Shown piece after piece: positions 1 through 64,000 of a stretch of 64,000 nt of DNA. Origin of the DNA: Epinephelus fuscoguttatus. Taxonomy: Eukaryota; Chordata; Actinopteri; Perciformes; Serranidae. The stretch is from assembly GCF_011397635.1 (NCBI RefSeq), contig NC_064752.1, positions 4,546,607 through 4,610,606 of the forward strand, in the 5' to 3' direction. The translations under genes and the position numbers were made by a program. The notes under the pieces were generated by a model that saw only the letters and a list, made by a program, of their open reading frames with translations, ran no database searches and was not told where the DNA came from. Numbering within the stretch: position 1 is the first letter of the stretch; every line of letters starts with the position of its first letter.

Positions 1-779
1 GATTGTGTTTCTGGCCTTTGTAGCATCTTTGCTAGCTGTTTGTGCAGTGAACAATATTCTGAAGTAAGTGTAAAGATAGTGACCCAAACCAGAACTAGAA
101 ACACTGAATATGTGATATCTCTCTTCTTGATGATGAGGGGGTTTGGGAAGACAGTTTGTGGAACACAGAAGACTCTGGAATGAAAGAAGTCCAGTGGCTC
201 TGTGGCCAAAGTGAAGAAGAGATCAGGAAGAGCAGACCACAAAGTTGTTGTCCAGATTAAACCGATCAACATCAGTGTTCTCTTGACCGTACAGATATGC
301 GGGTGGCGAAGGGGGAGACAGATGGCGATGAAGCATTCCACTGCCATGCAGGCCAGGTTCAGAGGGCTGTTTGCAGTGGTTAAGAGTGCAATCAGGATGA
401 AGATGCAGCAGATTGAGACATTTATTTTGTGGAGAACGTAGCTGATGACAAACAGGATGATGGTTTGCGTCACTTGGATCGTGTCGTTGACCACCAGGTG
501 GATGAAAAGGATGTAGCGTGGATTTATGTAGAATATCTGGAAGGTGGGAAGAAAAGCACACATGAGGGGAAAAACTATTTTAGGAAACCTAGAGCTTTAA
601 GTTTGAAACAGGGACACCATGCTCATGTTTTTTCGGGCTTTTCAAATACTTGTGCCAGTTGTCAGTCATTTGCGTTCAACAGCGACCTTACTTAGCTAGC
701 TGCTTAATACCTGAACACAATAACATTGTGATTTCATCATAACAACATATTAATGGTTCTGCTTGTCTGGTACATCAGT

Positions 780-1890
780 CCCCCAGCTCAGCTGCTGCAT
801 CCACTTTCATCTGTTTATCCAGGGCTGGGTCAAGGAGGCAGCAGGCTGAGCAAGGAACTTCAGACCTCCCTCCTCCCAGAAATACTTCATCACTGTTGAT
901 GCGGCACTAAACTGCCTATCCATCTCATATGCAGACACAGCTTTTACTTTGGTTGTACAGGGACCAGGTGGCTTGTAACACAACCCTGGTACCCTGTAAA
1001 CATGCAGTACCCCCACCAGGACTCCCAGGGGGACACTGTCATAAGCCTTTTCCACGTCCACAGATCACATGTAGAGTGGATGGGCAAACTCCCATTACCC
1101 TTCCAGCAACCTGGTTCACTGTTTCGTGGACAGGACTGAATCCACATTGCTCCTTCAGAATGTGAGGTTCGACAATCGGTCAGAGCCTCCTTTTCAGCAC
1201 CCTCAGCTGCAGACCTTTTGGCCAACCAGTATCTGTCTGCTGCTTCAGGAGACCCCTGGGCCAGTTAAGCCCAAAAGGCCTCTTTCTTCAGCCTGACGCC
1301 CTTCTTCACCACTGGTGTCCACAAGTGGGTTCTTTAGTTGCCACCAGGACAAGCACCAACGACCTGACCACAACATTTAGCAGCCACCTCCACAATGTAG
1401 GCTTTGAACATGGACCACTCAGATTCTGTGTCCCAAACCTCCACCTGATGATACAACCACAAGGTGGATCATCAATTTTTGGCCCATGGTGTTCGATACC
1501 AACTACGGGTCAGGTGCTCCAAATTGCTGTTTGGTGCACAAACAGTAGTCTGAGACCTATTCTCAGCAACTCACAGTCACATTGAGGTGACCCTCTCGTT
1601 TCCTGGGGAGAACTCCCAACACATCAGTGTTAAGTTGGGGGCTTGTGAGTTTTTCCACGCCCACTTGGTGCCTCTCACTCTGGTCAACCCCAGAAAAGTT
1701 TCAAAAGTGCTACACACAGTGCTGTGTGTAGAGGTGAGCCCAACCAGCTTTGCTTCCTTCCCTGCCAGATAAATGATGTTCCACATCCCTGGAGTCAGTC
1801 TTGGGTGTTAGGGGGCAGCACGCCTTGGTTCCCGCCCCTGCCTGCCACCTGGCACACACTGCAATGTGCTGGGCACTGCGAACGGGCCCC
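780..1890 (-). mobile_element. LINE (non-LTR retrotransposon) fragment in intron of A
   Basis: Read on the minus strand, 807-1061 gives a reverse transcriptase palm motif (DVEKAYDSVPLGVL, like the FVDLEKAFDRVPR block of fish LINEs). The stretch to about 1890 gives degraded pieces of the upstream part of the same element. Two internal blocks present in the homologous fragment of D (25330-27115) are missing here, near 1199 and near 1447. The element is broken and non-functional. The LINE clade was not settled. Confidence 0.7.
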
Positions 1891-2526
1891 ATGACCCAAG
1901 GTCATATTTTGGTGCACGCAGTAGTACACAGAATACCCAGTATGTAGATTGATGTACATAATATGGAGCCAACGTTCAGAAGCAAAAATTCCCTCTGGAA
2001 GCTTTTGGCCATGCACAGTTTACAAGATAAAGCTTAATGAGCTTATTGGCGTGTGAGTCAGTCACACTTTAGGGACTGCAAATGAAACTCCCGAGCAGAA
2101 AGACCCACGGCTTCCAGGTCAGATAAAACAGCAACAGAGAGGTGTTTTGTAAAAGATGAAGATGGTGTGTTGGCGTTGCTCTACTGTTGTAGAATTTGTG
2201 AATTGAAACACATCCAACATGTTAACGTACCTTTGACAGCATCACCCACACATTCCTATGATCTGGATGAGGACAAAGCAAACTGTATTTTGGCTTAAAG
2301 AGCAATAGATGTTTTTCAGTTTTATTGCCTGTTCAGGCCTGTTGCCATTTGGAAAGTGTTTGTATTGTGTGATAAGTCAGTGTTTGAAATGTTCTTTGTT
2401 TTTATAATTATAACAGTGGTGTGATGGATACGTCACCTGCTCCTGATTGGTTCGGACAAAACAAAGTAAAAATAATCCCACACAGTAAAGAATATGAGCA
2501 TGATGTTTCTTTTTCTTTTTTCTTTT

Positions 2527-2562
2527 TTCTATCTATATCTATATTTATATCTATGTATCTAA

Positions 2563-2609
<47 letters not shown>

Positions 2610-2643
2610 TATAGATATAGATACATGTATATATGTATATATA

Positions 2644-2703
<60 letters not shown>
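2527..2703. repeat. TA-rich microsatellite in intron of A
   Basis: TATC, TA and TG repeats of about 175 bases. The homologous tract in gene C is split by a Tc1-type transposon. Confidence 0.95.
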
Positions 2704-2704
<1 letters not shown>

Positions 2705-2914
2705 CGGCTGATATCTTCCTCAGTAATTCATTGTTAGTTCCTACATGTCAAATGAATATCAGACCTGGTGTTTGCAGAAGGTTTGAATGAGGCCTCCATT
2801 AATGTAGTTGATGAAGATCCCGAGAAGCACAACAATCACATTCTTGGTCACAGCTTTAGTGAGGGAGTCTCGAGACTGTACAACCACAGTCACATTGGCA
2901 GATGATGTGTTCAT

Positions 2915-5367
2915 CTTTCGAAGCTGAAAAGAAAAGATTTTAAAAAAGCTTCAGAGATAAATAGATGTTCACAGCAATTATAGACAGTGGGCCTTATTTC
3001 AAGGATTTCAACTCCACTTTTCTCGTTAAACGGTGCATAATCTGTTCACAAATAAGGAGCAAAGGAGCAGAGGTTGTATTCAGGTGCGTAATGGAATGAT
3101 ATTAACACTGTGGAATCAACAATTGGAAAGCTTGCAGTTTTCTGCAGAGAGTAATGCAGTAAGAGCAGTGATGTCACTGCAGCAAATATGGTGGGACATT
3201 ATAGAAGCAAAACTAAAAGCTGTAGTTTGAAACTTGACAGAAGAAACAGAACTAAATTTTCAGCTTTTAAAATAATTAAGTTCCTCTTCTCCTTGTTCAT
3301 AAATGTGCGTAGTGTCTCTCTTAATGGGGAGTTTGACAGCAGCTCTGCTCTGATCTCTGCTATTTTCACAGATTTTAATCATATTAATATTTTCTTTATT
3401 AATGATGTATTTTTTTTAACCTTTCACAACATCCATGCCCCTGTGTGTGTAAAAAAGTAGAGTGTACGTGTGTTTTGAACCCTCCTCTGTAAGCAGATCT
3501 TACTATCTGAAGAATGTACCGTTTATGTCGCAGGAAAATACTGCACCATTCTGACTTTAGACCAGGTGTTTGTTGGTCAGTAGCACAATCACTTTCCACT
3601 GCCTCAAAATAGCAATATGCCAACAGTGTGCCTGACCACACCTCATTTTAAGAACTACATGCCCGTGGACACACAGATGGGCGCAGGAACATGGAATAAA
3701 TCTATGAGAAAATCAATTTAAATTGAGTAACAGTAAGCATGATAACGTGTAGGCTATTTGTACTTCTCTCTCAATTTTACAATCTCAAAGAGTATCAGCA
3801 CCAACTAGTGGGTTATTGTTTGAGACTTCTTCATTAACATACATCATTCAAAAATTTGTAATCTCCTGCCACAAAAGCTTGATCGGGTCCAGTCAGATGG
3901 CTTCGAGGACTACACTATATTTAAATGGTCTTTGATACTTTTAGGTTGTAGAAAGTCCTTTTTACAAATACCTGTTGTTTTGTATGAAGGGTTTGTTTTG
4001 TATATGGAGAACAAATTGCTGTACAACGGATCAACCAATCTGAAATGGCAGAAAGAGACAAAGATCCCTCTGAGCAACAGCTGAATCAGAACAGAGAAAA
4101 TCAGCAGTCATTGTAAAAAATAAACTGGGAGCTTAGCATCAAAATGTGTGCAGCTTTAAAGAGGAACAGGTTCCTGTTTCACTGTCAAGAGTATGCCTGT
4201 AACAATTACCAGGCAATGTGTTGGTTTAGCAAAGCTCTTCTTCAGACTTCACAGTAGGAACAGAGGGGTTAGCACTGTTGGAATATCAGTGCAACACACT
4301 ATGGACTGGCAAATCACAGTTTAAACCTCTGCAGAGGGCCTGAAGAAAAACACGCTAACTATTTAGAGCCTAGTTCCATGGCCGTAGTTCAGTAATGATC
4401 AAGGGTCACTGACACTGTTCGACTGGAAAACCAATTTCACATCTAAATTCCAACAGTGTTCTCCTCTGTGATGCAACACTGTGGGGACATCAAATAAACT
4501 GAAGTTTGAATCACTTAATTATCTTGTGTTTCTTGGGCCATAACACTTTCACTTGTATCTTTGATGAAATATCCATTGTTTATCAAAAGAAAAACATCAT
4601 TATAACAGCTGATATATAACTTTTTATCAGTCGTGTGTCTTTATATTTCCATCATAACATTGACAGTAAACAGAGATAAAGACAGGAAGGGTGATAAATC
4701 CATAATGCCGTTCATGTCTAGTTTTTAAAAAAACCATAGTTTACAAATCATACTTCCTTTGTGTTTCATAATCTAACGTCAGAAGCTGAGACATCAGACT
4801 CACATCTGGTGTTAGCTCTACAATTACTAGAGCTTCATTACAGCCAAAGGTAGATAGTTTAAACAAAACAGTTTCCCAAATTATTCAAAGGAACAAGACA
4901 CTGTCGGACATTCAAAGCTGGTGTTGTGAGTTCACTGTTCTTATAGATAATCTTGCATTAATCCGCGCAATGACAACAGAGACACAAGAAAGACGTCATG
5001 TTAACCTGTGTGTTCATGTTAAACCTGAATAAAAATGAAAAAATAATATTTAGTTTTTTAGACAGGATCCTCAACAGCATGACTTCATCTGTTATTAATA
5101 GAATTATTATGGGATTAATCATAAAGTCATGTCTTTGAACTGTCCCTGTTTCAGTTTAGAACAATTTTACTTTTTGTCCATTGAACTGATTTAAAACTGT
5201 GCTGTGAGAATCAGGGAAGTGAAAATATCAAATGTCAGCAGGTAGAAAAGGATCACATTGAACAATCCTAAAAAACACAGGAGAAAAATTCACCACAGAC
5301 AGGCCTGTGTAGTGGAGTCAGAACACAGTTCAAAGCTGTCAAGTAGTTCACAGCAGGTAGTGCTTAC
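2915..5367 (-). other. 5' leader intron of A, no gene seen
   Basis: This is the presumed intron between the non-coding 5' exon (from 5368) and coding exon 1. A pyrimidine-rich tract ending in CAG lies just upstream of the ATG at 2914 and would serve as acceptor. It is almost identical to 17989-20449 in C. No coding signal or named repeat was recognised. Confidence 0.5.
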
Positions 5368-5432
5368 CTCAGTTAATGCTTAGAGACCAGGACACCAACA
5401 ATATGACTCCAGGAAATCACAGACTTTATATG
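5368..5432 (-). promoter_or_regulatory. core promoter and non-coding 5' exon of A
   Basis: On the minus strand a TATA box (CATATAAAGT, about 5424-5431) is followed some 25-30 bases later by a likely start near 5400. A short leader then ends at a strong donor, CTGAG/GTAAGC (boundary 5368/5367). The same arrangement recurs upstream of B, C, D and E and in the F duplication unit. That conservation is the main reason for calling it. The exact start site is inferred. Confidence 0.65.
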
Positions 5433-5460
5433 AGGTGTGGTGGCAAATGTCCCTGGACTC

Positions 5461-5462
<2 letters not shown>

Positions 5463-5516
<54 letters not shown>
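5463..5516. repeat. (TG)27 microsatellite just upstream of the A promoter
   Basis: Perfect TG run starting about 30 bases upstream of the TATA box of A. The homologous tracts are only about 6 repeats at C (20545-20556) and D, and about 8 in the F unit (from 38334). Confidence 0.97.
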
Positions 5517-5519
<3 letters not shown>

Positions 5520-6051
5520 ACATGTTGAGGTGTTCATGCAACCAAGAGTAGTTGGTGTGTTTTATAAAAAGTTGCAAATCTACAGTGGCCCCATCATAAA
5601 TATGGGAAACTAAATGTAAAAGTGTCAGCTTCAGTAAACAAACACAGCTTTGACATGTTTAATATTCAACATATCGGGGACTAGATTGATTAAACAGCAC
5701 ATTCTCACTCCGACTGTGTCGCATATCAACTTTGGATCACTGACTTTCCATGTTGACATATGACCTGCAAGGTACCCTGGGTGCATTTGTTGTAAATGTT
5801 CTGGGGCACCATGTCAACTTCGGCCTGTAACGTGCATTGTGTGTTTTCAAAATACACTTCTGTTTTTACAGGAAATGCACAATTTGCATACAGTCTCTTT
5901 CAAAAGAAATGTGCCATGTTGGGTATGTTGTTTTTTTCCTTCAACAACAACTGTACATGGTTCCTTGTAGCCAACACACCCACATGGTTGGGTTCAGCAT
6001 CAAAAGCATGTGGTTAGGTTTAGAATGAGATACCAGAGTTTGGCTTTACAC

Positions 6052-6745
6052 CAGGGCCACACCGGATGCGTTAGTGCCGCGGAAGTCCTGTGAGTGTACT
6101 CGCAGGTGCTTGACTGTCCACACAGGCAGCGCATTTCTCCTGCGCTCTCTGTGCCAGTTAAACATCGACTCCACTCGTCTGTTCCCGTCAGTACTCGTTT
6201 TTTCACTTCAACAGGTCATTTTAAACATGGGTAAGTCCATATTTCAATCGTTTTTTATGACGTAATAAGTTAATGACAATTTGTCATTCAATGTCCATGT
6301 ATTGAGCATGTTGGATAAACACTGAATGAACGGGCATATTGTTCTGACCATTTTATTTATGTAGTTATGTCTGTAGGCTCTGTGACACAAAATTAAAATT
6401 GTAATGAAGTGAGTAGGGTATTGAAAAATGTGTTCGGTTATGCACTGTTGTGTTATTTTAAATTATAAACACAGTATTTTCTCCTCATGTTCCTCAGTGC
6501 ATGCTGTTGTAGAGAGAGTCCTTGCTTTCTCCTTGTTGCAACGGCGGCTCCGACGACAGAGAAGGCGAATGTAGGTCCACCCAGTCAATCAAAAAAAGGA
6601 AGGATCATGGTGTTTTTCATCACCTTGTGTCTGAACTACACCGGGACAGTGGTCGCCATGTCTTTTATATAATTTAACTTTTATATTTTTCCGCGAGAAT
6701 AATCAGCACAGATCTTCACCCTCAGTGAGAATGGACTTTAAGTTG
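6052..6745 (+). mobile_element. PIF/Harbinger-like DNA transposon remnant
   Basis: This stretch interrupts sequence that is continuous in the homologous region of C (around 21080-21110), so it is an insertion in A or a loss in C. It starts with a GC-rich end (GGGCCACACCGG). It has a possible first exon with donor GG/GTAAGT near 6230, and a stretch at about 6500-6600 reading RRLRRQRRR, a stop, then VHPVNQKK. That resembles the Arg-rich, WVHP start of Harbinger (HARBI1-like) transposases. It is broken; its right end was not located. Confidence 0.4.
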
Positions 6746-7830
6746 GTGGTTGTTGGAACCATCCACCAACCCTCTTGCCCACGCTACTGATTTTTTGTCC
6801 CATCAACAAATGTTGTTGTCCCGCTGCATTTCTTCCTGACGCTGCCAGTGGCAGCAGTAACGGCGACTGGCCTCTTATCATGGAGATGTAAAAGGATGAC
6901 TTTTTTTGTGGTTGTCTAATGCTTAAGTCACAGCCCAGGCCTCGGTATTCAGTTTCGCAATGAGACTGGTTTGGATTGAATTGTAGTAGACAATATTTAA
7001 AAAAAACAAAAACAAAAAATCAATTTCATAAATTAATTCAGAAATACCAAACTAGCAGTAAACATCAATTGTAAGCATCATTACACGGTTGATATTGTAA
7101 CCAGTTCTGGGAATTAATGTGTTTGAAATGAATCTGAGTCACTTTACTTTCAGGTATATGAACATGTTTTTCAACAAAACCCTTTTTTCATTTACGTTGT
7201 TCACATTTCAGATTGGGACAAATTTCTTTTTTCATTGAACAGATTTAAAACAGTTTTGTAGGACTCAGAGGTTTTTGAGGAAAAACATTTCAACAATCAT
7301 AAAAAGGCAAGTGAAAAATAAAAAGTATACACAAACAAGCCTGCATTAGCAAAACTATGATTGAAAGGGTCTGTTGTTAACTTTTTATCTGTATGAACTA
7401 TTTTTATTGCCAATGGGTGAACCGGTTGAAACGCAACATTAAGACTGAGACTTTAATTTTATATCATGGCACGTTTCAGCAAATTACGTTGCCTACATTT
7501 GCAACCTGTGCTGATGGTGTCACAGTGCTCAATCTCATATTGCATTAGTAGTAAGCAATAATGACAACGTGATGAATGTGATATTGTGTTTATAAACAAA
7601 CTAACAGAGCCACTAGTGTCTGACCAGCTGTGTGCAGTTTACTGCCGAGTGTGAAGCTTTGCAATCATCAGATACTAGTCTTCTGTCAAAATGTTCTTCT
7701 GAGGAGATTTTAGTGAGTCAAGAAGGACATCTGATAAAATTCGCTGTACCTGTCTGGTACGGGGTTTGGCATTGACCGTTTGTACACCGGCCCAACCCTA
7801 AGCATTAGTTAATGAATTGTTTTGCCATAT
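6746..7830. other. intergenic A-B, duplicated spacer
   Basis: A spacer with partial copies downstream of B (about 12400-12880) and of C (about 21130-21820, continuing at 23340-24240). No coding region was recognised. Confidence 0.5.
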
Positions 7831-7836
7831 TTTATT
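7831..7836 (-). terminator. candidate poly(A) signal of B
   Basis: AATAAA on the minus strand about 140 bases after the B stop codon. It is assigned by position only. Confidence 0.35.
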
Positions 7837-7974
7837 CCGTACACAAAAAATTACAATTCAGTCTTGGAAATTAAATTTCGACCAAACGTGTAGTTTCTAA
7901 TTTGGACAGAGTAAAGTCAAAGAACTCATCAGTTTTAGGATCTGACTCCAAGTAAAGGTTTCAGCATTTTCACA

Positions 7975-10404
7975 TTATTCTCCAGGAGCTGATTCTTTCT
8001 GTGGGGTGATTTTCCACAACACATACTTTTTCAGATATCTCCTGAAAGTCTTGTCTCGTATGCCATAGATGATGGGACTAATAGATCGCGGCAGAACCTG
8101 TACAATAATGTAACAAGCGAACAAGGAGTCTGAATAATTCTTAGGGAACGCTTGCAGCAGAGCCTGTTTGATCAGGGGGGCCACATATGTTACCATACAA
8201 AGCAGCAGCTGAAACCCATGGAGGATGATTGTGTTTCTGGCCTTTGTAGCATCTTTGCCAGCTGTTTGTGCAGTGAACAGAATTCTGAAGTAAGTGTAAA
8301 AGATAGTGACCCAAACCAGAACTAGAAACACTGAATATGTGATATCTCTCTTCTTGATGATGAGGGGATTTGGAAAGACAGTTTGTCTGAGGCAGAAGAC
8401 TCTGGAGAGAAAGAAGTCCAGTGGCTCTGTGGCCAAAGTGATGAAGAGATCAGAGATAACAGACAACGTGCTAGTAGCCCAGATTAAACCAATCAGCATC
8501 AAGGTTCTCTTGACTGTACAGAGCTGCACGTGGCGAAGGGGGAGACAGATGGCGATGTAGCACTCCACCGCCATGCAGGCCAGGTTCAGAGGGGTGTTTT
8601 CAGTGGTGAAAAGAGCAATCAGGATGAAGATGCAGCAGATGGAGACATTTATTTTGTAGATGGTGTAGCTGATGACAAACAGGATGACAGTCAGTATCAC
8701 TTGGATCATGTCGTTGACCACCAGGTGAATAAAAAGGATGTAGCGTGGATTCATGTAGAATACCTGGATGGGAGGAACCACAGTATTTGCAAGGGTCGGA
8801 AAGGTTTAAAAACAGAGGGGAGATTGTTTCAGGGTTGACCTTATCAAATATTACATTGATGTTCGTGGTAACTTTTGGCCCATTTATGGTTGGTGTTAAC
8901 GTGATTTATGTCTGCACATATTATCTGGATGTTGACTTTTCCACCTATTGCCAAGCTTTGAGATCTCAGTATTTTAACTGGCTTTGCAGGGCTGGCTAAC
9001 TTGTCAGCAGACAAACAGTGTCCCAGATCAAGGAAAAAAATGCCACAGATAAGTCTCATTCACTTTTTGTGCGGAAAGACTTTCCAGCTGCTGTCACAAC
9101 TAGAGGTGTACCCAGTGGTTGGCGGGTGACCGGAATTGTCCAGTTTAAAGCTTGATTGGCCATGACTGGTGACGAGCCAGTCAGTCTCCAATATAGCAGA
9201 TCCTGTGCTGATCAAATTTACATGCATGCGCCACACGATTTTTCACGTTGTGCACACAGCTGCACAGTAACTGTGACAGTAACTAACTATAGTCACAGCA
9301 GCTGCAGCCTATTCTCATTCCCAGGTCGTCAAATACGGACTCTTTTCACCTCCCCTCGTTTATGACTTTTCAGCAGTTGAAGTTATTTCAACTAGCAACA
9401 AATTTTATTCACTTATTTAGACGGACCGGAACAAATTGTGACTGTTTCTCGTGCTGCACCATGCTGCACATGGTTTGAAATAAGGATACACTGATTTATC
9501 TGCTGAACATTGGTAATATCTGCTGATATTCGTCTTGGTAACTGCCATCAACCTATCAGCAAATAAGATGGAATTCACTGATGGCAATGGCTGATGTTTT
9601 TCTGTTGTGTCATATCAACTTTGCGCAGGCTGAAAAGCAGGGCTTGAAACTAATGGTCACAAACTTAAAATTTCTTAAAAATCTTGGTTAATGGAAATTC
9701 TACCTACTCGTCAACCAAATGATTGGTCGATGCTGTATGTTATTTCTAGGTTAATTAATTGGCCACAGTGCACTCTACCTGGTGGCGTTGTGTATCCAAG
9801 AAAGCGTTCTTTCCTGCTACAGAGCTCAACATTCTTCTGCATAGTTTTCTATATGTAGACAAGGGTTACACTGCCACCACTACAAAGGTCAATGAGTGAA
9901 TGTTTTGGATTAAAGACGTGCTGTTTTCTGTGTTGAATATACTTTAATATTGCAATGTGACTCCACTCAGTGACATACTGTAGTTCTACTTGAACTTTGT
10001 TCTATTTGTACTTGTTGAGAATCATCCCTAATGTTTAGCTGTATGCGTTTTTGTTTAAATGCTTAAGGATGGCTGGTTAGCTTTCATCAATGCACTTCCA
10101 GGTCCAACAGGCAGACCGGGTGATGTCACAAATCCTACATCCACAGTTTTGGTCATCTGTGGTTCCTGTAGAGCTGATGATGATGTAAATATTATTTTCT
10201 ACCTTAAATCTAAGAGAAATTACTTATCGCTGGTAGCATGGCATTAAAGGAATATCAGACCTGGTGTTTGCAGAAGGTGTGAATGAGGCTCGCATTGATG
10301 TAGTTGATGGAGATCCCGAGAACCACAACAATCACATTCTTGGTCACAGCTTTAGAGAAGGAGTCTGCATACCGACCTGTCACGTTGGCAGATGACTCAT
10401 TCAT
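7975..10404 (-). CDS. odorant receptor 131-2-like gene B, intact
   Basis: An olfactory seven-helix receptor, expected at the cilia of olfactory neurons. Exon 1 is 10261-10404 (48 codons, MNESSANVT, ending KHQ). Exon 2 is 7975-8763 (262 codons plus stop). The donor is CAG/GTCTGA, the acceptor CATCCAG/GTATTC, the intron phase 0 and the protein 310 residues, normal for the family. Motifs: FYMNPRYILFIHLVVND (helix 2 entry), MAVECYIAIC in place of the usual OR MAxDRY, KARNT at helix 6, and SPIIYGIRDKTFRRYLKKY closing helix 7 and helix 8. The half up to about residue 190 follows the E/F sequence type (ENTPLNL, VQLCTVKRT). The rest follows the A/C/D type (QTVFPNPLIIKKRD onward), suggesting gene conversion. 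The ligand is unknown. Confidence 0.88.
8764..10260 (-). other. coding intron of B, no element recognised
   Basis: A 1,497-base GT-AG intron. It lacks the LINE fragment found in the introns of A, C and D and shows no gene-like frame. Confidence 0.7.
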
Positions 10405-12211
10405 CTCTTGAAAGCCAAAGTTTAACCTAACAGAACATAAGACAAATGCTTTTGAATAGAGGAAGCAGCTCAAGTCAACACCTAAAGAGTTACGTTTAGG
10501 TTAAGTTTCTGTTACAGACAACCAAGTGGTGTCAGTAATCACTCCAATGTCAACACATCCAATGAAATCAATGTAAAAACAGTTGCTTGACTGAAATACT
10601 GTTGATTTGCCATGAATTATTTTAGTTTTGTGCAGTTTTTTAAACTGTGTTACAAACATAACTGACACTCTTACAATTAAGACTCACATGCACTTTATTT
10701 GTAACATCGGACAGCATCCACTTTTGGTCTAATTCCTCACGACTTGTTTTCTCTATCAAAAAACTTCAAGTGGTTTTTGATAGCAGACATATGTAGGTCA
10801 TTTGCCTGGAAATATTACACATTCAGGTAAAACAATCTGTGAGTAAAAGAGTGAAAAGTAAAAAATCTTACAATTGTGGTGATTCTCCCTGAGCAGTAGT
10901 AGTTTCACCTGACGACAGAATGAAAATGTGCAACAATATTTTTGGCAAACACTTGATATCAAACAAAAGCCAGAGACTGTATCATATTAAGTTGCTGTGA
11001 GCTGTAAATTCACCACTTGTAAGCAGAAAGTAGAAGATAACTTACTCTCTAACTAACTCACTGTCTAAGCCTGACCATCAAAGCCTCTCATCTTTTCTCA
11101 GTTTTTTCTTTTCATACTGCTTTATACTACAATTAGAAGGGATAATGGTACTTTTTACTCCACTACATTTATCTGTTATCTTTAGTTACTTTACAAAAAA
11201 ACAATTATTGCAGAAAACATTCAAAGAGTTTATAAAATGTGGTATTTAGTTATAATGATTAGTCCATTAATCAATTAGTTGGTTGACAGAAAATTAACTG
11301 GCAACTATTTTATGTTTAAAATCATTTGTCATTTATAACAATTTCATGGTTGTGAAGATTTGCTGCTTTTCTGTTGAATAATGTTAATAATTGTAATATA
11401 TTAGTAATAATGTTGAGGTTTGGACTGTTGGTCAGACAAAAAAATTATTGTGAAGTTGTATTGTTTGGCTCCGGGTCATTGTTATGTCATTTCTCATTAT
11501 TTCCTGAATTTTTACAAACCAATCAGTTGATTAATGGAGAAATATGGATGATGAATCCATAATTACAGTGATCAATATTTGATATTTAAAAATGAGCTCC
11601 ACCTCAGCCAACAACAGTAAAATCCTGTTTTCAGATTGCATGAATCATAATAGAGTCACAGGAGATACTTTTCTGCATTGAGTACTTTTATTCTTAATAC
11701 TTAAGTACTTTTTTCTTTTTTATTATACTTACTTTTACTTTAGCAACATTTCCAGTGCAGGACTCTTTCTGCACTGAATAATGATAAATGTGAAATGAGT
11801 AATGTTGCACATAGACTGTAAAAAATAACAGGCTTTGAAAATAGTCTTAACACCTTCCACTGATACCACATCTTGTGTGGTGAGTTAATGTCAGAGAAGA
11901 TTAATTCTGCACACAGATATTTTATGATAACAGCATGAGAGACAGAATAACTCACCTCAGGCAGAAGATCAAAGCATCAGTCTAAAATATAAAAATCAAT
12001 ATTTTACTCACTGGAATTGACATTAATGCAAAAGTCATCACAAACAGACCTATGTACATGTAACCAACAACAGAGCTGGTGACTGCCTGATGATAAACAG
12101 TATCAGTTTTACAGTTACAGGAAAATGAATTAACTGACAACGACATTTCAGTGTCAGAGTTTGGAATACTTAATGTGACATTTTTTACAGTGTGCAGCAG
12201 GTGGTACTTAC
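10405..12211 (-). other. 5' leader intron of B
   Basis: This lies between the non-coding 5' exon and coding exon 1. A second donor-like site (CTGAG/GTGAGT, near 11955) may mark an extra leader exon; a comparable site occurs upstream of E and F (near 34373). It is otherwise AT-rich with no recognised element. Confidence 0.45.
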
Positions 12212-12277
12212 CTTAGTTAATGCATTGAGACATGGACACCAACAAGAGGGCTCCAGTAAATCTCGGACTTTATATGG
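12212..12277 (-). promoter_or_regulatory. core promoter and non-coding 5' exon of B
   Basis: The minus strand carries CATATAAAGT (about 12268-12275), then a leader aligning with that of A and ending at donor CTAAG/GTAAGT (boundary 12212/12211). The transcription start is expected near 12240. Confidence 0.6.
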
Positions 12278-12876
12278 GGTGTGTTCAGGATTCAGCAGTG
12301 TGTGTATGTTTGCTGAGGTGTTAGACACACATGTTGTAGATAGGTGTGTGTATTTGTGTCTACAATTACAAGTGTGATTTGACACAGTATCGGCGACCGG
12401 CCTCTAGCCGCTATAAAAGGATGGCATTTTTTGTCTGTCTAATGCTTAAGTCACAGCCCACGCGTCGGTATTCAGTTTTGCAATGAGACTGGCTTGGATT
12501 GAATTGTAGTAGGCAGTATCAAAAAAACAAAAAATCAAATTACACTCAAATACACTTTAGTGTCGACGATGCCGCTGTGCGCCGCTGCCAGTGTGTGTTG
12601 GGGGCGGCACTTGATACAGCTGTGCTGGCGGCAGTGTGTGTTGCACTTAAGTATCATTACACTGTGTTGATATTGTAACCAGCTTGGGTATTAATGTGTT
12701 ACAATTTTTTTTTACAACAAATGTGATACAAGTGCAGAATCTGAGTCATTTTACTTTCAGGTATATGAACATGTTTTTCAACAGGACCCTTTCTTCATTT
12801 ACATTGCTCACATTTCAGATTGGAACACATTTCTTTTTTCACTGAACAGATTTAATACGGTTTTGTAGGACTCAGG

Positions 12877-13077
12877 GTTTTTTTTTTTTTTAATTTTCTA
12901 AAGATATTTTTTGGGCATTTTTGCCTTTATAGATTGGACACTTAAGCGTGAAGGGGATGGAGAGAGAGGGGAAATGACATGCAGCAAAGGGCCACAGGCT
13001 GGAGTCGAACCTGGGCCGCTGCGGCAACAGCCTTGTACATGGGGCATCTACTCTATCCACTAAGCCACCGACGCACC
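12877..13077 (-). mobile_element. tRNA-derived SINE
   Basis: The minus strand starts with a tRNA-like head: an A-box-like TGGCTTAGTGG and a B box GGTTCGACTCC. This is followed by a body with CCTTTGCTGCATGTC and a T/A-rich tail at the left end. It is flanked by a 9-base direct repeat GGACTCAGG (12868-12876 and 13078-13086). The homologous spacer downstream of A has the uninterrupted site, so it inserted after that duplication. It is not a working tRNA gene. Confidence 0.9.
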
Positions 13078-13211
13078 GGACTCAGGTTTTTGAGGAAAAA
13101 CATTTCAACCCTCATCAAATGGCAAGTGAAAAATAAAAAGTATACACAAACAGGCCTGCATCAGCAAAACTGTGATTAGCATTTCTTAAATTATACTCCA
13201 GGAGCTGATCC

Positions 13212-15984
13212 TTAGTGTGGGGTGATTTTCCACAACACATACCTTTTCAGATATCTCCTGAAAGTCTTGTCTCGTATGCCATAGATGATGGGACTAATAG
13301 ATCGTGGCAGGACCTGTACAATAATGTAACAAGCGAACAGGGAGTCTGAATAATTCTTAGGGAACGCTTGCAGCAGAGCCTGTTTGATCAGGGGGGCCAC
13401 ATATGTTACCATACAAAGCAGCAGCTGAAACCCATGGAGGATGATTGTGTTTCTGGCCTTTGTAGCATCTTTGCTAGCTGTTTGTGCAGTGAACAATATT
13501 CTGAAGTAAGTGTAAAAGATAGTGACCCAAACCAGAACTAGAAACACTGAATATGTGATATCTCTCTTCTTGATGATGAGGGGGTTTGGGAAGACAGTTT
13601 GTGGAACACAGAAGACTCTGGAATGAAAGAAGTCCAGTGGCTCTGTGGCCAAAGTGAAGAAGAGATCAGGAAGAGCAGACCACAAAGTTGTTGTCCAGAT
13701 TAAACCGATCAACATCAGTGTTCTCTTGACTGCATAGATATGCGGGTGGCGAAGGGGGAGACAGATGGCGATGAAGCATTCCACTGCCATGCAGGCCAGG
13801 TTCAGAGGGCTGTTTGCAGTGGTTAAGAGTGCAATCAGGATGAAGATGCAGCAGATTGAGACATTTATTTTGTGGAGAACGTAGCTGATGACAAACAGGA
13901 TGATGGTTTGCGTCACTTGGATCGTGTCGTTGACCACCAGGTGGATGAAAAGGATGTACCGAGGATTTATGTAGAATATCTGGAAGGTGGGAAGAAAAGC
14001 ACACATGAGGGGAAAAACTATTTTAGAAAACCTAGAGCTTTAAGTTTGAAACAGGGACACCATGCTCATGTTTTATCGGGCTTTTCAAATACTTGTGCCA
14101 GTTGTCAGTCATTTGCGTTCAACAGCGACCTTACTTAGCTAGCTGCTTAATACCTGAACACAATAACATTGTGATTTCATCATAACAACATATTAATGGC
14201 TCTGCTTGTCTGGTACATCAGTCCCCCAGCTCAGCTGCTGCATCCACTTTCATCTGTTTATCCAGGGCTGGGTCAAGGAGGCAGCAGGCTGAGCAAGGAA
14301 CTTTAGACCTCCCTCCTCCCAGAAATACTTCATCACTGTTGATGCGGCACTAAACTGCCTATCCATCTCATATGCAGACACAGCTTTTACTTTGGTTGTA
14401 CAGGGACCAGGTGGCTTGTAACACAACCCCGGTACCCTGTAAACATGCAGTACCCCCACCAGGACTCCCAGGGGGACACTGTCATAAGCCTTTTCCACGT
14501 CCACAGATCACATGTAGAGTGGATGGGCAAACTCCCATTACCCTTCCAGCAACCTGGTTCACTGTTTCGTGGACAGGACTGAATCCACATTGCTCCTTCA
14601 GAATGTGAGGTTCGACAGTCGGTCAGAGCCTCCTTTTCAGCACCCTCAGCTGCAGACCTTTTGGCCAACCAGTATTTGTCTGCTGCTTCAGGAGACCCCT
14701 GGGCCAGTTAAGCCCAAAAGGCCTCTTTCTTCAGCCTGACGCCCTTCTTCACCACTGGTGTCCACAAGTGGGTTCTTTAGTTGCCACCAGGACAAGCACC
14801 AACGACCTGACCACAACATTTAGCAGCCACCTCCACAATGTAGGCTTTGAACATGGACCACTCAGATTCTGTGTCCCAAACCTCCACCTGATGATACAAC
14901 CACAAGGTGGATCATCAATTTTTGGCCCATGGTGTTCGATACCAACTACGGGTCAGGTGCTCCAAATTGCTGTTTGGTGCACAAGCACAAAGACCTATTC
15001 TCAGCAACTCACAGTCACATTGAGGTGACCCTCTCGTTTCCTGGGGAGAACTCCCAACACATCAGTGTTAAGTTGGGGGCTTGTGAGTTTTTCCACGCCC
15101 ACTTGGTGCCTCTCACTCTGGTCAACCCCAGAAAAGTTTCAAAAGTGCTACACACAGTGCTGTGTGTAGAGGTGAGCCCAACCAGCTTTGTTTCCTTCCC
15201 TGCCAGATAAATGATGTTCCACATCCCTGGAGTCAGTCTTGGATGCTAGGGGGCAGCACGCCTTGGTTCCCGCCCCTGCCTGCCACCTGGCACACGCTGC
15301 AATGTGCTGGGCACTGCGAACGGGCCCCATGACCCAAGGTCATATTTTGGTGCACGCAGTAGTACACAGAATACCCAGTATGTAGATTGATGTACATAAT
15401 ATGGAGCCAAAGTTCACAAGCAAAAATTCCCTCTGGAAGCTTTTGGCCATGCACAGTTTACAAGATAAAGCTCAATGAGCTTATTGGCGTGTGAGTCAGT
15501 CACACTTTAGGGACTGCAAATGAAACTCCCGAGCAGAAAGACCCACGGCTTCCAGGTCAGATAAAACAGCAACAGAGAGGGTGTTTTGTAAAAGATGAAG
15601 ATGGTGTGTTGGCGTTGCTCTACTGTTGTAGGATTTGTGAATTGAAACACATCCAACATGTTAACGTACCTTTGACAGCATCACCCACACATTCCTATGA
15701 TCTGGATGAGGACAAAGCAAACTGTATTTTGGCTTAAAGAGCAATAGATGTTTTTCAGTTTTATTGCCTGTTCAGGCCTGTTGCCATTTGGGAAAGTGTT
15801 TGTATTGTGTGATAAGTCAGTGTTTGAAATGTTCTTTGTTTTTATAATTATAACAGTGGTGTGATGGATACGTCACCTGCTCCTGATTGGTTCGGACAAA
15901 ACAAAGCAAAAATAATCCCACACAGTAAAGAATATGAGCATGATGTTTCTTTTTCTTTTTTCTATCTATATCTATATCTATGTA

Positions 15985-16023
<39 letters not shown>

Positions 16024-17733
16024 TACCAATCAATCAATCAATTTTATTTATAAAGCCCAATATCACAAATCACAATTTGCCTCACAGACCAAAAGTTTGG
16101 ACACACCTTCTCATTCAATGCATTTTCTTTATTTTCATGACTATTTACATTGTAGAAGGCATCAAAACTATGAATGAACACATGTGGAGTTATGTACTTA
16201 ACAAAAAAAGGTGAAATAACTGAAAACATGTTTTATATTCTAGTTTCTTCAAAATAGCCACCCTTTGCTCTGATTACTGCTTTGCACACTCTTGGCATTC
16301 TCTCCATGAGCTTCAAGAGGTAGTCACCTGAAATGGTTTCCACTTCACAGGTGTGCCTTATCAGGGTTAATTAGTGGAATTTCTTGCTTTATCAATGGGG
16401 TTGGGACCATCAGTTGTGTTGTGCAGAAGTCAGGTTAATACACAGCCGACAGCCCTATTGGACAACTGTTAAAATTCATATTATGGCAAGAACCAATCAG
16501 CTAACTAAAGAAAAACGAGTGGCCATCATTACTTTAAGAAATGAAGGTCAGTCAGTCCGGAAAATTGCAAAAACTTTAAATGTGTCCCCAAGTGGAGTCG
16601 CAAAAACCATCAAGCGCTACAACGAAACTGGCACACATGAGGACCGATCCAGGAAAGGAAGACCAAGAGTCACCTCTGCTTCTGAGGATAAGTTCATCCG
16701 AGTCACCAGCCTCAGAAATGGCAAGTTAACAGCAGCTCAGATCAGAGACCAGATGAATGCCACACAGAGTTCTAGCAGCAGACCCATCTCTAGAACAACT
16801 GTTAAGAGGAGACTGCAAGAATCAGGCCTTCATGGTCAAATAGCTGCTAGGAAACCACTGCTAAGGAGAGGCAACAAGCAGAAGAGATTTGTTTGGGCCA
16901 AGAAACACAAGGAATGGACATTAGACCAGTGGAAATCTGTGCTTTGGTCTGATGAGTCCAAATTTGAGATCTTTGGTTCCAACTGCCGTGTCTTTGTGAG
17001 ACGCAGAAAAGGTGAACGGATGGATTCCACATGCCTGGTTCCCACTGTGAAGCATGGAGGAGGAGGTGTGATGGTGTGGGGGTGTTTTGCTGGTGACACT
17101 GTTGGGGATTTATTCAAAATTGAAGGCACACTGAACCAGCATGGCTACCACAGCATCCTGCAGCGACATGCCATCCCATCCGGTTTGCGTTTAGTTGGAC
17201 GATCATTTATTTTTCAACAGGACAATGACCCCAAACACACCTCCAGGCTGTGTAAGGGCTATTTGACCAAGAAGGAGAGTGATGGAGTGCTGCGGCAGAT
17301 GACCTGGCCTCCACAGTCACCGGACCTGAACCCAGTCGAGATGGTTTGGGGTGAGCTGGACCGCAGAGTGAAGGCAAAGGGGCCAACAAGTGCTAAACAC
17401 CTCTGGGAACTCCTTCAAGACTGTTGGAAACCATTTCAGGTGACTACCTCTTGAAGCTCATGGAGAGAATGCCAAGAGTGTGCAAAGCAGTAATCAGAGC
17501 AAAGGGTGGCTATTTTGAAGAAACTAGAATATAAAACATGTTTTCAGTTATTTCACCTTTTTTTGTTAAGTACATAACTCCACATGTGTTCATTCATAGT
17601 TTTGATGCCTTCAGTGAGAATCTACAATGTAAATAGTCATGAAAATAAAGAAAACGCATTGAATGAGAAGGTGTGTCCAAACTTTTGGCCTGTACTGTAT
17701 ATCTATATATATCTATATCTATATCTATATCTA

Positions 17734-17776
<43 letters not shown>

Positions 17777-17988
17777 AGCGGCTGATATCTTCCTCAGTAA
17801 TTCATTATTAGTTCCTACATGTCAGATGAATATCAGACCTGGTGTTTGCAGAAGGTTTGAATGAGGCCTCCATTGATGTAGTTGATGAAGATCCCGAGAA
17901 GCACAACAATCACATTCTTGATCACAGCTTTAGTGAGGGAGTCTCGAGACTGTACAACCACAGTCACATTGGCAGATGATGTGTCCAT
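13212..17988 (-). CDS. odorant receptor 131-2-like gene C, intact
   Basis: Exon 1 is 17839-17988 (50 codons, starting MDTSSANVT). Exon 2 is 13212-13979 (255 codons plus stop, ending WKITPH). The splice is phase 0 (KHQ-IFYINPRY) and the protein 305 residues. The block is nearly identical to A but without the A frameshift. Motifs: MAVECFIAIC, KARNTIILHGFQ, SPIIYGIRDKTFRRYL. The C-terminus is 7 residues shorter than in B and D (no QKESAPG). Its intron (13980-17838) is the largest of the array because it contains a LINE fragment and a whole Tc1-type element. The TATA box of its inferred promoter has a substitution (see 20450-20515), so expression may be reduced; that is inference. Confidence 0.87.
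14220..15330 (-). mobile_element. LINE fragment in intron of C
   Basis: Same element, same ends and same internal losses as 780-1890 in A, including the DVEKAYDSVPLGVL motif at 14250-14504. It was therefore copied together with the gene rather than inserted twice. Confidence 0.7.
16027..16085. repeat. 59-base fish repeat fragment inside the left Tc1 tip
   Basis: An ATCAATCA-rich start followed by TTTATTTATAAAGCCC and TCACAATTTGCCTCAC, a motif known to recur across teleost genomes. It separates the outer CAGTAC of the transposon from the rest of its inverted repeat; the right end is continuous. Confidence 0.6.
16483..17454 (+). CDS. Tc1-type transposase, C-terminus altered by a frameshift
   Basis: 323 residues from MARTNQLTKEKR; this start is chosen over the upstream in-frame ATG at 16384 because it matches the family start. 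It has paired helix-turn-helix domains (about 1-110), then a GRPR-like linker (GRPRVT, 59-64). The catalytic core has D157 (LWSDES), D249 (QQDNDPKHT) and E286 (DLNPVEMVW). There are 36 residues between the second D and E, not the 34 of Sleeping Beauty, as in the DD36E group. Near 17430 the sequence GGAAACC lacks one A relative to the expected GGAAAACC. The frame then ends PFQVTTS instead of continuing TISGDYLLK for about 30 residues. All three catalytic residues remain, but the protein is probably impaired. Confidence 0.9.
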   Translation: MARTNQLTKEKRVAIITLRNEGQSVRKIAKTLNVSPSGVAKTIKRYNETGTHEDRSRKGRPRVTSASEDKFIRVTSLRNGKLTAAQIRDQMNATQSSSSRPISRTTVKRRLQESGLHGQIAARKPLLRRGNKQKRFVWAKKHKEWTLDQWKSVLWSDESKFEIFGSNCRVFVRRRKGERMDSTCLVPTVKHGGGGVMVWGCFAGDTVGDLFKIEGTLNQHGYHSILQRHAIPSGLRLVGRSFIFQQDNDPKHTSRLCKGYLTKKESDGVLRQMTWPPQSPDLNPVEMVWGELDRRVKAKGPTSAKHLWELLQDCWKPFQVTTS

Positions 17989-20449
17989 CTTTCGAAGCTG
18001 AAAAGAAAAGATTTTAAAAAAGCTTCAGAGATAAATAGATGTTCACAGCAATTATAGACAGTGAGCCTTATTTCAAGGATTTCAACTCCACTTTTCTCGT
18101 TAAACGGTGCATAATCTGTTCACAAATAAGGAGCAAAGGAGCAGAGGTTGTATTCAGGTGCGTAATGGAATGATATTAACACTGCGGAATCAACAATTGG
18201 AGAAGCTTGCAGTTTTCTGCAGAGAGTAATGCAGTAAGAGCAGTGATGTCACTGCAGCAAATATGGTGGGACATTATAGAAGCAAAACTAAAAGCTGTAG
18301 TTTGAAACTTGACAGAAGAAACAGAACTAAACTTTCAGCTTTTAAAATAATTAAGTTCCTCTTCTCCTTGTTCATAAATGTGCGTAGTGTCTCTCTTAAT
18401 GGGGAGTTTGACAGCAGCTCTGCTCTGATCTCTGCTATTTTCACAGATTTTAATCATATTAATATTTTCTTTATTAATGATGTATTTTTTTTAACCTTTC
18501 ACAACATCCATGCCCCTGTGTGTGTAAAAAGTAGAGTGTACGTGTGTTTTGAACCCTCCTCTGTAAGCAGATCTTACTATCTGAAGAATGTACCGTTTAT
18601 GTAGCAGGAAAATACTGCACCATTCTGACTTTAGACCAGGTGTTTGTTGGTCAGTAGCACAATCACTTTCCACTGCCTCAAAATAGCAATATGCCAACAG
18701 TGTGCCTGACCACACCTCATTTTAAGAACTACATGCCCGTGGACACACAGATGGGCGCAGGAACATGGAATAAATCTATGAGAAAATCAATTTAAATTGA
18801 GTAACAGTAAGCATGATAACGTGTAGGCTATTTGTACTTCTCTCTCAATTTTACAATCTCAAAGAGTATCAGCACCAACTAGTGGGTTATTGTTTGAGAC
18901 TTCTTCATTAACATACATCATTCAAAAATTTGTAATCTCCTGCCACAAAAGCTTGATCGGGTCCAGTCAGATGGCTTCGAGGACTACACTATATTTAAAT
19001 GGTCTTTGATACTTTTAGGTTGTAGAAAGTCCTCTTTACAAATAGCTGTTGTTTTGTATGAAGGGTTTGTTTTGTATATGGATAACAAATTGCTGTACAA
19101 CGGATCAACCAGTCTGAAATGGCAGAAAGAGACAAAGATCCCTCTGAGCAACAGCTGAATCAGAACAGAGAAAATCAGCAGTCATTGTAAAAAATAAACT
19201 GGGAGCTTAGCATCAAAATGTGTGCAGCTTTAAAGAGGAACAGGTTCCTGTTTCACTGTCAAGAGTATGCCTGTAACAATTACCAGGCAATGTGTTGGTT
19301 TAGCAAAGCTCTTCTTCAGACTTCACAGTAGGAACAGAGGGGTTAGCACTGTTGGAATATCAGTGCAACACACTATGGACTGGCAAATCACAGTTTAAAC
19401 CTCTGCAGAGGGCCTGAAGAAAAACACGCTAACTATTTAGAGCCTAGTTCCATGGCCGTAGTTCAGTAATGATCAAGGGTCACTGACACTGTTCGGACTG
19501 GAAAACAAATTTCACATCTAAATTCCAACAGTGTTCTCCTCTGTGATGCAACACTGTGGGGACATCAAATAAACTGAAGTTTGAATCACTTAATTATCTT
19601 GTGTTTCTTGGGCCATAACACTTTCACTTGTATCTTTGATGAAATATCCATTGTTTATCAAAAGAAAAACATCATTATAACAGCTGATATATAACTTTTT
19701 ATCAGTCGTGTGTCTTTATATTTCCATCATAACATTGACAGTAAACAGAGATAAAGACAGGAAGGGTGATAAATCCATAATGCCGTTCATGTCTAGTTTT
19801 TAAAAACCCCTGAAACCATAGTTTACAAATCATACTTCCTTTGTGTTTCATAATCTAACGTCAGAAGCTGAGACATCAGACTCACATCTGGTGTTAGCTC
19901 TACAATTACTAGAGCTTCATTACAGCCAAAGGTAGATAGTTTAAACAAAACAGTTTCCCAAATTATTCAAAGGAACAAGACACTGTCGGACATTCAAAGC
20001 TGGTGTTGTGAGTTCACTGTTCTTATAGATAATCTTGCATTAATCCGCGCAATGACAACAGAGACACAAGAAAGACGTCATGTTAACCTGTGTGTTCATG
20101 TTAAACCTGAATAAAAATGAAAAAATAATATTTAGTTTTTTAGACAGGATCCTCAACAGCATGACTTCATCTGTTATTAATAGAATTATTATGGGATTAA
20201 TCATAAAGTCATGTCTTTGAACTGTCCCTGTTTCAGTTTAGAACAATTTTACTTTTCGTCCATTGAGTTGATTTAAAACTGTGCTGTGAGAATCAGGGAA
20301 GTGAAAATATCAAATGTCAGCAGGTAGAAAAGGATCACATTGAACAATCCTAAAACACACAGGAGAAAAATTCACCACAGACAGGCCTGTGTAGTGGAGT
20401 CAGAACACAGTTCAAAGCTGTCAAGTAGTTCACAGCAGGTAGTGCTTAC
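17989..20449 (-). other. 5' leader intron of C, no gene seen
   Basis: Near-identical copy of 2915-5367. It lies between the non-coding 5' exon and coding exon 1 of C. Confidence 0.5.
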
Positions 20450-20515
20450 CTCAGTTAATGCTTAGAGACCAGGACACCAACAATATGACTCCAGGAAATC
20501 ACAAACTTTATGTGA
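20450..20515 (-). promoter_or_regulatory. 5' exon and weakened core promoter of C
   Basis: The leader and donor (CTGAG/GTAAGC, boundary 20450/20449) match A. The TATA box reads CACATAAAG (about 20506-20514) where A, D and the F unit have CATATAAAG, so one core T is replaced by C. Confidence 0.55.
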
Positions 20516-21819
20516 GGTGTGGTGGCAAATGTCCCTGGACTCCCTGTGTGTGTGTGTTAACATGTTGAGGTGTTCATGCATACAAGAGTAGTTGGTGTGT
20601 TTTATAAAAAGTTGCAAATCTACAGTGGCCCCATCATAAATATGGGAAACTAAATGTAAAAGTGTCAGCTTCAATAAACAAACACAGCTTTGACATGTTT
20701 AATATTCAACATATTGGTGACTAGATTGGGTGATTAAACAGCACATTCATTCATCAACTTTGGATCACTGACTTTCCATGTTGACATATGACCTGCAAGG
20801 TACCCTGGGTGCATTTGTTGCAAATGTTCTGGGGCACCATGTCAACTTCGGCCTGTAACATGCATTGTGTGTTTTCAAAATACACTTCTGTTTTCGCAGG
20901 AAATGTAGAATTTGCATATAGTTTTCTTCAAAATAAACGTACCACGTCAGGACAACACCACAATATGACATTTTTTTCCTTCAACAACAAGTATACATGG
21001 TTCCTTGTAGCCAACACACCCACATGGTTGGGTTCAGCATCAGAAGCATGTTTTTAGGTTTAGAAAGAGATACCAGAGTTTGGCTTTACAGTCATACAGG
21101 AAGTGAACACGGCCTCCCAGGTATAAGTCAGTGGTTGCTGGAACCATCCACCACCCCTCCTGCCAACACCACTTGGACCTTTACCCCCTTAACTAATGTT
21201 GTTGTCCTGCCGCATTTCCTCCTGATGCCGCTGGTTGCCATTACACAATAACAGTGACCGGCTGCATATCATGCCGTAAAAGGATGGCTTTTTTTGTCAT
21301 TGTCTGATGCTGAATTCATAGCCCAAGTGTCAATATTAAATTTCGGAATGAACTGGGGGGGATTGAATTGTAGCACACAATATTTAAAAAGAAAAAATCA
21401 ATTTCATAAATTAATTCAGAAATACCAAACTAGCAGTAAACATCAACTCTAAGTATCATTATACTGTTGATATTGTAACCAGTTCTGGGTATTAATGTGT
21501 TTGAGATGAATCTGAGTCGCTTTCATTCAGGTATATGAACATGTTTTTCAACAAAACCCTTTTTTCATTTACATTGTTCACATTTCAGATTGGAACACAT
21601 TTCTTTTTTCACTGAACAGATTTAAAACAGTTTTGTAGGACTCAGAGGTTTTTGAGGAAAAACATTTCAACAATCATAAAAAGGCAAGTGAGAAATAAAA
21701 AGTATACACAAACAGGCCTGCATTAGCAAAACTATGATTGAAAGGGTCTGTTGTTAACTTTTTATCTGTATTAACTATTTTTATCGCTAATGGGTGAACT
21801 GGTTGAAATGCAACATTAA

Positions 21820-23336
21820 AGAGGCAACAGATAGCATCTTTTCTGAAATAAATCATGATGAAAATAATGTGGGTTGCACAGGGTAGTGGCCACAGTAAAA
21901 TCAAACTATCAGCATTTACATAGGTTACTTAGTGGCTTTGCAATCTTTGCAGTAAGCTTCTGCCACCGGGGGCGAAATTTCGCGGAAAAAATCTGCTTTA
22001 TGGCAGGAAACGCGCCATGTATTGCGAAACTGGTTGGTCAGCCAATCAGGGACTGGAGCTGGTCCTTATGAGGAACTGGCCGGGGCATGAGATCGTTGAG
22101 TCAGGAGCACAATGGCAGACGGACAAAGTTTGGAGACAAGTGAAAAACGGCCTAGCAAAAGAAAACAAGCTAATCTGTCTGAGGAGGCAAAGAAGAGCAA
22201 AAAGGAGAGTGATAAAAGAAGAGGAAAAACAGGAGTAAACCTCAGTCAGGCTTTCAAGAGATGGAGGGAGCTCCGTGACCAAAGAGGCTTCAAAACCGAT
22301 GTCCAGCTAGCTTTCTTTCTAATGGATCAGTAAGTAACACGGCTAAATGTTAGCTAGACCAGAGAGGACTGGACTGTACTGGCTGCTAGTTCATTCCTAG
22401 CTGACCAGGGAGCAGGTAGCGACTGTTGGTCAGCTGACATCCTCGTTGCCATTCTACGGCAGCCCTCGGACAGTGATACCCCCCTCCCTTCCTTCTGTTC
22501 TCTTCTTACGGAGGCAGCTATCGAGGGACACTGCCCAGCTGAGTTACGCCCAGCTAAAGTGAACACTGGACTTTTCACTGCAACGGCCTTAGACTGAGGA
22601 GCATCAAAATCAGTTAACGTTAGTCCACACAGCTCTCCCAAGCTGGCCTGGAGAGCAGGGAGATCATGTCGGTCACTGGCCATAAATGTGAGGGCAGCCT
22701 TCGCAGCTACTGGGCACCCAGCATCTCCGACCGGGAGAAGTGGAGTAAAATCCTCTCCTCCGCTCCCGTTTGTCTGGTGAACGCCTCTCCTCTGTCAATA
22801 CACTCTGCCAGCAATTTCATAATATTGATGCCAGTTGTAACATTTGAATGTTTTAGTAGTAAGCCATGTTCTAAGTGAAATAATGTGTAGTGAGCTGGTA
22901 ACAGTTGAAAAATAACTCCGATGCACGTCGGGGTTCCATTCCCCTGTCGGGAGTCATTTTTCAACAGCTCACTATACATTATCCCTTACGTGTCTACTGT
23001 TGTTTGTACTGATACTGTACATATTGGTAGAATTTACTGTGAGTTGTTCGTACTGGTACTGTGCATTCTGGTATAATTATTTGCATTACTATTTATTTTT
23101 TCTTCAGATAAATATGATAATTGTTGCTCGGCCTCTTTACTCATTTATTTAGTAGAATGTCCACACACCTTCTCATTCTACATATACGTAGAGGTATACT
23201 GGTGGCTTTACAGCCTACATTTTATTGATTATCTCTGATCCCCACGCTCAATTTGGTCATTGCGACAGTGCGACACAACACCATTGATGCTAGGTGGCGC
23301 CAAACTAACAATAAACAAATCCTATCTGTTGCCTCT
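21820..23336. mobile_element. TTAA-flanked DNA transposon, 1.5 kb, non-autonomous
   Basis: A perfect 15-base terminal inverted repeat AGAGGCAACAGATAG (21820-21834, complement at 23322-23336). It is flanked by TTAA on both sides (21816-21819 and 23337-23340). The spacer downstream of A has a single TTAA at the matching place (about 7439), giving the empty site. TTAA duplication points to piggyBac or Kolobok superfamilies; the AGAGG tip fits Kolobok better, as an inference. An internal hairpin lies at about 22880-22982, with arms such as TAGTGAGCTG. The only coding-looking part is 22112-22333. Confidence 0.85.
22112..22333 (+). CDS. short basic ORF or first exon inside the TTAA transposon
   Basis: 73 codons starting MADGQSLETSEKRPSKRKQ. 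It is highly basic, then reads SQAFKRWRELRDQRGFKTD near its end. A donor-like CA/GTAAGT overlaps its last codons (22328-22336), so it is probably a first coding exon whose partner exons have been deleted. It resembles, from memory, the N-terminal part of proteins carried by fish DNA transposons; no function is assigned. Confidence 0.4.
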   Translation: MADGQSLETSEKRPSKRKQANLSEEAKKSKKESDKRRGKTGVNLSQAFKRWRELRDQRGFKTDVQLAFFLMDQ

Positions 23337-23340
23337 TTAA

Positions 23341-24296
23341 GATTGAGACTTACATTTTAAATCATGGCATGTTTCAGAAAAATTACGTTGCCTACATTGG
23401 CAACCTGTGCTGATGCTGTCACGGTGTGTGAAATCTCACATTGCATTAGTAGTAAGCAATAATGACAACTTGATGAATATGATATTGTGTTTTTAACAGA
23501 CCAATGGAACCACTGGTGTCTGATCAGCTGAGTGCAGTTTACTGCCAAGCCCAGGATTGTGTCTGCAACATGAAGGAGATCAAGATGCCTTTTAAAGAGG
23601 TGGGAGAGGTTGAGTGGCATACTGGGGGTTTTTTTATTATTATTTTTATGAAAGTTCATCTGTATTTTTGGAATAATGAGAGGAGAGTTAGCAGAGTTAA
23701 TCACTCAAGAACACAAAAACTCTATCATCCTGCTCACTCAGAAATATCACCATAGCCGAATCACATCAAGAGTGATTGGGACTGATGGTTACTATTTAAA
23801 CTGCGATTACACATTGCAATAAACGTTTTAGTGGAACTGCTGATTAATGAAATTGAAATGAAGAGTTATCCAAATGACACCTCCTTATTTCACTACAATA
23901 GGAAGATATCAAGCAGGCTACTCACCCATTTTATAAGTGGTTACAGGTTACAGCTTCAGTTTGACGTAGAGGGCACAGCTGATAGCTACATGGTTTGTAT
24001 ACATGACATAACAGAAATGCATATGGAAGGGATTCAGTTTGGACAGAGAGAACTGTTGTAACTTGAAGCTTTGCAATCATCAGACACAAGTTTTATGTCA
24101 AAATGTTCTGCTGAGGAGATTTTAGTGAGTCCCCTGATAAATTCAGTATACTTATCTGGTACAGGGTTTGGCTTTGACCGTTTGTACACCGGCCCAAGTC
24201 TTAGAAATTGTAGTTTTTAATTTGGACAGAGTAAAGTCAAAGAACTCATCAGTTTTAGGATCTGACTCCAAGTAAAGTTTTTCAGCATTTCTTAAA
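23341..24296. other. intergenic spacer downstream of D
   Basis: Continues the duplicated spacer homologous to 7440-7974. It has an extra AT-rich block (about 23580-24060) absent downstream of A. No gene was recognised. Confidence 0.5.
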
Positions 24297-27200
24297 TTAT
24301 ACTCCAGGAGCTGATTCTTTCTGTGGGGTGATTTTCCACAATACATACCTTTTCAGATATCTCCTGAAAGTCTTGTCTCGTATGCCATAGATGATGGGAC
24401 TAATAGATCGCGGCAGGACCTGTACAATAATATAACAAGCGAACAGGGAGTCTGAATAATTCTTAGGGAACGCTTGCAGCAGAGCCTGTTTGAACGGGGG
24501 TTCTACATATGTTACCATACAAAGCAGCAGCTGAAACCCATGGAGGATGATTGTGTTTCTGGCCTTTGTAGCATCTTTGCTAGCTGTTTGTGCAGTGAAC
24601 AGAATTCTGAAGTAAGTGTAAAAGATAGTGACCCAAACTACAACTAGAAAAATTGAGTACAAGATATCTCTCTTCTTGATGATGAGGGGGTTTGGGAAGA
24701 CAGTTTGTGGAACACAGAAGACTCTGGAATGAAAGAAGTCCTGTGGTTCCGTGGCCAAAGTGAAGAAGAGATCAGGAAGAGCAGACCACAAAGTTGTTGT
24801 CCAGATTAAACCGATCAACATCAGTGTTCTCTTGACCGTACAGATATGCGGGTGGCGAAGGGGGAGACAGATGGCAATGAAGCACTCCACCGCCATGCAG
24901 GCCAGGTTCAGAGGGCTGTTTTCAGTGGTTAAGAGTGCAAACAGGATGAAGATGCAGCAGATTGAGACATTTATTTTGTGGAGAACGTAGCTGATGACAA
25001 ACAGGATGATGGTCACCGTCACTTGGATCGTGTCGTTAACCACCAGGTGGATGAAAAGGATGTAGCGTGGATTTATGTAGAATATCTGGAAGGTGGGAAG
25101 AAAAGCACAAATGAGGGGGAAAATAATTTTAGAAAACCTAGAGCTTTAAGTTTGAAACAGGGACACCATGCTTATGTTAAACTGGGCATATCACATACTC
25201 GTGCCAGTTGTCAGTCATTTGCGTTCAACAGCGACCTTACTTAGCTAGCTGCTTAATACCTGAACACAATAACATTGTGATTTCATCATAACAACATATT
25301 AATGGCTCTGCTTGTCTGGTACATCAGTCCCCCAGCTCAGCTGCTGCATCCACTTTCATCTGTTTATCCAGGGCTGGGTCAAGGAGGCAGCAGGCTGAGC
25401 AAGGAACTTCAGACCTCCCTCCTCCCAGAAATACTTCATCACTGTTGATGCGGCACCAAGCTGCCTATCCATCTCATATGCAGACACAGCTCTTACGTTG
25501 GTTGTACAGGGACCAGGTGGCTTGTGACACAACCCCGGTACCCTGTAAACATGCAGTACCCCCACCAGGACTCCCAGGGGGACACTGTCATAAGCCTTTT
25601 CCACGTCCACAGATCACATGTAGAGTGGACGGGGAAACTCCCATTACCCTTCCAGCAACCTGGTTCACTGTTCCACAACCAGGACTGAATCCACATTGCT
25701 CCTTCAGAATCTGAGCTTCGACAATCAGTCAGAGCCTCCTTTTCAGCACCCTGGAGTAGACTTTCCCAGGGAGGCTGAGCAGTGTGTTACCCTGATAATT
25801 GTTGCACACCCTCCGGCCCCCCTTTTTTAAAAATGGGGACCACTACACCAGCCTGCCACTCCACAGGCACTGTACCTGACCTTCAGGCAACACTGAAAAA
25901 GTGTGTCAGCCAAGACAGCCAATCAATGTCCAGAGCCTTCAGCATCTCAGGACGAATATTATCCACACCTGGAGCCTTGCCACCGAGGATGTTTTCAACT
26001 ACCTCAGTGACCTCTGCCAGGGATATGGACCAGAGTTTCCCCGAGTCTTCAGATGTTGCCTCCTCTGTGGAGGAGGCAACATCCTCCACAGAGGAGGCAA
26101 CATCTGAAGGAGGCATTTAATGGTTTGCCAGAACTTCCTCAAAGCCCATAGAAAATCCTTCTCCATAGCCTCCCCACCCAAGTTTTTGCTTTAGCAACCA
26201 CCTCAGCTGCAGGCCTTCTGGCCAACCAGTATTTGTCTGCTGCTTCAGGAGACCCCTGGGCCAGTTAAGCCCAAAAGGCCTCCTTCTTCAGCCTGACGCC
26301 CTTCTTCACCACTGGTGTCCACAAGTGGGTTCTTTAGTTGCCACCAGAACAAGCACCAACGACCTGACCACAACATTTAGCAGCCACCTCCACAATGAAG
26401 GCTTTGAACATGGACCACTCAGATTCTATGTCCCAAACCTCCCCCAAGATGCATGAGAAGTTGTTCCCGAGGTGAGAATTGAAGACCTTATTGACAGGGG
26501 CCTCAGCCAGACATTCACAGTTCACCCTCGCTACACGTTTGGCTTTACCAGGTCTATCTGGCAGCCCCCCGCCATCTGATCCAACTCACTACCAGTTGAT
26601 AATCAGTTTACAGCTCTGCTCCTTTCTTCACCTTAGTGTCCAAGATATACAGCAGCAGATCTGATGATACAACCACAAGGTGGATCATCAATTTTTGGCC
26701 GATGGTGTTCGATACCAACTACGGGTCAGGTGCTCCAAATTGCTGTTTGGTGCACAAGCACAAACAACAGTCTGAGACCTATTCTCAGCAACTCACAGTC
26801 ACATTGAGGTGACCCTCTCGTTTCCTGGGGAGAACTCCCAACACATCAGTGTTAAGTTGGGGGCTTGTGAGTTTTTCCACGCCCACTTGGTGCCTCTCAC
26901 TCTGGTCAACCCCAGAAAAGTTTCAAAAGTGCTACACACAGTGCTGTGTGTAGAGGTGAGCCCAACCAGCTTTGTTTCCTTCCCTGCCAGATAAATGATG
27001 TTCCACATCCCTGGAGTCAGTCTTGGATGCTAGGGGGCAGCACGCCTTGGTTCCCGCCCCTGCCTGCCACCTGGCACACACTGCAATGTGCTGGGCACTG
27101 CGAACGGGCCCCATGACCCAAGGTCATATTTTGGTGCACGCAGTAGTACACAGAATACCCAGTATGTAGATTGATGTACATAATATGGAGCCAACGTTCA

Positions 27201-27882
27201 GAAGCAAAAATTCCCTCTGGAAGCTTTTGGCCATGCACAGTTTACAAGATAAAGCTCAATGAGCTTATTGGCGTGTGAGTCAGTCACACTTTAGGGACTG
27301 CAAATGAAACTCCCGAGCAGAAAGACCCACGGCTTCCAGGTCAGATAAAACAGCAACAGAGAGGGTGTTTTGTAAAAGATGAAGATGGTGTGTTGGCGTT
27401 GCTCTACTGTTGTAGAATTTGTGAATTGAAACACATCCAACATGTTAACGTACCTTTGACAGCATCACCCACACATGCCTATGATCTGGATGAGGACAAA
27501 GCAAACTGTATTTTGGCTTAAAGAGCAATAGATGTTTTTCAGTTTTATTGCCTGTTCAGGCCTGTTGCCATTTGGGAAAGTGTTTGTATTGTGTGATAAG
27601 TCAGTGTTTGAAATGTTCTTTGTTTTTATAATTATAACAGTGGTGTGATGGATACGTCACCTGCTCCTGATTGGTTCGGACAAAACAAAGCAAAAATAAT
27701 CCCACACAGTAAAGAATATGAACATGATGTAAGGTTGAATTACTGAAGTTAGAGGAATGATAGATTTTTCTGATTATCAGACTTGAAGTTGTTCACATTC
27801 AGATTTCTGATACCAGATTAACCAAACACAAAACTAATCTAAACTACTACAGTAAAAATGTTTCTTTTATATATGTATTTCT

Positions 27883-27936
<54 letters not shown>

Positions 27937-28558
27937 GTATATATATTTAAGCAATATCACACAAGAGAGAGTGATGTCGGCCTCGTGCCTATGACCGAAT
28001 CACAGCCGTGACGATTTACGAGTATAACATCACGAGCTCGAGTGTGATATTGCTTTTATACAACAGTTCGACGGTTAAATAAGCAAGGCTGATTAAGAAA
28101 TGTTGAAAAATGAGGACAAAATAGATAATTTTAGCATTTTTTTTGTCTTCCGCCAACAAAGATAGTTCCCTCAGGACTCCGCTGTCACCGTTGCTATGTA
28201 ACACAGACATGGTGCGCCAGGCACTTACTCTTTATACACATTTATCTGCACATTTCCATTAATTGTGCAGCCAGTGAAATAATTCTCTGGTGACTGCATG
28301 GTGGACCATCGCTTCACAGGTACAGCCGACTCTGCCTTCTGATCTAACAGTATGTTGCTTTTCTCCAAGTCATTGAGCTCCGCTGATGAAACACTGACAA
28401 ACCTGGATATGTGCTCAGATGGATTCAGCTTCTCCTCTGCCTCATCTTCCTCTGATGACCATTCATAGTTCAATTCAAAACTTATTTTAGGAAATAAATC
28501 CATACAATGCAACTGCTGACCTAACTGACACAGTGAAAAACCGTGATGTTGTACTCCA

Positions 28559-28606
<48 letters not shown>

Positions 28607-28829
28607 GACATATATAAATACAGATACACATATACACACACACACACATTAGTTCCTACATGTCAAATGAATATCAGACCTGGTGTTTGCAGAAGGTTTG
28701 AATGAGGCCTCCATTGATGTAGTTGATGAAGATCCCGAGAAGCACAACAATCACATTCTTGGTCACAGCTTTAGTGAGGGAGTCTCGAGACTGTACAACC
28801 ACAGTCACATTGGCAGATGATGTGTTCAT
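24297..28829 (-). CDS. odorant receptor 131-2-like gene D, intact
   Basis: Exon 1 is 28680-28829 (50 codons, MNTSSANVT to KHQ). Exon 2 is 24297-25085 (262 codons plus stop, ending QKESAPGV). The junction is phase 0 and the protein 312 residues. It shares NDTIQVT and the LRHPHICTVKRT type with A and C. It differs in ILYSIFLVVVW and in VEPPFKQ, where B and C have VAPLIKQ and E/F have VEPPVKQ. MAVECFIAIC and SPIIYGIRDKTFRRYL are kept. The intron (25086-28679) carries the most complete LINE fragment of the three copies and a separate transposon piece. The promoter at 30788-30852 is intact in sequence. Confidence 0.88.
25330..27115 (-). mobile_element. LINE fragment in intron of D, longest copy
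   Basis: On the minus strand it reads, in order, GEAMEKDF..RKFWQTIK (about 26181-26130), LGGKAPGVDNIRPEMLKALD (about 25980-25920) and DVEKAYDSVPLGVL (about 25610). These are consecutive blocks of a fish LINE reverse transcriptase with the usual upstream linker. Several frame breaks make it non-functional. Unlike the A and C copies it keeps the blocks around 25755-26205 and 26440-26660. Confidence 0.78.
26047..26109. repeat. perfect 25-base palindrome arms inside the D LINE
   Basis: The arm at 26047-26071 is exactly complementary to 26085-26109, with a 13-base loop that is itself another copy of the repeated GGAGGCAACATCC unit. It lies in the Glu/Ser-rich linker of the LINE. Confidence 0.95.
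27886..27935. repeat. (TC)n microsatellite
   Basis: Nearly perfect CT run in the D intron, next to the D-specific transposon piece. Confidence 0.95.
27951..28562 (-). mobile_element. unassigned DNA transposon end with coding remnant, D only
   Basis: Absent from the matching positions of A and C. The left tip is a hairpin: GCAATATCACAC (27951-27962) is complementary to 28042-28053, and TTAA directly precedes it (27947-27950). On the minus strand, 28225 to about 28555 is open and ends YFTGCTINGNVQINVYKE. Upstream of that it has an acidic stretch (EWSSEEDEAEEKL) and SSAELNDLEK. This looks like the C-terminal exon of a transposon protein followed by its terminal sequence. The right side dissolves into a TA microsatellite (28562-28602). 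Family not recognised. Confidence 0.45.
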
Positions 28830-30787
28830 CTTTCAAAGCTGAAAAGAAAAGATTTTAAAAAAGCTTCAGAGATAAATAGATGTTCACAGCAATTATAGAC
28901 AGTGAGCCTTATTTCAAGGATTTCAACTCCACTTTTCTCGTTAAACGGTGCATAATCTGTTCACAAATAAGGAGCAAAGGGGCAGAGGTTGTATTCAGGT
29001 GCGTAATGGAATGATATTAACAGTGCGGATTCAACAATTGGAGAAGCTTGTGGTTTTCTGCAGAGAGTAATGCAGTAAGAGCAGTGATGTCACTGCAGCA
29101 AATATGGTGGGACATTATAGAAGCAAAACTAAAAGCTGTAGTTTGAAACTTGACAGAAGAAACAGAACTAAACTTTCAGCTTTTAAAATAATTAAGTTCC
29201 TCTTCTCCTTGTTCATAAATGTGCGTAGTGTCTCTCTTAATGGGGAGTTTGACAGCAGCTCTGCTCTGATCTCTGCTATTTTCACAGATTTTAATCATAT
29301 TAATATTTTCTTTATTAATGATGTATTTTTTTTAACCTTTCACAACACATCCATGCCCCTGTGTGTGTAAAAAGTAGAGTGTGTGTGTAACAACAGGTTC
29401 CTGTTTCACTGTCAGGAGCACAATAATGCCTGTAACAATTACCAGGCAATGTGTTGCTTTAGCAAAGCTTTTCTTCAGACTTCACAGTAGGAACAGAGGG
29501 GTTAGCACTGCTGGAATATCAGTGGAACAATTATGGACAGAAAAACCACAGTTTCAACCTCTCCAGTCTAACCACTGAGTAGACTGCAGAGGGTCTGACG
29601 AAAAACACACTAACCATTTAGAGTCTTGTTGCATGGCTGTAGTTCAGTAATAATCAAGGGCCACTGACACTGTTCGGACTGGAAAAACGTATTCAAAATC
29701 CAAATTCCAATAGTATTCTTCTCTGTCATGCAACACAGTGGGGACATTGACTAAACTGAAGTTTGAATCATTTAATTATCGTCTTCTTTTTGGGCCAAAA
29801 CACTTTCAAGTGTAAATAATATATTTGGTTCCTGATTTATACTGTTTTATCTCTTTTAAAGTGACCATTGATGATGGAAAAAAAGAAAAACATCATTATA
29901 ACAGCTGATATATAACTTTTTGTCAGTCGTGTGTCTTTATATTTCCATCATAACATTGACAGTAAACAGAGATAAAGACAGGAAGGGTGATAAATCCATA
30001 ATGCCGTTCATGTCTCGATTTTAAAGCCCCTGAAAACAGTTTACAAATCATACTCCATTTGTGTTTCATAATCTAATATCAGAAGCTGAGACGTCAGACT
30101 CACATCTGGTTAGCACTAAAATTATGAGCTTCATTACAGCCAAAGGTAGATAGTTTAAACAAAACATTTTCCCAAATTGTCAGAGGGAACAAGACACTGT
30201 CGGACATTCAGAGCTGGTGTTGTGAGTTCAGTGTTTTTATGGATAATTCAGCATGAAGCCCCGCAATGACAACAGAGACACAAGAAAGAAGTCCTCATTT
30301 CATCATCTGATGAAAAGCTAAAAGCAAATATGTAACTTTTGTAATAATATTAGATGCATTTACAATCATACAATTGAAGTTTGATAGTGAAAAGAACAAG
30401 AGTTTTTGTTATTTAATGATTTTGCATATAGTTTTTGTAGTCTGTACACTTGCCAAACACTCATAAAATTCTCACATTAAAGCTGAGTTAAAATTCTAAT
30501 AGCTATATATTACTTATTTTGTTTTCAATACTTTTTTATAGGATTAACCATAAAGTCATGTCTCCTTGTTTTAGTTTGGAATAAATTTCTTTTTCGTCCA
30601 TTGAACTGATTTAAAACTATGCTGTGAGAATCAGGGAAGTGAAAATATCAAATGTCAGCAGGTAGAAAAGGATCACATTGAACAATCCTAAAAAACACAG
30701 GAGAAAAATTCACCACAGACAGGCCTGTGTAGTGGAGTCAGAACACAGTTCAAAGCTGTCAAGTAGTTCACAGCAGGTAGTGCTTAC
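28830..30787 (-). other. 5' leader intron of D
   Basis: Related to 2915-5367 but with deletions and different indels. The part from 30023 on is also the left part of the E/F duplication unit. No gene seen. Confidence 0.5.
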
Positions 30788-30852
30788 CTCAGTTAATGCT
30801 TAGAGACCAGGACACCAACAATATGACTCCAGGAAATCACAAACTTTATATG
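30788..30852 (-). promoter_or_regulatory. core promoter and non-coding 5' exon of D
   Basis: CATATAAAGT on the minus strand (about 30844-30851), leader, and donor CTGAG/GTAAGC (boundary 30788/30787), identical in layout to A. A short (TG)6 lies upstream. Confidence 0.65.
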
Positions 30853-31203
30853 AGGTGTGGTGGCAAATGTCCCTGGACTCCCTGTGTGTGTGTGTTAACA
30901 TGTTGAGGTGTTCATGCAAACAAGAGTAGTTGGTGTGTTTTATAAAAAGTTGCAAATCTACAGTGGCCCCATCATAAATATGGGAAACTAAATGTAAAAG
31001 TGTCAGCTTCAGTAAACAAACACAGCTTTGACATGTTTATGTAATATTCAACATATCAGGGACTAGATTATGTGACTGAATTGTAACAGGAAATTTGAAA
31101 AAATAATCAACTGTAAGTATTTTTTCAGTGTGTTAATACATCAAAAATGGTGTCTGTGATTCTGTAGAAAGATCATTGATAATCGAACTCAAAATCCAAA
31201 CAC

Positions 31204-31393
31204 ATGGGGCGTTGGTAGCGTAGTGGATAGTGCTGGTGCCCAGTGTACAGAGGCATCGCCTATAGCGGCCGCGGGTTCTAATCCAGCTTGCGGCCCTTTG
31301 CTGCATGTCAGTCCCCACTCTCTCTCTGTCTCCCCATTTCACTTTCTGTCCTGTCAATAAAGGCAAAAAGCCCATAAAAATAATCTTTAAAAA
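31204..31393 (+). mobile_element. tRNA-derived SINE, unit 1
   Basis: The head has an A-box-like GTAGCGTAGTGG and a B box that here reads GGTTCTAATCC. The body has CCCTTTGCTGCATGTC and ends in an A-rich tail. It is flanked by a 13-base direct repeat AAAATCCAAACAC (31191-31203 and 31394-31406). Confidence 0.92.
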
Positions 31394-31884
31394 AAAATCC
31401 AAACACGATGTGACATTACATCAGTAACAACCACACTTATTTTAAGCCAAGCTGTAGCGTTTTTTTCCTAAACCTACCCACATGCTTCCCTTGCCTAAGG
31501 TTAAGGAAGTAAAAATAACTTTGAAGTGTTTTACATATGTTATAAGTTTATTTAAAAAAAGACTATATCCATGTAACAAGCAGAAACTATATATTATCTG
31601 TGAAAACGAAAGTGTATTTTGAAAAGACACGTGACAAGTGTAAATTGACACGTCCTTGAATATCCAAAAATGATGCAGGAAGCTTCACATGGTGCTGACG
31701 AGTTGGGATGAGAACTTGTTTTAACACACCATTAGTTAAAGAACTGTTATGCCATAAATTCATTTTCCACAACAAAAATTTACGAATTCAGTCAGAGTAA
31801 CTAAATTATGACCAAACGTACTGTCGATTCTAACTCAGAGTAAAGTCAAACAAATAATCAGTTTTAGGATCTGACTCCATGTAA

Positions 31885-32307
31885 GAGCCCGTACACATGG
31901 CACGTCTATAACCGTCTGGAAAACACAAGTTCGGGAGCTGGATGCTACTAGAGTATGGAGGCAGGTTGCATCTAAGGTTGCTCAGCAACCAGATCCAGCA
32001 CTGTATCATAGCCTTTTTTTAGTCCGCGGGACAGATGTAAAGCTCTGGGTAGCCCTGCAGTAAAATGATCTACTCCTTCTCCATAGTCATCTATAGTTAG
32101 CTATTTACAGAAGAAGGGAACGATCTCTGCCGGCTATGGTTAGTTGTTCCTTGTCAAATGACATGCAGCGCGTGCTGCTGGGTTACAGAAGTTGAACTCT
32201 CATCTCAAAGTGCAGCATTGTTCTGGCTTTTGAGCACGCCTGGCGGGTGTCTACATAGAAAACAGTGGATTTAAGGGTGCAAAAAATACGCCATGTGTAC
32301 GAACCCC
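31885..32307. mobile_element. PIF/Harbinger-type MITE directly after gene E
   Basis: Inverted tips GAGCCCGTACACATGGC and, complementary at the right, GGGGTTCGTACACATGGC. It is flanked by TAA on both sides (31882-31884, 32308-32310), the three-base target typical of PIF/Harbinger. It has no coding capacity. Its right end lies 24 bases from the stop codon of E, so it supplies most of the 3' untranslated region. Confidence 0.8.
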
Positions 32308-32331
32308 TAATGCTTTTGAAAGTTTTTGAAA

Positions 32332-33855
32332 TTATTGAACTGATTGTTTCTGTGGGCTCATTGAACAAAACACATACCTTTTCAGATACTTCCTGAAAGT
32401 CTTGTCTCGTATGCCATAGATGATGGGACTAATAGATCGCGGCAGGACCTGAACAATAATATAACAAGCGAACAGGGTGTCTGGATAATTCTTAGGAAAC
32501 GCTTGCTGCAGAGCCTGTTTTACTGGGGGTTCTACGTATGTTGCCATACAAAGCAGCAGCTGAAACCCATGGAGGATGATTGTGTTTCTGGCCTTTTTAG
32601 CATCTTTGCTAGCTGTTTTAGCAGTGAACAGAATTCTGAAGTAAGTGTAAAAAATTACAAACCAAACGATTACCAGATACACAATATAGGTAATATCTCT
32701 CTTTTTGATAATCTGGGGATTTCGAAGGCAGTTTCTGAGACAGAAGACTCTGGAATGAAAGAAGTCCAGTGGCTCTGTGGCCAAAGTGATGAAGAGATCA
32801 GGAAGGACTGACAACATGCTTGTCACCCAGATTAAACCAATCAGCATCAACGTTCTTTTGACTGTACAGAGCTGCACGTGGCGAAGGGGGAGACAGATGG
32901 CGATGTAGCACTCCACCGCCATGCAGGCCAGGTTCAGAGGGTGTTTTCAGTGGCGAAAAGAGCAATCAGGATGAAGATGCAACAGACAGAAACATTTATT
33001 TTGTAGAGGATGTAGCTGATGATGAACAGCATAACAGTCAGCATCACTTGGATCATGTCGTTGACCACCAGGTGAATAAAAAGGATGTAGCGTGGATTCG
33101 TGTAGAAGATCTAGAGGGTGGGAAGAAAAGCACATGAAAAAAAGTAAAGGTTTGTCCTACAGTAAATGTGGAACTGCAGTACAAAAATACCAACACCTGA
33201 ATCACTACTTCAAAACAGCAAATATCAGCTTGGCGATCACATTAACTTTATGTTGGTTTCAGTTTTTACAGTCTCCTTAAATTATTTATATGTGGTTACC
33301 TTTAGAGCATAAATAAGGATTGAACAGCATGACAGTATGTATTGAGAGGCAATATAAACTCTGAACTCTGAACTTGGCTGAAAAATTTCTGGGTGGAACT
33401 CGTGCTTGTGAACTTTGGTTCCACATCTCGTGCATAAATCTACATACCATATACTCAGAATGTGGCTACTGGCACTGAACAGTGACTCATGTATTGTATC
33501 ATTGTATGAACTGTTGAAGCCCTGTCATGAATCAGGACCCCCAGTATTTGGATTATGTAGCCCGGAAAAGACTTGAATCAGCGGTGTATACCTCTTGCTG
33601 TTTGCAAATATAAGAGTCGGATCGGATTGGGAACAGGGGAGAAAAAGCATATTTCTGTAGTGCATTTGATATTTGTGTTTACGTGTAATTAAAGGAAAGT
33701 CATACCTGGTGTTTACGAAAAGTGTGAATGAGGCCTGCATTGATATAGTTGATGGAGATGCTAAGAACCACGACAATCACATTCTTGGTCACAGCCTTAG
33801 TGAAGGAGTCCCGATATGCGATGACCACAGTCACATTGGCAGATGACACGTTCAT
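32332..33855 (-). pseudogene. odorant receptor 131-2-like gene E, frameshifted
   Basis: Exon 1 is 33706-33855 (50 intact codons, MNVSSANVTVVIAYRD to KHQ). Exon 2 is 32332-33110, acceptor CCCTCTAG/ATC. Against its twin F, one G is missing from the run near 32938-32941, at ENTPLNL after helix 2-3. The frame then reads ENTL and stops, giving about 108 residues instead of 310. Downstream, two small losses (one A and two C, near 32725-32735) cancel and change FCLRETAFRNP to FCLRNCLRNP. The first break alone inactivates it. Intron 595 bases. Promoter candidate 35086-35150. Confidence 0.85.
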
Positions 33856-35085
33856 CTCCTGAAACCTGAAGATCCAACAAAGGAAAAAGCATAATTATAG
33901 AGTGCGAGGAATCACATTATTGACCCACATATGAGACAGTCCCCTCAAATTTAAGACCACAGGAACCTGGGAAAAAAACATTATCATTCACACTTATTGT
34001 TAAAAGTTAGACATTTAGTATGATTTTTTTTATATAAATGACATAGTAAAATACATAGTAAAAACAAAAGGTTTGTTAAACTGAGGAAAAACGGTTTTGT
34101 TACACTCTTGTAGAAATAATTATTATATCCCATCAGTGCATCACTACTCATTACAATATGATGGATGGCTGTGAATCTCTGATTAACACAATTTAACCTG
34201 GATCATGACAATTTCCACAGTTACTTTCACTCATTTACATATATATATACATATTTATTTAATTTGATATAATTTTATTGTATATATTTAAAACTTTAAT
34301 TGATACTGCAGTTCAAATGTAAAAACACCCTCAATGTATTCATTTCTTTCCAACAGTGAGAAACAGAAGCACTCACCTTAGGGTCAGGGTGTCAACTTGA
34401 AAGATAAATATCAAAGTATTGTTTTTTGTAATTAAAGTGCATGTATGAAAATTTTAGCTGTTAACATGTGGGATCAAAAGAACATAACTTGTCTGTGTGA
34501 CTCCCAAACTGTCATAAAAAATAATCTGATTAAGAATTAAAAGTATAGCATACACATCTACCTTTGATAAGAAGTGAATCCTTCAATTAAATGATTGCTC
34601 TTTTAAATTGTATCATAGTTGTGGCATTCAAGGTCCTTCAAACAGCAGATGCATAAACTGTTTTGCTATTAATATATATATATATATATTTTTTTTGTAG
34701 AATTAAGTGTCATGTTTTGTCAAATTGTTGATGTTTGAGTTTTTAATCAAACTGTTATCTTCTGGTTGTTTGATCCAGCACACAGATTTGTATTCTGGGA
34801 ACCTGGGTGAGAGAATTTAAAGTACAAAATGTCCTGCAACAGAGAAAAAAAACTCCAGTAAAACACACTCAGATGATTTTATCACTTCATTCTGTAGAGA
34901 CTGACACTACACAACCAACCAGGACCAATTTGGGTAAATACGGTTTATGTGTCAGTAGGTACAGAACAGTTCAAAGCAACATGAATGAATTATTAAGCAG
35001 TTTAATGTTGTCATTACAATTCTAGCCCTAACCCATTCATTTCTACTGTCACATATATGAAGCCACATGACTGCACAGTACTCAC

Positions 35086-35150
35086 CTCACTGCATTCAGT
35101 CCAGATCACCAACAATGTTGATTTGGAAAAGCTATGACTTTATATATATA
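35086..35150 (-). promoter_or_regulatory. core promoter and non-coding 5' exon of E
   Basis: The minus strand carries TATATAAAGTCAT (about 35133-35145). The following leader contains AACATTGTTGGTGATCTGG, aligning with that of A, and ends at donor GTGAG/GTGAGT (boundary 35086/35085). It is absent from the F unit. Confidence 0.6.
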
Positions 35151-35214
35151 TATATATATGTGCTTCGGTGGGCAATCATTCAGGATTCAGGGGTGTGCGT
35201 ATCTATCTTTAGAT

Positions 35215-35216
<2 letters not shown>

Positions 35217-35268
<52 letters not shown>
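35217..35268. repeat. (TG)n microsatellite upstream of the E promoter
   Basis: About 26 TG repeats. The matching repeat in unit 2 (42481-42522) directly abuts the promoter deletion. Confidence 0.97.
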
Positions 35269-35269
<1 letters not shown>

Positions 35270-35600
35270 ATGCCTTTAGAAGTATCAAAGTAAAGGAGTA
35301 AATATGTGCACATGCTAAACAAAATTTTTACATTTTACTAAAAATGGAAGGAGTTTCTGTCTGTTAGGTGTCTAGGGGGGAAAAATCGATAGAGCGATAT
35401 TTTGCGTGGTAATATTGTATCAATACACAGATGTCAAGTATTGATCTTTTACTATATACATAGTTCATCTTTGCAAATACACATTTTAATACAACGTTTG
35501 GTACTACAACAATAAAATCAGTTGCTTTTTCGGTCCACTAGATGGTGCTGATGTTTTTTTTTTTTCCTGGTGAGGTCAGCAGAGGTCTCAGTTGGCGCCA

Positions 35601-35780
35601 TTTCAGAATCAGAATCAGAATCAGAAATACTTTTTTGATCCCCGAGGGGAAATTATTTGCGTTACAGGTGCTCCTTGCAAGAGTGGAAAGATAAGTGAAA
35701 ATGTAAGAAATTTAACAAGATTATTTACAAATATATAGTTCAAATAAACAGGATTATTAACAAAAAATAATAATTATATA

Positions 35781-35812
<32 letters not shown>

Positions 35813-36100
35813 CAACCTAAATCGCTAATACACAGAATATATACAGTCAAGGTAAAATGGGGTTATTGCACAAGTTAAATTATTGCATATGTTGACAGTA
35901 GGTGAAATAGTCACAGGGCCACTCAGAGGGAGGAGTTGTACAGTTTGATGGCCACAGGCTGGAATGATTTCCTGTGGCGCTCAGTGGTACATTTAGGTGG
36001 TATGAGTCTCTGACTCAAAGTACTCTTGTGCCTGACCAGCACATGGTGGAGTGGGTGTGAGACATTGTCCAAGATAGTTCGTAGGCAGGAAGTTCATCAA
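35601..36100 (-). mobile_element. LINE 3'-end fragment, unit 1
   Basis: The minus strand near 36040-35930 reads HKSTLSQRLIPPKCTTERHR then KSFQPVAIKLYN and a stop, a typical reverse transcriptase C-terminus. A 3' tail follows, ending in tandem GATTCT units (plus strand AGAATCAGAATC near 35605), the usual end of a common fish LINE. A TA microsatellite lies inside (about 35775-35812). Confidence 0.65.
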
Positions 36101-36107
36101 AACAAAG

Positions 36108-37012
36108 ATGGAGGCACCAGAGAAAGAAATCAGAAATGCGCCATCGATGTTTAAATCAAACATCTGGACTTATTTTGGATTTTTTAACACAGAGGGAAAG
36201 GAGGCCTTGGGTATGACGCATGCAGTTTGCAAGCAGTGTCACATGAGAATAAAATACTCTGTGAATACTAACATTAAGGGCTCACCTCACACGCCATCAT
36301 CCAGAGATAGCATTAGCCGCTGACGGACAAACTAATGCTAAACCTGCTCTGCCAAAAAATCAACCAACACTTGACACAGTTAGCTTGACAAAACTCCCAT
36401 CCAACTCTGAGAGCTAAGAAAATAACACAGTCCATCACCTACTTTATGGGCAAAAATACGCGTCCATACAGTGTTGCTGAAAACAAAGGCTTTTGTTACA
36501 TGCTAAAAACACATGAGCCCAGGTATATGACTCCGTCCCCACGTCTTTACAACGACACAGCTGTACCCAAGCTCTACAGAGACATGCAGCATTACGTTGA
36601 AGAATCTTTGAGTGCAGCAGGAAGGCTGGCGTTAACCTGTGATGCCTGGACTTCAAGGTCAGTGGATTCATATGTGACTATAACGACACATTATCCAGCA
36701 GAGGACTGATGACTGCTGTCTCACGTTCTCCAGACTAGCACAATACATTATCTGACATAGGACTGGAGACAGCTGTCTCACGTTCTCCAAACTAGAACAG
36801 TACACCAAAGTCACAGCAGAGCAAACACTGCAGACCTCCTGCAAAATACAGTACAAGAATTTAACAAAAAATGCTTCTAATAATAGTGATGTCATTCAGT
36901 TAGCAGGATACCTGCATGTTAAGTGTTTGGCGCATGTGCTTAATCTGGCCACTCAAAGGGTGTTGAATCTGCCCACAGTTCAGTCTGTCAGGTGTGTGCA
37001 GCATTTCTGACA
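36108..37012 (+). mobile_element. hAT transposase remnant (ZBED-like), unit 1
   Basis: Starts MEAPEKEIRNAPSMFKSN. It has a partial BED zinc finger (WTYFGF..VCKQCHMRIKYS, His half lost). Then come MGKNTRPYSVAENKGF, LALTCDAWTSRSVDSYVTIT and VKCLAHVLNLATQRVLNL, all in the order seen in hAT-Ac transposases. Frames are broken in several places and the C-terminal dimerisation region is missing. Confidence 0.75.
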
Positions 37013-38236
37013 GGTTTTATGACGGTGTTGGTCAGTCTGTCTGCTTTGCATCACGTTTTGCTGCAGTAAAAATGATTAAAGTCGATGAGCAGACTGAAAT
37101 CTTTGTCTTGTGATGTAAAACTGATGCTGACAAAGTTTTCCCTTGCGGTAATAATTTGCTATTGTAAAAAAAAAAAAAAAAAAAAAAAAAAGGTAATAAT
37201 TTGCAGTACATCACAATATATTGTATCACAATATGGTGATTATGTCATACCCTGAGTCCTCTGGCGATTCCCACCCCTACTGTCTGTATGTGCTGTTCCT
37301 CTGATAGACTCAACACTTGGTGGGTTTATTGTTGAGGATCCAAGAAAGTACCGTGTCAAGCTATTGAAATCTACAGGTCATTTTTTATTAGTAGCTGAGT
37401 TATGTACACACCCTGTTAGAGGGAACCCTTGTGAACTGTCACACTGCCAAACAGCATGCTGGGTACAGCTGAAAGCCCCTGAAAACAGTTTACTAATCAT
37501 ACTCCATTTGTGTTTCATAATCTAATATCAGAAGCTGAGACGTCAGACTCACATCTGGTTAGCACTAAAATTATGAGCTTCATTACAGCCAAAGGTAGAT
37601 AGTTTAAACAAAACATTTTCCCAAATTGTCAGAGGGAACAAGACACTGTCGGACATTCAGAGCTGGTGTTGTGAGTTCAGTGTTTTTATGGATAATTCAG
37701 CATGAAGCCCCGCAATGACAACAGTGACACAAGAAAGAAGTCCTCATTTCATCATCTGATGAAAAGCTAAAAGCAAATATGTAACTTTTGTAATAATATT
37801 AGATGCATTTACAATCATACAATTGAAGTTTGATAGTGAAAAGAACAAGAGTTTTTGTTATTTAATGATTTTGCATATAGTTTTTGTAGTCTGTACACTT
37901 GCCAAACACTCATAAAATTCTCACATTAAAGCTGAGTTAAAATTCTAATAGCTGTATATTACTTATTTTGTTTTCAATACTTTTTTATAGGATTAACCAT
38001 AAAGTCATGTCTCCTTGTTTTAGTTTGGAATAAATTTCTTTTTCGTCCATTGAACTGATTTAAAACTGTGCTGTGAGAATCAGGGAAGTGAAAATATCAA
38101 ATGTCAGCAGGTAGAAAAGGATCACATTGAACAATCCTAAAAAACACAGGAGAAAAATTCACCACAGACAGGCCTGTGTAGTGGAGTCAGAACACAGTTC
38201 AAAGCTGTCAAGTAGTTCACAGCAGGTAGTGCTTAC

Positions 38237-38301
38237 CTCAGTTAATGCTTAGAGACCAGGACACCAACAATATGACTCCAGGAAATCACAAACTTTATAT
38301 G
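38237..38301 (-). promoter_or_regulatory. duplicated D-type promoter, now upstream of E
   Basis: Copy of 30788-30852 with TATA (CATATAAAGT, about 38293-38300), leader and GTAAGC donor all kept. On the minus strand its next downstream receptor exon is that of E, about 4.4 kb away, so it has been separated from the D coding region. Confidence 0.6.
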
Positions 38302-38656
38302 AGGTGTGGTGGCAAATGACCCTGGACTCCCTGTGTGTGTGTGTGTGTTAACATGTTGAGGTGTTCATGCAAACAAGAGTATTTGTTGTGTTTTATAAAA
38401 AGTTGCAAATCTACAGTGGCCCCATCATAAATATGGGAAACTAAATGTAAAAGTGTCAGCTTCAATAAACAAACACAGCTTTGACATGTTTATGTAATAT
38501 TCAACATATCAGGGACTAGATTATGTGACTGAATTGTAACAGGAAATTTGAAAAAATAATCAACTGTAAGTATTTTTTCAGTGTGTTAATACATCAAAAA
38601 TGGTGTCTGTGATTCTGTAGAAAGATCATTGATAATCGAACTCAAAATCCAAACAC

Positions 38657-38846
38657 ATGGGGCGTTGGTAGCGTAGTGGATAGTGCTGGTGCCCAATGTA
38701 CAGAGGCATTGCCTATAGCGACCGCGGGTTCGAATCCAGCTTGCGGCCCTTTGTTGCATGTCAGTCCCCACTCTCTCTCTGTCTCCCCATTTCACTTTCT
38801 GTCCTGTCAATAAAGGCAAAAAGCCCATAAAAATAATCTTTAAAAA
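38657..38846 (+). mobile_element. tRNA-derived SINE, unit 2
   Basis: Copy of 31204-31393 with the same 13-base flanking repeat (38644-38656, 38847-38859). Its B box GGTTCGAATCC is the consensus form, whereas the unit 1 copy has a substitution there. Confidence 0.92.
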
Positions 38847-39337
38847 AAAATCCAAACACGATGTGACATTACATCAGTAACAACCACACTTATTTTAAGC
38901 CAAGCTGTAGCGTTTTTTTCCTAAACCTACCCACATGCTTCCCTTGCCTAAGGTTAAGGAAGTAAAAATAACTTTGAAGTGTTTTACATATGTTATAAGT
39001 TTATTTAAAAAAAGACTATATCCATGTAACAAGCAGAAACTATACATTATCTGTGAAAACGAAAGTGTATTTTGAAAAGACACGTGACAAGTGTAAATTG
39101 ACACGTCCTTGAATATCCAAAAATGATGCAGGAAGCTTCACATGGTGCTGACGAGTTGGGATGAGAACTTGTTTTAACACACCATTAGTTAAAGAACTGT
39201 TATGCCATAAATTCATTTTCCACAACAAAAATTTACGAATTCAGTCAGAGTAACTAAATTATGACCAAACTTACTGTCGATTATAACTCAGAGTAAAGTC
39301 AAACAAATAATCAGTTTTAGGATCTGACTCCATGTAA

Positions 39338-39753
39338 GAGCCCGCACACGTCTATAACCGTCTGGAAAACACAAGTTCGGGAGCTGGATGCTACTAGAGT
39401 ATGGAGGCAGGTTGCATCTAAGGTTGCTCAGCAACCAGATCCAGCACTGTATCATAGCCTTTTTTTAGTCCGCGGGACAGATGTAAAGCTCTGGGTAGCC
39501 CTGCAGTAAAATGATCTACTCCTTCTCCATAGTCATCTATAGTTAGCTATTTACAGAAGAAGGGAACGATCTCTGCCGGCTATGGTTAGTTGTTCCTTGT
39601 CAAATGACATGCAGCGCGTGCTGCTGGGTTACAGAAGTTGAACTCTCATCTCAAAGTGCAGCATTGTTCTGGCTTTTGAGCACGCCTGGCGGGTGTCTAC
39701 ATAGAAAACAGTGGATTTAAGGGTGCAAAAAATACGCCATGTGTACGAACCCC
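39338..39753. mobile_element. PIF/Harbinger-type MITE directly after gene F
   Basis: Copy of 31885-32307 with the left tip shortened by about seven bases (CCCGCACACG). It is still flanked by TAA and ends 24 bases from the F stop codon. Confidence 0.78.
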
Positions 39754-39777
39754 TAATGCTTTTGAAAGTTTTTGAAA

Positions 39778-41325
39778 TTATTGAACTGATTGTTTCTGTG
39801 GGCTCATTGAACAAAACACATACCTTTTCAGATACTTCCTGAAAGTCTTGTCTCGTATGCCATAGATGATGGGACTAATAGATCGCGGCAGGACCTGTAC
39901 AATAATATGACAAGCGAACAGGGTGTCTGGATAATTCTTAGGGAACGCTTGCTGCAGAGCCTGTTTTACTGGGGGTTCTACGTATGTTGCCATACAAAGC
40001 AGCAGCTGAAACCCATGGAGGATGATTGTGTTTCTGGCCTTTTTAGCATCTTTGCTAGCTGTTTTAGCAGTGAACAGAATTCTGAAGTAAGTGTAAAAAA
40101 TTACAAACCAAACGATTACCAGATACACAATATAGGTAATATCTCTCTTTTTGATAATCTGGGGATTTCGAAAGGCAGTTTCCCTGAGACAGAAGACTCT
40201 GGAATGAAAGAAGTCCAGTGGCTCTGTGGCCAAAGTGATGAAGAGATCAGGAAGGACTGACAACATGCTTGTCACCCAGATTAAACCAATCAGCATCAAC
40301 GTTCTTTTGACTGTACAGAGCTGCACGTGGCGAAGGGGGAGACAGATGGCGATGTAGCACTCCACCGCCATGCAGGCCAGGTTCAGAGGGGTGTTTTCAG
40401 TGGCGAAAAGAGCAATCAGGATGAAGATGCAACAGACGGAAACATTTATTTTGTAGAGGATGTAGCTGATGATGAACAGCATAACAGTCAGCATCACTTG
40501 GATCATGTCGTTGACCACCAGGTGAATAAAAAGGATGTAGCGTGGATTCGTGTAGAAGATCTAGAGGGTGGGAAGAAAAGCACATGAAAAAAAGTAAAGG
40601 TTTGTCCTACAGTAAATGTGGAACTGCAGTACAAAAATACCAACACCTGAATCACTACTTCAAAACAGCAAATATCAGCTTGGCGATCACATTAACTTTA
40701 TGTTGGTTTCAGTTTTTACAGTCTCCTTAAATTATTTATATGTGGATACCTTTAGAGCATAAATAAGGATTGAACAGCATGACAGTATGTATTGAGAGGC
40801 AATATAAACTCTGAACTCTGAACTTGGCTGAAAAATTTCTGGGTGGAACTCGTGCTTGTGAACTTTGGTTCCACATCTCGTGCATAAATCTACATACCAT
40901 ATACTCAGAATGTGGCTACTGGCACTGAACAGTGACTCATGTATTGTATCATCATCATCATCATCATCATCATGTATGAACTGTTGAAGCCCTGTCATGA
41001 ATCAGGACCTCCAGTATTTGGATTATGTAGCCTGGAAAAGACTTGAATCAGCAGTGTATACCTCTTGCTGTTTGCAAATATAAGAGTCGGATCGGATTGG
41101 GAACAGGGGAGAAAAAGCATATTTCTGTAGTGCATTTGATATTTGTGTTTACGTGTAATTAAAGGAAAGTCATACCTGGTGTTTACGAAAAGTGTGAATG
41201 AGGCCTGCATTGATATAGTTGATGGAGATGCTAAGAACCACGACAATCACATTCTTGGTCACAGCCTTAGTGAAGGAGTCCCGATATGCGATGACCACAG
41301 TCACATTGGCAGATGACACGTTCAT
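39778..41325 (-). CDS. odorant receptor 131-2-like gene F, intact frame, promoter lost
   Basis: Exon 1 is 41176-41325 (50 codons). Exon 2 is 39778-40560 (260 codons plus stop, ending SPQKQSVQ). The acceptor is CCCTCTAG/ATC; the TAG lies in the intron. The intron is 615 bases, phase 0, and the protein 310 residues. Motifs: VNDMIQVMLTVMLF, MAVECYIAIC, KKARNTIILHGF, SPIIYGIRDKTFRKYLKRY. The non-coding 5' exon and TATA box present upstream of its twin E are deleted (junction near 42480). Expression would therefore need another start, which cannot be judged here. Confidence 0.87.
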
Positions 41326-42136
41326 CTCCTGAAACCTGAAGATCCAACAAAGGAAAAAGCATAATTATAGAGTGCGAGGAATCACATTATTGACCCACAT
41401 ATGAGACAGTCCCCTCAAATTTAAGACCACAGGAACCTGGGAAAAAAACATTATCATTCACACTTATTGTTAAAAGTTAGACATTTATAATGATTTTTTT
41501 ATATAAATGACATAGTAAAATACATAGTAAAAACAAAAGGTTTGTTAAACTGAGGAAAAACGGTTTTGTTACACTCTTGTAGAAATAATTATTATATCCC
41601 ATCAGTGCATCACTACTCATTACAATATGATGGATGGCTGTGAATCTCAGATTAACACGATTTAACCTGGATCATGACAATTTCCACAGTTACTTTCACT
41701 CATTTACATATATATATACATATTTATTTAATTTGATATAATTTTATTGTATATATTTAAAACTTTAATTGATACTGCAGTTCAAATGTAAAAACACCCT
41801 CAATGTATTCATTTCTTTCCAACAGTGAGAAACAGAAGCACTCACCTTAGGGTCAGGGTGTCAACTTGAAAGATAAATATCAAAGTATTGTTTTTTGTAA
41901 TTAAAGTGCATGTATGAAAATTTTAGCTGTTAACATGTGGGATCAAAAGAACATAACTTGTCTGTGTGACTCCCAAACTGTCATAAAAAATAATCTGATT
42001 AAGAATTAAAAGTATAGCATACACATCTACCTTTGATAAGAAGTGAATCCTTCAATTAAATGATTGCTCTTTTAAATTGTATCATAGTTGTGGCATTCAA
42101 GGTCCTTCAAACAGCAGATGCATAAACTGTTTTGCT

Positions 42137-42167
<31 letters not shown>

Positions 42168-42477
42168 TGCAGAATTAAGTGTCATGTTTTGTCAAATTGT
42201 TGATGTTTGAGTTTTTAACCAAACTGTTATCTTCTGGTTGTTTGATCCAGCACACAGATTTGTATTCTGGGAACCTGGGTGAGAGAATTTAAAGTACAAA
42301 ATGTCCTGCAACAGAGAAAAAAAACTCCAGTAAAACACACTCAGATGATTTTATCACTTCATTCTGTAGAGACTGACACTACACAACCAACCAGGACCAA
42401 TTTGGGTAAATACGGTTTATGTGTCAGTAGGTACAGAACAGTTCAAAGCAACATGAATGAATTATTAAGCAGTTTAA

Positions 42478-42480
<3 letters not shown>

Positions 42481-42522
<42 letters not shown>
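42481..42522. repeat. (TG)n microsatellite at the F promoter deletion
   Basis: About 21 TG repeats. The sequence to its left joins the equivalent of 35007 in unit 1 directly to the repeat. Confidence 0.95.
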
Positions 42523-42524
<2 letters not shown>

Positions 42525-42852
42525 ATGCCTTTAGAAGTATCAAAGTAAAGGAGTAAATATGTGCACATGCTAAACAAAATTTTTACATTTTACTACAAAT
42601 GGAAGGAGTTTCTGTCTGTTAGGTGTCTAGGGGGGAAAAATCGATAGAGCGATATTTTGCGTGGTAATATTGTATCAATACACAGATGTCAAGTATTGAT
42701 CTTTTACTATATACATAGTTCATCTTTGCAAATACACATTTTAATACAACGTTTGGTACTACAACAATAAAATCAGTTGCTTTTTCGGTCCACTAGATGG
42801 TGCTGATGTTTTTTTTTTTTTCCTGGTGAGGTCAGCAGAGGTTTCAGTTGGC

Positions 42853-42999
42853 GCCATTTCAGAATCAGAATCAGAATCAGAAATACTTTTTTGATCCCCA
42901 CTCCTTGCAAGAGTGGAAAGATAAGTGAAAATGTAAGAAATTTAACAAGATTATTTACAAATATATAGTTCAAATAAACAGGATTATTAACAAAAAATA

Positions 43000-43064
<65 letters not shown>

Positions 43065-43330
43065 AACCTAAACAAGATTATTTACACAATATATATAGTA
43101 ACCTAAATCGCTAATACACAGAATATATACAGTCAAGGTAAAATGGGGGAGTTGGGGAGAGGGAGGAGTTGTACAGTTTGATGGCCACAGGCTGGAATGA
43201 TTTCCTGTGGCGCTCAGTGGTACATTTAGGTGGTATGAGTCTCTGACTCAAAGTACTCTTGTGCCTGACCAGCACATGGTGGAGTGGGTGTGAGACATTG
43301 TCCAAGATAGTTCGTAGGCAGGAAGTTCAT
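42853..43330 (-). mobile_element. LINE 3'-end fragment, unit 2
   Basis: Copy of 35601-36100 with extra deletions and an expanded TA microsatellite (43003-43060). The minus-strand C-terminal coding piece KSFQPVAIKLYN is kept. Confidence 0.65.
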
Positions 43331-43340
43331 CAAAACAAAG

Positions 43341-44245
43341 ATGGAGGCACCAGAGAAAGAAATCAGAAATGCGCCATCGATGTTTAAATCAAACATCTGG
43401 ACTTATTTTGGATTTTTTAACACAGAGGGAAAGGAGGCCTTGGGTATGACGCATGCAGTTTGCAAGCAGTGTCACATGAGAATAAAATACTCTGTGAATA
43501 CTAACATTAAGGGCTCACCTCACACGCCATCATCCAGAGATAGCGTTAGCCGCTGACGGACAAACTAATGCTAAACCTGCTCTGCCAAAAAATCAACCAA
43601 CACTTGACACAGTTAGCTTGACAAAACTCCCATCCAACTCTGAGAGCTAAGAAAATAACACAGTCCATCACCTACTTTATGGGCAAAAATATGCGTCCAT
43701 ACAGTGTTGCTGAAAACAAAGGCTTTTGTTACATGCTAAAAACACATGAGCCCAGGTATATGACTCCGTCCCCACGTCTTTACAACGACACAGCTGTACC
43801 CAAGCTCTACAGAGACATGCAGCATTACGTTGAAGAATCTTTGAGTGCAGCAGGAAGGCTGGCGTTAACCTGTGATGCCTGGACTTCAAGGTCAGTGGAT
43901 TCATATGTGACTATAACGACACATTATCCAGCAGAGGACTGATGACTGCTGTCTCACGTTCTCCAGACTAGCACAATACATTATCTGACATAGGACTGGA
44001 GACAGCTGTCTCACCTTCTCCAAACTAGAGCAGTACACCAAAGTCACAGCAGAGCAAACAATGCAGACCTCCTGCAAAATACAGTACAAGAATTTAACAA
44101 AAAATGCTTCTAATAATAGTGATGTCATTCAGTTAGCAGGATACCTGCATGTTAAGTGTTTGGCGCATGTCCTTAATCTGGCCACTCAAAGGGTGTTGAA
44201 TCTGCCCACAGTTCAGTCTGTCAGGTGTGTGCAGCATTTCTGACA
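43341..44245 (+). mobile_element. hAT transposase remnant, unit 2
   Basis: Copy of 36108-37012 with a handful of substitutions. Same broken BED finger and same LALTCDAWTSRS motif. Confidence 0.75.
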
Positions 44246-45039
44246 GGTTTTATGACGGTGTTGGTCAGTCTGTCTGCTTTGCATCACGTTTTGCTGCAGT
44301 AAAAATGATTAAAGTCGATGAGAAGACTGAAATCTTTGTCTTGTGATGTAAAACTGATGCTGACAAAGTTTTCCCTTGTGGTAATAATTTGCAATTGTAA
44401 AAAAAAAAAAAAAAAAAGGTAATAATTTGCAGTACATCACAATATACAACACTTGGTGGGTTTATTGTTGAGGATCCAAGAAAGTACCGTGTCAAGCTAT
44501 TGAAATCTACAGGTCATTTTTTATTAGTAGCTGAGTTATGTACACACCCTGTTAGAGGGAACCCTTGTTAACTGTCACACTGCCAAACAGCATGCTGGGT
44601 ACAGCTCACTCTGACGCTCATTCAAAAACAGATTGAGAATGACAGAGCAGAGATGTGGCTAGCAGTCAAAATTGACACATTTGAATCTTTAAGGGTAAAT
44701 ATGTGTGAAAAGATATTGTGTATATTAGAAAAGCTATTTGAAGTCATATTTTTCAATAGCCAAATTGTGTTGAATCACTGAAATATGACGCACCTTGCAA
44801 ATTATTTCATAACAACAGCAACAACTCACTAAATCAAAGTTAACAAATAACATTTTATTTAAAACAATATTCTATGGGAAAACAAGAGTTTTAGCAGTTG
44901 GGTGAATGCCGTAACATAAATACAGAAGTGTATTGCTGCCACATCAAGGGGAAAAAATGGATCAGTATTACATTATTACATGTACAAGTGTACAAGTTTT
45001 TCATGTTATAACGCATTCAGAGGGAACACCATACTGCGG

Positions 45040-46425
45040 TCAGAAGCACAGACAATTTAACTTTGGAGCCTGGAATGTGCGCACCCTTATGGATAGCACC
45101 ACTGGTGAAAGACCTGAGAGACATATGGCCATCATTACCAGAGAACTGCAGAGATGCCAGATTGACATCGCTGCCCTATCTGAAACCCAGGGGCAGATGA
45201 AGGGCAACTGAAGGAGGAAAAGGGTGGCTATACTTTCTTTTGGAAAGGAAAGTCTGCTGACGAGCCTAGAATCCACAGGGTTGGGTTGCCATCAACAAAC
45301 AGCTTGTCAACCACCTCTGTGAACTACCCGTAGGGATCAATAAGCTCCTCATGACCATCCGTCTGGTGCTAGTCAACAACCAGATGGCGACAGTAGTGAG
45401 TGCCTGTGCCCCTACTCTAGACTCTGATGTGGATAAAAAAGAGGCCTTCTATGCCTGCCTTGAGGAAATCCTGTCAAAAATCCCCAGGGAAGACAAGATT
45501 ATCCTTCTTGGAGACTTCAATGCCAGGGTCTGCCAGGACCAACACCTCTGGAGGGGCACTATCGGCAAAGAGGGCACTGGCAACACAAACTCCAATGGAG
45601 TGCTGCTTCTCAGGAAATGTGCTGAGGAAAATCTCATCATCACCAATGCTCTCCTCTGCCAGAGAAACAAATGCAAGGCATCCTGAAGACATCCTCGCTC
45701 CAAACAATGGCATCTTATCGATTATGTCATTGTAAGAGCCAGGGACCACTGTGATGTGAACATTACAAGGGCCATGATGGACTCCGACAACTGCTGGACA
45801 GACCACTGCCTCATTCGATCCACAATGTCCATCAAACTTTAAAAAAGGAGGTGGATTCAAAAGAAGCAAACCCAGCGAAGACTGAACCTGGATAGCCTGA
45901 ATGAAGCCACCACCAAGCAGCTACTTCAGGACTCTCTTGGGGAAAGCCTCGACTCATGTGAAACCACCTTTGGGTATAAGTCTAGGAAACATCAAGACTG
46001 GTTTGATGAGAATAATACAGAGATAGAACAACTCATCTCCAAAAAACAGAAAGTCTTCTGAGCCTGGCAAAATGACCCAACATGTGAGGCTAAAAGGACA
46101 GGTCACTCCAGAGCCAAGGCTGACGTTCAAAGACAGGTGAAGGAGCTCAGGAACATCTGGTGGACAGAAAGGGCTCTGGAACTACAGAGACTAGCGGACT
46201 CTGGTGCCACGAAGGCTGTCCATGGTCCAAGTTACCGCGGCTTAAACCCCCTGCGCTCAAAGGATGGGCAGATGCTTCTGAAAGACAACGATTCCATCAA
46301 TGCACTTTTGAAAGAGCACTTTCAAGAACTTCTCAATCGCAACAGCTCTGCTGAATCAGTCACCTTGAACCAAGGGGCAAAGTCAGCTGATGGTGGACTG
46401 ACATTTAGGTATGGTGGATGGGTCA
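45040..46425 (+). mobile_element. RTE-like LINE fragment, endonuclease part only
   Basis: AP endonuclease-like blocks in order: NFGAWNVRTLMDSTTGERPE, IDIAALSETQ, APTLDSDVDKKEAFYACLEE, IILLGDFNARV (catalytic GDFNAR) and HLIDYVIVRARD. Next are the linker pieces KHQDWFDENNTEIEQLI and LNPLRSKDGQMLLKDNDSIN. Sequence homology stops near 46425, before the reverse transcriptase. There are at least two stops and one or two frame changes, so it is inactive. Confidence 0.8.
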
Positions 46426-46430
46426 TGTAG

Positions 46431-49400
46431 CAAGTGGACGGGTCATGTAGCTGCTCCAGCTGCAGTTATACTTACTTGTGGCCAACCGCCAGCCCTGTAC
46501 GCCACAGTGTTTCTGCCACCATGGCAAAAAAATCAGTAAAGAAACCAAAACTCATTTTCTGGGCCATTCAATGTTTTAATATAGTTTTATATTGCCAGGT
46601 GGCGTTTATAAATCCCGTAGACAGTCATACTTTGCGTTTGTGATCGTGACTTCCTATGCGTCATTATGCGCCTAAAGGGAAGCCTTGTACTTGTATCGTA
46701 CACACCAGTGAAATCTAAGGAAATGAAGAGGCTTTTTTTTTTCATTAACTGTATTCCCACTTTATCAGTACAAAGGTTCAAACAGACTCTGTAAAATATA
46801 GTATTTGTTCATTACAATACATGACAACATCACTTCCACATGTGCTTGAGAAAAAAGATAATTTAAAATAGGAAGTGAAATACGCAATATAACTGGATAT
46901 AAAGAAAAGGCTGTGTTTTAAAAGTGTCTTGTAAAAGTGTCTAAGAGGTGGTTGCTTAAAATGTAGTTTTTTAAATTTATTTTTAAATGCTTCGAAAACA
47001 GGAGGAGGTCTACACTGGAGTAGATAATATTCGACCAGCAGAATAAAATTGATACTCAGTATATTAGTATTTGTGGTCATGTTCTCAGTCTCAAACATAA
47101 GTTATCCAGGTCATGTGATCTGCTTTGGGAACAAATATTAATGGGACTACAGAAAATAAGAGATAAACATTTTACAGTTACCGGTAAGGCGCAATTTATT
47201 AATTATTGTCTTTTTTTTTTTTTTTTTTTTTTTCAAGCATATACTTATCAGCACTCTTAAAGTGTGCCGCTTGTAGTAAGTAAGGATTGCTTGAGCCAGT
47301 TGAAGGCACTGAACACATGTATGTGTGATCAGGAGATCAGGATGGTACCGCCTCTGTGTCATTTTGAGCCAAAAAATCCTTAGATATTATAACTGGCCTT
47401 AAAAATCCAGTAAATCCAGTTTATAAATATATGATTAAGTGACTTACTTTTGCTCTACAGTGTGAAGTTTTCTTTCTCAGTGACTAAATGTTTAACAGCT
47501 TTCATTACACACACAGCCATGTTATAGAATGTTAGAAGGAGATTATTCCTCTGAACATTTTGTTTGGAAGTCACTCGTGCTTCATGGAACTTTTGCTGTT
47601 GGTAAACAAATTGTGTCTTCTTCAGTTTAGCCTCCCACACTTCCTCAAGTACAACACTCAGGTAAACTTACTGTAAGCAAGACCTTAGTTGCATTTTCCA
47701 CAGGAAGGACTTCTGGGACCTCCTGACATTTTCAGTAATCCTCAGTGTATTCAGGAAGTGAGTGATGCTGCAGGACAGAACGAGCAGCTACCTAATCAAC
47801 CCTTGTTATCAGTAAAGGTCACGCACATTGGGGCCGTTTGTTATGTTGCATGCAGTGTGCACACACACACAGCATCACAGGGATTTATTAGATATGTCTT
47901 CAGAGAGAGTTTCTCATTATTGACATTAAAAGAATCTGCAATTAGAAGGAGCCGGGGGGGTCACTCCATTAGCTGTGATATTTAAGATGATTTACTTTAA
48001 CTGTCTTTTTTTAGTAAATTAAAAACAAGTTGCAGAATTCTCAGTGGGTAACAAGTGATTTAAGTTCACTGACATTAACAGGGCTGTTTAAAAACAATAA
48101 TATTCTCTGTGGTGCTGCTCTTTATCTCTGATCCACAAGGAGAATGTCTTTGTTCCTCACGTGTCTGACTTCTTTGCTCTTTCATAAACTTTACCTTTGA
48201 AACCAATTATCAGAAACTTTGCTTTAGAGAAGTTTGTTAATGATCATCACAACTTAACCGTGAAGTTGTTGCATCATTTCACACTTCTTTAATCTTAAAT
48301 TCATAAAACATACATTTGAATTAAGTTACATTTTCAGTAAGCTCATTTTCAGGTTGTATTTGTCTTTTATGATTGTAAATTGAATATCTTTGGGTTTCTG
48401 GCTGCTGGTCTGACAAAAGAAGCCATTTAAATACATCAACTTGGTTTCTGAGAGCTTGTAATTGTCATGTATTTTACTGTGTTCTAATATTTTGTAGCCA
48501 GGTTGTGATTATTATAAATATTGCGATATTCCAACATTCAAATATGTTCAAACTTCTGCCCCCTTCACCCTTATAGTGATGAAAAGATATGAATTAAAAA
48601 AAACACAAACACCGCCATCCAAAAGTAATCATTGGCAAATGTAATCATAAATACATTTAACAACTTTTTACAACTATTAAAGTGTTTAAAGTATTATGGT
48701 GTACTGCAATTGTACATGTGGTTTGTCCAAGTGGTGTTGCCATACTCTAGCAGAAGCAGTTGCTTGAGTGTTGTGGGTACAGTCAGTGTCAAACACTGTG
48801 CTTTTTCTCTATTTCATTACTTTCAAATGTATTTAAAAGCTGAAAACTAGAAAGTAACATGAGTGTTACGTAGCCTCTATCACTGACCATTATTTTAGTT
48901 TTTGTAATGTGTTTGTATGTCATGCACGTCAAAAATGTCATAGTATAGTATGTCATTGAAAAAGTCAGTGGCCCTCACTGTTCAATCTACCACACAAACA
49001 GCGCAGATCCAAACACAGAAATCATCTAATGATGGGGTTTACAGGTGATTCATGAAACGTTCTTTTCTCACCAATCACAGTGTGAGGGCTCATTTATGCT
49101 CACTATTACATACAGAAACAGAGACGGACAAAGCCTTCTGTCCGTACTCTGCGTTGTTTTTTTCCATTCTTGTGTACATTTCCTGAAAGCTTACAGAAAT
49201 ACACGCAACAGAGCAGTGCCATTGGAGATCGCAAAGGCAGTGTAGCATAGTTCAAGCGAGAGACGACCTTAGGAGACAACAAAGAACTTTGAATTATGGT
49301 GAAAAGAAAAGAATCCGTTATATAATGAAAAGAACTCTCCGTCCTCACTGGGATGTATATATAATGGCCACATTAACACTGCCGTCTACAGCATTGCCTC

Positions 49401-52030
49401 CTCCTAGAGGTGCAATATTACGACCTCTTCCACTGTTGCCTCATTTGTTGTGTTAAACTGCGCCCTCCAGTACAATCTATTAGCTGTATCTATGCCATCA
49501 TAAAGGACATTTACATTTGAAACAGCGATATCTATTTTCGTATGTAATGGTATGGTGACCATATTTTGATATCCAAAAAAGAGGACACTCAGCCGGCCAC
49601 GACATAGCCTACTTAAATGATACTCACAGTTTACTCAAAGGTTCCTTATAATTTTAATATATTTAAAGTTTATACATATGGATAGAAAATTCAGTCATAT
49701 TACAAAATAATATCTCTCAAATATCCTGCCTCAAAATATTCTCGGTTTAGAGGCCTTGTTCCAAGAGTTCACGTCATGGAGAGGCGTAATACAGCTGAGA
49801 AGAGAAACTTCTCTAAGCTCGAACTGGAAACACTCATATCCCAGATCCAGTTTAACCAGTATAGTATTTTTATTGCATTTTATTTGGCTGCCTGAAAAGT
49901 GGCATCAAATAAAGAAGCAAATACACTGTATGGAAAGAAATCACTGCTGCGGTCAACAGGGTTGTAGCAGACAAACTCCAGCTGAGGTTGGAATATTTGA
50001 TTTATACACCTATGTCATGTACTGACCTATGGCCCACATATACTAATAATATTAGTCTAGATATTATATAATAATAATATTATTGTAATATTGCCCACAA
50101 AACCTTATAATTGACCCAGAAGTAGGAGTGTGTGGCTGCGGATATCTGTCTGCTTCTAGTTCCAGCATAACAGGTGGTGGTGGGGACACAGACACACCAC
50201 CTATGTCTGAGCTGGACACTGGTGAAAAATTAATCACCAAGGTAACTAGTATTTTAATATTTACAAAGTTTCAGTGTTTATTTATTTCTTTTCAATAATG
50301 TTTAATGATAAATGATATAATGATGCTTTGGTTTGTTGGTGTTTAAAAAAAATTCAGATGAATCAGAGCCAGGCACCAGTGGTGTTCAGTCAGTTTGGAG
50401 CCAGTCCCAAGAAACTGCGAGCTGTGAACACATCGTTGTAGGCCTTTACAAAAGGCAGTATTTTCGCATAGGATTTACGTTTTATTTACCTCCACGCTGG
50501 AGGCCTAATGTGGGATTTGATTGTAGCCTCCGCTTAAATCTTCATTGATAAATGCCAAGGTTTGTGTGGAAATGACCACACACCCAGTTTTCTGTTGTGT
50601 GCTCACTTTGTAAATGAGGACTACTATGTGTACTTTTTCTGTGAGGCCTTCAATCCTATGCTGGCTCCCTAAAATGGCACTCAGTCATCAAAACTTTGGG
50701 AACCCCTCATTGAAAATTTTGTTTCAGAATGCTCTAAAATAACCAGTTTAGCTGTTGAGTTTCTAAAAACTTCTCCCAAGACCTCAGAGTGTTGGGTTGG
50801 AAAAGATGGCGGTTGAAAATGGTCCCCCTCCCAGTGATTATGGCCCTTTCTTGTACATTACATAATAAATCAATTAACAAAGGAACTAAGTAGCAATGCG
50901 CCAATCCCACTTTTTCTTTCCTAATAAAATGCCTCTAACGAGTACTGATACTGATACTTCCCCACATTTAAAATCTGTAATCTTCACTGTTTGAAACTCT
51001 TTGGGATGATTTTATGTACGATAAACACTAAGCTATTTATCACTGTAGCAAAAAAAGAGTCAGGCCTTGAGTGAGTGGATATTTTTTATGACATTTACAA
51101 TGAAAGCGTATTTGTTCCAATCTGTTGATTTCAGTCCAAATAACAAGTCTAAGCAGTTTTAGTAAAACTATTGTTATAGTTAGTCATGCTAGTTTGAAAG
51201 TAAGAATAACAGGAACAAACAAGTTGCATCATAGTCTACAGAGAAAATGTGTTTAAGGTCATTGTCAGTAATGAAGCTCTTTGTTTGAGAGCAGTAACTG
51301 ATCCCTGTGGAACTGCTCTTTAAACACTGTGGATCCACAGGGAAATAGCTTTGTTCCTTTAAGTGTTTCGTTTACTTGCTTGTCTGCTTACCTTTAGAAA
51401 AACAAAAGTTACTGTTGACCCACTGAGAATGAACTTTGGTCATCAGGGTACTCGTCACCTTTCAGAGGCAGCTTGAGTTGTGAAGAAATTCTCACTATTA
51501 AAGTCCCACAAAGAAAAGTTTAGTAGAAAGTTTTGAGTTCCATACAGTTGATAAAACTCTGTTTTTAAACCCACCTTTTATTCATTTTTTTTTAACCAAA
51601 AACAATGACGCTTAAACGCTCCCCTCATAGGCAGATCATGTTAGTGACATAAGTACACTTTAGAGTACAAGGATATATTTTGTCCACCTGTACTAGAGAT
51701 TCCCTGGACTTGAGAAATTAATTGCGCTACTGAAGGAATAAAGACGAGATTTATTCCTGATAACACTTTGTTATGCAACTATCCCACACATTGTAATGAC
51801 TCAGCTCTTTGTGCTTTATGGGCATAGATAGATTAGAGAACAGGCCCACGGGTCCAGGGGGTCAGGGGCCCCTGGACCGGCTGCTTTTGCTGCTTTGTCT
51901 TTTCTCCTGATCCAGATCAGGGTCTTTTAATATCAAGTATCTGCCAACTGAAGTAAATCCAATATTTGTTTTTGATAAAGTTTATTTTACGCATTCAAAA
52001 TTCCAAAATAGATTTCAAATGTTTTCCTGA
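46431..52030. other. gene-poor region, nothing firmly recognised
   Basis: AT-rich sequence with a poly-T run near 47211-47234. A short piece near 49550-49600 (GGTGACCATATTTTGATATC) looks like a common fish repeat. Near 50150-50420 is a stretch with Ser/Thr-rich frames that may be old transposon coding remnants. No gene, RNA or complete element could be supported. Confidence 0.5.
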
Positions 52031-52541
52031 AAGGTCCACTGTGTAAGAGTTAGAGAGCTTTACTGGTCCCTAGTGGTGAAGATTGCTGATTGCAGTTTAA
52101 CTTCCTTGGAGTTGCTTCAGTTTACATTGTTCAGGGGGTTTTCAGCAGGAGCCAAATAATCCGCAGTGGTTTCTTACTCCACAAAACAAAGAGACCAGGT
52201 GATTTAAACTGGTAAAAACACTGTATAAAGTAGTTTCATTTTACAAATCATTGTTTCTCCTATGCTGTTGGGCGTGTCAGAGACAGGCCACTAGCCCAGC
52301 ACCTGTGCAATCTGTGTTCACCTTTTGTTACTGATAAACAGAAGTTCAGGAGGTTTTTACCTTTTAGAGGAATTATCTGCAGAGGTCTCAAACAGGCCAG
52401 GTGATTTAAACCTAATGAAGCAGTTTAATGTCACAAAAGATCTGTTTTTCTGAGGCTGCTTATACACCAAAGAAAACATACTTGTAATATTATATGCAGT
52501 TTCTGCCAGTATAACTGCCTAAATCCTACACAATGGACCTT
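52031..52541. mobile_element. short inverted-repeat transposon (MITE)
   Basis: The left tip AAGGTCCACTGTGTAAGAG is complementary, with a few mismatches, to the right tip, whose reverse complement reads AAGGTCCATTGTGTAGGAT. The interior has the CAAAACAAAGAGACCAGG block also found at 57848-58251, so the two are relatives of one fish family. Non-coding; superfamily not determined. Confidence 0.7.
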
Positions 52542-52942
52542 CAGATTATTTATATGATTTGATAGGAACTAATTAGTACATTTCCAGTTGATATATTTTA
52601 AACAAGTCTGGAGTAACTGAGGAAGTTATTTAGTCTGTGCTGGGGTTGGGTACTGAACTCAAGTATAAGTCACTACAACCGAGTACCGATTCAGGTTAGT
52701 CTGTGTCAAATTTTGGTGCCCACATCTGGGTGAAAACGCCGGGCTCAGACAGGAGGCTGAAGCAGTGCAAAGTGACCCAAAGAGCAGAAACTATTTCTGC
52801 AGCCGTGATCTGCTGCGATAGTTTTGGTGTCTGGTCATCAATCTAGTATCAATGCTGTTCATGATATACTTTTTTTAAATTAGTTATTTATTCCACATAT
52901 TTGTCAAAGAGGTCTTAATAAAGAGGGAGAAAAACAAGCACG

Positions 52943-52945
52943 CAC

Positions 52946-52983
<38 letters not shown>
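52943..52983. repeat. (CA)n microsatellite
   Basis: CA run with one CG interruption near its left end. Confidence 0.95.
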
Positions 52984-52988
<5 letters not shown>

Positions 52989-53791
52989 CAGACAGAGACT
53001 CAGCTCTACATGTGATTGGTGGAGCAGAGGAGTACAGAGAGAAAAAGAGAGTGAGACTATGTTCAAGAACGATACTTTTTCTTATGACTAAGAGACTGGA
53101 AAACTGAAAAAAGGTACCACCAGGTACAGGTACTGAATTCCAGATAACAATGTTGCTTCAAATGTGAACAGTACCCAACCCTATCAGTGCACAGCAGATA
53201 TTGTCTGCTGGCAAACATACAGCTCAACATTTATAGAAAAGGTTTCCAGTAGGGAATGAATGAATAATTAATAAATATTTATGTAGGATTAAATGGAGCT
53301 TTTCATTTAGGAACATTTTCAAGTTAAATAGTTCTTTACAGGAAACTTGAAATTATTAAGCCGTCACAGACCTGTAAATCAAGTGTTACTTTCTGTTCAG
53401 TTATTTAGTCTTTCATGTTACGGCTGCAGAGCACACTGAGCAACATTTCATTGACATACAGTGACATGAGTAAAGCAGTTCAAATCAGTTTGACAGCAGG
53501 ACATCTCTGCTCTAAGAAAACAGAACCTGCTTCTCACGCTCTTTTGATTTTTTTCCTTCAATATTTTCTGTCGTTTGCTGTAGTATTTGTATAATCTTCA
53601 TCTCCACTGAACTAAATACTGATGTTCAGATGCAGTTTTTCAACCCGAGAGTTCTTGTTCACCTGCAAAATGTCACAGAAAGAGAAACAACACATCTACA
53701 AACACATTTTCTTAATAAGACACCAAATTCTGAAGTAAAAACAGAAACTGGAAATATAAAACACGTTACTCGAAAGTGAAAAGTTCACTCT

Positions 53792-53797
53792 TTTATT
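53792..53797 (-). terminator. candidate poly(A) signal of matn4
   Basis: AATAAA on the minus strand about 1.4 kb past the matn4 stop codon. It implies a 3' untranslated region of roughly 55215-53775. A closer signal may exist; this one was chosen by motif only. Confidence 0.4.
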
Positions 53798-54533
53798 GCC
53801 TTCTGTGCTGTAATACAGGGATCCATCAGAAAAGTAAAAAAAGGTAAAGCTATTGGAAAATATACAAAAACATAGACATTCAAATATAAAAGGGTATATT
53901 TTTATACAACACTACAAGAGTGAGATGATCTACCAAAGTTAATTTACATACAGCGCCCTGTGAGGCCTCCCTGTTAGTCTAATGTGACTGGATTATAACA
54001 GACTGCTCAGACACTGCTGATGATGTGATGGACCACTTTAGGGCAAAGAGAAAAATATCAAACACTTTTTTATTTCTAATACTCAGACGTGTTGAGGGCA
54101 CTGTAAGACAAATTTTGAAAGTGCACAGTAGAGAATGAATTTGATTTTTGAAAGGTAAGGCCATATTTGTTCTGACTAAAAAAAAATACTGAGTCCTGTC
54201 ACAATTGGTTCATCACATTTTCTCAGACCACAGCTTTATGAACAACGACACTTCAGACTTTATAACATCCCTTTTTGTTTTAAATCCAAACCGCTTTTCT
54301 CTTTGAAACTGTCGGACCTGTGATCAAACAAGTAATGACTTAGTATGAAAATGACTCGAGCCAATTTGAAATTGGGAGTGGTAACAACACTTCATTTTTA
54401 TAACTCCTTTTTTAATTTAAATTTGCTATTCTACTGTGGTAGAAAAAAACAATCTGCTATAAATACATCATAATAAAACTTAATAAACCATACAAAACAG
54501 ATCAAGTATAAACAGGGCACTGACAGACGGAGG

Positions 54534-54638
<105 letters not shown>

Positions 54639-54709
54639 AATGACACAGTCTGTGTGATGAACATTTCAGTACACTGATTACATCTAGTTTACAAAGATAG
54701 CCTACAAAC

Positions 54710-54746
<37 letters not shown>

Positions 54747-55215
54747 ACTGTTATAACATGTGTTACATGATGACTATTAGTAACAAATGTAAAACAGTCT
54801 TGAATTCATCCTTATAATGTAGGTACACCAAAAACACAGATGTTCTGGGGAATCTTGGAAATGTAATATCCATCTGTTTTATGAAAGCATTTGTTTTTCA
54901 TCTTAACAGCTGGTTCTCTTGGTGACGTGTGGGAAAGTTTCTGTTGTTTTTTTTCTTGTTTTTTTAAAAGACAAAAAGTGTACAGTTGGGTCTTTTACAT
55001 CTACACCAGAATTATGATTCTGTCACAAGCTTTCAGATAAATGTCGCCCTCATGAGCATGACGAGGAACAGACCGTCTGAAAGCTACAAAGGCTTTGTGA
55101 AAAGACACTTTGGTTTTGTCCATTGATTTGGAAGGTTTCTGATGCTCCCTCCTCTTCCTCACTCTGTTATTCTCCCTCTGTGGCGTCCCGTCAGCTCACT
55201 GTGATGATGATTAGA

Positions 55216-58200
55216 TCACTTCCTGGAGAGAAGCTGGTTCTCCAGCTGCTCCAGACGAGCAGTCATCCCAGACAGTAGACAGGTGATTAAGGAATGATAA
55301 TGATATAAAGGTATTCACTGTGAGTCTGCTCATAAATACATGCATGAACAAATGTCAAATATTTATTGGAAATTAAGACGTCTTTTTTTTGTTTTTGAAA
55401 AAAAGATGCTTTCAGGTAATTTTTGGTAGACTACATCTAGCACCGTTTACATGCTATGTTTTGTTTTGTTTTTTTCTTTTTGTCCTCAAATCTATTGTTG
55501 TCAAAGCGGACGCATGGTAGGCGCGCTCAACGTGAGAGCAATTCTGTCCCAGTGTGCAAACATTTCCAAGTGCCTATTTTCCAGAGTGCAACGGTTATGT
55601 TGTGAGATACACAAAGTTAAACTGTTGGAAGGCATCAGTGTGCACCGCATGTCATGTGAGAACGAACAACCAATTGTAGTCAGCAGATACCTTTCCCTTC
55701 TTTTGTAAGCATCATTCTGTTGTAAATATGAAGGAGAAATCGATCATTGCAGAATATCAGCAGCGTTATTCCTTAGTTTAGTTTCTTTATTTAGTTTTAC
55801 CTGATTTTTATGTCGCATCGTGGGACTTGGAACAGTTGTGGGAAAAATTTGGAACCAAAAAGATCTGTTTATACAAACAAACTGTTGTGCATCTGTTGCA
55901 GTACAAAGTAGCAAAGAGTGCAAATAAATCAAAATATAAACAATAAAGACTAACAAGGTGCAAAAACCAAATGTGCATGATGTAAGATATGTGGGTTTGC
56001 TAACGGACCTCTCGCTCTACAGACTCAAGTCTAAATCAGTCAAAAGACAGCCGTAACTAAAGCTGCAGTTTCACATCTGTAACATCCATTATCTTTGCCT
56101 TTAAATCATTTTTATATTACCACTGAATCCATGACTGCAGGACCCTCATACCGATGAACACACAGAAGAATACCAACCAAATTTGGTGTATTTACTCTGG
56201 TGTCTTGTGGGGACTTTTCTTATTGCAGATCACGATGAGTAATTGAGTCTTCTTCCCAAGTCACAGAGGCTTCTACACAATATTTATTTAATTTTGTTTT
56301 GGTTTCTTGTGTTTGGATGAAGACATTTTTTTAAAAGGATATGTTTCTGTGTGAGCTGCTCCAGGCTGCTCATGGTGGCCTGCTGGAACTCCACCAGACT
56401 CTCACAGGCACACGGATCCTTCACCTCGATCTCCCCCTGACTCTCCTCTGCAAAGAAATAACGTCACAGACAAACAGTTTTACTTCATCTCTTTGTGACA
56501 CTTCATACTTTCACCTCAACACACTTGTCTTTTGTTACTTACAGGAAAAACATATGATAGGCTCATAAAGCATGTTGCAGTTTAAATTGCCCTTATGAAA
56601 CAACAAATTAAAACTCTAAGTCACAGGCCTCTTTGTTTAATAAGGTAATATTATCATATTTTTGGTATTATGTTTTGTAATTGCTTCACACTGCTGTGCA
56701 TTTCCTACTTCTGTCAGCAGATGGAGCCAGAGAACAAGACATCACAGTGACCTGCCAGCAGACACTTGGATAGGTTTCACATGTGAGTCTCATCTTTTAC
56801 ATTTTCCTTATGTTGAACAAAGTCTTTTGAAAATATTACAATTAATTAATAATAAATAAATTATAAAAAATAAAAAATTAATAATTAATTAATTAATTAA
56901 TAAATAATAAATTAATTTCACAATAATGTTTATGATACTGAAATAAAGCAAATTAAAAAGTACAATGTGATAAAAGAGTTGAAAGTAGACATTCCCCCTG
57001 TAGGTTGTATCATGGGCCTGTACAGTGTGCTGCATTATGGTTATATTTCTGCCATTTTATGCACCGAACCTCTTCAATTAATCATTTATTTTATAACCCA
57101 TCATATTTTTTTTTAATGCAAAGCAATTTCAGCCACCATATACAGTAAATATGTTAAGTAAACATACAGTTTGTTAATCTGTAGTGAAGTAAAGGTTGTT
57201 ACTTTACAACTGATTTTTCAATCAACTGTACACAGACATTAAGACAATGATCAGTGACCATTTGGGTGCTTTTAAATATTAAACAGCAGTCACTAAGATT
57301 TCCATCCCTGTTAAGCAGTGTAACATTTAGGAGTGTTGTATATTTCCTCTTTTATATTGCTCGTTTCAAGCCCTATTCACACAGGACTAGTATTACCTGG
57401 TGACCTCTGGTCATTTGTAATAATTGTAAAGGTTGTCTGAGATTTTAATCCTGTACCATCTGCCATGTCTGTAATTTGCCGAATAATATTTCTGCTGCAA
57501 ACTACCTCCTATATTTCTCCAAACACAGGTTATGGGATGATATTTGTCCTGTGTGAATCTGCATCTGGGTGATTTGGGGTCTTATTTAGGTTTTTTGTTT
57601 TCTGCGGGCCTCTTTCCTGGTCGGAAATGGTGGAGGCTGATGTTGGCAACTGTAAATGACAGTTTTGACAGCCCTTTGGGTGGAAGAGGTTCATTTAGCT
57701 ACACAGTGTGGAGACCCATTGGCAGAAAGAGCAAGCTTAAACCCATCCAAAGAGCGAAATCTCAAAAGAGATGAGATTAGATGAGATGTGACAATTTGTG
57801 TCACATTCGGTTCTGCCTTTTTACCCCACTAAAAGAAGTGGTTAAAGGAGCAGTGTGTAGGATTTAGGGGGACTTCATGGTGAGCACTGCAACTAGCCGA
57901 AACTTCCTCTGGTTAGAATTCCTTCATTGTTCATTGTTCAGGAAGTTTTTTTCATCGGTAGCCAAATTATCCACAGAGGTCTCTTCCTCTCCAAAACAAA
58001 CAGACCAGATGTTTGAAACGGATAAAACACTGAATAAAGCAGTTAAATGTTACAAATCAGTGTTTGTTTGATACTGTTTGGCACTTTGGACGGGCCCCGT
58101 CCCCAACACCTGCTCACCTTTGTTCTCTGATAACTTAAAATCCAGACGCTCAGGGTTTTTTACCAAGAGCTGAATTCCCTGCTGAGGCCTCCTCCTCTCC

Positions 58201-61200
58201 AAAACAAATGTTTCACATTAAAAAAAAAAAAGTGTTTTTCCTACACTGCTCATCGCAGCTGGTCTTCTGACTACGGTTGCCAACGTGAGAACTTGAATGT
58301 CCCTGTCTAGAGACAGTGTTTAAGTAAATACAATAAAATACAGACTTTGCTTATCCTGTGGAAATGTGCCGCATGAAACTCAGTGGTGGGGGGTCATTTT
58401 TAAATCACACGAGGTCCCCTGGTAACACCAGTCCTGTGCGAACAGGACTAAAGTCAGGTATAGTATCTAGTACCTGGACAGACGTTCAGTTTGAGGTTCT
58501 CAGCGATGGTGCTGATGGCCGTGAAGTCGGTGGTGTAATAGAAATGTTTCTCCACAGGCTCAGATGCAATTTCACGAAGCTCATCCTCTACAGCTTTTCC
58601 AACACCCACGGCGTACATGGTGATACCTGCGTACATGCACATAAACATACACGTCACAAACGTACTTCTGCAGGGACTGGACTCAGAGTATTACCCTAAA
58701 AATACAAACTGTAGCGCTGATTCGACCCTCACACCAGTTGAGTCTTACCGGCTTCTTTGGCCTTCTTGGCGTACTCTGTGATGTCGTCCTGCGAGCGTCC
58801 GTCTGTGAAGACCAGTCCAATTCGAGGGATGTTGCGGCTGGAAGGACGAGCGCCCTCCGCCTCTGAGAAGCTGTTCTCCAGCATGTGTTTCAGGGCCAGA
58901 CCTGTCATAGTGCCTTTCTCCATGTAGTCAACCTAGACAAGGACAAAACAGCAGTTCAAGTCCCAAGTGTCTGCATTTCTTATGGGCTCACACTAGAAAA
59001 GGACAAAGAAGCTGTTCCTGCTGGACGCCCATGAAATAAAAGTCTGTAGCATGTTTGTACCAAAATAATTGATTGATTTCATTTCAGAAATACTTATTAA
59101 TACTTTCTGAACACCGGTAGCTGGTGATGCATCTGATAGTAGAACATAAAACTGAAGATCACTTGCAGGTGAAAACAGAGAAAAGCAACAACTTTACCTT
59201 CATCACTGCAGCTTTGATCTCGTCAGCAGTGTGGTACATGTTGAGAGGGAACTCTGTCCGGACCCGGCTGGAGTACTGAACCAGACCGACTCTGGTGCCA
59301 TGTGCAGACACATCCAGAGAGTCCACAACCTGGGGGCACAAGGCACAGATACTTGATCAGTGTACCTCCATGTTTACCTCGGCCAAGGAGATTGTGTTCA
59401 GCTCGGTTTGTGCATTTGTTTGTCACTTTGTCAGCAGGATTACAGAAAAACTACTGACCAGATTTTCTTGAAACTTGGTGAAAATTAAGCATTGGTCAAC
59501 GAAGAAGACATTAATTTTGGAGTGGCTCTGAATCACATGGCGAATCCACAGATATTTTTTTATTTACACATGGCAGTCACCTCAGACGTCACAAGCAAAG
59601 GTGGAGGTGGCTCACGCTGGCAGCAGTGCTGACAAAGCTAAAGGTGTGATCATATGGCGGTGCTCATACAGGACAGTATGATGAATATTTGAGCTTTTGT
59701 TGACCAATTGTTTGTTACACAATTGGATTACCTTATTTTGATACCTGTTAAGCAATACCAGTTCTCTATCTGCCCCGGGAGCAGCTTGCCGACACAACCA
59801 ATCGGCAGTTAGCTGTAAACAAACATCTGCTCTGTGTAGGAAATAATTATTCTTTCAGATAAATAACTAGATTTGAATGTGTTAAATTATATTCTTTTGT
59901 CGTTGTTATTTTTGTAAAGTGCAATACACAATGACATCAAAATACTGAAGTTGTTATATGACAACATGACCCACCTGGTTTACAAACTTTTTGACTAGCT
60001 CAAAGTTTTGGGGGCGGACACTCTTGGAGCCGTCAATCAGAAGCACCAGGTCGATGTTGGCTGACTTACAGGCTGAAGGAGAGAGAGAGATGGAGGATAG
60101 ATACTGACAATGTACACAGTCATAAGTTTGCTTTTTTAAAATTCACCACAAGTATTTTTTCTATTGCACAGAAATAGCAAAATGATTTGAGGTACAGTAA
60201 TATAGACACATGCATATTTGTCAGCTTCTCTGTACATATCTAACTCTAAATGCTTTAACAACAAAATGTACAGGATTCACATCAAATGTGTTTATGTTAC
60301 TGTAAGTGTTTATTATAAAGAAAATTCTAGTTTTGCACATGTTGTTATTAAATTGTCAGATCTTCAGTATCAGATTTCAGTTTAGCCTGAAAAATTAATT
60401 AGCTGTAGTCTTAATATGTGCATTTGAGGAAGTCAGTCATTCAGTCCAAAACTGTGTTGGTAACACAAATACAGGATTCCCATGGTCATGAAATTCCTGG
60501 AAAATTTATGAAATTGGAAAAACAGTCTTCCAGATCTGGCAATGGTTTGGAATTAACAAAATGTTTTGGGAAAGTTTTGAGCATACAGTTTGTCTGTTGT
60601 TAAAAACATAATTAAAAAATACCAAAACATGTATAATGTTATATGAAGTATGTTTCTTGTATTTCTATTTTAAAATCTAGTGCTGCTCTGCATGACATGA
60701 GGGCAATCAGTGTTAATTTATTAAGTTTTCACGTACACTCAGGTTCAGACAAGGTTGCAAGACAATAATCAGACATGTCCATAAAACAAACATTTACTTA
60801 ACAAGAAAGACATGCATACAAATTTGTCAAAATTATAATCTAAACACATGTCAAAGTGCTTTGACATCTTTAGGCTCTTGGTTCTGTATCGAGGGGCGCA
60901 GCCTTGACGTTTTGTGAAGTACCTTTATGTACCCTGTCTAATGAGCGAGGAAAGTTAGCAAGTGCTACCAGTTTGCTCATCTGCAAATGCCTTGGAAGTG
61001 CGTGTTCAGATAGGCCGACCTACTCTAAAAGACAGTACTTAAATAAAGTCATGGTAACAAGTATTAAATGGTAAAAATGTGTGGGAACCCTGTGTGACGA
61101 TTTGTTGAGAAAAAAAGAACAGACTATTTTGTCTCAGCCTTATTTTTCCATTACTGCTGCTTTCTCTTTGGAAAATGAACGATATGTCCTCAGTATAATA

Positions 61201-63179
61201 TATCAGCTGACTGATAGATCTGTATTATTCAAATTTTCAGACATAACAAAATAAGACAGAAATTATATTTCGCTCACAGGTTCTCTGGTTACTATGAGAG
61301 TTGCCGTGGTGACAGAGGATGTGTTGCAGTTATCTGGAGCAGTTGTCTCCAAGTATAAATCTTGGATGGATGATGAATGAGACCGTCTGCACGGCCACAA
61401 ATCTTCAAATAGAGGATACTGGCAGGCTCAGTCTCCCCAGAGGAAAAGAAAACTCAAAAGAAGATCCCATCTTTGTCCAGCCAAGTCCTGCCAGACATAA
61501 CTGAGCTGCTTTTAACATCAGCATGGGATTGGGTTTATTTTCACACAGATATTTCTCATCTCCAGAGAAATAACCTTCCTTCTCCTATTCTAATCCTAAT
61601 CTCAGCTCTTGATGTTTTTCTCCTTTGCAGAGCTCATCTGAGTGACGAAGACAAATGTGATGGGAGATTCAGAGGTCCTGCTCCACCTAAATACTTCACC
61701 TGCAACGCTTCTTTGGGTCCTGCAGGACCTGCAGGGTCTTCATGCCCCTGCAGCCCCCTGACTGCAGCACAGTGGTGAGTTGCTCCATTATTCTATAAAG
61801 TTGTGTTTCATGACTCTGAGTGATGAGTGTTATAATGAGGTCTGCTTTAGGAAACAGTGAACCTGTCCATTATTGCACGCCGTGGTCAACAGTCTTGTCA
61901 ACAGTCAGTACCTCCGTGTTTGCTCAGCCAGGTCAGATGATTTTATATGATACGGATTATTATCAGAGTAGACTTACTGCCGCAGCTCTTTCCGTCCTCC
62001 TGCAGCAGTTGTCCTTCAGGACAGATGCAGTAGTAAGATCCTGGAGTGCTCACACACTGGTGCTCACAGCCGTGCTCCACTGTGTTACACAGGTTCATGT
62101 CTGCAAATACACACAGATTACATATAAATTACACCTGTACAAATACATACTTTTAACAATTTGGTACTTTATCATTGCCATTTTTATTTAATCTTTACTT
62201 AACACATGAGATAAGTTCATTTGTGTGCTGTCTATGTAAGGCCACTATAAAAGCTTGTTTTTGTCACTGACAGGCTCAGATTATTATTCTAAGTAACTGA
62301 CATTATGGAGAGGATTTCTACAAAGACAGACATTTATTAGATTCTTTTTGTATAACCAGGAACAGCCCCTAAATCACCATCACCAAACACATTTAAATTA
62401 AGAGTAATTTTATCATCTTAAAGCAAACTTCATTTAGAGTGCACAAAAACAAAACAAAACTAACAGTAACCATCTTGGTTCGCTTTTGCACTCCTCCAAC
62501 AATCACCAGCTCTGGTTTGGTTGAAATAAATCCTCAGTTCAACCAGTTTGGTGTGAAAATAAGCTGCCTCTATACACGCTAAATGGAATCTGGTGGGTTT
62601 GGTGATGGCGATTTTGGGGCTGTTTCTGGTTCAACAAAAAGGATCTTACTCTTTAACGAAAAGGTCTGTCTCTGTAGGGATCCTTTCGATAATGTTGTCA
62701 GACACTTAGAATAATTATCTGAGCCTGTCAGTGATGAAACCAACCACTTTTAGTAGATGTACATCGATGACGCACAAATGGCCAGAGTGGTTACATTGCA
62801 GCCTGTTTGGCCGCAGCCAGCTGCAGCGCTCTCTCTCAATACTGGGTCAGTTTCAAAAAGTGTTGTCTCCATTAGTCACTTGGATGCTAAAACATAGGAA
62901 AACAGGGTCCAGGTTGATTCTTGACAACAAACTGAAGCTGAGGTAAATCTTTAAGTCAGGGATAAAAGAGTGAGATCTCACATAAGATGAGCTGATGTAA
63001 AAACCCATGATATTAGTAAATGTTTTTGTGTGAGATTCACTGACTTGTGCAGGTCTTCTTGTCTTTGTTGAGTTTGAATCCTTTGTTGCAGTCACAGGTG
63101 AAGACGCCGGGAGCGCTGATACAGATCTGCTCACAATCATGCTTTCCCTCGGCACACAGGTCAATGGCTGAATAACACA

Positions 63180-63215
<36 letters not shown>

Positions 63216-63831
63216 GTTATTTCCACTTCTGTGTGTATGTTGTTTTACATGTCTTCAAGCACACGTTCAGGTTTAGCTAGAGGATCATGTATTTAGTAGA
63301 AAGTACAAGAAGAAGAAATATGCTACTGATCACCCAGAGAAAGACAGTTACGTGTTGCAGCTACTCAAACAAAATATTCTACAGCTTAAATAATCTGTTC
63401 ATTATTAAGTAGTTGTCTAAAGTGGTGTATATTAAAACTGCTCATTTACCCCTGAACAACAGTCCAAAGATCTGAAAAGATTTAACATATTACGACATGA
63501 AACATAAGCAGCAAGTCTTCACATTTAAGAAGCTTTGAGGCAGAAACTGTTTTGTGTTGTTACTGACATTACAAATGGAGACAGAACAGGCCTCACTCCT
63601 GCTGCAGGATAGATGCACAAACAGGAGTTTCCCTTCATTGTAACTGTGTGTGTTACTGTTGGTGTGTGTACAGCTGTGTGTGTGCGTGTGCACGAGGGCC
63701 TGACTAACGTGCGCAGGTCTTCTTGTCTTCATTGAGTGTGTATCCTTTGTTGCAGTCGCAGGTGAAGACGCCCGGCGCGCTGACGCAGATTTGTTCACAG
63801 TCATGTTTCCCCTCAGCACACAGGTCAATGG
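55216..63831 (-). CDS. matn4: matrilin-4, 3' part (EGF repeats, VWA2, coiled coil)
   Basis: A secreted extracellular matrix adaptor protein. Exons in transcript order: 63709-63831, 63045-63167 and 61978-62100 (three 123-base EGF exons, six Cys each); 59975-60072, 59198-59329, 58749-58932 and 58474-58626 (VWA domain 2); 56343-56447 and 55216-55274 (hinge and coiled coil). Phases join throughout. The VWA has a metal-binding DGSKS in [18 protein letters not shown], plus GTMTGLA and [21 protein letters not shown] then supplies the hinge cysteines for inter-chain disulfides. Heptads follow ([18 protein letters not shown]) for oligomerisation, ending SRK-stop. The sequence follows matrilin-4 rather than 1-3, notably [16 protein letters not shown] and VGVGKAVE. 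The 5' part (signal peptide, VWA1, remaining EGF) is outside. 63832-64000 is intron. Confidence 0.94.
55275..56342 (-). other. matn4: U12-type AT-AC intron of matn4
   Basis: The exon ends CAGAAAC and the intron begins ATATCCTTTT, the full U12 AT-AC donor consensus. At the other end TTCCTTAATC (branch-site type) lies about a dozen bases before CTAC, followed by exon TGTCTGGG. No GT donor or AG acceptor would keep the frame here, while AT-AC gives [13 protein letters not shown] without a gap. Matrilin-1 (cartilage matrix protein) is a classic AT-AC intron gene with the intron at the same place, in the coiled coil. Confidence 0.9.
57375..57558. mobile_element. small inverted-repeat element in a matn4 intron
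   Basis: Perfect 13-base ends ATTCACACAGGAC (57375-57387) and complement (57546-57558). Non-coding, about 185 bases, MITE-like. Confidence 0.6.
57848..58251. mobile_element. MITE in a matn4 intron, related to 52031-52541
   Basis: Left tip GAGCAGTGTGTAGGATTTAG, right tip complementary to GAGCAGTGTAGG. It shares the CTCCAAAACAAACAGACCAG block with 52031-52541. Non-coding. Confidence 0.7.
59378..59560 (+). repeat. dispersed teleost repeat in a matn4 intron
   Basis: Contains GGATTACAGAAAAACTACTG followed by GATTTTCTTGAAACTTGGTG, recognised from memory as a motif very common in fish introns. Boundaries are approximate. Confidence 0.5.
60073..61977 (-). other. matn4: matn4 intron without recognised content
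   Basis: A 1.9-kb intron between the last EGF exon and the first VWA2 exon. AT-rich; no repeat family, RNA or nested gene was recognised. Confidence 0.6.
62264..62734. mobile_element. fold-back element (long inverted repeat) in a matn4 intron
   Basis: The left arm 62264-62388 and right arm 62597-62734 are imperfectly complementary over about 125-140 bases. The outermost 17 bases (TCACTGACAGGCTCAGA) are perfect, and a loop of about 208 bases separates the arms. No coding region. Resembles a common fish inverted-repeat transposon. Confidence 0.75.
63178..63212. repeat. (AC)n microsatellite
   Basis: AC run immediately upstream of an EGF exon of matn4, inside the pre-acceptor part of the intron (about 10 bases from the acceptor). 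Confidence 0.95.
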
Positions 63832-64000
63832 CTAAATAACACACACACATTAAGTTAAAGTGTGTGTGTTTCTGTGCATTTATTTACACACATACTCACT
63901 CTTAAAATGAGCCAGTAGCCGGTATTTCAGTTTGTGGAGGGTTATGTGTTTCCACTGAAATCATGCATGTGTGTAAGCGGCTCTGTCAGGCAGGTTTTAC

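Follow-up and report, generated by a model that had tools for sequence, protein, structure and literature searches.

The analyzed window, 64,000 nucleotides of the brown-marbled grouper Epinephelus fuscoguttatus (C1:4546607-4610606; genome of 1,046,998,120 bases), covers the end of an array of 19 odorant receptor 131-2 (OR131-2)-like genes. Resequencing of 12 fish of this species is mentioned in PMC10418399 (CRA010914). The 19 related genes share one strand between 4,435 and 4,588 kb, and each of them has two coding exons, exon 2 (~50 codons) and exon 3. The final two of the array, E and F, occupy two tandem units of ~7.4 kb, here given in positions of the window.

30023..37471, minus strand: duplication unit 1; contains gene E and, from gene D, the promoter, exon 1, and the 5' portion of intron 1
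37472..44606, minus strand: duplication unit 2; contains gene F and, as an orphan, a second D promoter and exon 1
37471, no strand: tandem-duplication junction, a single extra G between the unit ends, with zero shared bases and no N

A duplicated receptor gene at the end of the array

A preliminary description of this DNA had reported near-identical units at 30023-37470 and 37472-44606, and its coordinates and sizes proved accurate to a base or two. With a messy zone at 35774-35930 excluded, the units differed at 44 of 6,943 aligned sites (0.63%); an earlier alignment without this exclusion had yielded 56 substitutions versus 6,991 matches. Pairwise alignment also revealed several large indels that distinguish the units, and 17 tracts of 200 bases or more that are identical. 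E and F differed at 4 of 929 coding sites versus the 44 of 6,943 in total, and a clear conversion tract was not apparent from these counts. The left breakpoint, 30023, interrupts gene D within its first intron, with D exon 2 (28829) on one side and the exon 1 end (30788) on the other. The arrangement would be accounted for by a 7.45-kb tandem duplication whose copied segment comprised one OR131-2-like gene and the promoter-bearing end of the adjacent gene D.

E and F might instead be two alleles of a single gene misassembled in tandem, each haplotype being faulty in a different way, but we regard this as very improbable. The divergence of 0.63% is not far above the heterozygosity of the species (0.35%, according to PMC8701792), PMC8081667 places false duplications among the commonest assembly errors, and two other groupers contributed one entry each, at 97-98% identity, to the best 120 of 1,310 protein matches. 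However, the junction is ungapped and has one inserted base and no shared ones, whereas a misjoin would be likely to leave an overlap or a gap; no N occurs anywhere in the window. The several large indels between the copies likewise speak against allelism, as does the fact that none of the 19 genomic matches was a third match near 99%.

Residues 54, 95, and 271 are common to E and F and absent from both grouper orthologues, which suggested a duplication younger than the splits from those species. Residues 95 and 271 are also present in the paralogues A to D, and the duplication is therefore dated less firmly. On these residues, it probably took place after the lineage had separated from E. moara and E. 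lanceolatus.

A conserved core promoter and its absence from gene F

Nine genes of the array form a subclade in which, F excepted, a core promoter and a short untranslated exon 1 lie upstream of the coding exons. The spaced motif TATAAAGT-N21-TTGTTGGTG occurred six times in the window at no more than 2 mismatches, versus 0.03 occurrences expected in shuffles, and downstream of all six copies a GTRAGY donor is present, 30-34 bases from where TTGTTGGTG begins. In a total of 190,606 bases, nine matches were obtained at no more than 3 mismatches in 17 positions, all on the gene strand. Eight of them lay 1.3-3.9 kb upstream of exon 2 in eight of the nine subclade genes, and the ninth was the orphan copy in unit 2. 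Within the same 190,606 bases, no conserved copy was found upstream of F, nor did the motif match at ten more distant array genes. The features of F are as follows.

41176..41325, minus strand: F exon 2, ATG and 50 codons
39778..40560, minus strand: F exon 3, open; codon 268 is derived, His for Tyr
35010..35216 (E coordinates), minus strand: 207-base block missing in F
42481..42482, no strand: F deletion junction, joining the intron-1 flank to the margin of the (TG)n run at 42482-42522

A loss of ~208 bases holding the TATA box and 5' exon of F had been described before; it was confirmed as one of 207 bases, beyond which the adjoining (TG)n run shows another 10-base difference. When the 35010-35216 block was searched for in the 1.047-Gb genome, the sole match found was E itself, and a relocated copy was not found. 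F is without the core promoter in the assembly, and the element is a conserved one: eight of nine subclade genes retain it, and its loss from F is the pattern of a promoter-loss pseudogene. We propose that, after the duplication, the core promoter and 5' exon of F were deleted by an event ending at the (TG)n run, which would have left F as an unexpressed, relaxed copy.

The coding part of F is open over 310 spliced codons. Among the best 120 of 1,310 listed protein matches, its product was 100% identical over 310 residues to an E. fuscoguttatus odorant receptor 131-2-like entry (P0003), and the frame at 39778-40518 matched the domains 7tm_1 (E=8.5e-13) and 7tm_4 (E=2.1e-6). An in-frame stop just before F exon 3 was considered as a lesion and rejected, since this TAG belongs to the splice acceptor, and all six genes of the window have a terminal AG there. 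F had previously been taken as the copy with the good coding region. Its open frame of 310 codons agrees with this, but residue 268 is His in F, whereas Tyr is present in 113/113 aligned relatives (120 relatives fetched, 114 of them within 295-345 residues, F's own entry left out).

It is unlikely, though compatible with the other readings, that F is transcribed from another start in intron 1 or the upstream flank to give a receptor with His268. Exons 2 and 3, the donor, and the acceptor are intact, and a public protein entry is identical to F; that entry, however, is a prediction and no demonstration of expression. Moreover, the sequence examined upstream of F holds no conserved core promoter copy, and the spare promoter in unit 2 sits on the downstream side of F.

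Gene E: retained promoter and broken frame

In unit 1, the following features of E were located.

33706..33855, minus strand: E exon 2, ATG and 50 codons
32332..33110, minus strand: E exon 3, frame broken near 32941 (1 base lost), with further losses at 32735 and 32726
35086..35144, minus strand: E core promoter and 5' exon, with the TATA at 35144 and the exon end at 35086, followed by a GTGAGT donor

E keeps its TATA box and 5' exon, as had been noted before: both the spaced motif and the donor are present. Local alignment of single promoters to the E site gave scores of 24 (B), 30 (A), 27 (C), and 29 (D), which are near shuffle level (maxima over shuffled queries, run for B and D: 28 and 30, respectively); the case for homology of the E promoter is accordingly made by the exact spacing of the motif and by where it lies.

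Translation of E exon 2 plus exon 3 reached a stop after 108 residues, and E as assembled has no complete OR131-2-like open frame. This agrees with the truncation by a one-base loss in the preliminary description: the C run at ~32941 reads CCC in E, CCCC in F and B, and GCCC in A, C, and D, and the gap is absent from all five other window copies. E also has a private T at 32988, 47 bases from this run, where F has C. A 7tm_1 match persists in the E fragment at 32332-32922 (E=5.4e-10). Exon 3 also carries a 2-base loss at 32735 and a 1-base loss at 32726, nine bases apart and net -3, neither of which had been mentioned in that description.

Derived states were polarized with A to D as outgroups. 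Three substitutions are derived in E, at codons 91, 256, and 271; all of them are synonymous, and none changes an amino acid. The single one in F is Tyr268His. Although tiny in number, four in all, these substitutions indicate constraint on E and relaxation of F. With its promoter retained and only synonymous derived substitutions, E may have worked until very recently or may still work.

Private indels were counted in six multiple alignments of array copies, with losses restricted to runs of at most 6. Private one-base losses numbered 3 in g1, 3 in g2, 1 in g3, 4 in g4, 4 in A, and 0 in each of C, D, and x8-x10; 2 of these 15 fell in runs of one. Private gains amounted to 2 in g1, 2 in g2, 1 in A, and 2 in D, and private substitutions to 19 (g1), 18 (g2), 12 (g3), 37 (g4), 18 (A), 20 (C), 90 (D), and 181 (x8-x10). 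Three of the g4 losses lie within 48 bases, resembling the three of E within 216. One-base frameshifts were present in 5/19 array genes (g1, g2, g4, A, and E). Judged by exon-3 frame length and exon-2 translation, the remaining 14 had no early stop, with the exception of C, whose stop comes seven residues early, in the tail. Because single-base losses recur in near-identical copies and 5/19 genes are frameshifted, the lesion in E may be a consensus error. Such an error presupposes a long-read assembly; according to PMC8081667, the most frequent errors in long-read contigs before polishing were short frameshifting indels, and one of two matching haplotype sequences may stay unpolished and show frameshifts in this way. 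Several observations count against an error. All three short-run losses between E and F fall within 216 bases of exon 3 and none across the remaining unit, a clustering that argues against a uniform error process, the g1 loss lies outside any homopolymer, and 2 of the 15 private losses sit in runs of one. Real indels are also common in young duplicates, and part of the sequence compared in C, D, and x8-x10 is coding, so that true indels would be purged there. Weighing these counts, we place the chance that the E frame break is an assembly consensus error rather than a true mutation slightly above one half.

The preliminary description had seen in E and F complementary damage to a fresh duplicate. 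The fresh copies, the break in E, and the promoter loss of F all stand, but F carries His268 and the loss in E may be unreal, so that the complementarity is perhaps only apparent. If both losses are real, neither copy would yield a receptor in this haplotype, and one of them could be repaired by exchange or gene conversion. We judge this a serious possibility, though one that falls well short of even chances. Both lesions stand in the assembly, the one-base frameshifts in five array genes, E included, could equally mark true recent pseudogenes, and the 17 identical tracts would permit exchange. The suggested unequal exchange reuniting the good parts is accordingly possible, but nothing shows that it occurred. 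Against two real losses, the substitutions of E look constrained, and single-base losses are unevenly spread over near-identical copies. In addition, a simple promoter-to-body exchange would not regain the ancestral protein, the F body having His268; this would take an F conversion tract that covers E codons 107-180 and ends before codon 268.

On balance, we lean slightly toward F as a promoter-less duplicate and E as the copy that either works or was lost most recently. The pair would then probably represent the ordinary loss of one spare gene, not two halves awaiting reunion. Counts based on reading frames would score F as intact and E as dead, and the opposite may be nearer the truth.

An orphan D promoter and comparison with known systems

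Unit 2 holds a second D promoter and exon 1 because the breakpoint at 30023 falls in D intron 1.

38220..38300, minus strand: orphan copy of the D-type core promoter plus exon 1, located between F (upstream of it) and E (downstream of it)
30771..30851, minus strand: D's own core promoter and exon 1

This extra copy had been overlooked in the preliminary description. The two segments are identical at 81/81 bases, and the tract surrounding the orphan is identical to the D copy at 2,285 of 2,302 aligned sites. In the order of transcription, F comes first, followed by the orphan D promoter and then E, with the orphan ~4.4 kb upstream of E exon 2. Two candidate promoters are available to E, and none was found for F. 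From its position, the orphan would be unable to serve F but could splice to E exon 2. Under the reading that we favor, E would have retained its own promoter and gained D's spare promoter upstream. We consider it doubtful, but worth stating, that the duplication supplied E with a second receptor promoter, E being chosen via two receptor promoters and F via none. If the D promoter does serve E, the locus would constitute a natural promoter swap in a one-receptor-per-neuron family, and a natural test of whether the promoter sets the neuron's choice of receptor. More generally, the pair would illustrate that regulation of receptor copies can diverge soon after duplication. In the literature collection searched, no paper combined the term odorant receptor 131-2 with both "olfactory" and "expression".

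By its coding sequence, F resembles the OR131-2-like genes of percomorph fish, which are rhodopsin-class G protein-coupled receptors: it has 310 residues and the Pfam domain 7tm_1 and, among the best 120 of 1,310 matches, is 100% identical to the E. fuscoguttatus entry and 97-98% identical to those of two other groupers. Unlike these genes, E as assembled gives no full-length product, and F has His268 and no subclade core promoter. As stated in a review (PMC3308321), a receptor with an intact coding region may go unexpressed because of promoter mutation. The intact frame and promoter loss proposed for F fit that class; what differs in F is that the loss can be read directly against eight conserved sister promoters. 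The possible artefact in E resembles the unpolished-copy frameshifts of PMC8081667, in that a short indel shifts the frame in one of two near-identical sequences; the pair in that paper is one of haplotypes, whereas E and F are tandem copies, and the artefact in E is a candidate only. Finally, the breakpoint lies within a neighboring gene whose 5' end is joined to another gene, which gives the locus the layout of a chimeric structure. As in the tandem-duplication chimeras of Drosophila yakuba described in PMC5460883, the breakpoint in D sets the D promoter and 5' exon before the exons of E. Unlike in those chimeras, the captured D exon is untranslated, so that only regulation could change.

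One-base frameshifts in genes A, g1, g2 and g4

In gene A, one of the six array genes in the window, the frame of exon 3 is broken by the loss of one base from a run of four thymines (TTTT to TTT; window 74). Three further private one-base losses were found in gene A outside the exons. One-base frameshifts were also observed, one per gene, in three members of an array of near-identical copies that lies further left, at the following positions on the grouper contig containing the window:

G000:C1:4435586-4436343, gene g1, one-base frameshift
G000:C1:4441852-4442565, gene g2, one-base frameshift
G000:C1:4458583-4458732, gene g4, one-base frameshift

Gene C, an exon-2 fragment and LINE-like frames

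In gene C (window 20475-20512 and 13212) the TATA box is mutated (CATAAAGT), and the stop comes seven residues ahead of that of gene D. Its intron 2 houses, on the opposite strand, a 356-residue reading frame for a Tc1-like transposase (window 16384-17454). A solitary exon-2 fragment that lacks its own exon 3 was located close to another array exon 2 (G000:C1:4509365-4509457). Immediately past the right end of unit 2, the tandem duplication unit containing gene F, lie frames (window 44933-46430) that resemble decayed pieces of a LINE endonuclease.

An intron within the coding region

In all 19 genes of the odorant receptor array (L009-L020 and those in the window), the coding region was interrupted by an intron after approximately codon 50, although OR genes are described in a review (PMC3308321) as having coding regions without introns.
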